From Candidatus Rhodoblastus alkanivorans (GTDB taxonomy: Bacteria; Pseudomonadota; Alphaproteobacteria; Rhizobiales; Beijerinckiaceae): DNA of 64,000 nucleotides. Location: contig NZ_JAIVFP010000001.1 in the NCBI RefSeq assembly GCF_022760755.1, positions 2,584,001 to 2,648,000 on the forward strand. The letters run 5' to 3'. The translations under genes were made by a program, and so were the position numbers. This document shows, piece after piece, positions 1 through 64,000 of the stretch; position 1 is the stretch's first letter, and each line of letters begins with the position of its first letter. Under the pieces are notes generated by a model. The model worked only from the letters and a program-made list of their open reading frames with translations, did no database searches and was not told the origin of the DNA.

Positions 1-1596
1 GCCGCGCTCGTCCAGCGCCTTCTCGTGCTCGGCGACGATCCGCAGCGCCTTCCGCCGCAGCCAGCGGTAGGCGATATAGGGCACGACCGTATAGGCCATG
101 AACAAAGAGGCGATCATCGCCACCGGCGCATTGAACGGAATCGGCATCATGAAGGGCCCCATCATGCCGGTGACGAAGGCCATGGGGATCAGGGCCAGCA
201 TGACGGTCAAAGTGGCGATGATGGTGGGCTTGCCGATTTCATTGGCCGCCGCGATCACCAGCCGGCTCAGATTGCGCTGCGGCGCGTGATGGAGATGGCG
301 GTGAATGTTCTCGATCACCACAATGCTGTCATCGACCAGCAGGCCGAGCGACAGGATGAGGGCGAAGAGCGTGATGCGGTTGATGGTCTGGCCCGCAACC
401 CAGCCGACGCCCAGAACCACGAACAGAATGAGCGGAATGGAGAGCGCGACCACCCCCGCCTCGCGCCAGCCGAGGAAAGCGAGCAGGATGGCGACCACGG
501 CGACGATGGCGATGGTCAGATGTTCCATCAAAGTGTTGACCGCGTCATTGGCGGTGGCGCCGTCATCGCGGGTAAAGGTGGCGAAAACGCCCTGCGGCAG
601 GGCCTCGGCCTTGATCCGTTGAAGCTTGGCGAGCACGGCCTCGGCGACATCGACGCCGTTCGTGCCCTTCTGCCGCGCGATGGCGATGGTGACGGCCGGC
701 CCGGCCGCTTCGGCCTTATCCTTGGCCGAAGGGCCGAAGGCGATGAAGGAGCGCACGTCCGAGGACGCCGGGGCCGAGGTTACGGTCGCGACGTCGCGCA
801 GGAAGACGGGATGACCATTATGGACGGCGACCACCACGGCGCCAACGGCCTCGGCGTCGCCGAGCGCGCCGGCGACGCGGATCGGATGCTCGCGGTTGTC
901 GGTGACGACATGGCCGGCGGGGCTGTTGACATTGGTGGTCTCGATCGCCGCCCGGACCGCGTCGGGACTGAGGCCATAGCCCACGAGCCTGGCCGGGTCG
1001 AGCCACACCCTGACCGCGCGCGCGGCCGCGCCCTGAATCGTGGTCTTGCCGACGCCGGGCACATTGGTCAACTGTTCCAGGACATGCAGCGCGACATTGC
1101 GCAAACTGTCGGTCGGAATTTTTGACGAGCTGAAGGTGAGCGTGAGGATCGGGACGTCGAACAGGCTCAGTTGCTGAACGAAGGGCTGGCGCGCCCCCGG
1201 CGGCAGACGGTCGATATTGCTGCTGATCTGGTTATAGACCCGGACGAGGCTCTTCTCCTCGTCCTGCCCGACCTTGAAACGAACGGTGACCATGGCGAGG
1301 TCGTCCTGCGCCGTTCCGTAAGTGTGATCGACGTCGGGTATGGCGGCGAGCAAAGCTTCGAGCGGGCGCACTACCTGATTGAGCATTTCGGGCGCGCTGA
1401 AGCCGGGCCGCTGAACCGTGACATTGACGACCGGGACGATGATGTCGGGATTATAGGTGCGCGGCGTCAGCACGACCGCCAGCGCCCCGAAGACCGTGAT
1501 CGCCAGGATGATGAGCGGCGTCAGCTTGGAATGCAGAAAGGCGCGCGCGATCCTTCCCGTGACGTTGAGGCTCGCGCGCCCTTCCCGCTCAGCCAT
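1..1596 (-). CDS. RND efflux permease, N-terminal part (cut by left window edge)
   Basis: Inner-membrane proton-driven pump subunit of a tripartite efflux system. 532 codons are open to the left edge with no stop, about half of a usual RND permease of roughly 1,050 residues. Visible features are an N-terminal membrane helix (LTPLIILAITVFGALAVVL), the periplasmic porter region with PGFSAPEM and VRVWLDPARL, and the TM4 segment GLLVDDSIVVIENI carrying the paired Asp of the proton relay. The ATG at 1596 overlaps the stop of the upstream membrane fusion protein by 8 nt, so the two are translationally coupled. The substrate cannot be told from sequence; the adjacent ArsR-rhodanese regulator suggests a metal, sulfide or electrophile stress, which is inference. 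Confidence 0.93.
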   Translation of the reverse strand, partial: MAEREGRASLNVTGRIARAFLHSKLTPLIILAITVFGALAVVLTPRTYNPDIIVPVVNVTVQRPGFSAPEMLNQVVRPLEALLAAIPDVDHTYGTAQDDLAMVTVRFKVGQDEEKSLVRVYNQISSNIDRLPPGARQPFVQQLSLFDVPILTLTFSSSKIPTDSLRNVALHVLEQLTNVPGVGKTTIQGAAARAVRVWLDPARLVGYGLSPDAVRAAIETTNVNSPAGHVVTDNREHPIRVAGALGDAEAVGAVVVAVHNGHPVFLRDVATVTSAPASSDVRSFIAFGPSAKDKAEAAGPAVTIAIARQKGTNGVDVAEAVLAKLQRIKAEALPQGVFATFTRDDGATANDAVNTLMEHLTIAIVAVVAILLAFLGWREAGVVALSIPLILFVVLGVGWVAGQTINRITLFALILSLGLLVDDSIVVIENIHRHLHHAPQRNLSRLVIAAANEIGKPTIIATLTVMLALIPMAFVTGMMGPFMMPIPFNAPVAMIASLFMAYTVVPYIAYRWLRRKALRIVAEHEKALDERG

Positions 1597-2857
1597 TGTT
1601 CCCCTCCGTCGCGGCCTTGACGGCAGTTTGCGGCGAAACCGGGCTGCCGTTTTCGAGATCGGCCGGGGGCGACAGAATTACCCTGTCGCCGGCCTTGAGG
1701 CCCGCCATGATCGCGACCTGTCCGCCGGCGTGCGCGCCGGCGCGCACCAGCCGCAGATGGGCATGATCGTCCTTGCCGACGACGAAGACGCCGACGAGGC
1801 CGGCGCGCTCGGTCAGGGCCGCCTCGGGAACCGACAGAGCAGGCGTCTGGCCGAGATTGAAGCGCACTTCGGCGTAAGAGCCGAAGGGCGCGGCGGCGCC
1901 GCGGTCAAGCCACAGCTTGACGAGATGGGTGCGGGTCTGCGGATCGGCGGCGTCCACCAGGCTCGTCACTTTCGCCGGCAGGTCCTGCCCGTTGACGCGG
2001 ACGACGGCCGCGTCGCCGACCTTCAGGGCGGCGAAAGTCGCCGGCCCGGCCGAGGCCCTGATCTCGGGCGTGGCGCTGGCGACGACGAACAGCGTCGTCC
2101 CCGGATTGGCGTAATCGCCCGGCCACACGCTCTTCTGCGCGACGATGCCGTCGAAAGGCGCGCGGATTTCGGCATAGCCGATGTCGGTTTGGGCCGCCGA
2201 CAGGCCGCGATCGGCCGCGTCAAGCTCCGCCCTGGCGGCGAGATATTGGCGCTCGGCCTGCTGGAACTGCGCCGTCGAGGCAAATTGCTTCTCGTGCAGC
2301 GTATTGTAGCGGTCATATTCGGCCGAGACCTGCTTGAGAACGGCCTGGGCGGTATCGACGCGCGCCTGCGCCTGGGCGATCTGGGCGTGCGCGTCAGCCG
2401 TTCCTACCTCGGCGAGAAGCTGGCCCTTCGTGACCTGGGCGCCGGCGTCAACCAGAACCCTGGTCACCAGGCCGCCCGAGCGCGAGGCGATATTGGCGGT
2501 GTCCACGGCGCTGACATTGCCCGGAATCGTGACGCTGGTCGGCCATTGCGTCGCGACGGCGTCCGCGATCCTGACCGGCGTCGCCGCCGGCGCGACGTTC
2601 AGCGCCTCCTCGCTGGCCGGAGTCAGGGCGCGCTCCACGGCGACATAGGCCAGAGCGGCAGCGAGCAGCGCCCCAACGAGGAACAATCCGCGCCGCGGCT
2701 TCTGCGCGCTGGCAGAGGCCGCGCCTTTTCGCTTTTCGCCGCCGGCCTGGGCGACGGCGCCGGCGTTTGCCGCGCATTGCACTCTCGCCGCCAATCCATA
2801 GGCCGCGGCTGCGGCCAAGGCGGCGCTGAAAACGGGGATCCAGCTGATTTGCGACAT
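1589..2857 (-). CDS. RND efflux membrane fusion protein (periplasmic adaptor)
   Basis: Adaptor linking the RND permease to an outer-membrane channel. 422 residues from the ATG at 2857. This start is preferred over an in-frame ATG at 2914 because AAGGA lies about 10 nt upstream of it. The N terminus has two hydrophobic stretches (about residues 5-25 and 55-72). The body shows the lipoyl half-motifs and hairpin (SGGLVTRVLVDAGAQVTKGQ; APFDGIVAQKSVWPGDYANP) and a beta-barrel/membrane-proximal C terminus. It is first in the operon, directly upstream of and overlapping the permease. No outer-membrane factor is seen in the window. Confidence 0.92.
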   Translation of the reverse strand: MSQISWIPVFSAALAAAAAYGLAARVQCAANAGAVAQAGGEKRKGAASASAQKPRRGLFLVGALLAAALAYVAVERALTPASEEALNVAPAATPVRIADAVATQWPTSVTIPGNVSAVDTANIASRSGGLVTRVLVDAGAQVTKGQLLAEVGTADAHAQIAQAQARVDTAQAVLKQVSAEYDRYNTLHEKQFASTAQFQQAERQYLAARAELDAADRGLSAAQTDIGYAEIRAPFDGIVAQKSVWPGDYANPGTTLFVVASATPEIRASAGPATFAALKVGDAAVVRVNGQDLPAKVTSLVDAADPQTRTHLVKLWLDRGAAAPFGSYAEVRFNLGQTPALSVPEAALTERAGLVGVFVVGKDDHAHLRLVRAGAHAGGQVAIMAGLKAGDRVILSPPADLENGSPVSPQTAVKAATEGNNG

Positions 2858-2909
2858 TATGCGGGGTTCCTTGCCTGCCGCTTCGGCGCCTCTTGACGTC
2901 CGACACAAC

Positions 2910-2923
2910 ATCATTCAAATGAT
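2910..2923. promoter_or_regulatory. Palindromic candidate ArsR-type operator
   Basis: A perfect 6-bp inverted repeat with a 2-bp spacer (ATCATT-CA-AATGAT) followed by further AT-rich TTGATT repeats. It sits in the intergenic region between the divergent RND operon and the ArsR-rhodanese gene. Short AT-rich dyads like this are typical ArsR-family binding sites, so it is the likely operator for both directions. That assignment is inference from position and symmetry. Confidence 0.5.
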
Positions 2924-2953
2924 TAATTGATTGATATGGAGAAGACAGCTTCG

Positions 2954-3634
2954 ATGTCAAGATGCAATCAGAAACGAGCCTTGTTCGCCCAGTTCGCCGC
3001 CGTCGCCAAGGCGATGGCCCACGAGCACCGGCTCGAACTGCTCGAACTCGTGGCCCAGGGCGAGCGCAGCGTGGAAAACCTCGCCGAGCGCAGCGGCATT
3101 ACGATCGCCAACGCCTCCCAGCATTTGCAGCATTTGCGCCGCGCCGGCCTCGTCGCCGCGCGCCGCCAGGGCAAATTCGCGCTCTATCGCCTCGCCGACG
3201 ATTCCGTGCTGGCGATGCTGGCGGCGATGCGCAAGGTGGCCGAACGCAATATCGGCGAAGTGGACCGGATATTGCGCGCCTATTCCGACGCCAGTGACAA
3301 TCTGTCGCCGATGTCCCGCGCCGAACTGATGGGAAAACTGGAGAAGGGCGCCGTCACCGTCCTCGACGTGCGGCCCGAGGACGAATATGCCGCCGGCCAC
3401 CTCCCCGGCGCCCGCAACCTGCCACTCGACCAGATCAGCCGCGAGGCGCCGAAGCTCGGCCGCGACGACGAGATCGTCGCCTATTGCCGCGGCCCCTATT
3501 GCATCCTGTCCTTCGAGGCGGTGGCCGAACTGCGCAAAGCCGGCTTCAACGCCCGCCGGATGGAAGACGGCTTCCCGGAATGGAAAGCCGCGGGCCTGCC
3601 CGTGGAGAAGGGCGCGGGTTCGCGGGCGTCGTGA
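2954..3634 (+). CDS. ArsR-family regulator fused to a rhodanese domain
   Basis: 226 residues. Residues about 10-100 form an ArsR winged helix (AHEHRLELLELVAQGERSV, then recognition region ASQHLQHLRRAGLV). Residues about 115-220 form a rhodanese domain with VLDVRPEDEYAAGHLPGARN and an active-site loop holding two cysteines, YCRGPYC. I choose the ATG at 2954 because GGAGAAG lies 9 nt upstream. Earlier in-frame starts (ATG 2936, TTG 2927) lack a ribosome site and run into the operator. It is divergent from the RND operon and probably represses it, with the rhodanese cysteines sensing persulfide or another thiol-reactive signal. The fold is clear; the signal is inference. Confidence 0.9.
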   Translation: MSRCNQKRALFAQFAAVAKAMAHEHRLELLELVAQGERSVENLAERSGITIANASQHLQHLRRAGLVAARRQGKFALYRLADDSVLAMLAAMRKVAERNIGEVDRILRAYSDASDNLSPMSRAELMGKLEKGAVTVLDVRPEDEYAAGHLPGARNLPLDQISREAPKLGRDDEIVAYCRGPYCILSFEAVAELRKAGFNARRMEDGFPEWKAAGLPVEKGAGSRAS

Positions 3635-3640
3635 AGAAGA

Positions 3641-3714
3641 TGGAGCGGGTGAAGGGAATCGAACCCTCGTATTCAGCTTGGAAGGCTGCTGCTCTACCAT
3701 TGAGCTACACCCGC
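3641..3714 (-). tRNA. tRNA-Gly (anticodon TCC)
   Basis: On the minus strand the 74-nt sequence begins GCGGGTG and ends CACCCGC-T-CCA, giving a perfect 7-bp acceptor stem with an encoded CCA. The D arm (AGCTCAATGGTAGAGC), an anticodon loop with TCC, and a T arm with GGTTCGATTCC are all present. It lies just downstream of the ABC transporter on the same strand and converges with the ArsR gene. Confidence 0.97.
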
Positions 3715-3791
3715 GCGGGTCTGGTTATGCCAAGCGCCGGAACGCTTGGCAAGCCTCCCGGAACGGCGTCCGTCAGCCCGTTCCGCTCGCC

Positions 3792-5633
3792 TTACGCGAC
3801 CTCGGCGCCGAGGAAGCCGCCGCTTTGGCGCCGCCATAGCTGGGCGTAGATGCCGTTGCGCGCCAGAAGTTCGTCGTGGCCGCCATCCTCGACGATCCGG
3901 CCTTTGTCCAGCACGATGAGCCGATCCATATGCGCGATGGTCGAGAGGCGGTGGGCGATGGCTATTGTTGTGCGGCCTTCCATCAGCTGGGTCATTTCCT
4001 CCTGAATGGCGGCCTCCACCTCGCTATCGAGCGCGCTGGTGGCCTCGTCCAGCACCAGAATCGGCGCGTCTTCGAGAATCACCCGCGCGATGGCGATGCG
4101 CTGGCGCTGCCCGCCTGAAAGTTTGACGCCCCTTTCCCCGACCTCCGCGGCATAGCCGGCGCCGCCGCTTTTGTCGCGCAAGGCGAGGATGAAGTCGTGG
4201 GCGTGGGCGCGTCGCGCGGCGTCGAGCATTTCCCTGTCGCTCGCCTCCGGCCTTCCATAGCAGATGTTCTCGGCGATCGAGCGATGCAGGAGGGTGTTGT
4301 CCTGGGTCACCACCGCGATCAGCCGGCGCAGGCTTTGCTGTGTCACCAGCGAAATATCCTGGCCATCGATGACAATCCGACCCGATTCGAGATCGTGGAA
4401 ACGCAGGAGAAGGTTGACCAGAGTGCTTTTGCCGGCGCCGCTGCGGCCTATGAGGCCGACCTTCTGCCCCGCCGGGATCACCAGGCTGAGGTTTTCGATC
4501 ACGCCGCCATCGCCCGGCTTGCGGTTCTGGCCGTAATGGAAGGCGACGTCGCGGAACTCGACCCGCCCGCCGCCAGGACGGACTTCGAGCGCGCGGGCGC
4601 CGGGCGCGTCCACCACCGAATAGGGCTGCGCGATCGTCTCCATACATTCCTCGACCCGCGCCAGGGTCTCGAAGACATTGGTGATTTCGGTGCGAATCCA
4701 GCCCGACATATTGACCATCTGCCAGGCCATCGGGATCACCATGATCGCGACGCCGGAGGTGATCCGTCCCGCCTGCCATTGCGCCAGCGCCAGAGCCGGC
4801 GAGGTCATCAGCAGCGCCACGTTCATCGCCGTGTGCGAGGCGCCCATCAGCCAGATCTTATGCAAAGCGGCGCCGAAACTGTCGGTGTGGCGGCGGAGTT
4901 CGTTGAGATTGGCGGCCGTTTCCTCCTGCTCGCGGCCGAACAGTTTTACGAGCCCGATATTGGCGAAGACGTCGTTGACATGGCCGACCAGTTCGGTGTG
5001 GTGGCGGGCATGGGCCAGCTGGAGCGCGCGCACGCGGGGCAGGAAATAGACCAGCGAGGCGATGAATCCCGTCAGCCAGATCAAAGTCGGCGCCGCCAGC
5101 CAGACGTCGAACCGCATCATGGCCACGACCGAGGCGAAGACGAAAAAGCCGCAATACCACACCGCGCTCATCACGCTGCGCAGGGGATCACGCATGGCCG
5201 CGCCGCCGTCCACTACCTTGTTGGCGAGCCGTCCGGCGAAATCATTGGTGAAATAGGCCATGGAATGGCCGAGCGTATAACGCGCGAGCTGATAGCGGAT
5301 CAGATTGTTGAACCGCGCCGTGTAATGGTGGTCGTAGATATACCACAGCATCGCCATGCAGGCGCCCCAGCCAAGCAGGATCGGCGCGGCGATGCGCCAC
5401 AGCCAGGGGTGGCTCAGGACGTCGCGGGTCGCTTGCGACGCGTTGATGTCGTTGACCAGCCAGCCGATCATCACCGGAATCATCGTCGCGCCGGCGGCGA
5501 CGCAGGCCTCCAGCACGAGAAGAACAGCCAGCAGTCCTTTGATCTGGCGCACGAAATGCCAGACGAACGGCCACAGCCGCGCCGGCGGCGGCCCGTTCGG
5601 CGATCCCTCGATCGATACGATTTCAAATGGCAT
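3792..5633 (-). CDS. ABC transporter, fused permease and ATPase (half-transporter exporter)
   Basis: 613 residues, the normal size for a homodimeric MsbA-like exporter. An N-terminal six-helix membrane domain (about residues 25-320) precedes a nucleotide-binding domain with Walker A GRSGAGKST (near residue 395), signature LSGGQRQR (near 504), Walker B ILVLDEATSALD and H-loop AHRLST. The substrate is not indicated; lipid, peptide or drug export are all possible. It stands alone between tRNA-Gly and a small membrane-protein gene on the opposite strand. Confidence 0.95.
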   Translation of the reverse strand: MPFEIVSIEGSPNGPPPARLWPFVWHFVRQIKGLLAVLLVLEACVAAGATMIPVMIGWLVNDINASQATRDVLSHPWLWRIAAPILLGWGACMAMLWYIYDHHYTARFNNLIRYQLARYTLGHSMAYFTNDFAGRLANKVVDGGAAMRDPLRSVMSAVWYCGFFVFASVVAMMRFDVWLAAPTLIWLTGFIASLVYFLPRVRALQLAHARHHTELVGHVNDVFANIGLVKLFGREQEETAANLNELRRHTDSFGAALHKIWLMGASHTAMNVALLMTSPALALAQWQAGRITSGVAIMVIPMAWQMVNMSGWIRTEITNVFETLARVEECMETIAQPYSVVDAPGARALEVRPGGGRVEFRDVAFHYGQNRKPGDGGVIENLSLVIPAGQKVGLIGRSGAGKSTLVNLLLRFHDLESGRIVIDGQDISLVTQQSLRRLIAVVTQDNTLLHRSIAENICYGRPEASDREMLDAARRAHAHDFILALRDKSGGAGYAAEVGERGVKLSGGQRQRIAIARVILEDAPILVLDEATSALDSEVEAAIQEEMTQLMEGRTTIAIAHRLSTIAHMDRLIVLDKGRIVEDGGHDELLARNGIYAQLWRRQSGGFLGAEVA

Positions 5634-5801
5634 GGTTCATTCCGAAGGCGGCGCGCTCCCCGGGAAGCCCATAGCAGAAGGGAAGCGGCTGGCGAAGCCC
5701 CTCAAGAAGCCCCCAAGGCGAGGCCCATATTGCGCGGGGAAAGCGGGCTGACGTAAGCTTCGGCGCCCCGGCGGCCTTTCGTCTGGCGCGACGGAGTTCC
5801 C

Positions 5802-5987
5802 ATGGATCAAAATCAGTTGATGCGGATCCTCGCCCTGGTGGCGCTGCTCCTCTATATCGGGCCCATGGCCTTCGGGGACCGATTGTCCGACCGCCAGCGG
5901 ATCTGGATGTGGCGCGTCGCCGCGGCCGCGATCGCCGTCGGCGTGGCGATCGCATTGGTCGAAACCGTCCGCTGGTACACGCGCTGA
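5802..5987 (+). CDS. Small two-helix membrane protein, function unknown
   Basis: 61 residues with two hydrophobic segments (about residues 7-25 and 37-55) separated by a charged turn (DRLSDRQR), and a short C-terminal tail ending WYTR. No family recognised beyond resemblance to short predicted membrane proteins frequent in Hyphomicrobiales. It faces away from the ABC transporter and lies ahead of the phasin. The amphipathic layout and host-like codon use support it as a real gene. Confidence 0.6.
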   Translation: MDQNQLMRILALVALLLYIGPMAFGDRLSDRQRIWMWRVAAAAIAVGVAIALVETVRWYTR

Positions 5988-6023
5988 CCGATCCGCGGCG
6001 GGTTTCCGGCTTGAGCTTCATAT

Positions 6024-6050
6024 TGCGTCGCACAATTTTATTGCGGCGCA
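6024..6050. promoter_or_regulatory. Pair of TGC-N3-GCA boxes upstream of the phasin gene (candidate PhaR sites)
   Basis: TGCGTCGCA (6024-6032) and TGCGGCGCA (6042-6050) are two dyads whose centres are 18 bp apart, about 100 bp before the phasin start. As I recall, the alphaproteobacterial polyhydroxyalkanoate regulator PhaR binds TGC-N3-GCA-type motifs at phasin promoters. The repeats are seen directly; the regulator assignment is inference. Confidence 0.5.
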
Positions 6051-6146
6051 TTACGGCCTCAACTAGTATGGATGGCGCTGCGGAGCGGCCTCGACCGGCC
6101 TCGCCGCGCAGGACTGTTCCGACCAAATCGTCCATAAGGTGTTGCC

Positions 6147-6572
6147 ATGTCCGAGACCAAGATCCCCGCCGAAGTCGCCCAAATTTCCAGCGAAAACGTC
6201 CGCAAAATGGCGGAAAAGGGCGTGAGCCAGGCCCGCGAAACCTACGAGAAGCTCAACGCCGCCGCCAAGGAAACCGCCGGCTCGCTCGACGCCAGCGCCT
6301 CCATCGTCCTCAAGGGCCTCGTCGAATTCAACGCCAAGGCGCTCGAAGCCTTTCACGCCAACGCCCACATGACCCTCGACTATCTGGCCTCGCTCGCCAG
6401 CGTGAAGGCCCCGACCGAAATCGTTCCGCTGCAGTCGGCCTATGCCGAGAAGCAGTTCAAGGCCCTCAACGATCAGACCAAGGACCTCTCCGCTCTGGCG
6501 CAGAAGATCGCCAAGGAATGCGTCGAGCCGATCAAGGGCCAGTTCGAAAAGACCCTGAAGTCCGCCGCCTGA
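6147..6572 (+). CDS. Phasin family protein (PHA granule-associated)
   Basis: 141 residues, almost entirely amphipathic helix rich in Ala, Lys and Glu without Cys-rich or transmembrane segments. The pattern around KGVSQARETYEKLNAAAKE and the central FNAKALEAFHANAHMTLDYL is that of the Phasin_2 family. These proteins coat intracellular polyhydroxybutyrate granules and limit their size. The upstream TGC-N3-GCA dyads and a downstream hairpin suggest a monocistronic unit. No PHA synthase is visible in the window. Confidence 0.9.
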   Translation: MSETKIPAEVAQISSENVRKMAEKGVSQARETYEKLNAAAKETAGSLDASASIVLKGLVEFNAKALEAFHANAHMTLDYLASLASVKAPTEIVPLQSAYAEKQFKALNDQTKDLSALAQKIAKECVEPIKGQFEKTLKSAA

Positions 6573-6582
6573 ACGGCTTGAA

Positions 6583-6616
6583 GCCGCCGCGTCGCCTTGT
6601 GGCGCGGCGGCGCTTT
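6583..6616 (+). terminator. Hairpin terminator after phasin gene
   Basis: A perfect 9-bp GC stem (6583-6591 with 6603-6611), an 11-nt loop and then GCTTT. It lies 10 bp after the phasin stop and 26 bp before the zorA-like start. The T-run is short, so it may attenuate rather than fully terminate. Confidence 0.55.
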
Positions 6617-6641
6617 GCAAATCGTGCGACGGCCGGGATGA

Positions 6642-9600
6642 ATGATGGATCGTTTCGCCGACCTTGTCCTGACGCCAATCGCCCTGTTTTCCGGCCGCCC
6701 CTTGGCGGTCGGCATCGCTTTCGGCATAATCGGCTCGGCGCTGCTGCTGTGGCTTCTGGCCCTGCGCCCCGCCGAACGCCGTTTCTTGAGCCCGCTGTGG
6801 CGAACCGCCCGCGCCCTGCGCGCATTGAGCGCCAAAGCGGAAACGCCTGAGGCCTTGTTCGCCGAGGCCGATGCGGTTTTCGCCGCGAACAGCCTCGCCC
6901 CCGCCTGGCGGCGCTACCATTCGGGGGTCGAATTTGAGGACGGCGCCGCCTTTTCCTATTCCGACCCGGCCGATTTCTTCGCACTCGTCCACCTGCCCGG
7001 CCATTCCTATCCCAAATGGTCGTCCACCCTTGCCGGCGTCTTTCTGACCGTCGGCCTGTTCTTCACCTTTGTCGGTCTGTCCGCCGCGCTCCTGCAGCTT
7101 GGCGGCCACGGTCACGATTCGCTGTCGCCGGCCCAGCTCAAACAGGCGGTCGAGGGCATTCTCGCCGTCAGCTCGGTCAAGTTCATCACCTCGATCGCTG
7201 GCATTCTCGCCTATATTTTCTGGAGCGTGATCGCGCGCCAGCAGGCTGGCGCCCAGACCCAGGCCGAGGACGCCCTGCTGCATGAAATCCGGGCGCTTTC
7301 GACCTATGTCGCGCCGGAAATGATCCTGCGCCGCCAATTGCGGCTGATGGAGGCCCAGAACGCCAGATTCGGCGGGCTGTTCGAGGCGCTCGACGTCCTG
7401 CCGCGCCGGATCGGCGACGTCCAGAGCGGCTTGGGCAATGAGATCGGACGCGGCGCGGAGGAGCTGAACCAGTCCGCCGCGCGCATGGCCGCTTTGATGG
7501 AGCAGAGCCAGGACCGCATGGCCGCGACGCTCGCCGCCTTCGAGCTCAAGATCGCCAATCTGCCCTCCGCCTTCGCCGCGACCGCCGAGCAGGGCGCGCG
7601 CGACATGAGCGCCGCGCTTCGCCAGACCCTCGACGGCGCCGCTTTAGCCGCCGACGAGGCCGGCCGCGCCGGCGCCGAGAAAATGACGGCCCGGATCGAG
7701 GGCGTGGCCGCCGCGCTCGCCGCCGCCGCCGCCGCGCTGACCCAGGCCGGCGTCGAGTCGCGCGCCCAGATGGCCGAGGGCGCCAAAGCCGTGTCGGCCT
7801 CCGGCGAAGAGGCCGCCGCGCGGCTGACCCGCATGGTTGACGCCTTCGCCTCGGCCGTCGGCCGCCTGTCCGAGCGGCTGGGCCAGACCGAGCAGGCGCT
7901 CGCCGCCCACAACGAGGAGCTCGACAGATCCGGCGCGGCCGTTGCAAGCGCCTCCGGCGAACTGGTCCACGCCGCGGGCGCCATGGAAGGCGCCGCCGCG
8001 CCGCTGACCGAGGCCACCCACACGTTCCGCGAAGCCATGGTCGGCCTGGGGGAAGCCGCCCGCCGCATCGAGACCATTGCCGCCTCGGGCGACCAGATCG
8101 CCGGCCATGTCGCCGCCTATGGCGCGCAGATGACTCATTCGCTCGCCTCGTTCGAATCCCTTTCCGAGACGTTCAAGGCGACCCAGACCGGCTTCGGCGA
8201 CGAAATCGGACGCGGCGCCGGCGAACTTTCGCAATCGGCGGCGCGGATGGCGGCGCAAATGGAGCAGGCGCAGGAGCGCCTCGCCGCGACCCTCGGCGCT
8301 TTCGAAGCCAGGATCGCGGGCATCGCGCCGGCGATCGCCGCGGCCGCCGAGGACAGCACGCGCAAGGCCGGCTCCGCTTTGCTCGCCTCGCTCGACAGCG
8401 CCGCCCAGGTGACCGAACAGGCCAGCCGCACCAACAGCGAAGAGATTTCGGCCCGCGTCGAAAGCGTCGCCGCCGCGCTCACCGCCGCGGCTTCGGCGCT
8501 GGCCCAGGCCGGCGTCGATTCCCGCGCGCAAATGTCCGAGGGCATGCAAGCCGTCACCGCCACGGGCGAAGAGGCCGCCGCGCGGCTGGCGCGCATGGTC
8601 GATTCCTTCGCCACCGCCGTCGCCAGCCTTTCAACCCGGCTCGACCAGACCGAGCAGGCGCTCGCCGCCCATAACGAGCGTCTCGACAAATCCGGCGAGA
8701 TCGTCTCCGGCGCCTCCAACAATCTGGCGCTGGCGGCCGGCGCCATGGAAAGCGCCGCCGCGCCTTTGACGACCGCGACGCTGACCTTCCGCGACGCCAT
8801 GACCCGCCTGACCGAAGCCGCCGCCCGCATCGAGCAGATTTCCAGCTCCGGCGACGCCATCGCCGGCCATATCGCCGCCTTCGGCGCGCAGATGACCGGC
8901 GCGCTGACCGCTTTCGACGCTTTGCCCGACAAGATCAAGGCGACCGAGGGCGGCTTCGGCGACGAAATCGGCCGCTCGGCGGCCGCGCTCGGCGAGGCCG
9001 CCAAACGCATGAGCGCCGGATTCGAACAGGGCCAGGCGTCGCTCGCGGCGACGCTCGCCTCGTTCGAGGCCAGAATTCTCGCCATGCCGGCGGCGCTGGC
9101 TTCGGCGTCCGAGCAATCCTCGCGCGAGATCGGCGAAAAGGTCCAGACCGCGCTCGACAGCGTCGCGGCGGTGGCGACGCGGGCGACGAGTGGCGGCGCC
9201 GATCTGTTCGCGGCGCGGGTCGACGAGATCGCCCGCTCGCTCGCCATGGCCGCCGACCGCCTGATGCAGGCGAGCGACGCCTCCGGCGTGAAAATGCGCG
9301 AGAGCCAGGACATGCTCGCCGCCGGCGCCGCCCAGGGCGCGCAGCTCATTTCCGGCGCGGCGGAAGGCTCGGCCGAGATGTTGAACCGGACCGTCGAACG
9401 TTTCGCCGATTCGGCGCGCGGCCTGTCGCTGAAACTGGCCGAGGTCGCGCTCGGCATGGACGCCCAGAACGCGCGGCTGGAAAAGGCGGGCGCCATCGTG
9501 TCGGGGGCGTCAGAAGCGCTCGCCGAGGCCGCCGGGACGGTCAAGGACGCGGCGCCGCCGCTCGCCTCGGCCAGCGCCTCGCTCAAGGGCGCCATGGACA

Positions 9601-9923
9601 ATTTCGCCGGCGCGGCCGAGCAGGTTCGGGCCGTTTCCGAATCCGGACGCCAAGTCGTCGAGACCTTCCGTCTTTCGGCGGCCCAGGCCAACGACAGCCT
9701 CGGCGCCCATGCCGCGAGCTTCCGCGAGGTCGAGCGCGCGGTCGCCAAAACGCTCGACGAACTGACCGGCGGCGTACAGGCCCTGGGCCACGAAATTTCG
9801 ACCTGTATCGAGACCTACGACAATGAAATCGCGCGCTCGATCGGCAGCCTGGAAGCGGCCCTGATCGACATGGGCGACATCATCGACAATCGCGCGGGCA
9901 AAAAGACCGCCGAGGCGCGCTGA
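6642..9923 (+). CDS. zorA: ZorA-like MotA/TolQ/ExbB-type channel protein with very long helical tail
   Basis: 1,093 residues. Three membrane helices are visible at about 20-41, 128-152 and 180-200; the second and third (GVFLTVGLFFTFVGL; VKFITSIAGILAYIF) have the MotA/ExbB proton-channel look. From about residue 230 to the end it is a continuous Ala/Glu/Arg-rich coiled coil with no enzymatic motif, built from tandem 254-residue repeats starting at 263, 517 and 771. ZorA of the Zorya anti-phage system has this plan: a membrane channel and a long intracellular tail that relays phage sensing by the ZorAB motor. The stop overlaps the start of the ZorB-like gene by one base. A non-defence ExbB/MotA-type role cannot be excluded. 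Confidence 0.75.
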   Translation: MMDRFADLVLTPIALFSGRPLAVGIAFGIIGSALLLWLLALRPAERRFLSPLWRTARALRALSAKAETPEALFAEADAVFAANSLAPAWRRYHSGVEFEDGAAFSYSDPADFFALVHLPGHSYPKWSSTLAGVFLTVGLFFTFVGLSAALLQLGGHGHDSLSPAQLKQAVEGILAVSSVKFITSIAGILAYIFWSVIARQQAGAQTQAEDALLHEIRALSTYVAPEMILRRQLRLMEAQNARFGGLFEALDVLPRRIGDVQSGLGNEIGRGAEELNQSAARMAALMEQSQDRMAATLAAFELKIANLPSAFAATAEQGARDMSAALRQTLDGAALAADEAGRAGAEKMTARIEGVAAALAAAAAALTQAGVESRAQMAEGAKAVSASGEEAAARLTRMVDAFASAVGRLSERLGQTEQALAAHNEELDRSGAAVASASGELVHAAGAMEGAAAPLTEATHTFREAMVGLGEAARRIETIAASGDQIAGHVAAYGAQMTHSLASFESLSETFKATQTGFGDEIGRGAGELSQSAARMAAQMEQAQERLAATLGAFEARIAGIAPAIAAAAEDSTRKAGSALLASLDSAAQVTEQASRTNSEEISARVESVAAALTAAASALAQAGVDSRAQMSEGMQAVTATGEEAAARLARMVDSFATAVASLSTRLDQTEQALAAHNERLDKSGEIVSGASNNLALAAGAMESAAAPLTTATLTFRDAMTRLTEAAARIEQISSSGDAIAGHIAAFGAQMTGALTAFDALPDKIKATEGGFGDEIGRSAAALGEAAKRMSAGFEQGQASLAATLASFEARILAMPAALASASEQSSREIGEKVQTALDSVAAVATRATSGGADLFAARVDEIARSLAMAADRLMQASDASGVKMRESQDMLAAGAAQGAQLISGAAEGSAEMLNRTVERFADSARGLSLKLAEVALGMDAQNARLEKAGAIVSGASEALAEAAGTVKDAAPPLASASASLKGAMDNFAGAAEQVRAVSESGRQVVETFRLSAAQANDSLGAHAASFREVERAVAKTLDELTGGVQALGHEISTCIETYDNEIARSIGSLEAALIDMGDIIDNRAGKKTAEAR
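7428..9746 (+). repeat. Three in-frame ~762-bp tandem repeats encoding the ZorA-like tail
   Basis: Repeat starts fall at 7428, 8190 and 8952, marked by the motif G(L/F)G(N/D)EIGRxA. Units 1 and 2 are exactly 762 bp (254 codons). A second landmark (LAAHNExLD) at residues 423 and 677 keeps the 254 spacing, but the matching site in unit 3 is at residue 942. Unit 3 therefore carries 11 extra residues and is more diverged. Confidence 0.85.
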
Positions 9924-10858
9924 TGTTCTCCGCCCGCGTCCATAAAATCGAGGAAGAGGAAAAGAAGGACGTCTTCGCGCCGGTCGCGGACCTCATGGTC
10001 GGCGTGGTGTTCATCTTCATCATCATGGTCCTGGCTTTGTCGCTGGTGATGATGGAGGACGCTGTCCCGCGTTCGCTTTACGACCAGACCACGAAAGAAC
10101 TGCAGCGGGTCACGGCCCAGCGCGACGCCCTGGAAAAACGGGCGGCAAAACTCTCCGACTTTGTCGCCTTCCTCAAGACCCAGGGCGTCGTTCCCCTGCT
10201 CGACCGTCTCGCCGAGGCCGACGCCACCCGCGCCGAAATCCTGAAAATGCTGCAAAAGCGCCTCGCCGCCAGGGGCGTGACTGTCGAGGCCGATTTCCGC
10301 GACGGCGTGCTGCGCCTGCCGACCGGCAATCTGTTCGAATCGGGCAAGGCTGACCCGACCCCCTACGGCCGCGACGTGATCCGGCTGTTGGGCGCCGCTT
10401 TGGCCGATGTCGCGCCCTGCTTCCTGCCGGGCGCCTCGGCCAGATCCGGGCAGATTGCGGCCTGCCCGCCGCAATCGCGCGGCAGCGTGCTGAACGCGGT
10501 CTATATCGAGGGCCACACCGATTCCGCGCCCCTGCGCGGCGGCGCGGGCTTTCGCGACAATTGGGATCTTTCCGCCGCCCGCGCCATCGCCGCCTTTCGC
10601 ATCGCGCGCGACTCCGACCCGCGCGTGCCGAATCTCAGGAACGCCGAGGGCAAGAGCCTGCTCGGCGTCAGCGGCTATGCCGACACCAGGCCCGTGACCG
10701 TAGGCCTCACCGAGAAGGAGCGTTCCGACAAGGCGATCATGGAGCGCGACCGCCGCATCGAGGTCCGGCTGATCATGGCGGTCAACCGCGACGAGGTGGA
10801 AAAGACTCTTCGCGAACTGAACAAAAGGCTGGACAGCCTCGATGCCGTCGCCAAGTGA
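9923..10858 (+). CDS. zorB: ZorB-like MotB/OmpA-type stator partner
   Basis: 311 residues with a short charged cytoplasmic N terminus and a single membrane helix at about 18-42 (FAPVADLMVGVVFIFIIMVL). Asp23 is in the position of the proton-binding Asp of MotB/ZorB. A periplasmic linker follows, then an OmpA-like peptidoglycan-binding domain (YIEGHTDSAP, NWDLSAARA, RDRRIEVRL). It is the expected partner of the upstream MotA-like protein: the TM helices plug the channel and the OmpA domain anchors to the cell wall. It overlaps zorA by 1 nt and the next gene by 17 nt. The gene family is clear; the Zorya label rests on the neighbours. Confidence 0.78.
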   Translation: MFSARVHKIEEEEKKDVFAPVADLMVGVVFIFIIMVLALSLVMMEDAVPRSLYDQTTKELQRVTAQRDALEKRAAKLSDFVAFLKTQGVVPLLDRLAEADATRAEILKMLQKRLAARGVTVEADFRDGVLRLPTGNLFESGKADPTPYGRDVIRLLGAALADVAPCFLPGASARSGQIAACPPQSRGSVLNAVYIEGHTDSAPLRGGAGFRDNWDLSAARAIAAFRIARDSDPRVPNLRNAEGKSLLGVSGYADTRPVTVGLTEKERSDKAIMERDRRIEVRLIMAVNRDEVEKTLRELNKRLDSLDAVAK

Positions 10859-12209
10859 CAAGACAGGTGTCGGGACAGGTGACGGGACTTGGCTCGCGCA
10901 GCGTTCGCGGCTCGCCCGCCTCGCCAGAGATCTTGAAGAGCGCCACGGACCCGGGCGAGCCTTGCCCGGGTCGCCGGAGCGGGTGATCGACCGCGCCGCG
11001 CGAAAACTCGCCGCGAGCGGGGGCGACATCGATGCGCTGGATTTTGCCGAGAAGAAAGCCGTGCTCGAACTGTTGTGGCGCCGGCGCGGTCCCTGGATCG
11101 CGCGCGAGCCGGACATCGAGGCCTGGCTGCGCTGGGCCGGGACTGACTGGAAGCCGCGCATCGCGGAAACGCGCGTCTGCATGGCGCTGCTGCGCCATTA
11201 CGACCCCGAGCTTCCCGTCGCCGGTCTAAGCCAATCCTGGCTGTCCGGGCGCGCCGGGGCGCTATGGGGCCGATTCGGCGATTTCGCCCGCACCTGGCGG
11301 CTGTGGGAAGGCGTGGAAGCGGTCGCGCGGGTCGCCGGGTCGCTGGCGGCGGGCGATCTTTCCTTCCTGCGCGACGGCGAACGCGCCGCCCAGACGCGCC
11401 CCATCCTGCAAGGCTCGGGCTTTCTCGTCGCCGTGGCCGAGAACTACGCCTTGCGCGCCGCGGCTGCCGGCGACTGGACGGCGGCGGGGTCCATGCTGGA
11501 TTTCTTCGAACCTGCCGGTCTCCTTGGCGCCGGCGGCCCCGCCGCGGCGCGGGCGCGGGCCAAGATCGCCTTCGTTTCCGGCCTGGTCGGTTTCGGCGCG
11601 CGCAGCGGCGCCGAAACCATCGGCCATGCGCTGAAACTCGCTTTCCGCATCGCCGGCGACCCGCGCGCGGGGCTGGAGGATTGGCGCGACATTCCCGAGG
11701 ACGTGCTTGCGCAGGTCGAGCGCTGGCTGGCGGCGGACACGCTTGAGGCCGCCTTCCGCATCGTCGCGGATTTGCGCACCGACGAGCCGGACGCGCTGGC
11801 GCGCCGCCGCGCCTTCTGGCGGGCTTTTCTGCCTTTCGTGACGCGGGCGCGGCTCATCGGCGCGCGCAAGGCGCAGAGCGCCGCCGTCTTGCTCCATGCG
11901 CCCTGTTCGTCGCTTTCGACTTATTTGAGCGACCATTGCGGCTTTCTGCTGGAGCTTCGGGGACCGGACGGGCGCGATCTCGTCGTGCTGGAGCTGAACA
12001 ATCTCGCCCAGAGCCTGTTCTGGCCCGGCGACGACCCGCGCGCGCCCGGCTTCGACCAGCGCGCCTATGACGGCGGCGCCCTGCGCGCGAAATGCGACCG
12101 CGCCTTGAGCCACCTGCCGCCGCAAGGCTGGGAAGAGAAATTCGCTCAGCTGATCGCCCAGGAAACCGGAATTGTTCTGCCAGCGTTCAGCTCGAAGGAT
12201 TTTCAATAG
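10842..12209 (+). CDS. zorC: EH-signature protein, ZorC-like
   Basis: 455 residues, soluble, Arg/Ala-rich helical N-terminal part. The C-terminal region has the EH_Signature pattern: RRAFWRAFLPF, then a Glu in VVLELNN (E384), then a His in LSHLPPQGWEEKFAQLI (H424). From memory, E. coli ZorC has its functional Glu and His with a similar ~43-residue spacing. ZorC is a cytosolic DNA-associated component of type I Zorya. The gene starts inside zorB and nothing else follows in the operon: the ZorD helicase-nuclease that normally comes next is absent. No catalytic nuclease motif is seen here. Confidence 0.75.
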   Translation: MPSPSDKTGVGTGDGTWLAQRSRLARLARDLEERHGPGRALPGSPERVIDRAARKLAASGGDIDALDFAEKKAVLELLWRRRGPWIAREPDIEAWLRWAGTDWKPRIAETRVCMALLRHYDPELPVAGLSQSWLSGRAGALWGRFGDFARTWRLWEGVEAVARVAGSLAAGDLSFLRDGERAAQTRPILQGSGFLVAVAENYALRAAAAGDWTAAGSMLDFFEPAGLLGAGGPAAARARAKIAFVSGLVGFGARSGAETIGHALKLAFRIAGDPRAGLEDWRDIPEDVLAQVERWLAADTLEAAFRIVADLRTDEPDALARRRAFWRAFLPFVTRARLIGARKAQSAAVLLHAPCSSLSTYLSDHCGFLLELRGPDGRDLVVLELNNLAQSLFWPGDDPRAPGFDQRAYDGGALRAKCDRALSHLPPQGWEEKFAQLIAQETGIVLPAFSSKDFQ

Positions 12210-12299
12210 CGCGGCTCGTTCCTGTAGAGTCCGGCGCGGCGCCCGAGTCGCGCCGCGCTTCGGCTTTCGGGAGCGGAGCGCATTGGAAAGGACACACCC

Positions 12300-12539
12300 A
12301 TGAAAAAGGTGCTTTTCGCTCTCTTCGGCCTTGGCATGATCTTCGCCGACGTTTCCGCCGCCAACGCCGTCGTCTGCGCGCGCGGCCCCTATCGCGCCGG
12401 CTGCGCCGGTCCGCGCGGCGCCGTGGTCACCGGCCATCCGCACTATCGTCCCTATTATGGGCCGCATTATCGCCGTCCCTATTATGGGCCGCGTTATCAC
12501 CATCCCTATTACGGGCCGCGTTATCACCGTCCCTATTAA
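12300..12539 (+). CDS. Small secreted Tyr/His-rich protein, truncated by a nonsense codon
   Basis: 79 residues. It has a signal peptide (about 1-22, MKKVLFALFGLGMIFADVSAANA), then AVVCARGPYRAGCAGPRGAVV shared with the paralogue at 12723, then three and a bit PYYGPxYxx nonapeptide repeats. A TAA at 12537-12539 falls where the repeat should have Tyr. In the same frame the sequence continues GPRCYWRAGVRICR to a TGA at 12582-12584, matching the paralogue's Cys-containing C terminus. So this allele has probably lost its last 16 residues through one nonsense mutation. Function unknown; it is exported, and the Cys pairs suggest disulfides in the intact form. Confidence 0.75.
   Translation: MKKVLFALFGLGMIFADVSAANAVVCARGPYRAGCAGPRGAVVTGHPHYRPYYGPHYRRPYYGPRYHHPYYGPRYHRPY
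12450..12536 (+). repeat. 27-bp tandem repeat within the secreted-protein gene
   Basis: CCCTATTA starts at 12450, 12477, 12504 and 12531, an exact 27-bp period encoding PYYGPHYRR, PYYGPRYHH, PYYGPRYHR and then PY-stop. The copies differ by a few bases, so they are not brand-new duplications. Confidence 0.85.
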
Positions 12540-12722
12540 GGGCCGCGTTGCTACTGGCGCGCCGGCGTCCGCATCTGCCGCTGACGCCTGTGCAAACTCA
12601 GTCGAGGCGCAATTTTAATGTCGCAGCTCGCTCATATTCTCGCGGGCGCGGTGATAGAAGATCGCTTAGCTTCGGCTTTCAGGCTTGCGGGAGCGGAGCG
12701 CATCGGGAAAAGGAATTCGTCC

Positions 12723-12911
12723 ATGAAGAAATTGGCTCTTGCTCTCTTCGCCCTCGGCATGGTCGTCGCCGACATGCCGGCCGCCAACGCGGTCGTCTGC
12801 GCGCGCGGCGTCTATCGCGCGGGCTGCGCCGGCCCGCGCGGCGCAGTGGTCACCCACCGCCGACCGCCGGTGCGCTGCTATTACCATCGCGGCGTGCGCG
12901 TCTGCCGCTGA
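12723..12911 (+). CDS. Small secreted protein, paralogue of the gene at 12300
   Basis: 62 residues. Signal peptide (about 1-23), then the shared AVVCARGxYRAGCAGPRGAV core, a short basic region and a C-terminal CYYHRGVRVCR. Four Cys remain in the mature protein. It lacks the PYYGP repeats of its neighbour but keeps the C terminus the neighbour has lost. The leader sequences of both genes (GGAGCGGAGCGCATYGG region) are also near-identical, so the duplication included the 5' untranslated region. This family is frequent in Hyphomicrobiales; no function is known to me. Confidence 0.75.
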   Translation: MKKLALALFALGMVVADMPAANAVVCARGVYRAGCAGPRGAVVTHRRPPVRCYYHRGVRVCR

Positions 12912-12936
12912 TCCTTCGCGGCTCATGTGAAATCGG

Positions 12937-12964
12937 GCGGCTTCGCGCAAGCGAAGCCGCTTTT
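12937..12964 (+). terminator. Rho-independent terminator
   Basis: A perfect 10-bp stem (12937-12946 with 12951-12960), GCAA tetraloop, then TTTT. It ends the transcript of the small secreted-protein gene and isolates it from the glycogen operon. Confidence 0.88.
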
Positions 12965-13084
12965 CGTATTTATCGGGCGCTTCGTCTTTGGTCGTAGCGT
13001 GGCGATTGATCTTGGGCGCATCGGCCGTTTAATGTGGGTCGAGACCGGCGCGCGCCCGGCGCGCCGCCAGCCGGAACGTCCCCT

Positions 13085-15603
13085 ATGAACGAACTCGCCA
13101 CTCCCGCTCCCGCCGGTTCAGAGCCGGAAGCGGAGCTGTCCGCCGACGCGCGCGCCGCCCAGTTCGCGCAACAGGTCGGGCAATTGCGCGACGCCGTGAT
13201 CGAAAAGCTCACTTATTCCGTCGGCAAGGACCGCAACACGGCGAGCGAGCGCGACTGGTTCATCTCGGTGGCGCTCGCCACCCGCGACCATATCGTCAAC
13301 GACTGGATGCGCTCGGTGCGCGCCGCCTATCAGGAGAACCGCCGGCGGGTCTATTACCTGTCGCTGGAATTCCTCATCGGCCGCCTGCTGATCGATTCGC
13401 TCACCAATCTGGGCCTGGTCGAGCAGATGCGGGCGGCGCTTTCGAGCCTCGACATGGATCTCGACAAATTGCGCCAGGTCGAGCCCGACGCAGCGCTCGG
13501 GAATGGCGGCCTCGGCCGCCTCGCCGCCTGTTTCATGGAGAGCATGGCGACGCTTTCCATCGCCGGCCACGGCTATGGCATACGTTACGACAACGGCATG
13601 TTCCGCCAGACCATTACGGACGGCTGGCAGCACGAATATCCCGAGGACTGGCTGGACTTCGGCAATCCATGGGAGTTCCCGCGCCCAGAGGTCGCGCATA
13701 ACATCGGCTTCGGCGGCGTGGTCGACGCCATGCCGCGCGATAATGGCTCGCCCGCGCGGATCTGGCGCCCGAGCGAAACGGTGGTCGCGGCCGCCTATGA
13801 CACGCCGATCGTCGGGTGGCCCGGCGCCGACAAAAGCAATTTCGTGAACACCTTGCGCCTGTGGTCGGCGCGCGCCCCCGATCCCTTGCGCCTGGACGTC
13901 TTCAACGAGGGCGATTATGTCGGCGCCCTGGCCGACCAGGTCCGCGCCGAATCCATCTCAAAAATCCTCTATCCCGCCGATTCCACCCCCGCCGGGCAGG
14001 AATTGCGCCTGCGGCAGGAATATTTCTTCGCCTCCGCCTCGCTGCAGGATCTCATCCGCCGCCATCTGCGGCAAAACGGCGACATCGACGCCCTCGCCGA
14101 CTACGTCGTGATCCAGCTCAACGACACCCATCCGGCGATCGCCGTCGCGGAGATGATGCGCCTGCTGGTGGACGTCTATGTGCTGGACTGGGACCGCGCC
14201 TGGGAAATCACGCAGGCGACCTTCTGCTACACCAACCACACTCTTTTGCCCGAGGCGCTCGAAACCTGGCCGGCCCCGCTGATGGAGCGGCTGCTGCCGC
14301 GCCACATGCAAATCATCTATCTCATCAACGCCAGGCACCTCGACCGGCTGCGCGCCGAGGGCATGGAAGATCCGGGGAAATTGTCCGCGCTGTCGCTGAT
14401 CGACGAGCATCACGGCCGCCACGTCCGCATGGGCCATCTGGCCTTTCTCGGCTCGCACAAGGTCAATGGCGTGTCGGCGCTCCATACGGAACTGGTCAAG
14501 CAGACCGTGTTCCGCGACTTTAACGAAATCTACCCCGACCGCATCGTGAACAAGACCAACGGCGTCACCTTCCGTCGCTGGCTCCTGGAAGCCAATCCGC
14601 ATCTGACGAAGCTGCTCGCCGAGACGATCGGCAAGGACTTCTATAACGACGCCGAAGCGCTGAAGGCGCTGGAGCCTCTGGCGACCGACCTCGATTTCCA
14701 GGCGCGCTTCGCCGGCGCCCGGCTCGCCAACAAGACGGCGCTTGCCGGCCTGATCGCCGACCGGATGATGATCAAGGTCGATCCCAACGCGATCTTCGAC
14801 GTGCAGATCAAGCGCATCCATGAATACAAGCGCCAACTGCTCAATATTCTCCAGACCATCGCGCATTATAACGATATTCGCGCCCATCCCATGCGCGACT
14901 GTGTGCCGCGGGTGAAAATCTTCGCCGGCAAGGCCGCGGCGAGCTATCATATGGCCAAGCTGATCATCAAGCTCGCCAATGACGTGGCGCGCGTGGTCAA
15001 CAACGACCCCACGGTGCGCGATTTGCTCAAGGTTGTGTTCCTGCCCAATTACAATGTCAGCCTGGCCGAGGCGATCATACCGGCCGCCGACCTTTCGGAG
15101 CAGATTTCGACCGCCGGCATGGAGGCTTCCGGCACCGGCAACATGAAAATGGCGCTCAACGGGGCGCTGACCATCGGCACGCTCGACGGCGCCAATGTCG
15201 AGATCAGGGAGCACGTCGGCGCCGATAATATTTGCATCTTCGGCCTCACCGCCGAGGAGGTCGCGGTGCGGCGCGCACGCGGCAACGACGCGCGCGACAC
15301 CATCGCCGCTTCGCCGATGCTGCGCGAGGTGCTGGAGTCGATCCGGGACGGCGCCTTCTCGCCCGATGACCGCAATCGCTACGCAACGCTGGTCGATATG
15401 CTGACCTATCACGATTATTTCCTCGTGACGGCCGATTTCGACGCCTATTGCGCGACGCAGATGAATATCGCCCGACGCTGGCGCGACCGCAAATCGTGGT
15501 GGCGTTCGGCAATCCTCAACACCGCCCGCACCGGCTGGTTTTCCTCCGACCGGACGATCGCCGAATATGCCGACGACATCTGGAAGGTTCCCGTTCGCCC
15601 ATC

Positions 15604-15607
<4 letters not shown>
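13085..15607 (+). CDS. glgP: Glycogen phosphorylase
   Basis: 840 residues from the ATG at 13085; an in-frame GTG 51 nt upstream is less likely, since GGAAC sits just before this ATG. The enzyme releases glucose-1-phosphate from alpha-1,4-glucan with pyridoxal phosphate. The PLP-lysine motif EASGTGNMKMALNGALTIG is present (Lys near 688), as are YYLSLEFLIGR and the GNGGLGRLAACF motif. It opens a five-gene glycogen cluster. Its TGA overlaps the ATG of glgB (ATGA), so the degradative and branching enzymes are translationally coupled. Confidence 0.97.
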
Positions 15608-17817
<2,210 letters not shown>

Positions 17818-17893
17818 TCCCGAACGAAGCGGCCGAAACTGGCCGACCTACAATAAACAGCAGCGCTGCAACAGCTGCCGGAGGAACCGCCCG

Positions 17894-19186
17894 ATGACGA
17901 AATCCTTCACCGTTCCGCTATCGAAGCCGCCAATGGCCAGCGCGCCGCTCGCCCGCCACGCCCTGGCCTATGTGCTCGCCGGAGGGCGCGGCTCGCGCCT
18001 GATGGAGCTGACCGACCGGCGCGCCAAGCCCGCCGTCTATTTCGGCGGCAAGGCGCGAATCATCGATTTCGCTTTGTCCAACGCGCTGAACTCGGGCATC
18101 CGCCGCATAGCGGTCGCCACCCAGTACAAGGCCCACAGCCTGATCCGGCATGTCCAGCGCGCCTGGACCTTCCTGCGCCCGGAGCGCAACGAAAGCTTCG
18201 ACCTGCTTCCCGCCTCCCAGCGCATTTCGGAAAATATGTGGTATGTCGGCACCGCCGACGCCGTCTATCAGAACGCCGACATCATTCTCGACTACGATCC
18301 GAGATTTATCGTCGTCCTCGCTGGCGATCACATCTACAAGATGGATTACGAGCGGATGCTCCAGCAGCATGTGGACGCGGGGGCCGACGTGACCGTGGGC
18401 TGTCTTGAAGTCACGCCGGAAGAGGCGACCGCCTTCGGCGTGATGGGCGTGGACGTGAACAACCGCATCATCTCCTTTCTGGAAAAACCCAAAAATCCCC
18501 CGACCATTCCCGGCGCGCCCGACCGCTGCCTCGCCAGCATGGGCATTTATGTTTTCGAGACGAAGTTCCTGTTCGAGCTGTTGCGCGAGGACGCCGCCAA
18601 TCCCAGATCCAGCCACGATTTCGGCAAGGACCTGATCCCCTATATCGTGAAGCACGGCAAGGCGGTCGCGCATCACTTCTCGTCGTCCTGCGTGCGCTCG
18701 ACTCAGGAGGTCGCGCCCTATTGGCGCGACGTCGGCACGGTGGACGCCTATTGGGCGGCCAATATCGACCTCACCCATATCGAGCCCGAACTCGACCTTT
18801 TCGACACCAACTGGCCGATCTGGACCTATGCCGAACTGACGGCGCCGGCGAAATTCGTCCATGACGTGGATGGCCGGCGCGGCCAGGCCGTTTCCTCGCT
18901 GGTTTCGGGCGGCAGCATCGTTTCGGGCGGCGCCGTGCGCAATTCGCTGCTGTTCAACCGGGTGCGGGTCAATTCCTTCGCCCACGTCGAGGGCGCGGTG
19001 ATCCTGCCCGACGTGGACGTCGGGCGTTCGGCGCGACTCAACAAAGTGGTCGTGGATCGCGGCGTGCGCATACCGGAGGGCCTTGTGATCGGCGAAGATC
19101 CCGAACTCGACGCCGCCCGCTTCCGCCGCACCGCCGAGGGAGTCTGCCTCGTGACCCAGCCAATGATCGACCGCATCTCCACATGA
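17894..19186 (+). CDS. glgC: Glucose-1-phosphate adenylyltransferase (ADP-glucose pyrophosphorylase)
   Basis: 430 residues. It makes ADP-glucose, the donor for glycogen synthase. It has the nucleotide-binding [29 protein letters not shown], the sugar-binding [21 protein letters not shown], and a C-terminal left-handed beta-helix. A strong GGAGG lies 9 nt before the ATG. Its stop overlaps the glgA start (ATGA). Confidence 0.97.
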
Positions 19187-20631
19187 AATCCGTCACCGCT
19201 CTTTCAGTCGCCCCCGAAATCTATCCCTTGATCAAGACCGGCGGTCTCGCCGACGTCGCCGGCGCCCTGCCCGGCGCGCTGGCGGCGGAGCATGTCGCCC
19301 TGCGCACGCTCTGCCCCGGCTACCGCCCGGTGCTCGCCGCGCTGAAAAAAGCGGAAGCCGTGGCGCATTTCGACGACCTGTTCGGCGGGCCGGCGCGGCT
19401 GCTGGCGGCCAGGGCGGCGGGACTAGACCTGTTCGCGCTCGACGCGCCGCATCTCTATGACCGCGACGGCGGCCCCTATGGCGGTCATGACGGCCGCGAT
19501 TTTCCCGACAACGCCCTCCGCTTCGCCGCGCTCGCCAAGGTCGGTGCCCTGCTCGGCCAGGGCCTGGTCGAAGGTTTCGCGCCGCAGGTGGTCCACGCCC
19601 ACGACTGGCAGGCCGGGCTGACCGCCGCTTATCTCCATTACAGCGGCAAACCGCGCCCCGGCGCGGTGATGACGGCGCATAACCTCGCCTTCCAGGGACA
19701 ATTCCCGGCCGAAATTTTTGGCGCGCTCGGCCTGCCGCCGCAGGCCTTCTCCATCGAGGGCGTCGAATATTACGGCGGCGTCGGTTTCCTCAAAGCGGGG
19801 CTGCAGCTTTCCGACCGCATCACCACCGTCTCGCCGACCTATGCGCAGGAAATCCAACAGGGCCATTCCGGCATGGGCCTCGACGGGCTTTTGCGCGCGC
19901 GTGCGGAGCAACTCGCCGGCGTCCTCAACGGCATCGACGTCGAAGTCTGGAACCCCGAAACCGATCCGATGATCGTCGCGCCGTTCACGCGCAAAAAAAT
20001 TGCCGCGCGCGCGGAAAACAAAAAGGCGCTGCAGGCGCGCATGGGCCTCGCCCATGCGCCGGACCGGCTGCTCGTCGGCGTCGTCAGCCGCCTGTCATGG
20101 CAGAAGGGCCTCGATCTTCTGCTCGCCTGCCTGCCCTTTTTCGAGGAGCATAACGCCCAGCTCGTCCTGCTCGGCACGGGCGATCCGGCGCTCGAAGCGG
20201 CGTTTCAGGAGGCGGCCCAGCTGCATCCAGGCCGTATCGGCGTCCATTTCTCCTATGATGAGCGCCTCGCCCATCTGATCCAGGCCGGCGCCGACGCCAT
20301 TCTGATTCCCTCGCGCTTCGAGCCCTGCGGCCTCACCCAGCTTTGCGCCATGCGCTATGGCGCCGTGCCGGTGGCTGCACGGGTCGGCGGCCTCGCCGAC
20401 ACGATCATCGACGCCAACGAAATGGCGCTGCAGGCGAAATGCGCCACCGGCCTGCAATTCGCGCCGGTGACAGCCGAAGCCCTGGCCGGGGCGCTGCGCC
20501 GCTGCGCCGCGCTCCACGCCCGCAAGACAGCGTGGAAAAACATCCAGTTCAACGGCTTGAAGACCGACGTGAGCTGGACGAACCCCGCCCGCCATTACGC
20601 TGAAATCTATCGCGAGGTCGCGCCGGCTTGA
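19183..20631 (+). CDS. glgA: Glycogen synthase (ADP-glucose type)
   Basis: 482 residues, GT5 family. It has the N-terminal ADP-glucose motif KTGGLADV (Lys18), [11 protein letters not shown], and the C-terminal [16 protein letters not shown] loop. It elongates alpha-1,4-glucan from ADP-glucose. The ATG overlaps the glgC stop and its own stop overlaps the TTG of the next gene (TTGA), so synthesis and debranching genes are coupled. Confidence 0.97.
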
Positions 20632-23600
20632 TCCCGCACGCGCTCCTTCCCGGCTCACCGGAGCCGCTCGGCCTGTCGCTGGCCGGAGGCGGCGCCAATA
20701 TCGCTGTTTTTTCCGAAACCGCGCATCAGATCGATCTCTGCCTCTTCGACGCGAGCGGCCGCTTTGAGCTCGCTCGCCTCGCCCTGCCGGGACGGACCGG
20801 CCCTATTTTCCACGGCTTCGTCCCCGGCATGAGCGCCGGCGCGCTCTATGGCCTGCGCGCCCACGGCCCATGGCGCCCGGAGGAGGGCCTGCGCTTCAAC
20901 GCCAACAAACTCCTGCTCGATCCTTTCGCCCTGGCGATCGACCGGCCGGCCCGGCTGCACGATTCCCTGTTCGATTTCGACTCCGACAGCGGGCCTTTCG
21001 CGCCCAAGGCGATCGCCGCCGCGCCGCCCTTCGCGCGGCCGAACCGGCCAAAGATTCCGTGGTCCGAAACGATCATCTACGAATTGCATGCGCGCGGCTT
21101 CACCCGCGCGCTCGGCAGCCTGCCGGAAAAGGCGCGCGGAACATTCGCCGGCCTCGCCCATCCCGCCGCGATCGCCCATCTGAAGCTGCTCGGGGTCACG
21201 ACGCTGGAGCTGATGCCCTGCGCGGCCTCGATCGACGAGCGCCATTTGCGCGACGCGGGCCTGACCAATTATTGGGGCTATAACCCGATCGCCTTCCGCG
21301 CGCCCGATCCGCGCCTTGCGCCGGGCGGCTGGCGAGAGGTGCGCGAGAGCGTCGCGACGCTGCAGGACGCCGGCTTCGAAGTGCTGATCGACGTCGTGCT
21401 CAACCACAGCGGCGAGAGCGACGCCGGCGGCCCGACGCTCTCCCTGCGTGGCCTCGACAACGCCGTCTATTACCGGCTCGATCCCGCCGACGCCGCACTT
21501 TATGTCAATGACGCCGGCTGCGGCAATATTCTGCGTTTCGACCATCCCGCGCCCCTGCGCCTCGCCATGGACGCCTTGCGCGCCTGGGCGCTCTATGGCG
21601 GCGTGGACGGCTTCCGCTTCGATCTCGCCACGACCCTCGCCCGCCGGCCGGAGGGTTTCGACCCGCACGCGCCGCTCCTCGCCGCAATCGCCCAGGACCC
21701 CGTATTGCGCGATCTCAAACTGATCGCCGAGCCCTGGGACATCGGGTCCGGCGGCTATCAGATCGGCCGTTTTCCTCCGCTTTGGGGCGAATGGAACGAC
21801 GCCTTCCGCGACGCCGCCCGCAAATTCTGGCGCGGCGATTCCGGCATGATCGGAGAGATGGCCACCCGCATCGCCGGCTCGTCCGACCTGTTCGCCGGCC
21901 GCAAGCCGCCCACGCGCAGCGTGAATTTCGTCACCGCCCATGACGGCTTCACCCTCGCCGATCTCGTCGCTTTCGAGCGCAAGCACAACGAGGCAAATGG
22001 CGAGGATAATCGCGACGGAACCGACGCCAATCATTCCTGGAACAACGGCGCCGAGGGCGAGACGGCTGACGAACGGATTCTCGCGGCGCGGCGGCGCGAC
22101 CAGCGCAATCTGCTCGCCGCCCTGCTGCTCTCGCGCGGCGCGCCGATGCTGTCGATGGGCGCGGAACTCGGCCAGAGCCAGCGGGGCAACAACAACGCTT
22201 ATGCCCAGGACAACGAGACCGCCTGGCTCGACTGGAGCAGGGCCGACGGGCGCCTGATCGCCTTCGCCCGCGCCCTGATCGCCCTGCGCAAGACGACGCC
22301 GGCCCTCACACAGGATCGCTTTCTGACCGGCGCGGCGCCCGATGGCCACGAGCACGCGGATGTCGAATGGCGCGGCGACGACGGCGAAATCCTGACCCCC
22401 GCGCAATGGCGCGACGATGAGCGGCGCTTCCTCGGCGCCTTTTTCGCGGCGGACGGCTCGCGCGCCGGCGTCCTGTTCAACGCCGGGGGCCACGGCGCCC
22501 ATTTCCGCCTGCCGCAGCCGCGCGAAAACCATTTCTGGCGCCGCGCGCTCGACACCCAGGCCGAGGACGGCGCGGGCGACGGCGCCTCGTTCGACTGCGG
22601 CGAAACGTTGATCGTCGCGCCGCGCTCGACGCTCGTTCTGATCGAGACGCCGGATGGCCCGGCGAACGATTTGGCGCCGTCGCCCGAAACGCTCGACGCC
22701 CTCGCCCGCGCCGCCGGAATCGCGCCGGACTGGCACGACATCAAGGGCGAGCGCCATATCGTCCCCGACGCGACCAAGGCCGCGCTGCTGAAAGCCATGG
22801 GCCTGCCCGCCGCGACCCAGGCCGAGTCGCGCGCCAGCCTCAAGCGCCTGGCCGACGAGCGCGACCGCCGCGCCCTGCCCTTCGCTTTGGTCGCGCGCGA
22901 GGGAGAGGCGATCGAAGCGCCGCTGGTCTTCGCCGGGCCGCGCGCGGAACTCGACATAGAGGACGAATCCGGCGCGCGCCGGCGCCTCGCGCTCGGCGCC
23001 GAATCCTTGCGCCGCGAGCAGCGCCGCGCCTGCGACGGCTTGGTTTTCGCCGTCCATGTCGCAACGTTGCCGCCGCTGCCGATCGGTCGCTACAAGCTCA
23101 TGCTGGCTGATGAGCCCGGCTTATCCTGCGCGCTCACCGTTGCGCCGCCCGCCTGCTATTGGCCGCCGGGGCTCGACGCCCGCGTCTCGGGGCTCTCCAC
23201 CCAGCTCTACAGCCTGCGCCGCGACGGCGATCAGGGAATCGGCGATTTCACCTCGCTTGCGGAATTGGCCGAGGCCGCGGGCCGGGCAGGCTATGCCGCG
23301 GTCGGGATCAACCCGCTCCACGCTTTGTTCGCGCGCGACCGCGACCGCGCCAGCCCCTATTATCCGAGCGACCGCAATTTTCTCGATTCCATCTACCTCG
23401 ACCTTGAAACGCTCGGCGAAATCACCGGCCTGCCCTGCGCGCTCGAGCCCGACGAACGGGAGCGCGCCAAGGCCCTCGCCACCAAGAACGAAGTCGATTA
23501 TCCGGCGGTCTGGGCGCTGAAGGCCGGGAAGATCACGAGCCTGTTCGCGGCTTTCGAAGAGGCCGCCAAGCGCGACCCCAGCTTGCCGGCGGCGCGCGAT

Positions 23601-24683
23601 TTCGAGGCCTTCATCGCCGAAGGCGGCGAAAGGCTTTTTCTGTTCGCGGCGTTTGAAGCCGAGGCGCGGCAGGGAAAGGCGCCCGTGCGCGGCGAGGCCA
23701 TTCGCGCGATCTGTTTCGAGCAATGGCTGTGCGACCGGCAGATTGCCCGGGCGGCGGCGCGGGCGAAAGCAGCCGGGCTGTCGCTCGGCTTCTATCGCGA
23801 TCTCGCCGTCGGCGCGGCGCCCGACGGCGGCGAAGTCTGGGCCGAACGCGAACTGTTCCTGCACGGCGTCTCGGTGGGCGCCCCGCCCGATCCTTTCGCC
23901 GAGGGCGGCCAGAACTGGGGCCTTCCGCCGCCCGATTCCCTGAAAATGGCGCGCATGGGCTATGCGGCTTTCGCCCAATTGCTGCGCGCCAATATGCGTC
24001 ACGCCGGCGCCTTGCGAATCGACCACGTCATGGCGCTGACACGGCTTTTCGTTGTGCCGGAAGGCGCGTCCGCGCTCGAAGGCGCCTATCTCGCCTTTCC
24101 GCTCGACGATCTGCTCGGACAATTGGCGCTGGAAAGCCATCGCGCGCAATGCCTGGTCGTCGGCGAGGACCTCGGCACCGTGCCCGCGGGCTTCCGCGAC
24201 CGGATGGCGGCGGCCAATGTCTTGAGCTATCGCGTGCTGTGGTTCGAGCGGCACGGGGAGGATTTCGCGCCGCCCTCGGCCTATCCCCATGGCGCCGTGG
24301 CCTGCGCCTCGACCCACGACCTGCCGACGCTGGCGGGCTGGCGGCGCGGCGCCGACATCGAGGAAAAGGCCGCGCTGGGCCTCGTTTCGCCGGAAGAAGC
24401 CGCGCGCGAGCGCACGCGCCGCGATGACGACATCTCACGCCTGCTCAAGGCGCTCGCCGCGGAACATCTGGCGCCGGCAAACGCCGAATCCGACGCGGAT
24501 TTCGCCGCGGCGATCCACGCCTTCGTCGCGAAAACCCCCTCGGTTCTGGCGATGATCCAGATCGACGATCTGCTCGGCGAAACGGTGGCCGTAAACCTGC
24601 CGGGCACCGACCGCGAGCGCCCCAACTGGCGGCGCAGGTTTTCGCGCGAGGTCGGCGCCCTCGCGCCCCTGCCGCGCAACTAA
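20628..24683 (+). CDS. Fusion of glycogen debranching enzyme (GlgX) and 4-alpha-glucanotransferase (MalQ)
   Basis: 1,351 residues from a TTG start that overlaps the glgA stop. Residues 1 to about 680 form GlgX: CBM48-like N terminus, [10 protein letters not shown], nucleophile Asp332 ([10 protein letters not shown]), acid/base Glu368 (IAEPWD) and TAHDGFTL. From about 685 to the end is MalQ: the N-terminal [12 protein letters not shown] region, nucleophile Asp1132 ([13 protein letters not shown]), acid/base Glu1180 ([10 protein letters not shown]) and [14 protein letters not shown]. Both catalytic sets are intact and no stop or frameshift lies between them, so one polypeptide should both debranch glycogen and disproportionate the released maltodextrins. 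These are usually separate genes. Confidence 0.93.
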
Positions 24684-24724
24684 TGCCGCGCGCTGATTCT
24701 TTGTGATCGGGGCGCTTGAGATTT

Positions 24725-25012
24725 TCACCGCTTGCGCTTGGCCTTGCGTGTCTTGCTGTCGAAGGTCGGGGCGTAAAAATCCGGGTCCTTTTTCGTCACC
24801 CAGGCGATGAAACGGGCGATCTCCACATGGCCCCGCAGGGCCTCGATCGTATGGAACGCGCGCATGAATTCGCGCTCCGACAAAGCCGTATGGATTTTGC
24901 GATGGCAGATCGGGTGGCGCGGGACCGTCTCACGCCCGCCGAAAGTCCTGGGCGTCAGATGATGCGCTTCGACCTTCACGCCGAGCGGCCGGCGGCACAG
25001 GCTGCAGATCAT
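24725..25012 (-). CDS. Small HNH-family nuclease-like protein
   Basis: 95 residues from the ATG at 25012. A TTG at 25030 that overlaps the EamA stop (TTGA) is an alternative giving 101 residues. The pattern CSLC, AHHLTPR, then ICHRKIH is a compact HNH/zinc-binding motif, followed by a basic tail (KTRKAKRKR). Similar small HNH proteins, often beginning MIC, occur in many proteobacteria and their substrate is unknown. It is the last gene of an operon-like run usp-eamA-hnh. It is unlikely to be a Zorya ZorE: too small and 12 kb away. Confidence 0.75.
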   Translation of the reverse strand: MICSLCRRPLGVKVEAHHLTPRTFGGRETVPRHPICHRKIHTALSEREFMRAFHTIEALRGHVEIARFIAWVTKKDPDFYAPTFDSKTRKAKRKR

Positions 25013-25026
25013 CTTCTTGACCGGTT

Positions 25027-26100
25027 TCAACCATGCGAATGGCGGTGGTGCGAATCCGGGTAATGGGGATGGGCGTGGACCATCGGCGAGTGCCGATGGG
25101 GGTGGGAATGCGGCTCGATCACCGGCCCGTCGTGGCTGTGCCGATGGTGCTCGTCGTGGACATGGACGTGCTCATGCTCCACCGCCTCGTGGGCGTGCTC
25201 GTGCTCGTGCCGCTCGGCGAGATGCGGCCACAGGCCGAGGCCCATCAGGGCGCCGGCGATGAGCAGGCTGGCGGTCGGCTGCTCGTGCAGCAGGACCAGG
25301 GCCACCAGCGCCCCGATGAAGGGTGCGAGCGCGAAATAGGCCCCGGTGCGGGCCGCGCCCAATCGCCGCAGCGCCAGAATGTAGAGGACGAGACTGACGC
25401 CGACGCCGAAAAAGCCGAGCAGGCCGGCTGCCCCCGCGAGCAAGGCGCCGGGCGCCTCGGCCCCGCGGGCGAGAGCGGCGGAAGCATTGACCGAACCCGC
25501 CGCCAACCCCTTGATCGCCGCGATCGAGACCGGATCGGCGGAGGACAATTTGCGGGTGAGATTATTGTCGATCCCCCAGGCGACACAGGCGCCGGCGACC
25601 AGCAGCGCGCCTTTGTCCAAAGCCAGACCGCTCCCCTGCCAGGACAGGACGGCGGCCCCGGCCAGAATGGCCATGGCCCCGCCGAACAGGCGCGCGTCCA
25701 CATTTTCGCGAAAGACCAGCCACGCGATCGCCATGGTCGCCAGCCCTTCGAGATTGAGCAGCAGCGAGGCGTTGGCGGCGCTCGTCGCGCTCAGTCCCAT
25801 CATCAGCAGCAAAGGCCCGAGCAGGCCCCCGAACAACACGACCGCCGCGAGCCACGGCAGATCGCTCCGCCGCAGCGGCGCCTCGGGCGCGGGAAGCCCG
25901 ACCGCCCGCCGGCCAAAATGGAAGCCGGCAAGGCCAATCCCCGCGCCGAGATAAAGGAAGCCCGCAAGGAGCTGAGGATCGAAACGCTCCAGAAACAGTT
26001 TCGACAAGGGCGCGGTCAGGCCGAACAAAACCGCCGAGCCGAGCGCGAGCGGAACCCCCGGCCACAAATGGCCCAGACGATGGAGGACGGCCCCCGACAA
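25027..26100 (-). CDS. EamA/DMT-family transporter with histidine-rich C-terminal tail
   Basis: 357 residues. About 290 residues contain ten predicted membrane helices in two EamA repeats (SAVLFGLTAPLSKLFLERF; VAWGIDNNLTRKLSS). The last ~60 residues are a tail with about 23 histidines (HEHEHAHE, DEHHRHSH, PHSHPHRHS). DMT proteins export metabolites or amino acids. The tail suggests metal (nickel, zinc or cobalt) binding or transport, which is inference. It begins 3 nt after the stress-protein stop. Confidence 0.88.
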   Translation of the reverse strand: MSGAVLHRLGHLWPGVPLALGSAVLFGLTAPLSKLFLERFDPQLLAGFLYLGAGIGLAGFHFGRRAVGLPAPEAPLRRSDLPWLAAVVLFGGLLGPLLLMMGLSATSAANASLLLNLEGLATMAIAWLVFRENVDARLFGGAMAILAGAAVLSWQGSGLALDKGALLVAGACVAWGIDNNLTRKLSSADPVSIAAIKGLAAGSVNASAALARGAEAPGALLAGAAGLLGFFGVGVSLVLYILALRRLGAARTGAYFALAPFIGALVALVLLHEQPTASLLIAGALMGLGLWPHLAERHEHEHAHEAVEHEHVHVHDEHHRHSHDGPVIEPHSHPHRHSPMVHAHPHYPDSHHRHSHG

Positions 26101-26103
26101 GGC

Positions 26104-26958
26104 TCAACGCGCCCGCATCATGAAGACCGGGACGTTCGCTTCCGCGAGCACGTCGCGGGTGACGCCGCCGAACATGGTCTCCCACCAGGCGCCGTGGGTA
26201 TAGGCGCCGATCAGCAGACAATCGGCGCCCCGGCGCGTCGACTCGCCAATCAGGTCGTGGCCGACGCTTCCCGCGCTCCTTGCGAGCTTGGCGATCTCGA
26301 CCTCGACGCCCAGCCGTTCGAAAAAGGCCCGCGCGCTCGGCTCGTAAGGTCCGGAGCCCGGCCTCGCTGCCCACAGAACCGTGATCTTTTCGGCGCGTTT
26401 CAGCCAGGGCGACGCGGCCTGCGCCGTCTCCTCGACCGGCGCGCCGGGCTTCCAGCCGATCACGATATGGCGGCCGATGACGCGCCCTCCATCGGCGACA
26501 TCGCGCGGAGCGACCAGCACCAGCCGGCGCCCCCCGAACAAGGCGGCATGGAAAGCGTCGGCGGCGTCGAGATGGACCGGGCGGCTGACGACGATCAGAC
26601 CGGCGCCGCCGGTCTCCATCGCGACATTGGCCGCGACGTCGCCCGCGTCGTCATGCCAGCGGATCGGCGGCGCGCCGGACGCCGTGGCGCAGAAGCCGTC
26701 GACAACGGCCTTGACGCGGGCGGCGCGCACCTCGGGCGGACCCTCGTAAATCTCGCGCAATTGCTGGATTTCCGTTTCCTCGGCGTCCACCAGCGCGGCC
26801 CGGGCGTCGAATCCGACATGGGCGGCGCAAATCTCGGCCGCGAATCCCCTGGCCGCCGCAACGGCGCATTGCAGCGTCGAAAGCGCGGTCTCGACCTCTG
26901 GCAGCAGCGCGCATATATGGAGTGCGTCGCCCCCGGATGAAGCAGACTCGATCGTCAC
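26104..26958 (-). CDS. Universal stress protein, tandem UspA domains
   Basis: 284 residues made of two Usp-like halves (about 15-130 and 145-284). The second half ends with the characteristic GAYTHGAWWETMFGGVTRDV and VPVFMMRAR. The classical ATP-binding G-2x-G-9x-G-S/T motif is only partly kept, so nucleotide binding is uncertain. It is the first gene of a tight run with the EamA transporter and the HNH gene. Cytoplasmic; exact role unknown. Confidence 0.88.
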   Translation of the reverse strand: MTIESASSGGDALHICALLPEVETALSTLQCAVAAARGFAAEICAAHVGFDARAALVDAEETEIQQLREIYEGPPEVRAARVKAVVDGFCATASGAPPIRWHDDAGDVAANVAMETGGAGLIVVSRPVHLDAADAFHAALFGGRRLVLVAPRDVADGGRVIGRHIVIGWKPGAPVEETAQAASPWLKRAEKITVLWAARPGSGPYEPSARAFFERLGVEVEIAKLARSAGSVGHDLIGESTRRGADCLLIGAYTHGAWWETMFGGVTRDVLAEANVPVFMMRAR

Positions 26959-27045
26959 GGCGATTCCTCCCCCAATGCCTTTAATTTAGTGCTGCGACGG
27001 GCCGCCTGCCACGGTAAAATGCGCGCCGCGCCTTTCAAGCGCTGC

Positions 27046-27073
27046 TTGACAAACAAACGACAGCGCGTATGGT
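27046..27073 (+). promoter_or_regulatory. Sigma70-type promoter of rpmG
   Basis: TTGACA at 27046-27051, a 16-bp spacer and TATGGT at 27068-27073, about 105 bp before the rpmG start. This places transcription start near 27080, just ahead of the leader hairpin. Confidence 0.65.
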
Positions 27074-27085
27074 GCCCGCGAGTTT

Positions 27086-27120
27086 GGGCCGGAGCGATCC
27101 GGCCCCTTTTGTTCCCAAAG
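27086..27120 (+). promoter_or_regulatory. Structured leader of rpmG (hairpin followed by CTTTTG)
   Basis: A perfect 7-bp stem (27086-27092 with 27099-27105) and then CTTTTG looks like a small terminator in the 5' leader. An overlapping alternative pairs TTTGGG (27083-27088) with CCCAAA (27114-27119). The two cannot form together, the layout of an attenuator. A control role is inference. Confidence 0.4.
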
Positions 27121-27176
27121 GCCCCGTCCGCTTTTTGAGGATGCGGCCTGCCCGATCCGCTTCAAGGTTATTCGCC

Positions 27177-27344
27177 ATGGCCAAGGCCGCCACGATCAAG
27201 ATCAAGCTGCTGTCCACCGCCGACACCGGCTATTTCTACGTCACCAAGAAGAACGCCCGCACCAAGACGGACAAGCTGGCCTTCAAGAAATACGACCCCG
27301 TCGCGCGCAAGCATGTCGAGTTCAAGGAAACCAAGATCAAGTAA
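27177..27344 (+). CDS. rpmG: 50S ribosomal protein L33
   Basis: 55 residues, full length. [20 protein letters not shown] and the C-terminal [17 protein letters not shown] are characteristic of proteobacterial L33. It lacks the paired Cys of zinc-binding L33 forms (C- type). Monocistronic: own promoter, structured leader and strong terminator. Confidence 0.97.
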
Positions 27345-27363
27345 TCCTTGAAAAACCACGCCT

Positions 27364-27389
27364 AAAGCCGCCTCTGGGCGGCTTTTTTT
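27364..27389 (+). terminator. Rho-independent terminator after rpmG
   Basis: AAAGCCGCC (27364-27372), TCTG tetraloop, GGCGGC (27377-27382) and seven Ts. A strong terminator 20 bp after the rpmG stop. Confidence 0.93.
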
Positions 27390-27555
27390 GTTTTGGTGCA
27401 GAGTTTGATGGCGACGTTGGCCGCGTCAGCGGCCTGCCCGGCATCGACCAACCTCCGCGCTTCCGCGAACGGCGCATCCGCGGCTGGCAGAGGCGCGCCG
27501 CCCCTTTTCAGCCCTCTCGGCTTCGCTATGCTGCGACGCTCAAGGGGGAACCGCA

Positions 27556-29010
27556 GTGGAAACGGCGTCCGGCCCGCCAACCGAGGTTCACATCGTCGAA
27601 ACCGACATACCGGCGAGGCTGGAGCGCCTGCCGTGGGGCGGATTTCACCGTCTGGTCGTGGCGGCCCTCGGCGTCACCTGGATTCTCGACGGTCTCGAAG
27701 TCACGCTCGCCGGATCGGTCGCCGCCGCGCTGAAAACCAGTCCGGCGCTCGTCTTTTCCGACGCCGACGTCGGTCTCGCGGGAAGCGCCTATCTGGTCGG
27801 CGCCGTCGCCGGCGCGATTCTCTTCGGCTGGCTGACCGACCGGCACGGCCGGAAAAGGCTCTTCTTCACCACCATCGCGCTTTACCTCACCGCGACGGCC
27901 CTGACCGGACTCGCCTGGGACCGGACGAGTTTTTTCGCCTTCCGCCTGCTGACCGGCGCGGGCATAGGCGGCGAATATTCGGCCATCAATTCGACCATTC
28001 AGGAACTCGTGCCGGCGCGCTATCGCGGCTTCACCGACCTCGTCATCAACGGCAGTTTCTGGCTCGGCGCCGCCCTTGGCGCGGTCGTCGCGGTCGTGCT
28101 GCTCAATCCCGCGCTGTTCTCGCCAGACCTTGGCTGGCGGATCGCCTTCCTGACCGGCGCGGCCCTCGGCGTCGGCGTCTTTTTTATGCGGATGTGGATA
28201 CCGGAAAGTCCCCGCTGGCTTGTCCTGCACGGACGCGAGGCCGAGGCGCAAAACGTCGTGGCGCAGATCGAACAGCGTTTAAGGGACGAAGGATACGCGC
28301 TCGCGCCCACGGATGGCTCGCGCATCCGCTTGTGGGCGCGCGAGCACACGCCCTGGCTCGAAGTGCTTGACGTCCTCTTCCGCCGCTACCGCCGGCGCAC
28401 CGTGGTCGGCCTGACGCTGATGGCGGCGCAGGCCTACTTCTTCAACGCCATCTTCTTCACTTATGCGCTGGTGCTGACCAAATTCTACCAGGTCCGGCCC
28501 GACCATGTCGGCTGGCATGTCCTGACCTTCGCGATCAGCAATTTCCTCGGCCCCCTCCTCCTCGGCCGGCTGTTCGACGTCTGGGGCCGCAGGCTGATGC
28601 TGACCTTGACCTATGGTCTGTCCGGCGCGCTTCTGGTCGCCTGCGCTTTGCTGTTCCAGAACGATCTCTTGAGCGCGGTCACGCAAACCCTTGGCTGGAT
28701 GGCGGTTTTTTTCTTCGGCTCGACGGCGGCGAGCGCGGCCTATCTGACGGTCGCCGAAACTTTCCCGATCGAAATCCGCGCCCTCGCCATCGGCCTGTTC
28801 TACGCGTTTTCCACCGCGATCGGCGGCGTCGCCGCGCCCTTCGTCTTCGGCAGCCTGATCGCCAGCGGCGCCAGGGAGGATTTGTTCGCGGGCTATATCT
28901 TCGCCGCGATCCTGATGCTCACGGCGGCGACCGTCGCCGCCCTCTTCGCCGTCCGGGCTGAGCGCAAGCCGCTGGAACAGGTGGCGGCGCCTTTGTCCAC
29001 GGAAAACTGA
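27556..29010 (+). CDS. MFS transporter, sugar-porter/metabolite:H+ symporter type
   Basis: 484 residues, twelve membrane helices. The GTG at 27556 has AAGGGGG a few bases upstream. MFS motif A appears as DRHGRKR, followed by RLLTGAGIGGEYSAIN, PESPRWL between helices 6 and 7, and DVWGRR in the second half. This is the layout of the sugar-porter and aromatic-acid/metabolite symporter families. The substrate is unknown. The last 63 bp are duplicated, with changes, 731 bp downstream. Confidence 0.93.
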   Translation: METASGPPTEVHIVETDIPARLERLPWGGFHRLVVAALGVTWILDGLEVTLAGSVAAALKTSPALVFSDADVGLAGSAYLVGAVAGAILFGWLTDRHGRKRLFFTTIALYLTATALTGLAWDRTSFFAFRLLTGAGIGGEYSAINSTIQELVPARYRGFTDLVINGSFWLGAALGAVVAVVLLNPALFSPDLGWRIAFLTGAALGVGVFFMRMWIPESPRWLVLHGREAEAQNVVAQIEQRLRDEGYALAPTDGSRIRLWAREHTPWLEVLDVLFRRYRRRTVVGLTLMAAQAYFFNAIFFTYALVLTKFYQVRPDHVGWHVLTFAISNFLGPLLLGRLFDVWGRRLMLTLTYGLSGALLVACALLFQNDLLSAVTQTLGWMAVFFFGSTAASAAYLTVAETFPIEIRALAIGLFYAFSTAIGGVAAPFVFGSLIASGAREDLFAGYIFAAILMLTAATVAALFAVRAERKPLEQVAAPLSTEN

Positions 29011-29362
29011 ACGCGCGCGCAAGGCGGGGACAACCAGAGCTTTGCCCGACGAAAACCTCGTCCGCGCGAACTTCACGCCAGCGCAGGAGACGGAAGCCAT
29101 CGCAGGGATGAAGGGGGCCTTACCTTGGCATCAACGGCCAACTGTCAACAAAAAACGTGCATTTGCAGAACGACGCCGTCTACTCGTTTTACGTAAGTTG
29201 TTGCTTTGAAATGACCTCACTTTTTTGTGATGTATGACGCAAATCCCGACAAATTATTGTCACCATATAACGCCACTTTCGCAATCGACTTCCCTGCGTT
29301 GTCTGACGTGGTTCGCCGGTGAAGAGCCAGCCCAGTCTAAATGTGCGTCGATCAAAGAGGTA
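29011..29362 (+). other. Intergenic stretch, AT-richer than its surroundings
   Basis: No gene is supported here. From about 29150 the base composition turns clearly more AT-rich than the flanks (runs such as TTTTTTGTGATG, ACAAATTATTGTCACC), suggesting acquired DNA leading into the small gene at 29363. No convincing promoter was recognised. Confidence 0.4.
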
Positions 29363-29626
29363 ATGGCTATGCGGGCGACTGATTTGTTTGACCAAGCTCG
29401 ATGCAATTCGATTGATCGTTCGTTAAGAACAATCAAGAATGCACATAGTCAATTATATGATTTCGACGATGCAGTGACCGCTCCAGCGGAGCTTGAGTCG
29501 CGGATTCGACTTTGCAATGTGCTGATTGACGAGATTTCGGGAATTCACCGGCGGCTTGCGCAGGGTCTGCCGAATGGACATGCGACGCCATCCACCGCCC
29601 GGCCGCAAGTTGCGCAGCGCCGCTGA
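29363..29626 (+). CDS. Hypothetical small protein in an AT-richer insert
   Basis: 87 residues from the ATG at 29363, chosen because AAAGAGG lies immediately upstream; a longer frame from 29234 has no ribosome site. It is hydrophilic and mostly helical (SLRTIKNAHSQLYDFDD; ELESRIRLCNVLIDEISGIH), with a Pro/Arg-rich tail. No family recognised. Base composition differs from the neighbours and the segment is bracketed by the two copies of the MFS gene tail, so it may have arrived with the insertion. Confidence 0.5.
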   Translation: MAMRATDLFDQARCNSIDRSLRTIKNAHSQLYDFDDAVTAPAELESRIRLCNVLIDEISGIHRRLAQGLPNGHATPSTARPQVAQRR

Positions 29627-29678
29627 CACGGTTGGCGCGGCTCCAGAACGCGGACTGCAACTGCGCCAGCCGGCGTCA

Positions 29679-29741
29679 GCCGTCCGGGCGGAGCGCAAGC
29701 CGCTGGAACAAGTCGCGGCGCCTTTGTCCACGGAAGTTTGA
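29679..29741 (+). pseudogene. Duplicated 3' end of the MFS transporter gene
   Basis: 63 bp matching 28948-29010 (the last 20 codons plus stop of the MFS gene) at about 57 of 63 positions, including the stop codon. It encodes VRAERKPLEQVAAPLSTEV-stop. No other part of an MFS gene lies upstream, so this is a relic of a duplication or a former gene end displaced by the insert. Confidence 0.75.
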
Positions 29742-29792
29742 GCCAGTAGCCGAAATCTGACGAATGGCTCCCGTATTGCAATTGGCTCAAAG

Positions 29793-29868
29793 TGTGAAGG
29801 GTTTCGGTCGCCGGCCCTGACAACGCGCGATCGGGTCGCCGCGGGGCCGGCGCCCGAAACCCTTCACA
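29793..29868. repeat. Large imperfect inverted repeat (25-bp arms, 26-nt loop)
   Basis: 29793-29817 pairs with 29844-29868 with a single mismatch. A second perfect 8-bp hairpin (29872-29879 with 29883-29890) follows. They lie between the MFS tail relic and the end of the second RND permease gene, where transcripts converge, so they could terminate both directions or be a REP-like element. Confidence 0.75.
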
Positions 29869-29958
29869 TGACGGGCCGGTTGCCGGCCCGATCAGGAAGG
29901 TCAGCGTTGAGCCGAATTTTGTCATGGGAATAGGGCGCCAAGCGGGGGATTTTCGCCG

Positions 29959-32900
29959 CTAGGCTGGCGCGCCCTCCCCTTCGGCGAGAGGCTCTTGCAT
30001 CTTTTCCGGCGCAAGCGCCATGAACGCCGCCGGAACCACGAACAAAGTGAAGAAGGTCCCGATCAGCAGGCCGCTGCCGATCACGAGGCCGATGTTGAAG
30101 CGGGAGACGGCGCCGGCGCCGGTCGCGATGATCAGCGGGACGACGCCGAGCACCATGGCCGCGGTCGTCATCAGGATCGGGCGCAGGCGGACGGAAGCCG
30201 CATCCTCGATGGCCTCGCGTTTCGAGCGGCCCTCCTCCTGCAGGTCGTTAGCGAATTTCACGATCAGGATGGCGTGTTTGCTGACGAGCCCCATCAGGGT
30301 GACGAGACCGACCTCGGTATAGATGTTGAGCGAGGCGCCGCCGACGCCGATGGCGATGAAGACCAGCGCGCCGGCCAGCGACATCGGCACCGAGACCAGA
30401 ATGATGAAGGGATCGCGGAAACTTTCGAACAGGGCCGCGAGCGACAGGAAAATGATCAGCAAAGCGAAGGAGAAGGTGAGCAGGAACCCGCCGGATTCCT
30501 GGACGAATTGCCGCGACATGCCGGCATAATCGACGGAATAGCCCTGGGGCAGGGTCCGCGCGGCGAGATCGTCCAGAAATTTCAGCGCGTCGCCCTGGGT
30601 GACGCCGGGCGCCGCGACGCCTTGGATCGTCGCGCTGTTGAGCTCCTGAAAATGGTCCAGGGATTCGGGAACGGTCCTGGTGACGATATGGGCTATGGCC
30701 GACAGAGGAACGGGAACGCCTTTGATGTTGGCGATATAATAGTTGAGCAATTGATCGACGTTCTGGCGGAAGCGCTGCTGAACCTGCGGGATCACCTCAT
30801 AGGAGCGCCGGTCGAGGGAAAAATAATTGACATAGCCGCCGCCGAGCAACGCGGCCAGGCTGTTGCCGATATCGCTCATTTTCAGGCCCAGCTCCGCGGC
30901 CTTGTCGCGGTTGATCTCGATCACGGCCTGCGGGTTGTCGATCCTGAGCGTGGAATCGAGAAAGATGAAATTGCCGCTGTTCAGCGCGCGATGCAGGAAT
31001 TTTTCCGCCACCTCATTCAGGTGGTCGAACGATTGCGTCGAGGTGAGGACGAACTGCACCGGCAAGCCCTGGCTGCCGGGCAGCGACGGAAGCTGGAAGG
31101 CGGCGATGCGCGCGCCGGCGACGCCGTCGAGCTTCTTCTGCAGGATGGGCTGCAACTGGTTGCTGGTGCGGCTGCGCTGGTCCCAGGGCTTCAGCACCAT
31201 GCCGGAAATGGACTGGCCCGGCGCGTCGATCTGGAAGACATGGGCGGTCTCGGGAAAGCCCTTCATCATGTGAAAGACCTGACGCGAATAGAGCAGCCTC
31301 TGATCCAGGGTGGCGTCGGGCGCGAGCGTCGATGAGGCGAGGACCACGCCCTGGTCCTCCTGCGGGGCCAGTTCGCTCTTGGAGCTGTTATAGAGAAAAT
31401 AGATGCCGCCAAGGACCAGCGCCGCAAAGACGAGCGTTACCGGCAAAGTGTTCAGGCTGCCGTGGAGCGCGCCCCGGTAGCGCCGGCGCACGGCGTCGAA
31501 GGCGCGGTCTACCAGCTCGGTGAAACGGCGCCCGCGCGCTCCGGCCTCGTCATGCGGCCGCAGCAGGCGCGAACACAGCATCGGCGACAGGGTCAGGGCG
31601 ACGATCGCCGAAATCGTCACCGCGCCGGCGAGGGTGAAGGCGAATTCCGTGAACAAGGCGCCGGTCAGGCCGCCCTGGAAGGCGATCGGCACATAGACCG
31701 AGATGAGCACGGCCGTCATGGCGATGATGGGCGCGCCCAGCTCGCGTCCGGCCAGGATCGCGGCCTGGAGCGGGCGCTGACCTTCTTCGAGATGGCGATT
31801 GACGTTCTCGACCACGATGATCGCGTCATCGACCACCAGGCCGATCGCCAGAACCAGCGCGAGCAGAGTCAGCAGGTTGATGGAAAATCCCAGCGCCAGC
31901 ATCATGGCGAAGGCGCCGATCAGGGACAGCGGTATCGCGATGCTGGCGATGAACATCGGCCGCAAGGCTCCCAGAAACAGGAGCACGACCAGATTCACGA
32001 TGACGAGCGCCTCAACCAGTGTGCGGATGACGTCATAGATCGCGCTGTGCACGAATTCGGAGGAATCATAGACGATAGCGCCATGCAATCCGCGCGGAAA
32101 TTGCGCGACGAGCGCGGGAAAGACCTTGTGCACGCTCGCGAGCACGTCCAGCAGATTGGCGTTCGGCGCCAGCTGGATGCCGATATAGACCGCCCGCTTG
32201 CCGTCGAACGCCACCTGCGCATCGTAACTGTCGGCGCCGAGAACGACATGGGCGACGTCCTTCAGGCGAACGATGGCGCCGCCGGCCTGTTTGATTATGA
32301 GATTGGCGAATTCCTTCCGCGTATGCAGGCCGGTGGAAGCGGAAAGGCTGACCTGAACCATCTGCCCCTTGGTCGTGCCGACGCCGGAAATATAATCGTT
32401 CTCGGCCAAGGCGGCGCTGACGTCGGCGGCGGTGAGATCATAGGCGGCGAGCTTGGCGGGATCGAGCCAGGCGCGCAGCGCGAATTGCTGGCCGCCCAGG
32501 ATTTCCGCCGTCTGCACCCCCTTCACCGCCTGGAGTCTCGGCTGGACCACGCGGGCCAGATAATCGGTGATCTGGTTGCGCGCCAGAACGTCGCTGTTGA
32601 AGCCGAGATACATGGCGTCGATCGTCTGGCCGATCTTCACCGTCAGCACCGGCCGCTGCGACTGAGCCGGCAATTGATTGAGGACCGAACTGACCTTGGT
32701 GTTGATCTCGGTGAGCGCCTTGTCGGGATCGTAGTTGAGGCGCAGATAGACGGTGATGACGCTGAGCCCGACCGTGCTGCTCGAACTCATGTAATCGATG
32801 CCATTGGCCTGGGCGATCGCATTTTCGAGCGGAGTCGTGATGAAGCCGGCGACGACGTCCGGATCGGCGCCGTAATAGGTCGTCGTGACGGTGACCACGG

Positions 32901-33027
32901 CGTTTTCCGTGCGCGGATATTGCAGAACCGGCAGCAAACCCACCGAGCGCAGCCCGAGCGCGAGAATCATCAGATTGATGACGATCGCGAGGACGGGCTT
33001 GCGGATGAAGAGGTCGGTAAAGTTCAT
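29959..33027 (-). CDS. RND efflux permease (AcrB/MexF-like, HAE1 family)
   Basis: 1,022 residues, full length. N-terminal MNFTDLFIRKPVLAIVINL, porter region with VTTTYYGADPDVVAGFITTP, and TM4 with GLVVDDAIIVVENVNRHLEEG, whose paired Asp carries the protons. TM10-12 are in the C-terminal half (GLVSKHAILIVKFAND). Inner-membrane pump of a tripartite multidrug system. Its start lies 7 nt after the stop of the adaptor gene. No outer-membrane factor or local regulator is visible. Confidence 0.95.
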   Translation of the reverse strand: MNFTDLFIRKPVLAIVINLMILALGLRSVGLLPVLQYPRTENAVVTVTTTYYGADPDVVAGFITTPLENAIAQANGIDYMSSSSTVGLSVITVYLRLNYDPDKALTEINTKVSSVLNQLPAQSQRPVLTVKIGQTIDAMYLGFNSDVLARNQITDYLARVVQPRLQAVKGVQTAEILGGQQFALRAWLDPAKLAAYDLTAADVSAALAENDYISGVGTTKGQMVQVSLSASTGLHTRKEFANLIIKQAGGAIVRLKDVAHVVLGADSYDAQVAFDGKRAVYIGIQLAPNANLLDVLASVHKVFPALVAQFPRGLHGAIVYDSSEFVHSAIYDVIRTLVEALVIVNLVVLLFLGALRPMFIASIAIPLSLIGAFAMMLALGFSINLLTLLALVLAIGLVVDDAIIVVENVNRHLEEGQRPLQAAILAGRELGAPIIAMTAVLISVYVPIAFQGGLTGALFTEFAFTLAGAVTISAIVALTLSPMLCSRLLRPHDEAGARGRRFTELVDRAFDAVRRRYRGALHGSLNTLPVTLVFAALVLGGIYFLYNSSKSELAPQEDQGVVLASSTLAPDATLDQRLLYSRQVFHMMKGFPETAHVFQIDAPGQSISGMVLKPWDQRSRTSNQLQPILQKKLDGVAGARIAAFQLPSLPGSQGLPVQFVLTSTQSFDHLNEVAEKFLHRALNSGNFIFLDSTLRIDNPQAVIEINRDKAAELGLKMSDIGNSLAALLGGGYVNYFSLDRRSYEVIPQVQQRFRQNVDQLLNYYIANIKGVPVPLSAIAHIVTRTVPESLDHFQELNSATIQGVAAPGVTQGDALKFLDDLAARTLPQGYSVDYAGMSRQFVQESGGFLLTFSFALLIIFLSLAALFESFRDPFIILVSVPMSLAGALVFIAIGVGGASLNIYTEVGLVTLMGLVSKHAILIVKFANDLQEEGRSKREAIEDAASVRLRPILMTTAAMVLGVVPLIIATGAGAVSRFNIGLVIGSGLLIGTFFTLFVVPAAFMALAPEKMQEPLAEGEGAPA

Positions 33028-33034
33028 GTCCGGC

Positions 33035-34144
33035 CTAATCCTCGGACAATTTGGGATGGGCGTCGCTGGGCGGCTGAATCTGATTGTCGATCTTCACCTT
33101 CGACCCGTTGCGGAGCTTGAACTGCCCCGCCGTCACCACGACGTCGCCCGGCTTGACGCCCTGGATCACGGCGACCTGATCGCCCCGGGTAGGGCCGGTC
33201 TTGACGAAGGTCTGATGGGCGATGAGCTCGTCGCCCCGCCGCTCCACGAGATAGACGATGTCGCCGTATGAATTATAGGCGATCGCCGTTTCCGGCAGCG
33301 TGACGTAACGCTTCGGCGACCCGACCACGATCTCCACATTGACGAACATGCCTGAGCGCAGCTTCTCGTCGGCATTGGCCAGCACGGCGCGCGTCTCGAC
33401 GGTGCGGGTGGCCTTTTCGATCCGCGAACTGATGGAGGAAATCCTGCCGGCGAAATTTTCGCCGGGGAAGGCGTCCACCGTCACATTCACCTCCTGGCCG
33501 ACGGCAATGCTCGCGAGCGCCTGCTGGGGCACATGGAAATCGACATAGATCGGCTTGATCTGCTGCAGCGTCACGATCGGCGCGCCCGCGGCGATATATT
33601 GGCCGAGATCGACCTGACGTATGCCGAGCCGCCCGGAGAACGGCGCGCGGACCTTTTTGTATTCGATCTGGGCCTGCTGCTCCGCGACCTGAGCCTGATC
33701 GCTCTGAAGCGTCGCCAGATCCGTATCGACTGCTTGCCGGCTGACCGCCATGGAGTTCAGCTTGCTGTCGCGGTCATAATTGAGCTGGGCCAGGTGGGCC
33801 GCCGCCTTCAAGGCGTCGAGATGGGCGAAGTCCGCCGTGGAGACGAGCTCCAGGAGGAGATCGCCCGCCTTGACGTCCGTTCCCGACTTGAAATGGATCG
33901 CGGACACGATGCCGGCGACCTGCGCGCTCACATCCGCACCATTGACTGCCCGCGCGCTGCCGACCGCGCGCAGCCGGGTCTGCCAGTCCTCGGCTTGAGC
34001 CGTCGTCGTGGATACGGTTTGCGCCGGATTTTTCATCGCCGCGATCGCCCCGGCGATCATGCGACGCTTGAACGAAAGAAAGCCGAAAATCAATCCGAAC
34101 ACGACCGCGACGGCCGCAAGCATAATAACCATGCGTTTGATCAT
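33035..34144 (-). CDS. RND efflux membrane fusion protein
   Basis: 369 residues from the ATG at 34144; an in-frame ATG at 34186 would put 14 hydrophilic residues before the membrane anchor [20 protein letters not shown], so the shorter form is preferred. Lipoyl half-motifs ([40 protein letters not shown]), alpha-hairpin, beta-barrel ([17 protein letters not shown]) and a C-terminal domain are in order. Partner of the permease at 29959. It is divergent from the dehydrogenase at 34345. Confidence 0.93.
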
Positions 34145-34344
34145 GCGCCCGCCATGATTGTCGTCAGCCGCCTCCGGCCGGAGCATCCCGGCGCCGCGCC
34201 GGCACCGGAACCGAATCGTTCCGTCAAAGGTCTAAGCGTCGTCGCGGAAAAATGTTCCTTCACATCTCGGCGTCGCGCGCCGGAAAGCCTATGTTCGGCA
34301 CGTCGCCGCTTGAGGGCGCAAGGCGCAACGGGAAGGAAACGAAC

Positions 34345-35643
34345 GTGACCGACGATCGCGCATCGGCTTTTCGCAGCGGCATATCCTACGTCCATCCCGA
34401 ACCTGCCGGCCCCTGGGGAACCTTCCTCGAACAGATCGAACGCGTGACCCCTCATCTGGGGGCGCTTGCGAAAATGGCGGAAACCCTGCGCCGCCCGAAA
34501 CGAACGCTGATCGTCGATGTTCCCATTGAAATGGACGACGGCTCGATCGGCCATTTCGAAGGCTTCCGCATCCAGCACAATCTGGCGCGAGGCCCGGGAA
34601 AGGGCGGCGTGCGCTTTCATCCGGGCGTCACGCTCGAAGAAGTCATGGCGCTCGCGGGCTGGATGACGATCAAGAACGCCGCGGTCAATCTGCCTTTCGG
34701 CGGCGCCAAGGGCGGCGTCCGGCTCGACCCCAAAAAGCTGTCGCGGAAGGAAATCGAGCACGTCACGCGGCGCTATACCAGCGAAATCGGCGGGATCATC
34801 GGGCCGCAGCAGGATATTCCGGCGCCGGACGTCAATACCGACGCCCAGATCATGGCGTGGATGATGGACACCTACGCCATGAACACCGGGCTGGCGAGCA
34901 CGGGCGTCGTCACCGGAAAGCCGATCAATCTCGGCGGCTCCCTCGGCCGGGCCCCGGCGACCGGACGCGGCGTGTTCGTGATCGGTCGCGACGCCATAAG
35001 ACGCCTGAACATGGCGATGGAAGGCGCGCGCATCGCCATCCAGGGTTTCGGCAATGTCGGCGCGACCACCGCCGAGCTTTTCGCCGAGGCCCGAGCGAAG
35101 ATCGTCGCGGTTCAGGATTCGCGCGGCGCCGTCGCCAATCCGTCCGGCCTGCCCGTAGCCGAGCTTGTCGCGCACGCCCGGAAAAACAGCGGAGTGGCGC
35201 ATTTCCCCCATGGCGAAACCATCGACCGCGAGGCGTTCTGGGACATACCCTGCGACGTCCTCATTCCGGCGGCGCTGGAGGGCCAGCTGACCGCTGCGCG
35301 CGCCAACCGGATCAAGGCCCGGCTCGTGCTCGAAGGCGCCAACGGCCCGACCGTGCCCGAGGCGGACGACATTCTGGCCTCGCGCGGCGTCACCGTGGTG
35401 CCCGACGTCATCTGCAACGCCGGCGGCGTAACCGTCAGCTATTTCGAATGGGTTCAGGATTTCGCCAGCTATTTCTGGACGGAAGATGAAATCAACGACC
35501 GGCTCGCCAAAATCCTGCGCGGCGCGCTGCGCCATATCTGGGAGACCGCTGAGCGGCGGGGTGTCTCCCTGCGCACGGCGGCTTTCATCGTCGCTTGCGA
35601 ACGCGTGCTGACCGCCCATATGGAGCGAGGCCTTTATCCCTGA
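34345..35643 (+). CDS. Glu/Leu/Phe/Val dehydrogenase (glutamate dehydrogenase-like)
   Basis: 432 residues from the GTG at 34345, picked because GGAAGG lies 8 nt upstream; earlier ATGs extend into non-conserved sequence. The substrate region [40 protein letters not shown] with the active-site Lys, and the Rossmann motif [15 protein letters not shown] are all present. It reversibly deaminates an amino acid, probably glutamate, with NAD(P). It stands alone, divergent from the RND adaptor. Confidence 0.93.
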
Positions 35644-35763
35644 GGCCCTGCAAGGACACGACCTCTGCCGCCATGCGGCAGCGCAGCATCGATCCTGTTG
35701 CGGCGCTAGATGACACCTGATCACGGCATGGCTAGTGTCAGCCGCCCTTAACATGAGGCCGCC

Positions 35764-36084
35764 ATGACGCTGTTCTCGTTCGAGGTCGTTCGCGCCGGAA
35801 GGCCGCCGTTGCTTGTCCGGACGAGGGATCTTGACGATCTCGCCGCCGCCTGGCGAGAGGTCGAAATAGTCGCCCTGATGATGAGAAATTATCCGGGCGC
35901 ATCGATTCGGGTCAAGAACGCAGAGGGCGGCATCGTCATTCTCGCCGGCCTGGCCACGGCGCTCGCGACAGCTGAGAGATGCCGCTTTCCGGCCGGCGGC
36001 CCGCAGCAGAACAGGCGCGCCATGACGATGAGCGCCTGGCGGCGGCCGGCTCTCGGCGAGAGGGCGCCGCAGCGCGAGAACTGA
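35764..36084 (+). CDS. Small DUF6894-like protein
   Basis: 106 residues. An N-terminal beta strand (LFSFEVVRAG), a DLDDLAAAWREVEIVALMM helix and a second strand block (GASIRVKNAEGGIVIL) resemble DUF6894, a small family common in Hyphomicrobiales. The last 30 residues are basic and low-complexity and may not be conserved. Function unknown. Confidence 0.5.
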   Translation: MTLFSFEVVRAGRPPLLVRTRDLDDLAAAWREVEIVALMMRNYPGASIRVKNAEGGIVILAGLATALATAERCRFPAGGPQQNRRAMTMSAWRRPALGERAPQREN

Positions 36085-36205
36085 CGAAAAGCGCCGTTGA
36101 TAAAAAGCGTCGCCGCCATTCCAGCTGTGGTTTTCATTGTTATTTTCGCCGCGGGACTGACGCTGGCGTCCTTTGCCGCGTCATCCGGGCCGTGACTTAA
36201 TGGCC

Positions 36206-36270
36206 GCGCGCCCGCGCGACGAAGGCGCGGCGCGGGAGGGATCGCCGGGACCTTCGTCGCGCGGGCGCGC
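36206..36270. repeat. Perfect 20-bp inverted repeat with 25-nt loop
   Basis: 36206-36225 and 36251-36270 are exact reverse complements, extremely GC-rich (core GCGCGACGAAGG). It sits between converging genes (35764 plus strand, 36325 minus strand). No T-run follows on either side, so it is either a Rho-type/bidirectional terminator hairpin or a REP-like element. Confidence 0.8.
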
Positions 36271-36324
36271 AATCAAAGCATCATCTTTTCCGTAAGGCGG
36301 CTTCGGATTTTCGGGCTGACGCCC

Positions 36325-36951
36325 TTAGCGCGTCGGCTGATAATTCACGTTCAGCAGTTCCGGACCGGCGCGATGGCCGCCCTGCCAGGGTTGCCCGTCG
36401 ATCCTCGGCGCGCTGTTCCGCGGCTGGACGAAAGCCGGGCCGTTGAAACGCACGCCCACGCCGCGGCAATCGCCCGACATATGGGTCACGACATGAGGCC
36501 GGGCGCCGGGGGCGTCCTGCACCATCTCCATGGAGCGCATGCAATAGCCGCCATTATCGCCCATGGTCGAGACATAGGAATATTGCATCGCGCCCGGCGG
36601 CAGATTGTCCAGGCCAACATTGATCATCCGGTCAGGAGCGACGATGGGCGCAGGCATGGCCATGTCGCTCATCAGCGCGTCCAGGCGGAGGATCATGTCG
36701 CGGTCCATCTGCGCGGAAATCCGGTCGAACGCCGCGAAGGCCGCGTCCGGCGGGGCATATCCGAACGCTACGGGTTCGGGCGCGAAGGCCACGCGCGGCG
36801 GGATATTGCCGGAATATTCGATCCGCGCGAGACCGCCGTCGGGCAGCGGAACCGTCATCACATGCATGGATTGCGCGAGCGCGAGCCCGGCGCCGCCGGC
36901 CAAAGCCAGCGCGACCGCGCCGGCGAGAACGAAATTTCTGGAAGTTCGCAT
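36325..36951 (-). CDS. Secreted protein of unknown function
   Basis: 208 residues from the ATG at 36951, which has GGGAGA just upstream; an ATG at 37020 would add residues ahead of the signal peptide. Signal peptide about 1-27 (NFVLAGAVALALAGGAGLALAQS). The mature part is rich in Met and Pro (MDRDMILRLDALMSDMAMPAP) with two Cys (GGYCMRSME; SGDCRGVGV) that could form a disulfide. The Met-rich stretches could bind copper, which is speculation. No family recognised. Confidence 0.75.
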   Translation of the reverse strand: MRTSRNFVLAGAVALALAGGAGLALAQSMHVMTVPLPDGGLARIEYSGNIPPRVAFAPEPVAFGYAPPDAAFAAFDRISAQMDRDMILRLDALMSDMAMPAPIVAPDRMINVGLDNLPPGAMQYSYVSTMGDNGGYCMRSMEMVQDAPGARPHVVTHMSGDCRGVGVRFNGPAFVQPRNSAPRIDGQPWQGGHRAGPELLNVNYQPTR

Positions 36952-37096
36952 GAAGGTCTCCCTGAAGGGCGAAGACGCGGACAAGGCTGAACCCGAAATT
37001 TGGCCGGATCGGGACCGCAAACTAAATTCTTCGTAAGGAAACAGGGTTTTGAGCCCAAGGCCGCCGACGCCGGCAAAAAAGCGGCGGCGCCCGTGT

Positions 37097-37130
37097 GGCC
37101 CCGCGCGCGAAAAAAAAAGCGCGCGGGGCC
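37097..37130. terminator. Hairpin with poly-A/T loop after the sulfatase gene
   Basis: A perfect 12-bp GC stem (37097-37108 with 37119-37130) enclosing a ten-base loop of G and nine As on the plus strand, nine Ts on the sulfatase strand. It lies 12 bp past the sulfatase stop. The T-run is inside the loop rather than after the stem, which is unusual for an intrinsic terminator. Confidence 0.55.
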
Positions 37131-37142
37131 GAGTTTCACGCG

Positions 37143-38747
37143 TCAGTCCGGCGCGCCGCCGGGCTGTTTCAGCTTGTCCATCACTTCATTCATGTTGAAG
37201 CTCGCCGCCTTCTGGCGCGGCGGGTAGTCTTTCAAGGTCAACAGGAACTTGCCGACGTAATCCTGCGCCGGCACGAGCAGGAAGGCGTGGTCGAGCAGCC
37301 AGTCGTAATAGGTGTTCGAGGTGATCGTCGCGCGCTCGTAGGGATCGGTCCGCAGATTGTAGATTTCCGGAACGCGCAGCGTCGTGAAAGGATTGGCCCA
37401 GACCTTGAGGGTGCCGGGCGCGTCCTGTTTCATGAACACCAGCTTCCAGTTGTCGTAGCGCAGGCCGACGAGCTGCTGGTCGTCGTTGACGTAGAAGAAC
37501 GACTCGCGCGGGTCCTTGTCCGTCTTCCCGGTCAGGTAGGGAACGAGATCATAGCCGTCGAGATGGACCTTGTAGGTCATATCGCCGACCTTCTTGTCAT
37601 TGCGCAGGTCTTCGGCGACTTCCGGTTCGCCCGCCATCGCCAGAATCGTCGGAAACATGTCGAGATGCGAGACGATGCCGTTCGACACCGTGTCCGGCTT
37701 GATGTGCCCCGGCCAGCGGAACATGGCGGGGACGCGATAGGCGCCTTCCCAGTTCGAGTTCTTCTCATTGCGGAACGGCGTCATCGCCGCATCCGGCCAC
37801 GAGTTCATATGCGGGCCGTTGTCGGTCGAATACATGACGAAGGTATTGTCGTCGAGGCCCAGATCGTCGAGCGCCTTCAGGATTTCGCCGACGTTCTTGT
37901 CGTGGTCGATCATCGTGTCGTGATAGGGGCTCTGCCAGCGCCCGGCCTGGCCGATGCTCTCCGGCTTGGTATGGGTGCGGAAATGCATGTGGGTGAAGTT
38001 CACCCAGACGAAGAACGGCTTGCCGGCCTCATGCTCCCGCTTGATGAAATCGACCGCGCGATTGGCGATGTCGTCGTCGATGGTCACCATCCGCGCCTTG
38101 GTGAGCGGGCCGGTGTCCTTGCAGACCTGCTTGCCGACCGGGCCAAAACGCGGATCGACCGTCGGGTCGTCCTTATCCGACGCCTTGCAGTCGAGCACGC
38201 CGCGCGGCCCGTATTTGGCGCGGAAAGCGGGATTTTTCGGATAATCCGGCAGCTCCGGTTCTTCCTCGGCGTTCAGATGGTAGAGATTGCCGTAAAATTC
38301 GTCGAAGCCATGGACCGTCGGCAGGAACTCGTTGCGGTCGCCGAGATGGTTTTTGCCGAACTGCCCGGTGGCGTAGCCGAGCGGCTTCAGCAGCTCCGCG
38401 ATCGTCGGGTCTTCCTTTTGCAGGCCGAGCGTGGCGCCCGGCAGGCCGACCTTGGTGAGGCCGGTGCGCAGGCCGGACTGGCCGGTGAGGAAGGACGCGC
38501 GGCCGGCCGTGCAGCTCTGTTCGCCGTAATAATCGGTGAACATCACGCCTTCCTTAGCGATGCGGTCGATATTCGGCGTATGGAAGCCCATCACGCCGTG
38601 GGAATAAGCGCTGATGTCCGATTGGCCGATGTCGTCGCCCCATATGATGACGAAGTTGGGCTGCTTTGTCGCATTCTCGGCCGCCGCCGGCGAAACGCAT
38701 ACCGCCGCGCCAATCGCCGCGCCCAACGTGGCTGTCTTCCAACTCAT
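37143..38747 (-). CDS. Arylsulfatase (type I sulfatase, periplasmic)
   Basis: 534 residues from the ATG at 38747, with GGAGG about 7 nt upstream. Signal peptide about 1-23 (ending SPAAA). The metal-binding GDDIGQSD and the sulfatase signature CTAGRASFLTG have Cys79 in a CxAxR context, the site converted to formylglycine. Further metal/substrate positions YSTDNGPH and HMHFRTHT are present. It hydrolyses sulfate esters for sulfur scavenging. No formylglycine-generating enzyme or sulfate transporter lies in the window. Confidence 0.93.
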   Translation of the reverse strand: MSWKTATLGAAIGAAVCVSPAAAENATKQPNFVIIWGDDIGQSDISAYSHGVMGFHTPNIDRIAKEGVMFTDYYGEQSCTAGRASFLTGQSGLRTGLTKVGLPGATLGLQKEDPTIAELLKPLGYATGQFGKNHLGDRNEFLPTVHGFDEFYGNLYHLNAEEEPELPDYPKNPAFRAKYGPRGVLDCKASDKDDPTVDPRFGPVGKQVCKDTGPLTKARMVTIDDDIANRAVDFIKREHEAGKPFFVWVNFTHMHFRTHTKPESIGQAGRWQSPYHDTMIDHDKNVGEILKALDDLGLDDNTFVMYSTDNGPHMNSWPDAAMTPFRNEKNSNWEGAYRVPAMFRWPGHIKPDTVSNGIVSHLDMFPTILAMAGEPEVAEDLRNDKKVGDMTYKVHLDGYDLVPYLTGKTDKDPRESFFYVNDDQQLVGLRYDNWKLVFMKQDAPGTLKVWANPFTTLRVPEIYNLRTDPYERATITSNTYYDWLLDHAFLLVPAQDYVGKFLLTLKDYPPRQKAASFNMNEVMDKLKQPGGAPD

Positions 38748-39243
38748 CTTTCCGCCTCCCCAGGCCAAACACTTTAGGAGCTGGTTAGCTCATTATGTAA
38801 CGGTGTTAAGCTTACCCACGAGAATAACTTCGTCATATCCGTAATGTCCGAAGGTAATTTTTGACAAAATGGCTCAACCACAGGCGAATTGATACGAGAT
38901 TGACGAAGGCTTGAACGTAACGCTCACCGCGATTGCTTAGCGCCGATCGCGTGGTCTTTTCACAGCCCGCGCCCGGCGGCATAACGGTCATTGGCGGCAA
39001 GACAGCGCATGAGGGCTGGATTGCGCGCCTGATCTATTTTCGGTGGCGCCTGCCGTGGCTGCGTCTCAACTATGGCTTCATCACCCGTCGCGGCGGGAGC
39101 TTGTCTCCGGCGGCGCGCGCCTTCATAGAGATCGAGCGCGGGCTCGAAATCGATGAGGCCGATGTCCCGGACCGAACCCGGCCGCGCTGTCCGCACGTCC
39201 CCGCGCAGATCGCCAGAACGTCGAAGCAGCCAGAACGCGATGC
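38748..39243 (+). other. Gene-poor stretch with a possible LysR relic
   Basis: Between the sulfatase and the dehydrogenase no intact gene is supported. 39064-39147 translated on the plus strand reads LNYGFITRRGGSLSPAARAF and on, the typical end of a LysR-type effector domain, in a frame open from 38933. There is no helix-turn-helix or upstream domain. 38790-38930 is AT-richer and may hold the sulfatase promoter. Confidence 0.35.
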
Positions 39244-40116
39244 TCAAACGCCGCTGTTTTCGTCCACGACCTTGGCGATGGCCGACCAATCGACTTCCTC
39301 GCCGTGACGCGCGATGGCCGTCACGAGCTGGCTGCGCAGGACGGCGAGGACGGGCATGGAGGCCTTCGCGTTCAAGGCGGCGGCGTCGACGAGGTTCATG
39401 TCCTTGAGGCCGAGCGGCGCCGCGAAACCCGCCGGCTTGAATTGCTCGTGGACCAAAATCTCGCCATAGGTCTTGAAAACAGGGGCGCTGAACAAAGTGC
39501 TGGTCAGGACTTCGAGCAGGCTCGCCTTGTCCACCCCGTTCTTGGCGGCGAGAGTCATGGCCTCCGCCAGTGATTCGATGGCGGCCATGATCATGTAATT
39601 GCCGCACAACTTGATCACATTCGCCGCCTTGGGATCTTCGCCCACGGTGAATGTGCGCTGGCCGACCGCCGCGAACAGCGGGGCGCAGACGGCGAGCGCC
39701 TCGGCGGCGCCGGCGGCGACCACGAAGAGTTTGCCGGCCTCGGCGGCGTTGGGCCGGCCGAATACGGGCGCCGAGACAAAGCCGCCGCCGGCTCCGGCAT
39801 GCGCCATGGTCAGGCGCTCGGCGAGCCCAATGCCGATGGTGCTCATCGAGACATGGATCGGCCGCGCCGGAGAAGCGAGGACGCCGTCCTCGCCGAAGAC
39901 GACGCGCTCGACCGCCGCGTCATGCGCCAGCATGGTGACGACAACCTTGCCGCCCGCGGCCTCGGCTGGCGTTTCCGCTTTTCGCGCGCCCGCCTCTACC
40001 AGTGCCTTGGTTTTTTCGGGACTGCGGTTCCAGACGGCGACGCTATGCCCCGCCTTCACCAGATTATGGGCGATGGCGCTTCCCATTTGCCCCAGTCCAA
40101 TGAACCCGATGTCCAT
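39244..40116 (-). CDS. NAD(P)-dependent beta-hydroxyacid dehydrogenase family protein
   Basis: 290 residues. Rossmann start IGFIGLGQMGSAIAHNLVKAGH, the family motif VSAPVFGRPNAAEAGKL, and the catalytic Lys/Asn segment NVIKLCGNYMI are in place. The family includes 3-hydroxyisobutyrate, tartronate-semialdehyde and glyoxylate/succinic semialdehyde reductases; the sequence alone does not choose between them. It sits 80 bp from folD, probably in one transcript. Confidence 0.9.
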   Translation of the reverse strand: MDIGFIGLGQMGSAIAHNLVKAGHSVAVWNRSPEKTKALVEAGARKAETPAEAAGGKVVVTMLAHDAAVERVVFGEDGVLASPARPIHVSMSTIGIGLAERLTMAHAGAGGGFVSAPVFGRPNAAEAGKLFVVAAGAAEALAVCAPLFAAVGQRTFTVGEDPKAANVIKLCGNYMIMAAIESLAEAMTLAAKNGVDKASLLEVLTSTLFSAPVFKTYGEILVHEQFKPAGFAAPLGLKDMNLVDAAALNAKASMPVLAVLRSQLVTAIARHGEEVDWSAIAKVVDENSGV

Positions 40117-40197
40117 GCGTCAGCCTCCGGCTTACTCTTTGAATCGCGGCGCAATATGAATCGAACCGGCGGGAGCCCGCAACGAGAAGGGGCGGCG

Positions 40198-41103
40198 TCA
40201 GGCCGCGCCGCGTTTCGCCGCCCGCAGGGTGTTCGCCATCAGCATGGCGATGGTCATGGGGCCGACGCCGCCGGGGACCGGCGTGATCGCGCCGGCGACT
40301 TCGAGCGCCTCGGCGAACGCGACGTCGCCGACCAGCCGCGTCTTGCCGGGCTCGGCGCCGGGAACGCGGTTGATTCCGACGTCGATCACCAAAGCGCCCG
40401 GCTTGATCCAGTCGCCGCGGATCATTTCCGGGCGACCGACGGCGGCGATCAGAATGTCGGCGCGGCGCGCGACGCCGGGCAGATCGCGGGTGCGCGAATG
40501 GGCGATGGTGACGGTCGCGTTTTTCGCCAGCAGCATTTGCGCCATCGGCTTGCCGACGATGTTGGAGCGGCCGACAACGACCGCTTCCGCTCCCGAAATG
40601 TCGCGCTGAAGCGCTTTCGCCGCCTCCTCGATCAGCAGCATGGCCCCGGCCGGGGTGCAGGGCGCCAAAGCCCGCTCGACGAGGCCCGTCGCCAGCAGGC
40701 CGACATTGACCGGATGGAAACCGTCGACGTCCTTGTCGGGCGAGATGGTTTCGAGCACTTTCGTCGAATCGATTCCGGCGGGAAGCGGCAGTTGCACGAG
40801 AATGCCGTGGATGGCGGGGTCTGCGTTGAGCCTGCCGATCAGGCCGATCAGCTCCGATTCGCCGGTCGTCGCCGGAAGATCGTGCTGCACGGAATGGAAG
40901 CCGCAGGATTGCGCCGCCCTGCCCTTGTTCCTGACATAGACCTGGCTCGCCGGGTCCTCGCCGACCAGAACGACCGCGAGACCGGGCTTGATCTTCATGC
41001 CTTCGGCCTCGCGGGCGACGCGCTCCAGCACGGCGGTGGAGGCGGCCTTGCCGTCGATCAGCAGCGCCTTTCCGGCCGAGGGTTTTATGATTGTCTGGGT
41101 CAT
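40198..41103 (-). CDS. folD: Bifunctional methylenetetrahydrofolate dehydrogenase/cyclohydrolase
   Basis: 301 residues from the ATG at 41103 with GGGAG upstream. The active-site Tyr and Lys lie in [10 protein letters not shown], followed by [32 protein letters not shown], the NADP site [11 protein letters not shown] and the end motif [19 protein letters not shown]. It interconverts C1-folate species, important for one-carbon metabolism in methylotrophs as well as for general biosynthesis. Confidence 0.97.
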
Positions 41104-41153
41104 GTCCGGCTCCCGCAACATTTTCACGCTTGTGGCAGAGCTTAGGCGGCTTG

Positions 41154-42380
41154 TTAACCCCCGATCGCGTCCGCCTTGCGCAATTGCGGGAACATGGCCG
41201 CCCAGACCGCGGCCACGACCAGCGCGGCGCAGCCGCCGAACAAAGCCGCGCCGACCGGCCCGATGATCGCGGCGGCGACGCCCGATTCGAACTCTCCGAG
41301 CTGATTTGACGCCCCGATGAACACGAAATTGACCGCCGACACCCGCCCGCGCATCTCATTGGGCGTGGCGAGCTGGATCAGGGTCTGGCGCACCACCATG
41401 CTCACCACGTCGAAGGCGCCGAGCGCCGCCATGGCGGCGAGCGACAGCTGAAAGGACGTCGACAAAGCGAAAACCACGGTCGCCAGCGCATAACCGGCGA
41501 CGGCGACGAACATTTTCCGTCCCGCGCCGCGGCGCAGCGGGAAGGTCGTCAGAACCAGGCTGACGACGACGGCGCCCGCCGCCGGCGCCGCGCGCAAAAT
41601 GCCGAGGCCCTGTGGTCCGACATGGAGAATGTCATGCGCAAAGATCGGCAGCAGGGCCGTCGCGCCACCGAACAGCACCGCGAACAGGTCGAGCGAGATC
41701 GCGCCCAGGACGACCTTGTTCGACCAGATATAGCGAAGCCCCGCCAATGCGTCGCGTTGCGCCGGGTCGAGCTCGGGGCGCGTGCCCGCGCCCTCTGGAC
41801 GCCGGATCGCCCACACGGCTGGCGCGGCGCCGAGGGCGAGCGCCGCGCAGAACGGGAAGATTTTAAGCCCAAACGCCGCGAACAGCAGGCCGCCGAGCGC
41901 CGGGCCGGCGATGGTCGCCATCTGGAACACCGTGGTGGACATGGCGACGGCGCGCGGAAAGGTCTCCGTATCGACGATCTCAGGCAGGAGCGCGGAATTG
42001 GCCGGGCCGGCGAAAGCCCGCGCCGAGCCGAGCGCGAACAGCGCCGGATAGAGCATCCAGACCGGCGCGCCCTTCGCGGCGACGGCGAAGATTGCCAACG
42101 AGGCGGCCGCCTGGCCGAGCGCGGCGAAACTTGCGACCTTGCGGCGGTCGAAATGGTCCGCGACCGCGCCGCTCCAGCGCAGCAGGACCAGAAGCGGCAG
42201 GAATTGGGCCAGCCCGACGAAGCCAAGCGTCAGGGCGCTGCCGGTCGAGGCGTAGACCTGCCAGCCCAGGGCGACCGCGAGCATCTGCGACGCGAAAGCG
42301 ACCAGCCCCCGGCCGATCAGGAAAAGCAGGACATTGCGCCGGGCGCTTCCGGGCCGGGTCAGAAGGGAGCGATCATGCAT
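41154..42380 (-). CDS. MFS transporter (EntS-like exporter family)
   Basis: 408 residues, twelve predicted helices. N-terminal [20 protein letters not shown], motif A-like [27 protein letters not shown] and [20 protein letters not shown] in the second half are the hallmarks of the MFS_3/EntS exporter group. The substrate is unknown (siderophore or drug in characterised relatives). About 50 bp separate it from folD on the same strand. Confidence 0.9.
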
Positions 42381-42415
42381 GGCGCGTCATAGCGTGATCC
42401 GGGGTTTCAGTCCTT

Positions 42416-43303
42416 TCATGGGCGCCAAAGAAAACTTGCGGCGCTGCGGGCGCTTTCGCCCGGCGCCAGGATCCGCATCGACGGCTTGGCGAACAGGTCG
42501 CCAGCAAAATTCTCAGGGTCGCCATGGCCGGTCCAGGCTTCGAGGCAGAGGAAGGGGGCGCCGGAAAGCGACCACAAAGCGATATGGGGAAAATTCTCCA
42601 GCTCCATGCGCAGGCTGGACCCGCCTGCGGCGGCGAATTCCAGCCCGGCGCTGTTGGCGTCGAGAAAGCACAAGGCCTCCTCGAACAGGTCCGGGGTCAG
42701 CATAAGCTCGCGGCCGCGCAGCGGAATAGGACGGCGCCGCGTCGAGAACAACCCGCCCGGCGCGATGATCGGAACCTCGGCGCGCTCCTCGGCGTCGAAG
42801 CGCAAAAAATGTTCGCCGCTCGCGCCGGGCAGCGGCCAGTTGAAGCCGGGATGCAGGCCGCAAGCGAAGGGCATGGCGGCGCCGCCCTCGTTCATGACAT
42901 GAAGAATAATCTTCAATACATTGTTATAAAGAAGATATTCTACATCAATCCTGAAGGCGAATGGATAAAGCGTGCTCGTCCGCTCATTGGCGCGCAGCCG
43001 CAGCAGGACGCGGTCCGCCGTCTGTTCGATGAGCGAAAATTCCTCGCCGCGCGCGAAGCCATGGAGGCCGAGCGGGTAACGCCTTCCCTCCACCGAAACG
43101 CCGTCGCGCGTCCAGCCGACGACGGGAAAAAGGATCGGCGCCGAATCCGCCCAATATTTTTCGTCGCCCGGCCAGATCAGCTCCAGCCCGCCGACGCGCC
43201 AGCTTTTCAGCTCGGCGCCCCGCAAGGCGATGCGGGCCGAAGCGACGCCGGACGAGATTTCCAGTCCGCTGCTCAAACAAAGGCCCGCGTCGTCGCGACC
43301 CAT
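42416..43303 (-). CDS. Aldose 1-epimerase family protein
   Basis: 295 residues from the ATG at 43303. A TTG at 43276 overlapping the thiE stop is the alternative, and neither has a clear ribosome site. It has the galactose-mutarotase-like beta fold signatures LHGFARGEEFSL, ACGLHPGFNWPL with the His, and CLEAWTGHGD. It interconverts anomers of a sugar or sugar phosphate. The start overlaps the end of thiE, so it is probably co-transcribed with the thiamine genes without an obvious metabolic link. Confidence 0.85.
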   Translation of the reverse strand: MGRDDAGLCLSSGLEISSGVASARIALRGAELKSWRVGGLELIWPGDEKYWADSAPILFPVVGWTRDGVSVEGRRYPLGLHGFARGEEFSLIEQTADRVLLRLRANERTSTLYPFAFRIDVEYLLYNNVLKIILHVMNEGGAAMPFACGLHPGFNWPLPGASGEHFLRFDAEERAEVPIIAPGGLFSTRRRPIPLRGRELMLTPDLFEEALCFLDANSAGLEFAAAGGSSLRMELENFPHIALWSLSGAPFLCLEAWTGHGDPENFAGDLFAKPSMRILAPGESARSAASFLWRP

Positions 43304-43878
43304 TGCCGGGCGCGCGCTTCCGGGTCTGGATTGAGCGTGATGTCGGTGACGACCGCCGCGCTTTGGGCGCCGGCGCTCAAGGCGCTCACGGCGCGTTCCG
43401 GCGTCAGGCCGCCGATGGCGACGAGAGGCAAAGCGCCGATTTTCTGCTTCCACCGCCCGATTTTTTCTAGGCCCTGCGGCGCCCAGGGCATTTTCTTCAG
43501 CAGGGTCGGGAAGATCGGCCCGAGCGCGACATAATCGGGCCTGGCGGCGAGCGCTTTCGCCAGTTCGGCGTCGTCATGGGTCGAGACGCCCAGTTTCAGC
43601 CCGCCGCGCCGAATGGCGGCGAGGTCGGCGTCGATCAGGTCTTCCTGGCCGAGGTGGACGAAATCGCAGCCCAACTCGAGCGCGAGGCGCCAGTAATCAT
43701 TGACGATCAGTTGCGCGCCAAAATAGCGGCAGAGGTCGCGCGCGGCGATGATCTGGGCGCGCAAATCGTCCTCGGCGGCGTTTTTCACCCGAAGCTGGGC
43801 CAGTTTGACGCCGCAGGGCAGCAGGCGCCGGAGCCAATCGACATGATCGACGATGAGGTAGAACGGGTCGAGGCTCAT
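43273..43878 (-). CDS. thiE: Thiamine phosphate synthase
   Basis: 201 residues. It joins the thiazole phosphate and HMP-pyrophosphate to give thiamine phosphate. [54 protein letters not shown] and [11 protein letters not shown] are the standard ThiE landmarks. The ATG overlaps the thiG stop (ATGA). Confidence 0.95.
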
Positions 43879-44654
43879 GAAAAGGCACGGCCCAGCACCG
43901 GAGTCGAGGGCGCGGCCATGTCGCGCGGTTCGATCGGCGAGGCGAGGAAGGCCGCCCGGCCCGCCTCGCTGGCGGCGGCGAAGGCGCGCGCCATAGCGAC
44001 CGGATCGCCGGCCCGCGCGATCGCGGTGTTGAGCAGCACGGCGTCATAGCCAAGCTCGAAGGCGTGAGCCGCCTGCGACGGCGCGCCGAGCCCGGCGTCC
44101 ACCACCAGCGGCGTATCCGGGAAATGGGCCCGCATCGCGCGCAGAGCGAAGATATTGTTGAGTCCCTTGCCGGAACCGATCGGCGCGCCCCAGGGCATCA
44201 GCACCTTGCAGCCGGCGTCGAGCAGTTTTTCCGCCACCCCGAGATCGTCGGTCGTATAGGGAAAGACGGCGAAACCTTCGTCGGAAAGGATGCGCGCGGC
44301 CTCGACCAGACCGAAAACCTCGGGCGCGAGCAGGTCCTCGTCGCCAATCACCTCAAGCTTGATCCAGTTGGTGGCGAACAATTCGCGCGCCATCTGCGCG
44401 GTCGTCACCGCCTCCTTCACCGTGCGGCAACCGGCAGTGTTGGGCAGCACGCGCAGGCCGAGCGAGCGGATCATGCTCCAGAAGCTTTCGCCCGCACGCG
44501 CGCCCCCCGCCTCGCGCCGCAGCGACACGGTGACGATTTCCGTGCGCGAGGCCAAAAGAGAGTCGGCGAGAATGGCGGGCGAGGGATATTGCGCCGTCCC
44601 GACCAGCAGGCGCGATTTCAACTCGACATCGTAAAAACAAAGAAGGTCGCTCAT
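43875..44654 (-). CDS. thiG: Thiazole synthase
   Basis: 259 residues. It builds the thiazole ring from deoxyxylulose phosphate, the ThiO product and the ThiS thiocarboxylate. [27 protein letters not shown], the Schiff-base Lys in [10 protein letters not shown], and [12 protein letters not shown] are diagnostic. It starts 3 nt past the thiS stop and its own stop overlaps the thiE start. Confidence 0.97.
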
Positions 44655-44657
44655 GGC

Positions 44658-44855
44658 TCAGCCTCCCTGACGGGGCGTGAGAATTTCGACGCGGTCGCCC
44701 TCGGCGAGCACGCAGATCCGGCGTTCCTTGGCGCGAATGAAAGTCTCGTTCACGGCGGTCGCCACCAGTTCGGGGGGGAAGTCGAGTTCGGCGAGCAGAG
44801 CGGCGAGATCAGGCGCGCGCACGTCGCGCGTCTCGCCATTGACCACGATCTTCAT
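44658..44855 (-). CDS. thiS: Sulfur carrier protein ThiS
   Basis: 65 residues, ubiquitin-like, ending in the Gly-Gly that is adenylated and thiocarboxylated. MKIVVNGETRDV and FIRAKERR match the family. The ATG lies 47 nt inside the end of thiO in another frame, so translation is coupled. Confidence 0.95.
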   Translation of the reverse strand: MKIVVNGETRDVRAPDLAALLAELDFPPELVATAVNETFIRAKERRICVLAEGDRVEILTPRQGG

Positions 44856-45852
44856 CCATGACCTCCGGGAAATGGGCGTCTTCCAGCACGATTTGCGCGG
44901 CGCGGCGGGCCAGGGCCGGCGACAGAAGGAAGCCGTGGCGGTAGAGTCCGTTGAGATAAAGCTTGCGGCCTTCGCGGCGGATGCGCGGCAGATTGTCCCA
45001 GAAGCTCGGCCGCAGGTCGGAGCCGGTTTCGACCACTTCGGCCTCGCCGAAAGCCGGATGGATCGCGAAAGCCGAATTGACCAGTTCGACCAGCGAGCGC
45101 GCGGTGACCCGCGCCCGCTCCTCGTTCTCGATCATGGTGGCGCCAACCATGAAGGTTCCGTCGGCGCGCGGCACGACATAGACGGGATGGCGGGGATGGA
45201 GCATGCGGACCGGCCGGGCGAGTTTAATGTCGGCCGAGCGCAGGACCATCATCTCGCCCTTCACGCCGCGCAAGCCCGCGAGATCGGGCTTGGCGGCATA
45301 GCCGCGGCAATCCAGCGTCCAGTCGCAATCGTCGGGAAGGGTCGTGGCGTCCACGCCGTAATCGAAAATCACGTTGGGCTCGGCGGCGAGCGTTTTCGCC
45401 AGAAAAGCCAGCGCCGCGCGCGGATCGAGATGGGCCTCCTCCTCGAAATAGAGCGCGCCCGAGAAATTGCCGGCGAGGTCGGGCTCCAGCGCGGCGAGGC
45501 CGGCGCGATCGAGGGTGGTGAAATGCGAGGTGCGGCGCGAGAACTGGACCAGTTCGGCGCGATCACGCTCCGGGGCCACGACGAGACTTCCGCGCCTTTC
45601 GGCGAGCGGCGCCGCTCTGGTCCAGAATTCCAGCGCCTCGGCGCCAAGGCTTGCGACGATCGGCTCGGTCGATTCGGCCTCGCACCAGGGCGCGATCATG
45701 CCGCCGGCGTGGAAGGAGCAGCCCTGGCCCGGGCCAAGGTTTTTCTCGACGATTTGCAGTGCGAGATCGCGGCCCGACGCTTGGGCGCGGGTGACAAGCT
45801 CGTAAGCGGCGGTCAGCCCCGCCGCGCCGGCGCCGATGATGCGGATGCGCAT
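44809..45852 (-). CDS. thiO: Glycine oxidase ThiO
   Basis: 347 residues from the ATG at 45852, with GAGGG a few bases upstream. The frame stays open to 46233 through the repeats and riboswitch, but the FAD motif IRIIGAGAAGLTAAYEL begins exactly at this ATG. FHAGGMIAPWCEAE, HLDPRAALAFL, and the C-terminal NGLYRHGFLLSPALA are DAO/ThiO features. It oxidises glycine to the imine needed by ThiG. First gene of the riboswitch-controlled thi operon. Confidence 0.93.
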   Translation of the reverse strand: MRIRIIGAGAAGLTAAYELVTRAQASGRDLALQIVEKNLGPGQGCSFHAGGMIAPWCEAESTEPIVASLGAEALEFWTRAAPLAERRGSLVVAPERDRAELVQFSRRTSHFTTLDRAGLAALEPDLAGNFSGALYFEEEAHLDPRAALAFLAKTLAAEPNVIFDYGVDATTLPDDCDWTLDCRGYAAKPDLAGLRGVKGEMMVLRSADIKLARPVRMLHPRHPVYVVPRADGTFMVGATMIENEERARVTARSLVELVNSAFAIHPAFGEAEVVETGSDLRPSFWDNLPRIRREGRKLYLNGLYRHGFLLSPALARRAAQIVLEDAHFPEVMDEDRGQWRDARRARA

Positions 45853-45889
45853 GTTCGCCCTCGCTTCCCGCCCTATGGGTGAGGTTTTT

Positions 45890-46015
45890 TCGCGCGCTCT
45901 GGCGTACGCCAACCGCTTGCGTAGATTCTTCGCGCGCGCTCTGGCATGCGCCAACCGCTTGCGCAGATTCTTTGCGCGCGCTCTGGCATACGCCAACCGC
46001 TTGCGCTGGTTTTGC
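45890..46015 (-). repeat. Three 42-bp direct repeats between the TPP riboswitch and thiO
   Basis: GCTCTGGC-centred units recur at 45896, 45938 and 45980, an exact 42-bp period, with only a few substitutions. The core is CGCCAACCGCTTGCG. The period is a multiple of three, so the frame stays open through them, but they precede the thiO start and are transcribed as leader RNA. They are GC-rich and self-complementary in parts. Confidence 0.9.
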
Positions 46016-46058
46016 CCTGATGAAGAAACGAGCGTGAGCGAAGACGAGGCTTCGGATC

Positions 46059-46196
46059 GCGCCATCCCTCCGCCAGTGCGAACTGGATCAGGTGCGGCAG
46101 CCTTGGACAGGCCGCCTGAGGGTCGCCGGGCGTCTTTCGACCGCCAGCCTCTCAGCCCCCAGGAACGAAAAATTCGCGCGGGGCTCCCCTTGGCTA
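46059..46196 (-). promoter_or_regulatory. TPP riboswitch (THI box)
   Basis: Read on the minus strand: GGGGAGCCCC near the 5' end, then GGGGGCTGAGAGGCTGG, then CACCTGATCCAGTTCGCACT, and GGCGGAGGGA. These are the conserved CUGAGA and ACCUGAUC...GGA elements of the thiamine pyrophosphate aptamer. A closing stem can form between GCCA at the 5' side and TGGC at the 3' side. It lies between the thi promoter and thiO and should switch off thiO-thiS-thiG-thiE when TPP is abundant. Confidence 0.95.
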
Positions 46197-46204
46197 TCAT
46201 GAAT

Positions 46205-46233
46205 GTTATGTGTCCGCGGCCCGCCCGCGTCAA
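46205..46233 (-). promoter_or_regulatory. Sigma70-type promoter of the thi operon
   Basis: On the minus strand TTGACG (46233-46228), a 17-bp spacer and CATAAC (46210-46205). The predicted start, about 7 nt further, falls at the first bases of the TPP aptamer, which fits well. Confidence 0.68.
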
Positions 46234-46252
46234 GAGACCTGACGCCGCGGCG

Positions 46253-46726
46253 TCAACTCATCGGAAAGCAAGCCTGCGCGGTGAGCGTCTTGCTGGTCAG
46301 CGCGGGAATGAGCGATTTCGCCACGGTGCTGAAAGGATAGGACAGGCTCACGCTCACATAGGTCGCGCCAGTGGGCATGCCGGGGCACGCGTTCGTGGTG
46401 GCCAAAGTCAGGTCTTGCCCTGCGAGCGAGACGCCCCATTTCCCCGCCGTGTATCGGGCGCGCGTGGTCGTGAGCGAGGAACTATACGTGGTGGCCCCCG
46501 AGGCGGCGCAAGGGTATGAGCCTCCCTGCACCGGCAGTCCGGCGCAGCGCGCCACGTCCGAGGCCGTGTTCTGCAGCGCTTCCTCGATCCAGATGGCTCG
46601 GCTGAATTCCGCGACGCCGAAAAGGAACAAGAAAAGCGGCAGGCTGACGATCGCGAAATCGAGCGCCGCCGCGCCGCTCCGATCTCTCGTCAAGGCTTTC
46701 AGCAGGCGACGCGCCGCTTTCCTCAT
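46253..46726 (-). CDS. TadE-like pilus-assembly/pseudopilin-type membrane protein
   Basis: 157 residues from the ATG at 46726, which overlaps the stop of the preceding gene (ATGA). The N terminus is basic, then GAAALDFAIVSLPLFLFLFG and EFSRAIWIEEALQ form the TadE-type pseudopilin segment. The remaining ~110 residues are Thr/Ser-rich and exported, with three Cys. It works with the upstream TadE-like protein at a Tad (Flp pilus) machine. No tad ATPase or Flp pilin is in the window. Confidence 0.85.
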   Translation of the reverse strand: MRKAARRLLKALTRDRSGAAALDFAIVSLPLFLFLFGVAEFSRAIWIEEALQNTASDVARCAGLPVQGGSYPCAASGATTYSSSLTTTRARYTAGKWGVSLAGQDLTLATTNACPGMPTGATYVSVSLSYPFSTVAKSLIPALTSKTLTAQACFPMS

Positions 46727-47343
46727 TGGACCTGGACCATGCTGGAAGCGGTCAGCGACGAGGCGACCATGGGCGACGGCAGGATGAGCGACGTATAGGC
46801 GCGGCTCACCGTGATCAGAACAAATTTGCCGCTCGAGACGCCGCCCGAGGCGCAGGACGAGCTGGAATTGGAGCCCGAGCCCCAAACGATCGAGGCCCTG
46901 GCCCCTGATGGGCAATAGTACAGGTCGGCGTTGGAGGCGGTCCCGCCGGTGGTCACCGTTCCGCCTGTCGTAACCGAGGCGGTCGGGCCATTGTTCACCA
47001 CCACACTGGCGTTATTGGTCGCACTGGAGCCATTGTAGGAGGCCGCGATCTTGGCGAGATTCGAGGCCAGGCCCGCGCCGCCGCCCGACGTGGCGGATGA
47101 GGCGCTGTTCAGCGCGTAATTCGAGGCCGCCGCCAGCGCCGAGGCCAGCTGGAACTTGGTCCGCACCGCTTGTCCCAGATCGATCGACGCGGCCAGCACC
47201 GCGAAAAAGACCGGAACGATCAGACTGAATTCGACTATGGCGGCCGCCTTGCGGTCGCGCCACAGTCGTGGAGCGGAAAGCCCTCGCCGCCGCCCTGCCC
47301 TGCCTTCCCCGATTGCATGCCAAAAGGCGCCCGTCGTTTTCAT
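46723..47343 (-). CDS. TadE/TadG-like membrane protein
   Basis: 206 residues. A basic N terminus and the pseudopilin helix AAAIVEFSLIVPVFFAVLAA at about 32-52 are followed by an Ala/Ser/Gly/Thr-rich extracytoplasmic region with TGGTVTTGGTAS repeats and a Cys pair (YYCPSG; SSCASGG). Same family as the downstream gene, with coupled starts. Likely part of a Tad-type surface structure. Confidence 0.82.
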   Translation of the reverse strand: MKTTGAFWHAIGEGRAGRRRGLSAPRLWRDRKAAAIVEFSLIVPVFFAVLAASIDLGQAVRTKFQLASALAAASNYALNSASSATSGGGAGLASNLAKIAASYNGSSATNNASVVVNNGPTASVTTGGTVTTGGTASNADLYYCPSGARASIVWGSGSNSSSSCASGGVSSGKFVLITVSRAYTSLILPSPMVASSLTASSMVQVQ

Positions 47344-47433
47344 TGCACCAGTTCCACTTTTGCCGGTCCGGTTGTTTTCGAACTCGGTTACGCCGCGTCC
47401 CTCACCCCATCGCCCATTTTCGGCGATGGCGCG

Positions 47434-48762
47434 TCACTCGACCAAACCCACTTTGTTTTGGCTATTGTCGAGCGGAGCGCCAAAAGTGCGCAGGGCGAAC
47501 TGCCCGCAGCCGCTGATGGCCACATTGCTTGTGCCGATGAAGGTGATCGTATCGCCAATCAATTGGAGACAGGCGTTGTTCACATCTGTCGTGCCGGAAT
47601 AGTTGATGGCGGCTTCCGGCAGATAAATTGCCCCGGTCAGCGTCTGGCTCGAGCCTCCGTTAATCTTGAAGGCCGTGCCGACCGGCATGTTCCGGTCACC
47701 GTAGAAAAGGATCCCGTTCAGGCCGTTGTTTCCCGCTTTGATATCCGCGGTCGTCGGCGCCGTAAGATTGACGGTCGCGCCGCCGTTTATCGTGACCGTC
47801 GGCCAGCTGGAGCCGGTGCTCGACGTGAAAACCAAAGTGACGCCGCTGACCCCGTTCACTGTCGCGCCCTGCAAAGTCGCCTGACCGCTGATCGAGAAGG
47901 CGCCGCGATCGAAAATGTAAAGGCCGGGATTCAATGTGACGACCGCGTGCGAGGTGATCTGAAAACCATTGCAATAGACGCCGGGATTCAGCGTCGCGTT
48001 CGTCGTCGTCGAATAACTCGTGTGATCGCAGCCGGTATAGGCCGGAATATCGACCGACCGATAGGGGTCCTGCGTCCGCGAGGCCCCCGTCTGGACGGTC
48101 CCAGACGCGTTGATTTTGCTCGATCCGTAAACGCCGCCCACGATGTAGGCCGACCTCACCGTCACCGAGGCGCTGCCGCCGACCGATAATGCGGCGCTGC
48201 TGGAAGAATTGTCATAGATATCGCAGTTTTTCAGATTCAAGGTCGTGTTGCCGTTCGCCCAAAGGTCGTCAACCGCCGAATTGTTGAGCGAAAGCACGCA
48301 GCCATTGCCAGGGCCGCTGACGACCTGCGCATAGCTGCTCGCCGAGTCGGTCAGGCTCGTGCCGCCGCCGACGAGCTTCGCGAGGAACAAGGGGGCGGCC
48401 GTCGTCACCTTGACCTTGATGGCGTTGGCCGAGGCATTGGTCGGCGAGGTCACGAGATTGACCTGGACGTCCGAGCCGGGAACGCCGTTCAGCGCGGCGA
48501 CATTCTGGGCGACGGAAGTCGCCGAAGCCATCACGTTCCCATCGGTCGAATTCGCCATGTAATAATTGGCGGCGGCGAAGGAAGCGAGATCCGCGATCCG
48601 CTGGTCCTTGTTCTGACGCTCCAGCCCCATGCCATATTCGCTCACAAGCGAAACGAAGGCGATCAGTGCGCCGATGAGGAAGGCGCCGATGATCGTCACG
48701 TTTCCGCGGCGGTCGGAAGCGAAGGAACCGATATGTCGAACGCAGTCGAACGAGTTCTTCAT
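47434..48762 (-). CDS. TadG-like protein with long exported domain
   Basis: 442 residues from the ATG at 48762. The N-terminal segment RGNVTIIGAFLIGALIAFVS and YGMGLERQNKDQRIADLASF is the TadG/Flp-associated domain. The rest is Asn/Ser/Thr/Gly-rich and looks like a beta-helix of short repeats (NTTLNLKNCDIYDNSSSSAA; ATLNPGVYCNGFQI). It is anchored in the inner membrane with a large periplasmic or surface domain. First of three Tad-like genes on this strand. Confidence 0.85.
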   Translation of the reverse strand: MKNSFDCVRHIGSFASDRRGNVTIIGAFLIGALIAFVSLVSEYGMGLERQNKDQRIADLASFAAANYYMANSTDGNVMASATSVAQNVAALNGVPGSDVQVNLVTSPTNASANAIKVKVTTAAPLFLAKLVGGGTSLTDSASSYAQVVSGPGNGCVLSLNNSAVDDLWANGNTTLNLKNCDIYDNSSSSAALSVGGSASVTVRSAYIVGGVYGSSKINASGTVQTGASRTQDPYRSVDIPAYTGCDHTSYSTTTNATLNPGVYCNGFQITSHAVVTLNPGLYIFDRGAFSISGQATLQGATVNGVSGVTLVFTSSTGSSWPTVTINGGATVNLTAPTTADIKAGNNGLNGILFYGDRNMPVGTAFKINGGSSQTLTGAIYLPEAAINYSGTTDVNNACLQLIGDTITFIGTSNVAISGCGQFALRTFGAPLDNSQNKVGLVE

Positions 48763-49097
48763 GGCTGTAAACGACTTTCGTCGATGGCGATCAATCAAGC
48801 GTGAACCTCATAGAACCATGAATTTATTGAGGATTGAGTTAACGTACGGCAGCTGGGTCAGCGACGGAGGCGCCTCCTGCCAGGGGCAATGAAAAATCGC
48901 CAAGCGACGCCCGGCGCACGTCGGCTCTGCCGAAAGGCACGTCGCGGCCTGACGATCGGCCGGCGTGACGCCTCGACGTTCCGCCAGAAGCGTCGGTCCT
49001 CGAAAGCTCCGCTAGCTTGGCGCGGGCCCGCGCCTTCGCCCTATTGGCGCCGGATTTGCTCGACTGTGTCTGGCGCCGGGCGCCCCTTTACAAAATG
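48763..49097 (+). other. Intergenic region between tadG-like and irr genes
   Basis: About 335 bp with no supported gene. 48770-48850 is AT-rich and could carry the promoter of the Tad-like genes. The rest is GC-rich with no recognised element before the candidate Irr box at 49098. Confidence 0.4.
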
Positions 49098-49114
49098 TTT
49101 AGAACCATTCAAAA
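49098..49114 (+). promoter_or_regulatory. Candidate iron-control (ICE/Irr) box upstream of irr
   Basis: TTTAGAACCATTCAAAA, an imperfect palindrome, resembles the alphaproteobacterial iron control element (TTTAGAA-N3-TTCTAAA-like). It is about 55 bp before the irr start, fitting autoregulation. Identity to the consensus is partial. Confidence 0.45.
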
Positions 49115-49168
49115 AAGTTCGAACGCCACCCATTCCCGCTGTCGCCAGATCGAGGAACAAACCGGACC

Positions 49169-49696
49169 ATGAAAGGCATGACCGATTCGGAACCCAAAAA
49201 GGCAGCGGGTCGGCGCGCTGTCGCGAAACCGACATTCGACTGGAAGGACGGCGCGCTGGCGCGGCTGGTCCGCGATAAGCTGCGCATGGTCGATCTGCGG
49301 CCCACCCGCCAGCGCATCAGCCTGGCGAGCCTGCTGTTCGTCGCGGGCGACCGGCATGTCACCGTGGACCAATTGTTCGACGAGGCCAAGGCGCTGCGCA
49401 TGCCCCTCTCGCGCGCCACGGTCTATAACACCTTGCACCAGTTCGTCGCCGCGGGGCTGGTGCGCGAGATCGCCCTCTATGGCTCCAAGGTCTGGTACGA
49501 TACCAAGACCGGCTCGCATTGCCATTTCTACGACGAGGACCGGGCGAATCTGTTCGACATGGCCGAGGACGTCGCCGGACAGCTGAAGATCACCCCGCCG
49601 AAGGGGAAAAAAGTCGTCGGCATCGACGTGATCGTCCGGTTGGCGGACGACGAGTCCGAAAACGCGACGGACGCGGGCGAGGTTTCGCTCCAGTGA
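49169..49696 (+). CDS. irr: Iron response regulator Irr (Fur family)
   Basis: 175 residues (an ATG at 49178 is an alternative). The segment LRPTRQRISLASLLFVAGDR and ATVYNTLHQFVAAGLVREI are typical of Irr, the haem-responsive Fur-family regulator of Hyphomicrobiales. The metal/haem site that is usually HHH reads SHCHFY here (His-Cys-His). The N terminus lacks the Cys-Pro haem motif known from Bradyrhizobium. Irr represses haem synthesis and activates iron uptake under iron limitation. A candidate Irr box lies upstream. Confidence 0.9.
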   Translation: MKGMTDSEPKKAAGRRAVAKPTFDWKDGALARLVRDKLRMVDLRPTRQRISLASLLFVAGDRHVTVDQLFDEAKALRMPLSRATVYNTLHQFVAAGLVREIALYGSKVWYDTKTGSHCHFYDEDRANLFDMAEDVAGQLKITPPKGKKVVGIDVIVRLADDESENATDAGEVSLQ

Positions 49697-49756
49697 GCGG
49701 CGCCCGCGCGAGCCGCGATCGCATGAACAGCGCTTATTGTCCCGCGACGAATTCGG

Positions 49757-51331
49757 TCAGAAGGCGTTTTTCGTCAACATGACCGAGATCGGCGTCATCG
49801 CCAGAATCTTGAGGTCGAACCAGACCGACCAGTTCTCGATATAATAAAGGTCGTGGGCGACGCGCTGCTCTATCTTCTCGATCGTGTCGGTCTCGCCGCG
49901 CCAGCCATTGACCTGCGCCCAGCCGGTGATGCCCGGCTTGACGCGATGGCGGGCGAAATAGCCTTCGACCGCCTCGTCGTAAAACAGGCCCGCCGCCGCG
50001 CCCTTGATGGCGTGCGGGCGCGGGCCGACCAGGGAAAGATCGCCCAGCAGGACGTTGAACAATTGCGGCAGCTCGTCGAGCGACCAGCGCCGGATGAAGG
50101 CGCCGAAGCGAGTCACGCGGGGATCGTTGCGGGTGACGAGCTTGCTCGCCGATGCGTCGCATTTTTCCGTGTACATCGAACGGAACTTGAAGACGGCGAA
50201 TTGCTCGTTGTTGAAGCCATAGCGCGTCTGACGGAACAGGACCGGCCCCGGCGAGGACAATTTGACGCCGAGCGCGACCGCCGCCAGCACCGGCGACAGG
50301 GCCAGAATCAGCAGCGCCGCGACGACGCGGTCGAACGTTTCCTTGAGCGCGGAGCCCCAGTCGGAAATCGGCTTGTCGAACACCGGCAGGAAGGGCACGT
50401 CGCCGATGTGATGATAGGCGCGGTCACGCAGCTTCAGCCGGCTGCCGAGCGCGGAAATGCGGATGTCCACCGGCAGGATCCACAGTTTTTTGAGAATCTG
50501 CAGAATCCGCGTCTCGGCGCTGGTGGGAATGGCGACGATCAGCAGATCGACCTTCTGCTCGCGGCAGAAGGCTTCGAGATCGTCGAAGGTGCCGAGCAGC
50601 GCGTAATCCTCGATTGCCTCCGGCAGGCGGTCGCGGTTGCGGTCATCGAACAGGCCGAGAATCTGCAGCGCGCCCCGGCCCGACCGCTCCAGCTCCCCGA
50701 GCGTTTCGAGCGCGTGCTGCCCGCCGCCGACGATGACGGTGCGGCGCGCGAGCCGCCCCTGCCGGGTCCAGATCTTCACCGCGACGGCGAAAACGCCGCG
50801 CGCCAGCGAGCCCGCCGCCCAGCCGCCGCAGAACCAGGCCAGGGTCCAGCCGCGCAGCAGTTCCGGCGCGCCGAAGCCGGCCATCACCGCGCCGGCGTTC
50901 CACAGCGCGAGCGCGCCGCCGAAGGCCAGGGTAAGATTCAGGCTCTGGCGCGTGAAATCGCCCATCGCGCGGATCGTATAGGACCAGCGCGCATGGAGCG
51001 CCGCCAGCCCGACCAGCGTCACGACGGCGAGGCTCGCCCAGACTTCGTTCCAATCGAGCGATCGCGGCGCGGATGTCGCGAGATAGGCGAGAAGTCCACT
51101 CGCCGGGAAGTTCAGGACGTCGAACAGCAGAAGCGCGCCGACCAGCAAGGGCTGGGAAATCCGCGCATCGGGCGGAATAGCCTTCCCCCGCCAGGGTTCG
51201 ACGCCGGGCGCCGTCTCGGGACGGCGAAGGCGCGTCAAATCGGCGACATGAAAGGCCGGCCGCCCCCAGCCCTCGGGCGCGGCGTCCGAACCGGGCTGAA
51301 TTCTGGAGGACAGGCGTTCCGCCATGCGCAT
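49757..51331 (-). CDS. Polyprenyl-phosphate sugar (glucose) phosphotransferase, WcaJ/ExoY-like
   Basis: 524 residues from the ATG at 51331. The N-terminal half has four or five membrane helices and a nucleotide-binding-like domain (RRTVIVGGGQHALETLGEL). The C-terminal ~200 residues are the bacterial sugar transferase domain: VKLSSPGPVLFRQTRYGFNN, FKFRSMY, and RRWSLDELPQLFNVLLGDLS followed by LVGPRP. It loads the first sugar onto undecaprenyl phosphate, initiating exopolysaccharide synthesis. No other polysaccharide gene is adjacent. Confidence 0.93.
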   Translation of the reverse strand: MRMAERLSSRIQPGSDAAPEGWGRPAFHVADLTRLRRPETAPGVEPWRGKAIPPDARISQPLLVGALLLFDVLNFPASGLLAYLATSAPRSLDWNEVWASLAVVTLVGLAALHARWSYTIRAMGDFTRQSLNLTLAFGGALALWNAGAVMAGFGAPELLRGWTLAWFCGGWAAGSLARGVFAVAVKIWTRQGRLARRTVIVGGGQHALETLGELERSGRGALQILGLFDDRNRDRLPEAIEDYALLGTFDDLEAFCREQKVDLLIVAIPTSAETRILQILKKLWILPVDIRISALGSRLKLRDRAYHHIGDVPFLPVFDKPISDWGSALKETFDRVVAALLILALSPVLAAVALGVKLSSPGPVLFRQTRYGFNNEQFAVFKFRSMYTEKCDASASKLVTRNDPRVTRFGAFIRRWSLDELPQLFNVLLGDLSLVGPRPHAIKGAAAGLFYDEAVEGYFARHRVKPGITGWAQVNGWRGETDTIEKIEQRVAHDLYYIENWSVWFDLKILAMTPISVMLTKNAF

Positions 51332-51670
51332 GATGAACCGATTTCCACTTTCCACCGGGCCGCAAGCCCGCGCGGCGCGGGAGCGCCGCAAAGGCCAATC
51401 TAGGCTGGGGCCGTAAACAGCTTGTTGCCGCGATTGCGAAGCGGCCGCGGCGAAAGCCGGGCGTCCGGCGGGTTTGCGCGCCATCGGCTGGGCGGCGAAG
51501 CGCCGGGCCGCGCGGAAACGGGCGAAGGAGAGCAAATATTTGATGAAAATACGCGATTTTCGCGCCGGCGCATGGCGTCGGCCGGGACCTCGGGCCTCTT
51601 GAGGCTTTGTTTACCTTGTGGAGAGATTATCGGGAAAGCGTTCGTTCACGCCAGTACGGCCCGCTCTCCC
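51332..51670 (+). other. Intergenic region with no recognised gene
   Basis: About 340 bp between two divergent genes. There is one AT-rich pocket near 51535-51560 containing a small 6-bp dyad (GAAAAT and ATTTTC). It probably holds both promoters; nothing else is supported. Confidence 0.4.
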
Positions 51671-52039
51671 ATGCCCTTTTTCGTCCGGCGGCTTCCTTCC
51701 TGCGCCCTCGCCTTCCCGATCCTGCTCGTTTTCGCTGGCGCGGCCGACGCCAGGGATTGGCGTTTCTGCATCGGGGTCGCCGCGGCCTCGCATGAAACGA
51801 TCATCACCGACATTTTCTCCAGCCCCGCCGAAGGCGGGCGGCTCGAACGGCGGTTCGAAGCCTATTACCGCGGGCGGAACGGCCGCGCCCTCACCTTCCA
51901 GTGCCCGCGCGGCTACGACGACCGCGTGGCCGCGCTCACAGCCCAGACCGAGGCGCTGCAATTCGACCGCCAGATGGGCTTTGCCGTGAGCAATCTCAAC
52001 GCCGCCGAGGTCGCGGCGATCATCGGCCCCGCGTCGTGA
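51671..52039 (+). CDS. Small exported protein, function unknown
   Basis: 122 residues. Signal peptide about 1-27 (ALAFPILLVFAGAADA). The mature part has two Cys (WRFCIGVAA; TFQCPRGYDD) and a compact mixed alpha/beta look. No family recognised. The signal peptide and good codon usage support it as real. Confidence 0.65.
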   Translation: MPFFVRRLPSCALAFPILLVFAGAADARDWRFCIGVAAASHETIITDIFSSPAEGGRLERRFEAYYRGRNGRALTFQCPRGYDDRVAALTAQTEALQFDRQMGFAVSNLNAAEVAAIIGPAS

Positions 52040-52058
52040 CGCCGGCGGGCGTCACGCA

Positions 52059-53078
52059 TCAGTCGGGAACCAGAATGAAAATAAGAAGAAAAACGCCGAA
52101 GAGCAGGAACAACCCAGCGAGCCCATAGATTATCAGACGATCGCCGGAACTCGCCTCCTCGTCCATGCCCATCCCCATGGCCGTCATGGCCGCCTCTGGT
52201 GAAGGCGATTGGAGAAACGCGCGCTCCCCTTCGCGCGCGGGCGCGGGCCTATCCTCGGAAACCGCCGGCGCCGGCGGTTCGATCAATTTCGCCATGGGCT
52301 CAGGCCCGGGCGCCGGCTGAAGCGCGGGTTGGGGCGCCTCGACGGGCGCGACTGCGTACCTGGGCGCCGCCCTCCGCCGGCGTTTCGCTTTGTCCTTCGC
52401 CGCGTTTTGCCGGGCGAAACGGCCCTGGACGACAACGAAAATGGCGCAGGCCAGAGGCAGAACCAGATCGAGCGCCGGCGCCTGCGTATCGATCCAGCCC
52501 GCGAGCCAGGGATCGCGCGAAATCATGCCGCCAGCCACCCAGCCGAGCAGACCGGCGCCGAAGTCGGTGAGCAAGGGATAGGCCTGCATCACGCGGGAGA
52601 AGCCGAAACTGCCGAACACGATCAGGGGAACGCTCAACGCGAGGCCGAAGGCGAGCAGCCAGAAATTACCGCCCGAAACCGCCGCCAGAGCCACGACATT
52701 GTCGAGACTCATCGCCACGTCGGATACGATGATGACACCGATGGCCGCGAGCATGGTGGCCTCGCCCCGGCCCTCATCGCCGGCCGCATCCGCCTCGTCC
52801 TCTCCGTTCATCAGATTGAGCGCGATGACCAGCAGCGGGAACGCGCTCAGCAGCTGCACGAAGGGCAGAGACAGCAGGGCGCCGGTCATCAGCGTCAGAA
52901 ACAGGCGCAGGAGAATGGCGCCCCCCGCGCCGATCCAGGCCGCGCGTTGCGCCAGTTCCGTCGGCAGCCGGCGGCAGGCGAGCGCGATCACCAGCGCATT
53001 GTCGCCGGACAGCAGCAGATCGAGAAAAATGATCTGCAACACGACCCCGAGCGAAGAGGCGGCGGCGGCTCCGTCCAT
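52059..53078 (-). CDS. TerC-family membrane protein with extra C-terminal helix
   Basis: 339 residues. Residues 1-215 are the TerC core, with the two metal-type Asp motifs LLLSGDNALVIALA and DVAMSLDNVVALAAVSGG. A Pro/Ala/Glu-rich linker of ~95 residues follows, then an added membrane helix (LIIYGLAGLFLLFGVFLLIF) at the very end. TerC proteins are implicated in manganese export or metalation of exoenzymes. The C-terminal extension is unusual for the family as I know it. Confidence 0.88.
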   Translation of the reverse strand: MDGAAAASSLGVVLQIIFLDLLLSGDNALVIALACRRLPTELAQRAAWIGAGGAILLRLFLTLMTGALLSLPFVQLLSAFPLLVIALNLMNGEDEADAAGDEGRGEATMLAAIGVIIVSDVAMSLDNVVALAAVSGGNFWLLAFGLALSVPLIVFGSFGFSRVMQAYPLLTDFGAGLLGWVAGGMISRDPWLAGWIDTQAPALDLVLPLACAIFVVVQGRFARQNAAKDKAKRRRRAAPRYAVAPVEAPQPALQPAPGPEPMAKLIEPPAPAVSEDRPAPAREGERAFLQSPSPEAAMTAMGMGMDEEASSGDRLIIYGLAGLFLLFGVFLLIFILVPD

Positions 53079-53104
53079 GACAATCTTCCCCGTTCAGGCC
53101 GGCA

Positions 53105-53989
53105 TTATTTCGCGTCCGCGGGCGTCTCCGGCGGGCCGGATTTCAGCGCCTTGAGGAATTCGGCGTCTGGCGTCAGCAGCAGCACCGGCGCGCTGTCCGC
53201 CAGCGCCTTGCCGTAAGACTGCAGCGAGCGATAGAAAGTATAGAATTTCGGATCGCCCTTCTGCGCATTGGAGAGAATGAGATTCGCCTCGGCGTCGCCC
53301 TGGCCGCGGGTGATCTGCGCCTGGCGCTGGGCCTCGGACAGGATCACGGTGCGCTGGCGGTCCGCCTTCGCCTCGATCTCCTGGGCCCATTGAACGCCCT
53401 GCGCACGCAGCTGCTTGGCCTGGCGCTGGCGCTCCGACTTCATGCGGTCGTAGATCGCCTGGCTGGTTTCGAGCGGCAGGTCGGCGCGGTGCAGGCGCAC
53501 TTCGGCGACGTCGAGCCCCATCGGCGCGAATTTCGCCTTGGCGTCGGCGTGAACCCTATGGATCACCGCCGGGCGGCCCGCCGACAGCAGGGTCGGCAGG
53601 TCGATCTGGCCGAATTCGCGGCGCATCGCCGTATCCACCGACAAAGCGAGCTGGGCGCGGGCCACCTCCATCGAATGGAGGCTCTGATAGAAGCGCAGCG
53701 GATCGGTGACACGGAAGCGCGTATAGATCTGGGCTACGATGCGTTTCTGATCGCCGAGGATCACCTGCTCCGACGGCGGCTCCAGCAGCTGAAGCCGCCG
53801 GTCGAAAATCACCACCGAATCGATGAACGGCGCCTTGAACTTGAGGCCCGGAGTCTGGACCACGGCGACCGGCGCGCCGAGCCGGATGACCAGCGCGCTT
53901 TCCCATTGATTAACCGTGTAAAAGCTCTGCATCGCAACGACCGTCGCGATCACGACGAGGGCGATGAGGACGATCAGCGCCTTTCTCAT
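53105..53989 (-). CDS. hflC: HflC, SPFH-domain modulator of FtsH protease
   Basis: 294 residues. N-terminal membrane anchor (ALIVLIALVVIATVVAMQSF), SPFH/band-7 domain (YTRFRVTDPLRFYQSL; LHRADLPLE), then the helical region SERQRQAKQLRAQG and the C-terminal FYRSLQSYGKAL. It forms a periplasmic cage with HflK around FtsH. The start overlaps the hflK stop by 4 nt. Confidence 0.95.
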   Translation of the reverse strand: MRKALIVLIALVVIATVVAMQSFYTVNQWESALVIRLGAPVAVVQTPGLKFKAPFIDSVVIFDRRLQLLEPPSEQVILGDQKRIVAQIYTRFRVTDPLRFYQSLHSMEVARAQLALSVDTAMRREFGQIDLPTLLSAGRPAVIHRVHADAKAKFAPMGLDVAEVRLHRADLPLETSQAIYDRMKSERQRQAKQLRAQGVQWAQEIEAKADRQRTVILSEAQRQAQITRGQGDAEANLILSNAQKGDPKFYTFYRSLQSYGKALADSAPVLLLTPDAEFLKALKSGPPETPADAK

Positions 53990-55014
53990 TTGCCGCCTCC
54001 CGTCGCGGGAGCGGGAGCCGGCGGCGGCTTGATCTCGCTGAGCGGGAGATAGGGCGCGAGCGGCCCCATTGCCTGGCCAGACGAATCGAGGATCACGCGC
54101 GACGATTTGCGCAGCACGGAGTCCATGCTTTGGAGATAGAGGCGCCAGGCGGTGACCTTCGGCGCCTTGGCGTAGCTGTTGTAGATCGCGGTGTAATTGC
54201 CGGCCTCGCCTTGCGCCAGATTGATCGCCTGCGACTTATAGGCGTCGGCGTCCTGCGTGATTCGCACCGCCTCGCCCTCGGCGCGCGGGAGAATGTCGTT
54301 GGTATAGGCCTCCGCCTCGTTGCGGGAGCGCTCCTGATCGGCGCGGGCGCGCTGAACGTCGTTGAAGGCGTCGATCACCGCGCTCGGCGGATCGACCCGC
54401 GTCAACTGGACCTGCACGACGCGAATCCCGGCGCCTTCCCGATCCAGCACGCTTTGCAGCAGGTCCGCCGTTTCGTCGGCGACCTGACTGCGCTTGTCCG
54501 ACAGCACGCCCTGGATCGGGGTGCGGCTCACCACCTCGCGCAGGGCGCTTTCCGCCGCGACCCGCAGCGCCGTCTCGGGATCGGCGACATTGAACAGATA
54601 TTGCCCCGCGTCCTTGATCTGCCACAGCAGATCCGCGTCGGCTTCGAGAAGGTTCTCGTCCCCGGTCAGCATTTGCGTGTCGCGAGCGCTCGGCACGCCG
54701 CCATTGGGCGGCAGGCCGAGCTGCATCTGCCGAATCTGGGTGACCTTGGGCAGTAGCACGCCCTCGATCGGCCAGGGCGCGTGGAAATGCAGGCCCGGCG
54801 GCGTCGTCGCCACCCAGGCGCCGTAACGGAGCACAAGCCCCTGCTCATCCGGCTGAACCTTGTAGAAGCCGGTCGAAACCCAGACCGTGAGCGCCAGGGC
54901 CGCCAGCAGCGTCCAGCCGCGCCAATCGAGCCTTGGCGGCGTCAGAAAGGCCAGAAACCTCTCCCGCGCGCCATCATCCGGTGTTTCGCGCAGCACTTCT
55001 GCCGCATCATCCAT
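53986..55014 (-). CDS. hflK: HflK, SPFH-domain partner of HflC
   Basis: 342 residues from the ATG at 55014; an ATG at 55074 is possible but adds a non-conserved stretch. Membrane helix about 27-46, then VQPDEQGLVLRYGAW, HFHAPWPIEGVLLPKV, band-7 domain and the helical RARADQERSRNEAEAYTNDI. The N-terminal Gly/Gln-rich region of other HflK proteins is short here. Coupled to hflC. Confidence 0.94.
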   Translation of the reverse strand: MDDAAEVLRETPDDGARERFLAFLTPPRLDWRGWTLLAALALTVWVSTGFYKVQPDEQGLVLRYGAWVATTPPGLHFHAPWPIEGVLLPKVTQIRQMQLGLPPNGGVPSARDTQMLTGDENLLEADADLLWQIKDAGQYLFNVADPETALRVAAESALREVVSRTPIQGVLSDKRSQVADETADLLQSVLDREGAGIRVVQVQLTRVDPPSAVIDAFNDVQRARADQERSRNEAEAYTNDILPRAEGEAVRITQDADAYKSQAINLAQGEAGNYTAIYNSYAKAPKVTAWRLYLQSMDSVLRKSSRVILDSSGQAMGPLAPYLPLSEIKPPPAPAPATGGGK

Positions 55015-55211
55015 TGCGTGTCTCGCCCTTGCCCCCTTGTCCGTTCCGCCAACAAGGCTGCGCGCTCTTATCACGGCGAGGGGACGGTTTCGACAAAAAT
55101 GCGTGCGTCATAAAATCGCAAAAGCGCGGGCCGGACACTGGACAGGCCGATTCCGCTTTGCTAAACAGCCCCACGCTTCGACGGCGCAGCAAATCGCGTC
55201 GGCGTTTCGAT

Positions 55212-55287
<76 letters not shown>

Positions 55288-55523
55288 TCGAAATCAATTA
55301 GTTACGAAGTTTTTTAAACCTTCGCCTCACCGCCAGATTTAGGCGGGGCAATTCCACGGGTAACTATTGGCGCTCAAAAGTCGCCGGGCCCCGTCGCACG
55401 CTCAACACAGTTCGATCCGGAGAAAAGGGTTCTCGTGCGCGGAACAGGCGGCAAGCGAAAGCGTTGGGTATAGCGCCGGCTTGCGCCCAATTCGGGACTT
55501 TCGGAACGACAAGGAGTTGCGCC

Positions 55524-55718
55524 ATGTCGAGCCTCACGCGTTATGCCATGAGTCACACGCCGCTGCCGGCGAAATTCATTCACTCTCCCCAAGCGCTCGC
55601 GGTTTGGATCGACGCTGTCGCTCCCTGCGTCGTCGGAGCCCAGCCGAAAGGCACTTACAATACAATTTTTGAATATATTATCAGTATAGGCGTCAATCTT
55701 AAGACGATTACGACATAA
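55524..55718 (+). CDS. Small hypothetical protein
   Basis: 64 residues. AAGGAG lies 8 nt before the ATG, which supports translation. The last third is encoded in an AT-rich tract (NTIFEYIISIGVNLKTITT), unlike the first part, so the gene may be a truncated N terminus joined to foreign DNA. No family recognised. Confidence 0.4.
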   Translation: MSSLTRYAMSHTPLPAKFIHSPQALAVWIDAVAPCVVGAQPKGTYNTIFEYIISIGVNLKTITT

Positions 55719-55881
55719 TTTACGTACTATCAAGACAAGTTGACGAATCTCATCGTCACACATCTGGATTTATCGATTCCGCTCGGCCCGGCGATGACAC
55801 CGCAAACCTCCATGGGCCCGACCACCACCGATCGCGTGACTGAAGCCGAGGTTCTCGCAAGAAATTTTGACATTGCAATTA

Positions 55882-56816
55882 AGAGCCTGACCTGAAATTG
55901 GTTGACCGGCCTCGCGGCCCTTGATTCCCTTGGTTTGCAACAACTTTGGGAGATTCGCGATGCCGTGGAGCGAGGCCGATCGCGCGAAGTATGAAGTCAT
56001 TCGGGCGCGCTATTCAAGCGATATGTCGGAGGCCGAACTGGCGCTGATTTCGCCGCTGTTGCCGCCGCCCAAACGGCGCGGACGCAAGCCGACAGATGCC
56101 CAGATCATTCTCAACGCCTTGTTTTATTTGATCCGCTGCGGCTGCCCATGGCGATATCTGCCGAAGGATTTTCCGCCGTTCACGACCGTGCAAAACCGCT
56201 TCTACGCGTGGCGCGACAGCGGCGTGTGGGCGCAAATCATCAGCGTTCTCGTGATGGACGCCCGCGAAGCGGAAAGCCGTGAGGCCGCGCCGACGGCTGT
56301 CGTCGTCGACAGCCAATCTGTCAAGACGACGGAAGCCGGCGGCCCCCGTGGTTTCGATGCGGGCAAGAAGGTCAAGGGGCGCAAGCGCCATCTCGCCGTC
56401 GACACGATCGGTCTGCCCATCGAATGCCAGATCACGACCGCCGACGTGCAGGACCGCGACGCTCTCGCGCCGTTGCTGAAGGCCGTGCATCGCAAGAGCC
56501 CGTGGGTGAAAATGTCCTTCGTCGACGGGGGTTATCAGGGTGATGAAGCCAAGCGCGCAGCCTTCGAGGCGAGCCGCATTTCCATCACCGTCGTCAAGCG
56601 AACCGATAAAGAGGTGAAAGGATTTACGGTGCTGCCGAAACGCTGGGTCGTCGAAAGGACGCTCGGTTGGATCAATCGCGCGCGCCGTCTGTCAAAAGAC
56701 TTCGAGGCGACCATCGAATCCGCCCTCGCGTGGCTGCAATTGGCCCTGGCTTTCCTTCTCATGCGAAGGCTGGCGAGGGCAAAAGCCAGTCAGAATTGAA
56801 ATTCGAGTCGGGTTCT
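55882..56816 (+). mobile_element. IS5-family insertion sequence (~935 bp)
   Basis: Imperfect terminal inverted repeats: the left end AGAGCCTGACCTGAAATT (55882-) matches the reverse complement of the right end (to 56816) at about 13 of 18 bases. One transposase gene fills the element. I could not identify a convincing target duplication, so the ends are approximate by a few bases. Confidence 0.75.
55960..56799 (+). CDS. IS5-family transposase
   Basis: 279 residues, single intact frame. N-terminal ELALISPLLPPPKRRGRK and CGCPWRYLPKDFPPFTTV (DUF4096-type), then the DDE domain: VVVDSQSVKTTEAGG with the first Asp, SFVDGGYQGDEAKR with the second, and LPKRWVVERTLGWINRARRL with the Glu of the Y-(2)-R-(3)-E motif replaced by the usual VVERTLGW form. 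It looks active: no stops or frameshifts. Confidence 0.93.
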   Translation: MPWSEADRAKYEVIRARYSSDMSEAELALISPLLPPPKRRGRKPTDAQIILNALFYLIRCGCPWRYLPKDFPPFTTVQNRFYAWRDSGVWAQIISVLVMDAREAESREAAPTAVVVDSQSVKTTEAGGPRGFDAGKKVKGRKRHLAVDTIGLPIECQITTADVQDRDALAPLLKAVHRKSPWVKMSFVDGGYQGDEAKRAAFEASRISITVVKRTDKEVKGFTVLPKRWVVERTLGWINRARRLSKDFEATIESALAWLQLALAFLLMRRLARAKASQN

Positions 56817-56880
56817 GAGCGCGGATGACGTTCAGAAGAGGAACAGGGTTCCGCGAGCGCTCCAAACCTTATTTACACAG

Positions 56881-57051
56881 ATGAACAAGGATCAGTTCAG
56901 AGATCTCATCAAATAGTTTAGAAGTTCTTCCGAATATAATGACGTCTTTCGCTTTTTCTCAATAAACCCCGATGGTTCGGTCACCTTTTGGGATAATCTG
57001 TTGGAGTTCGACGAGGAGGATCTCGAGGGCGAGGGCGAAGCCGCGCCCTGA
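56881..57051 (+). pseudogene. Short acidic protein gene interrupted by an in-frame amber codon
   Basis: The frame from ATG 56881 reads MNKDQFRDLIK, then TAG at 56914-56916, then FRSSSEYNDVFRFFSINPDG and on to an acidic end (LEGEGEAAP) with TGA at 57049-57051. Apart from the TAG (one base from AAG, Lys) the 56-residue frame has a coherent protein-like composition. It is 65 bp downstream of the IS right end. Probably a recently broken small gene; no family recognised. Confidence 0.45.
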
Positions 57052-57153
57052 AGGACGCTGCCTCACGCTGAAAGATTGCCCGGGAGAAAGATCAGGGCCG
57101 CAGGTCGAATGCGGTCAATCGCGGCGGGTGGCCGATTTGATCCTCGCGCCTGT

Positions 57154-58041
57154 TCAAGGCTCCCTGAATTCAGCGATGCGGACGTCAAGCGTGTCGTCGG
57201 GGGCGCCGCGCTCGACGTGAAAAACGGAGACGCGGTTCACGGTTTTGCCCGGATAGATCGTGTAGTCCACGCCGGTCCGCAATTTCCGGCCGGCGTCAGC
57301 CGTCGCTTCGGAGACGGAAAGGCCGATCTTGCCGTCGGCGAGTTTTTTCCAGACGCCCGGTTCGGTCAGCATCACATGTCCCCATGTATTATCCTGGCCC
57401 GGGATCGGATCGGCGATCACTCCCGTTTTGGGATCGCATTCGGCGAGCACGTAGATCTTGCTCGAGTCGATGTCGTCAAGCTTCTTGATTTCGGCGGCGC
57501 GGCCGCCGAGCTTGAACAATCCCTCAATATCGGTCGTCGGACCCGGGTCCTTCAAATTGTTCTGGGTCTTCCAGTCGGCGCCCTGAGCTTGCATCGCGCG
57601 CTGGTAATAATTGCCGGCGAATCCATTGCAATCGAGACCGACGAAATCGGCGGCGAGGAAGGCGTTCAACGCCGTATGGGCCTTGTGAAATCGATACACC
57701 AGTTGAATGGCGATCTGGGCCTGTTCGGGCGAGCCCTTGCCGACCCAGGGATAGCGAAAGGCGTTCCACAGCTCGGCGGGCGTCAGCGAATCCTCGATCG
57801 GCGCTCCAGCGATGGAGATCAGCTTCACATCCGTCTTGTCCTTGAGGCGCGGCGCGATGTCGTTCCAGATGGTTTCGCGGTAGGCGCTGTTGCTGAGCCG
57901 GTAATTGGCGAAGCTCACATCCTGCCAGCCGGACGGCGCGAGGGCGGAATTGTCGGGCCCGCCTTCCTCCGGCGGATAGATATAGACCCGCATTTTCAAA
58001 TATTTTTGGGCGAATTCCCCGGGAGTCAAAGCGGTGGCCAT
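57154..58041 (-). CDS. NlpC/P60-like Cys/His protein near T6SS gene, uncharacterised
   Basis: 295 residues from the ATG at 58041 with GGAGGAGAG directly upstream. The central part has GLDCNGFAGNYYQ (Cys138) and NTWGHVMLTE (His222), the Cys and His spacing and contexts of NlpC/P60-type papain-like amidases or peptidases. No signal peptide or membrane helix. It is second in a two-gene operon with the HExxH protein and lies near a T6SS ATPase. A T6SS-delivered peptidoglycan hydrolase is plausible; an effector, chaperone or immunity role is inference. Confidence 0.65.
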   Translation of the reverse strand: MATALTPGEFAQKYLKMRVYIYPPEEGGPDNSALAPSGWQDVSFANYRLSNSAYRETIWNDIAPRLKDKTDVKLISIAGAPIEDSLTPAELWNAFRYPWVGKGSPEQAQIAIQLVYRFHKAHTALNAFLAADFVGLDCNGFAGNYYQRAMQAQGADWKTQNNLKDPGPTTDIEGLFKLGGRAAEIKKLDDIDSSKIYVLAECDPKTGVIADPIPGQDNTWGHVMLTEPGVWKKLADGKIGLSVSEATADAGRKLRTGVDYTIYPGKTVNRVSVFHVERGAPDDTLDVRIAEFREP

Positions 58042-58101
58042 TCTCTCCTCCCTGCGTCTGGGTCGCGCCGCGCGAGGCATCGGCGTCGCAATGAACCGCA
58101 T

Positions 58102-58731
58102 TCATCCGTCGTGGGTATATTGCCGCCCTAGCACCAGGCCCCACACGCCGCCGGGCCCGTTGAAACGGTAAACGGGGTGGAGCGCGACCGCGAGGCGCAG
58201 AGCCTCCCACTCCTGTTCACCCACGGTCGGAATGGCGACGTCCCCGATCTGATATTGGGCGAGCAGCGACTGGGCCGTACGCTCGGCGCCGGAATAAAGC
58301 GCGTCGTTCGCCCATCTCGGCTTGGGCAGGCCCGTCATGCGGCAAAAGAGAGCGGTGCAGACATAGGCGGAGGCTTCCTCCGCATTGCCGTCGATGCCGG
58401 TGCGCAGCAAGTCGTAAGCGGCGTGCAGGCTCTCGTGGACCACCGTCGCTTCGTCGAAGCGGCCCATCACCGCGGCGATTTCGAGCGTATTGGCCTTGAC
58501 GACCGTGCCGTCCGCGCGGGTGCGCGCGACATCATTATATTGCGCCGCCACGCCCGCCGGGAGATCCGTGGGCGACCGCACCGACACCCGGCCGGAGCGG
58601 ATGGCGTGAGCGACGTAATGGAACGTCTGCGGCGCAATCGTCACACGACCGCCCGCGATCGGAAAATGAAAACGGATGCGCGCGACGGTCGGGCCGAAAA
58701 GAACCGACAGCGCTTGGTGTTCGAGCGACAT
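58102..58731 (-). CDS. HExxH-motif protein (zincin-like), uncharacterised
   Basis: 209 residues from the ATG at 58731 (GGGGGACGG upstream). ATVVHESLHAAYDLL carries HExxH (His99, Glu100, His103), and acidic residues in NAEEASAYV (about 118-119) could be the third zinc ligand. The N-terminal ~90 residues include an all-beta-looking stretch. No signal peptide. It heads the operon with the NlpC/P60-like gene (about 60 bp gap). Metalloprotease-like domain inferred from the motif only; family not recognised. Confidence 0.65.
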   Translation of the reverse strand: MSLEHQALSVLFGPTVARIRFHFPIAGGRVTIAPQTFHYVAHAIRSGRVSVRSPTDLPAGVAAQYNDVARTRADGTVVKANTLEIAAVMGRFDEATVVHESLHAAYDLLRTGIDGNAEEASAYVCTALFCRMTGLPKPRWANDALYSGAERTAQSLLAQYQIGDVAIPTVGEQEWEALRLAVALHPVYRFNGPGGVWGLVLGRQYTHDG

Positions 58732-58932
58732 GATCCGTCCCCCAAAGGCTTCCTGACCAGACGACCGGGCGTTCGCTTCAGAAATCGAGGACCGCGGCCT
58801 GAAAATCATCTGGCGCGGTATTGCGCCGGGCGAACTGGCTCACCGACGGATAAGCTCCGGCGCCCGCATCCGCCGTGGCCCAGCCCAGGACGGCGGACTC
58901 CAAGCCCTTCCTTCCTCCGCCGCCAGTGCTAT

Positions 58933-58938
58933 TATAAT
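58933..58938 (+). promoter_or_regulatory. Possible -10 box for the gene at 58967
   Basis: TATAAT occurs 28 bp before the GTG start, an AT-rich patch in GC-rich surroundings. No good -35 hexamer lies at the right distance, so the call is weak. Confidence 0.35.
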
Positions 58939-58966
58939 CTGAAAGGGACGCGGAGGGGAGACCGTC

Positions 58967-60613
58967 GTGTCGATCGCCAGAATTACTTTCGTGGCGGCCT
59001 TGTTGTTGGCGTGCGGCGTGACAGCTCGCGCCGATAACGTGTTGACGCGCAGCTTTTCGCGGGGCGATGCGGCGACCGACGTCGGCATCGCGCCGGGCGG
59101 CCCGGATGTCGAGCTCGAAGGGCCGGACGCCATTTATTCCGGCGACAATGGCGAGATCTATGTTCTCGATCAAGTCAACAGCCGCATATTGAAATTCGAT
59201 CCGCGCGCGCCCGGAGCGCCTCCGCAGGAGTTCCTGCTGCCCGACGGGGTGTCGCCGACCGACCTCGTCGTTTCCAATGGCAAAATCCATGTCTGGGACG
59301 GTCAGGTTCTGACCCTCGAGCCGACGGGTCCGGCCTCGTCGCCGACGCGCGGCCTTACCCTTACCCGCTCCGCCGAACCGGTCGACGACACCATCAACGA
59401 CGCCTTCTCCCAGATGGGATCGCGCCAGCCAGGCGAAAGTCTCGAATCCCTGCTTGAACCGACGCGGTCGCTGACCCCGGCCGGTCGCCGCCAGCAAACG
59501 GTGGCCACCCATGGCGGCGGCGCGGTCATTGCGAAATTTTCGCCGTTCGACGGCGACGCCGCGGTCAGGATCGACGTCGCCAGCCGTCGCGGCGGCCATG
59601 AATTGGCGAAGCTCGACCTCCGGGTGACGAGCCGCCTCGGCGCGGTCGATCTTCTCGATATCGACAGCCACGGCCGCTACTATGTTTTCGCCGAAAACGT
59701 GCCGGAAGGACCGGGCGACACGGCGTCCGATTTCGTCGCGCGCTATGGCCCCAATGCGACGCTGGAAGGCGTTTACGATCTGCCCCTGACCCGCGACTCC
59801 GGGCTTGCCCGCCGCTTCGTCACGGTGTCGCCGGATGGCGAGGTCTATTTCCTGCGCACGCGAAAGGGATCGAGCAATATTCTCGGCGTCGGCTTCAGGC
59901 GTGTCGCCAAGGGCGAGGCGCTGCCCTATGGCGCCGCGGTCGCGCCGAGCTTTTCAGCCTTCGACAAAATCGGCGCGACGCACGCTCTGGTCCGGCCCCT
60001 GACCCGCCGCCAGGTGATCGAGAACGGCATAGCCTTCGCCACCGTTCGCTGGCGGGTGACGCCGACCGCCTATGGCCCCGATCCAGACCGGCGCTGCTCC
60101 GGCTTCAACCGTATCCGGCGCCCCGGCTACATGCGCGGCAAGCTCAATCGCGACGTCGTCGGCATCCCCTATTGCTGGGGCTGTTCCGGCAGCCTGTCCA
60201 AGATCGCCAGCCTGATCCAGCACGGCGAACTGGCGGGCAATGTCTGCACGCGCGACAATCCGCGGCGCGACATCGCCGGCGTGGACTGCTCCGCCTTCGT
60301 CAGCGCCGCCTGGGGACTGTCAACCCATTTCACCACCCTCGCCATTCCCTCGATCGCCCGCCCGGTGCCCAATGTCTGGGACATGCTGCCGGGCGACGTT
60401 TTCGACAAGCCGGGCTCGCACGTCATGCTCTTCATGCGATTCACCCGCGACAGGAAGGCGGAGGTGCTGGAAAGTTCGACCGGCGGCTGCAATGGCAAAG
60501 TGTGCCACAATATCTATCCGGTCGGCTCGCTCCTGGCGCGCGGCTATCGTCCGATGCGCTACCGCGCCCTCATGAACGCCGATCTCAGATCGATCGCGCC
60601 GGATCGCGAATGA
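58967..60613 (+). CDS. Exported protein: propeller-like domain plus C-terminal NlpC/P60-like domain
   Basis: 548 residues, GTG start with GGAGGGGAG 6 nt upstream. Signal peptide about 1-22 (FVAALLLACGVTARA). Residues about 45-340 hold repeating strands of propeller/NHL type (GPDAIYSGDNGEIYVLDQVN; DLLDIDSHGRYYVFAENVPE; VSPDGEVYFLRTRKG). The C-terminal third has GIPYCWGCSG, AGVDCSAFVSAAWG (Cys441) and KPGSHVMLFMRF (His485), an NlpC/P60-like Cys-His pair. So it is an exported candidate cell-wall hydrolase with a sensing or binding propeller. Its stop overlaps the methyltransferase start. Confidence 0.72.
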   Translation: MSIARITFVAALLLACGVTARADNVLTRSFSRGDAATDVGIAPGGPDVELEGPDAIYSGDNGEIYVLDQVNSRILKFDPRAPGAPPQEFLLPDGVSPTDLVVSNGKIHVWDGQVLTLEPTGPASSPTRGLTLTRSAEPVDDTINDAFSQMGSRQPGESLESLLEPTRSLTPAGRRQQTVATHGGGAVIAKFSPFDGDAAVRIDVASRRGGHELAKLDLRVTSRLGAVDLLDIDSHGRYYVFAENVPEGPGDTASDFVARYGPNATLEGVYDLPLTRDSGLARRFVTVSPDGEVYFLRTRKGSSNILGVGFRRVAKGEALPYGAAVAPSFSAFDKIGATHALVRPLTRRQVIENGIAFATVRWRVTPTAYGPDPDRRCSGFNRIRRPGYMRGKLNRDVVGIPYCWGCSGSLSKIASLIQHGELAGNVCTRDNPRRDIAGVDCSAFVSAAWGLSTHFTTLAIPSIARPVPNVWDMLPGDVFDKPGSHVMLFMRFTRDRKAEVLESSTGGCNGKVCHNIYPVGSLLARGYRPMRYRALMNADLRSIAPDRE

Positions 60614-62076
60614 CGATGAGCGACGGCGCGGCGACCGCCTATGACGTCGTCCCCTATCCCAATTGGCCGACCGCCCACAGCAACCCGGCGACGCTCGGGG
60701 CGCTGGCCCAACTGCTCGGCAGGCCGGCGGCGCCTGCCGACAAGTGTCGCGTCCTCGAAATCGCCTGTAACGAGGGAACCAATATCGCCAGCATGGCGGC
60801 AGCCGCGCCAGGTTCGGAATTTGTCGGAATCGATCTGGCGGCAGGCGCGATCGAACGCGGCCGCAAAACCCTCGCGCTCGCGGGTCTGGTCAATGTATCG
60901 CTCCATTGCTGCGACATCGCCGAACCGGCGGCGATTGAGGGCGAGTTCGACTATATCGTCGCGCACGGAATCTATTCCTGGACCGGCGAAATTGTGCGCA
61001 AGGCGATCCTGCGCGTCATGGGCCAGCGCCTGACCGCGCACGGAATCGCCTTCCTCAGTTACAATGCCTTTCCCGGCTGCCGCCTGCGGCAGACGCTTCG
61101 CGACTATCTCGCGCGCATGGTCGATGGCGTCGACGATCGGCGCGAACGCATCGAAAAGGCGCGCTGGGCGCTTGAATATCAGATCGGCGGGTGGTCGGAA
61201 GACGTTCCGTTTCAAAAGGCTTTGATCGAGACCGCGCAATCGACCCTGGAGCGCCCGCCCGAAGTCCTGTTTCACGACGAAATGGCCACGATCTGGGAGC
61301 CGCAATTCCTCGACGCCGTCGTCGCCGCCGCCCGTCCCGAGGGGCTCGCCTATCTCGCCGACGCCCTGCCCGCGTCCGTTCGGGACTGCCTGTTCGAATC
61401 GGCCCGGTTCGACGCGGCGCGGCGGTTCACCGGCGGCGACTGGGCGCGTTACGAGCAATTGCTGGATTTCACCGACATGCGCGCTTTTCGCTGGTCGCTG
61501 TTGGTGCGCGACGGCGCGCCGATCGACCGGCTCGCGACGCCCGATCGGGTGCGCGGTCTGTGGGCGTCAGCCGCCCTGACGCGGGTCGAGCCCCGTCCCG
61601 ACCAAAAGGCGCATGTCTTTCGCGCGACCGACAAGGTCGAGTTCGAAACCGACGATTCCGATCTCGCCGCTCTGTTTGACGCCCTGTCTTCCGCTGCCGC
61701 GACGCCGCTCGACGGGATCGCCCACCGCGCCGATCTGGTCGAGGCGGCGCTGCGTCTCTATGTCAATGGCGTCGTGACCCTGTCCAACGCGCCGCCGGCC
61801 TATAGTCTGACGCCGGGCGAAAGGCCGCTCGCCAGTCCGCTGTCGCGCGCGCAGGCCGCGCAGGGCGAGCGGGTTCTGGCGGCGCTCCATCACAAGCCGG
61901 TGCGCATGGACGACCCGTTCTGGTATCGCTTCCTGCAGGAGCTCGACGGCGTCAACGACCGCGCCGCTCTAGCGCGTTTCGTCAGCGCGCAGACCGGCAA
62001 GAGCGCAGACGAGGCGCGTATTTTAGCGCCGCGCGCGCTCGAGGAGTTCGCGCGCCTGCGGCTGCTGATGGCGTGA
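60610..62076 (+). CDS. SAM-dependent methyltransferase with regulatory domain (PKMT-like)
   Basis: 488 residues; the ATG overlaps the preceding stop (ATGA). Rossmann SAM motif VLEIACNEGTNIASMAAAAP and FVGIDLAAGAIERG, then FDYIVAHGIYSW. A central regulatory region (about 220-320) and a C-terminal winged-helix-like part ending the frame match the family that includes rickettsial protein lysine methyltransferases. The substrate is unknown; coupling to the exported NlpC-like protein suggests it may modify that protein or a secreted partner (inference). Confidence 0.82.
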   Translation: MTMSDGAATAYDVVPYPNWPTAHSNPATLGALAQLLGRPAAPADKCRVLEIACNEGTNIASMAAAAPGSEFVGIDLAAGAIERGRKTLALAGLVNVSLHCCDIAEPAAIEGEFDYIVAHGIYSWTGEIVRKAILRVMGQRLTAHGIAFLSYNAFPGCRLRQTLRDYLARMVDGVDDRRERIEKARWALEYQIGGWSEDVPFQKALIETAQSTLERPPEVLFHDEMATIWEPQFLDAVVAAARPEGLAYLADALPASVRDCLFESARFDAARRFTGGDWARYEQLLDFTDMRAFRWSLLVRDGAPIDRLATPDRVRGLWASAALTRVEPRPDQKAHVFRATDKVEFETDDSDLAALFDALSSAAATPLDGIAHRADLVEAALRLYVNGVVTLSNAPPAYSLTPGERPLASPLSRAQAAQGERVLAALHHKPVRMDDPFWYRFLQELDGVNDRAALARFVSAQTGKSADEARILAPRALEEFARLRLLMA

Positions 62077-62087
62077 TCCCAGGCTGA

Positions 62088-64000
62088 TTACCGCCACGCA
62101 TAGGCGAAAGCCCCGTTCTCGAACGAAACGCGCGCTTCCGTCAGCTCCTGCCTGGCGAGCGAGCGTTTGAGAAATTCGCGCGACAGCGCCGGCAGCAGCG
62201 TGTTGGTGATGATGTTGTCGATCATGCGACCGCCGGAATCGGGATCGTTGCAGAGCGAGACGATATGGTCGACCACGGCGTCGTCATAGACGAAGGCGGC
62301 ATTGTGGCTTTCGCGGATTCTCTTGGCGATGCGGTCGAGCTGGAGCCGGACGATGCCGGCCAGCATGTCCCGCGAGAGCGGATAATAGGGTATGGCGACG
62401 ATGCGGCCGAGCAAGGCAGGCGGGAAAACTTTCAGGAGATCGGAACGCAGGGCCTGAGCGAGCGCCTCCGGATCGGCGGCATAGGGCGGCGTCGCTCCCA
62501 GCTTCATGATCGTGTCGGTTCCGACGTTCGACGTCAGAATGATCAGCGTGTTCTTGAAGTCGATCCGCCGGCCGCTGCCGTCGTCCATCACTCCCTTGTC
62601 GAACACCTGAAAGAAAATTTCATGCACGTCGGGATGCGCCTTCTCGACCTCGTCGAGCAGGATGACGCTATAGGGCTTGCGCCGCACCGCCTCCGTCAGT
62701 CGGCCTCCCTCGCCATAGCCGACATAGCCGGGCGGCGCGCCCTTCAAGGTCGAGACCGTGTGCGCCTCCTGGAATTCACTCATATTGATCGAAATGATAT
62801 TGCTCTCGCCACCGTAAAGGGCCTCCGCCAGCGCCAGCGCCGTTTCCGTCTTGCCGACGCCGGAGGGGCCGCAGAGCATGAAGACGCCGATCGGTTTGTT
62901 GGGATTGTCGAGCTTCGCCCGGTTGGTCTCGATGCGCCGGGCGATCATCGCCAGGCCGTGGCTTTGGCCGACCACGCGACGGTTCAGGATTTCCGGCAGG
63001 CGCAGCACATTCTCGATCTCGTCCCGGACCATGCGGCCGACGGGAATGCCGGTCCAGTCCGAGACGACCGAGGCGACCACCTGTTCATCGACATGGGCGT
63101 AGACCATGCGGTTCTCCGCCTCGATGGCGTCGAGCGCCTCGAATTTGTCCTTGAGCCGCGCCGGGCCTTCCGCCTCGTCCCGCGGCTTGTCCTTGCCGGC
63201 GCGCAAGGCGGCGATCTCCTCGACCAGGGCTTTTTCCCTTCCGTAATCCTCCTCCAGTTTGGCGAGCTTTTCCTGCAGCGCCCTGCTCTCGGCCTCTATT
63301 TCGGCAATGCGCGCGTCGACGTCGGCGCCGAGTTCGCGGTCGGCTTCGAGCGCTGTCCTTTCCTGCGCGAGGGCGGCGATGGCGACGCGCGCGTCCTGGA
63401 TTCTGGCTGGCGTCGCGCTCTGGCTGATCGCCACGCGGGCGCTCGCCGTATCGAGCAGGCTCACCGCCTTGTCCGGCAATTGCCGCGCCGGAATGTAGCG
63501 GCTCGACAGCGTGACGGCGGCGACAACGGCGGCGTCGGAAATGCGCACCTTGTGATGTTTCTCCATCGGCGCAAGGACCCCGCGCAACATGCCGCACGCG
63601 CGCGCGACGTCCGGCTCGTCGATCGAGATCGGCTGGAAGCGACGGGTCAATGCCGGATCCTTTTCGATATATTGCCGATATTCGGACCAGGTGGTGGCGG
63701 CGATCGTGCGCAACGTCCCGCGCGCGAGCGCTGGCTTCAACAGATTGGCGGCGTCGCCGACCCCCGCCGCGCCGCCGGCGCCGATCAGCGTGTGGGCCTC
63801 GTCGATGAAGAGAATGATGGGCTGCGGCGAGTTCTGAACTTCGTCGATCACCGAGCGCAGGCGCTGTTCGAATTCGCCCTTCATCGAGGCGCCAGCCTGC
63901 ATCAGGCCGATGTCGAGCGCGCAGAGTCTCACGCCGCGCAAAGGCGGCGGAATGTCGCCGGCAGCGATCCTTTGGGCGAAGCCCTCGACCACCGCGGTCT
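62088..64000 (-). CDS. tssH: Type VI secretion ATPase ClpV/TssH (N terminus beyond right edge)
   Basis: 637 codons from the window edge to the stop. It begins inside NBD1 just after Walker A (TAVVEGFAQR), with Walker B IILFIDEAHTLIGAG. A coiled-coil middle domain follows (about 63150-63400), then NBD2 with GPSGVGKTETALALAEALYG, VILLDEVEKAHPDV and SNVGTD. The C-terminal PPALLGRIVAIPYYPL distinguishes ClpV from ClpB. ClpV recycles the contracted T6SS sheath. Other T6SS genes should continue to the right. It converges with the methyltransferase gene, 11 bp between stops. Confidence 0.93.
   Translation of the reverse strand, partial: TAVVEGFAQRIAAGDIPPPLRGVRLCALDIGLMQAGASMKGEFEQRLRSVIDEVQNSPQPIILFIDEAHTLIGAGGAAGVGDAANLLKPALARGTLRTIAATTWSEYRQYIEKDPALTRRFQPISIDEPDVARACGMLRGVLAPMEKHHKVRISDAAVVAAVTLSSRYIPARQLPDKAVSLLDTASARVAISQSATPARIQDARVAIAALAQERTALEADRELGADVDARIAEIEAESRALQEKLAKLEEDYGREKALVEEIAALRAGKDKPRDEAEGPARLKDKFEALDAIEAENRMVYAHVDEQVVASVVSDWTGIPVGRMVRDEIENVLRLPEILNRRVVGQSHGLAMIARRIETNRAKLDNPNKPIGVFMLCGPSGVGKTETALALAEALYGGESNIISINMSEFQEAHTVSTLKGAPPGYVGYGEGGRLTEAVRRKPYSVILLDEVEKAHPDVHEIFFQVFDKGVMDDGSGRRIDFKNTLIILTSNVGTDTIMKLGATPPYAADPEALAQALRSDLLKVFPPALLGRIVAIPYYPLSRDMLAGIVRLQLDRIAKRIRESHNAAFVYDDAVVDHIVSLCNDPDSGGRMIDNIITNTLLPALSREFLKRSLARQELTEARVSFENGAFAYAWR

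What the first reader, a model, noticed from the sequence alone, without database searches (positions are those of the whole stretch)
6642..12209. ZorABC-like operon with no effector nuclease
Three overlapping genes encode a MotA-like channel with a giant helical tail, a MotB/OmpA partner with the conserved Asp, and an EH-signature protein (E384, H424). This is the ZorA-ZorB-ZorC order of type I Zorya, but no ZorD helicase-nuclease, no ZorE HNH nuclease and no defence genes follow. The flanks are housekeeping (phasin, small secreted proteins, glycogen operon). Either the effector is encoded elsewhere, ZorC alone suffices, or this is a vertically inherited non-defence use of the motor. Codon and GC character look host-like, which favours the last.
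Basis: partly seen in the sequence, partly recalled or inferred. Interest (0 to 1): 0.82.

Follow-up and report, generated by a model that had tools for sequence, protein, structure and literature searches.

The report
Zorya-like motor operon lacking its nuclease
Three Rhodoblastus species carry, at one fixed chromosomal site, a stable and selected three-gene version of the Zorya anti-phage motor (ZorA, ZorB, ZorC) with an enlarged tail and no ZorD helicase-nuclease found in the genome; it matters because the tested type I Zorya cannot protect without ZorD, so this variant should use another output.

Summary
zorA (6645-9923), zorB (9923-10858) and zorC (10842-12209) overlap and match PADLOC type I ZorA, ZorB and ZorC (5e-25, 6e-63, 1e-18). 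Channel residues, the ZorB Asp (D23), peptidoglycan-binding motifs and EH residues E384 and H424 are intact. No ZorD follows, and a ZorD HMM finds none in this genome or in the two other Rhodoblastus genomes that hold the operon at the same phasin/glgP site. Three sister species lack it there. Synonymous divergence is close to that of flanking genes and dN/dS is 0.15-0.36: old, selected, apparently inherited vertically and lost repeatedly.

It is not a one-strain loss. Of 48 ZorB loci surveyed, 29 have ZorD; besides Rhodoblastus, two further ZorD-less groups exist: one alphaproteobacterial lineage and a 15-locus clade of the same phylum whose ZorA is also giant and whose ZorC has its EH half replaced by a CheA-type Hpt domain.

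Best reading: a ZorD-less, giant-tailed variant of type I Zorya whose output rests on ZorC and the motor, more likely still defence (about 0.5) than a non-defence envelope sensor (about 0.27). Function is inferred, not shown.

The parts
6645..9923 (+). zorA: MotA/TolQ-like channel subunit, 1092 aa from the conserved ATG (6642 ATG also possible); long helical tail
   Evidence: PADLOC ZorA1 5e-25, match 128-239; TFxGL and KFxTS channel motifs conserved; orthologues of 1172 and 1176 aa
7368..9173 (+). stretch of the ZorA tail built by tandem duplication of a 254-residue unit (aa 242-589 repeats as aa 496-843; about 2.4 copies)
   Evidence: BLOSUM autocorrelation at lag 254 = 1.57 against mean -0.38, sd 0.16; 58% aa and 69% nt identity
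9923..10858 (+). zorB: MotB/OmpA-like subunit, 311 aa, start overlaps zorA stop
   Evidence: PADLOC ZorB1 6e-63; nearest solved structure is type I ZorB 8vvn, 1.4e-17
9989..9991 (+). codon of the ion-carrying Asp, ZorB D23
   Evidence: alignment with 15 other ZorB proteins
10842..12209 (+). zorC: EH-signature protein, 455 aa, overlaps zorB by 17 nt
   Evidence: Pfam EH_Signature 3.7e-12, PADLOC ZorC1 1e-18
11991..11993 (+). codon of ZorC E384 (EH signature Glu)
   Evidence: invariant in the 8-row ZorC alignment
12111..12113 (+). codon of ZorC H424 (EH signature His)
   Evidence: invariant in the 8-row ZorC alignment
6573..12299 (.). interval between the phasin stop and the small secreted gene: filled with zorABC here and in G335 and G343, without zorABC in G228, G341 and G342
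   Evidence: tblastn synteny and junction alignments

Best explanation
A ZorD-less, giant-tailed variant of type I Zorya. ZorA5B2 is expected to form the usual inner-membrane ion-driven motor: ZorB's OmpA-like domain grips peptidoglycan when the wall is disturbed (for example by phage injection), ions pass the ZorB D23/ZorA Thr-Ser ring, and the ZorA tail, here about 870 residues against about 460 in solved type I ZorA, turns or shifts and recruits ZorC. Since no ZorD is available, the output must come from ZorC itself (binding or blocking incoming DNA, as the non-cleaving KwaB of Kiwa does), from ion flux, or from a host enzyme unrelated to ZorD. Most likely it is still anti-phage. Shown here: gene content, intact key residues, absence of ZorD-like proteins, presence/absence at one site with species-like divergence, purifying selection, tail lengthened by internal duplication, and other ZorD-less lineages. 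Inferred: 5:2 assembly, sensing, ZorC recruitment, defence role, the nature of the output.
For: Type I profile matches for all three proteins and intact channel, PG-binding and EH residues. The ZorD HMM (12 sequences) finds nothing in G000, G335 or G343; a single ZorD query agrees. dN/dS 0.22 (zorA), 0.15 (zorB), 0.34 (zorC) and dS 0.56-0.71, near glgP/glgC at 0.48-0.61, so the genes are working and old. Presence/absence among sister species at one site fits a dispensable defence gene set. ZorD-less ZorABC recurs elsewhere, and giant ZorA goes with it: 15 of 16 ZorD-less ZorA are 1092-1609 aa, the one exception (G380) 507 aa, while 23 ZorD-bearing ones are 589-793 aa. Zorya III protects with no recognised nuclease (PMC8565338).
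Against: In Serratia Zorya I, deletion of each component, ZorD included (construct ZorABC), abolished protection against phage Alma (PMC11890865). The operon is not in a defence island and appears inherited with its neighbours. One ZorD-less ZorA (G380) is short, so tail length is not a strict correlate. No experiment, expression data or usable ZorC model (pLDDT 46).
Confidence: 0.5

Rival explanations
1. A non-defence use of the motor: an envelope or peptidoglycan stress sensor whose tail and ZorC report to a cellular pathway; vertically inherited and accessory.
For: Housekeeping site, host-like GC3 (0.82-0.87 against 0.82-0.83 for glgB, glgC, glgA), vertical inheritance. In the phylum-wide ZorD-less clade ZorC has its EH half replaced by a CheA-type Hpt domain, suggesting rewiring to signalling; full-length ZorC of that kind is in 10 of 18 genomes of one family.
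Against: Rhodoblastus ZorC keeps E384/H424 and has no Hpt domain. Absence in close relatives shows it is dispensable. No co-conserved partner gene was found next to it.
Confidence: 0.27
2. The effector is in trans: an unrelated host nuclease or helicase replaces ZorD.
For: Type I needs ZorD in the case tested (PMC11890865); some genomes of the other ZorD-less clade also carry a separate ZorABCD locus (G798, G866).
Against: No ZorD-like protein in G000, G335, G343, nor in G786 of the other clade. The only HNH-like ORF nearby (24725-25030, minus strand) does not track zorABC: not found in G335 and G343, found in five species without the operon.
Confidence: 0.15
3. A remnant: a full ZorABCD that lost zorD and is decaying.
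For: ZorD follows zorC in all seven other ZorB loci examined in the same bacterial family.
Against: All three species have intact, overlapping ORFs, dN/dS well under 1 since a divergence of dS about 0.6, and no ZorD trace between zorC and the next gene.
Confidence: 0.06

Closest known systems
Type I Zorya (ZorA-ZorB-ZorC-ZorD)
   Same: Gene order, overlapping genes, ZorA/B/C profile matches, channel, PG-binding and EH residues
   Different: No ZorD in cis or found in the genome; ZorA 1092-1176 aa against 589-793 aa in ZorD-bearing systems; about 20% ZorC identity; long branch in ZorB and ZorAB trees; fixed chromosomal site, not a defence island
Type III Zorya (ZorA-ZorB-ZorF-ZorG)
   Same: Long ZorA in some profiles (PADLOC ZorA3, 1063 positions) and no recognised nuclease, yet protective (PMC8565338)
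   Different: Type III has DUF3348 and DUF2894 proteins and no EH-signature ZorC; ZorA/B here score far better with type I models
ZorD-less clade found here (L129-L138, L140, L143, L144, L147, L148)
   Same: ZorABC without ZorD next to it, ZorA 1154-1610 aa
   Different: ZorC C-terminal half is a mostly degenerate CheA-type Hpt domain instead of the EH half; separate clade in the trees
Flagellar MotAB, TolQR/ExbBD
   Same: 5:2 motor fold expected; MotB-type OmpA domain
   Different: Nearest solved ZorB is type I Zorya, ten orders of magnitude better than MotB; giant tail; EH partner

Membership tests
Zorya core (ZorAB) | ZorA matches MotA/ExbB-type Zorya profiles with conserved polar channel motifs and a long C-terminal tail | tested here: met
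   PADLOC ZorA1 5e-25; TFxGL/KFxTS motifs in an alignment of 18 ZorA proteins
Zorya core (ZorAB) | ZorB with transmembrane Asp and OmpA-like peptidoglycan-binding domain | tested here: met
   ZorB1 6e-63; D23, EGHTD, LSxxRA, RRI motifs; 8vvn match 1.4e-17
Type I Zorya | ZorC with EH signature downstream of zorB | tested here: met
   Pfam 46.7 bits against cut-off 27.5; E384 and H424 invariant
Type I Zorya | ZorD Snf2-type helicase-nuclease encoded next to zorC | tested here: not met
   Absent in three species at the locus and not found in their genomes, which are 98-100% complete; so it is not filed as a member of type I
Type I Zorya | NCBIfam curated cut-offs for ZorA_1 and ZorB1 | tested here: not met
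   82.5 bits against 190 and 12.6 against 400
Type II Zorya | ZorE HNH nickase next to zorB | tested here: not met
   Next gene is zorC, then a small secreted protein; distal HNH-like ORF is unlinked
Type III Zorya | ZorF and ZorG beside zorAB | tested here: not met
   Neighbours are phasin, zorC, small secreted genes and glgP; no PADLOC ZorF/ZorG hit among flanking proteins tested
Any Zorya | Protection against phage | not testable with these tools
   Needs a plaque assay

The most novel reading that the evidence does not exclude
ZorD-less ZorABC with a giant ZorA tail is a recurrent functional class of its own, in which the peptidoglycan-sensing motor drives a non-nucleolytic output (DNA capture by ZorC in Rhodoblastus, a CheA-derived Hpt-type module in the other clade), possibly signalling rather than phage defence.
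Probability: 0.3. Interest if true: 0.8.

Novelty: new variant of a known kind. Interest (0 to 1): 0.58.

Why it matters
In the type I system tested, ZorABC without ZorD does nothing, so how the ZorAB motor signal is passed on is entangled with the nuclease. A natural, selected ZorABC without ZorD separates the two: it makes it directly testable whether ZorC and motor activity alone do something, and whether tail length sets the reach or partner choice. No paper found in the held library describes such a variant.

Tried and rejected
Nearby or distant ZorD: single query and HMM, negative in all three genomes. HNH-like ORF at 24725-25030 as ZorE-like effector: distribution does not follow zorABC. 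Strain-specific loss of zorD: rejected, all three species lack it. Recent transfer between Rhodoblastus species: disfavoured by dS equal to or above that of flanking genes. Flagellar/TolQ assignment: rejected. AlphaFold2 of ZorC from two sequences: mean pLDDT 46, not used. One origin of all ZorD-less systems: the best concatenated ZorA-ZorB tree has three separate lineages, but the AU test does not reject one clade (p 0.142; p 0.341 for ZorB alone), so it is left open. Plasmid homologues of ZorC: none; ZorB hits are weak (4 records), and the two Zymomonas ones opened carry complete ZorABCD. A first glgP tree was wrong because four loci were read on the wrong strand; it was redone. Phasin dN/dS and the zorA/G343 value were in wrong frames and are not used (zorA redone). 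A viral-contig scan with the ZorC alignment could not run. The search with PDLC00625 was a mistaken accession (a ZorC, not a ZorD model) and says nothing.

Full report
What is there. Three overlapping plus-strand genes lie between a phasin gene (stop at 6572) and a small secreted-protein gene (12300): zorA 6645-9923 (the relatives start at the second ATG), zorB 9923-10858 and zorC 10842-12209. zorA/zorB overlap by one base, zorB/zorC by 17, as expected for a translationally coupled operon. ZorA matches PADLOC ZorA1 (5e-25), ZorB ZorB1 (6e-63), ZorC ZorC1 (1e-18) and Pfam EH_Signature (3.7e-12). NCBIfam matches stay far below their curated cut-offs: the system is a divergent one.

Key residues. 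The ZorA motifs TFxGL and KFxTS, the ZorB Asp (D23), and the OmpA-domain motifs EGHTD, LSxxRA and RRI are conserved. ZorC E384 and H424 are invariant in an alignment with ZorD-associated ZorC proteins. The nearest solved relative of ZorB is type I ZorB 8vvn (1.4e-17), ahead of MotB (2.6e-7). So nothing points to a broken motor or to a flagellar or Tol protein.

The tail. ZorA has 1092 residues here and 1172 and 1176 in two relatives; part of the tail is a tandem duplication of a 254-residue unit (58% amino-acid identity of aa 242-589 with 496-843). Type I ZorA of Shewanella has its tail at residues 236-696 (PMC11890865). At 0.15 nm per residue for a continuous helix, about 870 tail residues would reach about 130 nm against about 70 nm; this is arithmetic, not a measurement.

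Where it occurs. Three of 11 genomes of the genus have it, all at the same phasin-glgP site and none with a fourth gene. G228, G341 and G342 keep the flanking order without zorABC. On a glgP tree the window species groups with the empty-site species G228 and G341 (100/98), while the other two carriers form a separate pair. Synonymous divergence of zorA, zorB and zorC between window and relatives (0.56-0.71) is at or slightly above that of glgP and glgC (0.48-0.61), and dN/dS is 0.15-0.36. The simplest account is one ancestral operon, kept under purifying selection and lost at least twice; two insertions at one site with the same divergence are less likely but not excluded. GC3 is host-like.

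No ZorD. A ZorD protein and a 12-sequence ZorD HMM find nothing in G000, G335 or G343, although the same HMM finds Snf2-type proteins in 17 of the 22 genomes searched. In the same bacterial family, seven of seven other ZorB loci examined sit in ABCD operons. A class-wide ZorC search gave eleven further loci, ten with ZorD. The exception, G380 (L093), is a ZorABC with short ZorA (507 aa) between an adenylate-cyclase gene and an M10 peptidase gene. A contig of a second genome of the same genus has the same cyclase, zorA and zorB but ends inside zorC.

A second ZorD-less group. A phylum-wide search led to 15 loci with ZorA of 1154-1610 aa, ZorB of 309-322 aa and a ZorC of about 418-447 aa, with no ZorD beside them and with different genes downstream. 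Their ZorC keeps the N-terminal part of the EH_Signature domain but ends in an Hpt domain (Pfam 6e-7 to 7e-3 in three members tested) that resembles the Hpt domain of a CheA-like kinase in the same genome; the phospho-acceptor His is replaced in most. In one bacterial family, 10 of the 18 genomes held have it. In the concatenated ZorA-ZorB tree the three ZorD-less groups lie apart, but a single origin is not rejected (p 0.142). In that tree's data 23 ZorA proteins with ZorD have 589-793 aa; 15 of 16 without ZorD have 1092 or more. Since the loci are related by descent, this is two lineages with giant tails, not 15 independent cases.

How it most likely works. Known type I and II systems: a 5:2 ion-driven motor senses wall disturbance through ZorB, and the ZorA tail recruits ZorC/ZorD or ZorE (PMC11890865, PMC12904381). 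The intact residues suggest that sensing and motion work here as well. The output is the open question. ZorABC of Serratia, without ZorD, does not protect against phage Alma (PMC11890865), so a plain loss of ZorD should be useless; long-term purifying selection says the Rhodoblastus operon is not. I favour a ZorD-independent output through ZorC and the long tail, still in defence (0.5); Zorya III and Kiwa KwaB are precedents for protection without a recognised or active nuclease (PMC8565338, PMC12904381). A non-defence envelope sensor (0.27) and an unrelated effector in trans (0.15) remain.

Limits. Function is not tested. The genome survey is a sample, the species tree rests on one gene, and the ZorC fold could not be modelled. 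Papers of subscription journals are largely missing, and the main Nature paper on Zorya I was not held, so a published mention of ZorD-less variants may have been missed.

Noticed in passing
L129-L138, L140, L143, L144, L147, L148 (e.g. L132:1420-7446): ZorABC operons without ZorD with ZorA of 1154-1610 aa, whose ZorC has its EH-bearing C-terminal half replaced by a CheA-type Hpt domain; phospho-acceptor His mostly substituted (N, R or Q), kept as HSIKG in L137.
   Followed up: partly
L093:3621-7236 (G380): A further ZorD-less ZorABC with a short ZorA (507 aa), beside CheA-like and adenylate-cyclase genes; a same-genus genome (L171) shares the cyclase, zorA and zorB.
   Followed up: partly
12300-12539 and 12723-12911 (+): Two paralogous small secreted proteins in tandem, the first with YYGPRYHRP-like repeats; in each of five relatives both match the same single place, so the duplication looks specific to the window species.
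   Followed up: partly
24725-25030 (-): Small Cys/His-rich ORF with an HNH-like look (no Pfam match); patchy in the genus but not correlated with zorABC.
   Followed up: yes
L149, L151 (G798, G866): Genomes that hold both a complete ZorABCD and a separate ZorD-less giant-tailed ZorABC.
   Followed up: partly
55921-56799 (+): ORF whose start resembles an IS5-type transposase (by eye; not searched).
   Followed up: no
2927-3634 (+): ArsR-type HTH fused to a rhodanese domain, next to an HlyD/ABC export cluster on the other strand.
   Followed up: no
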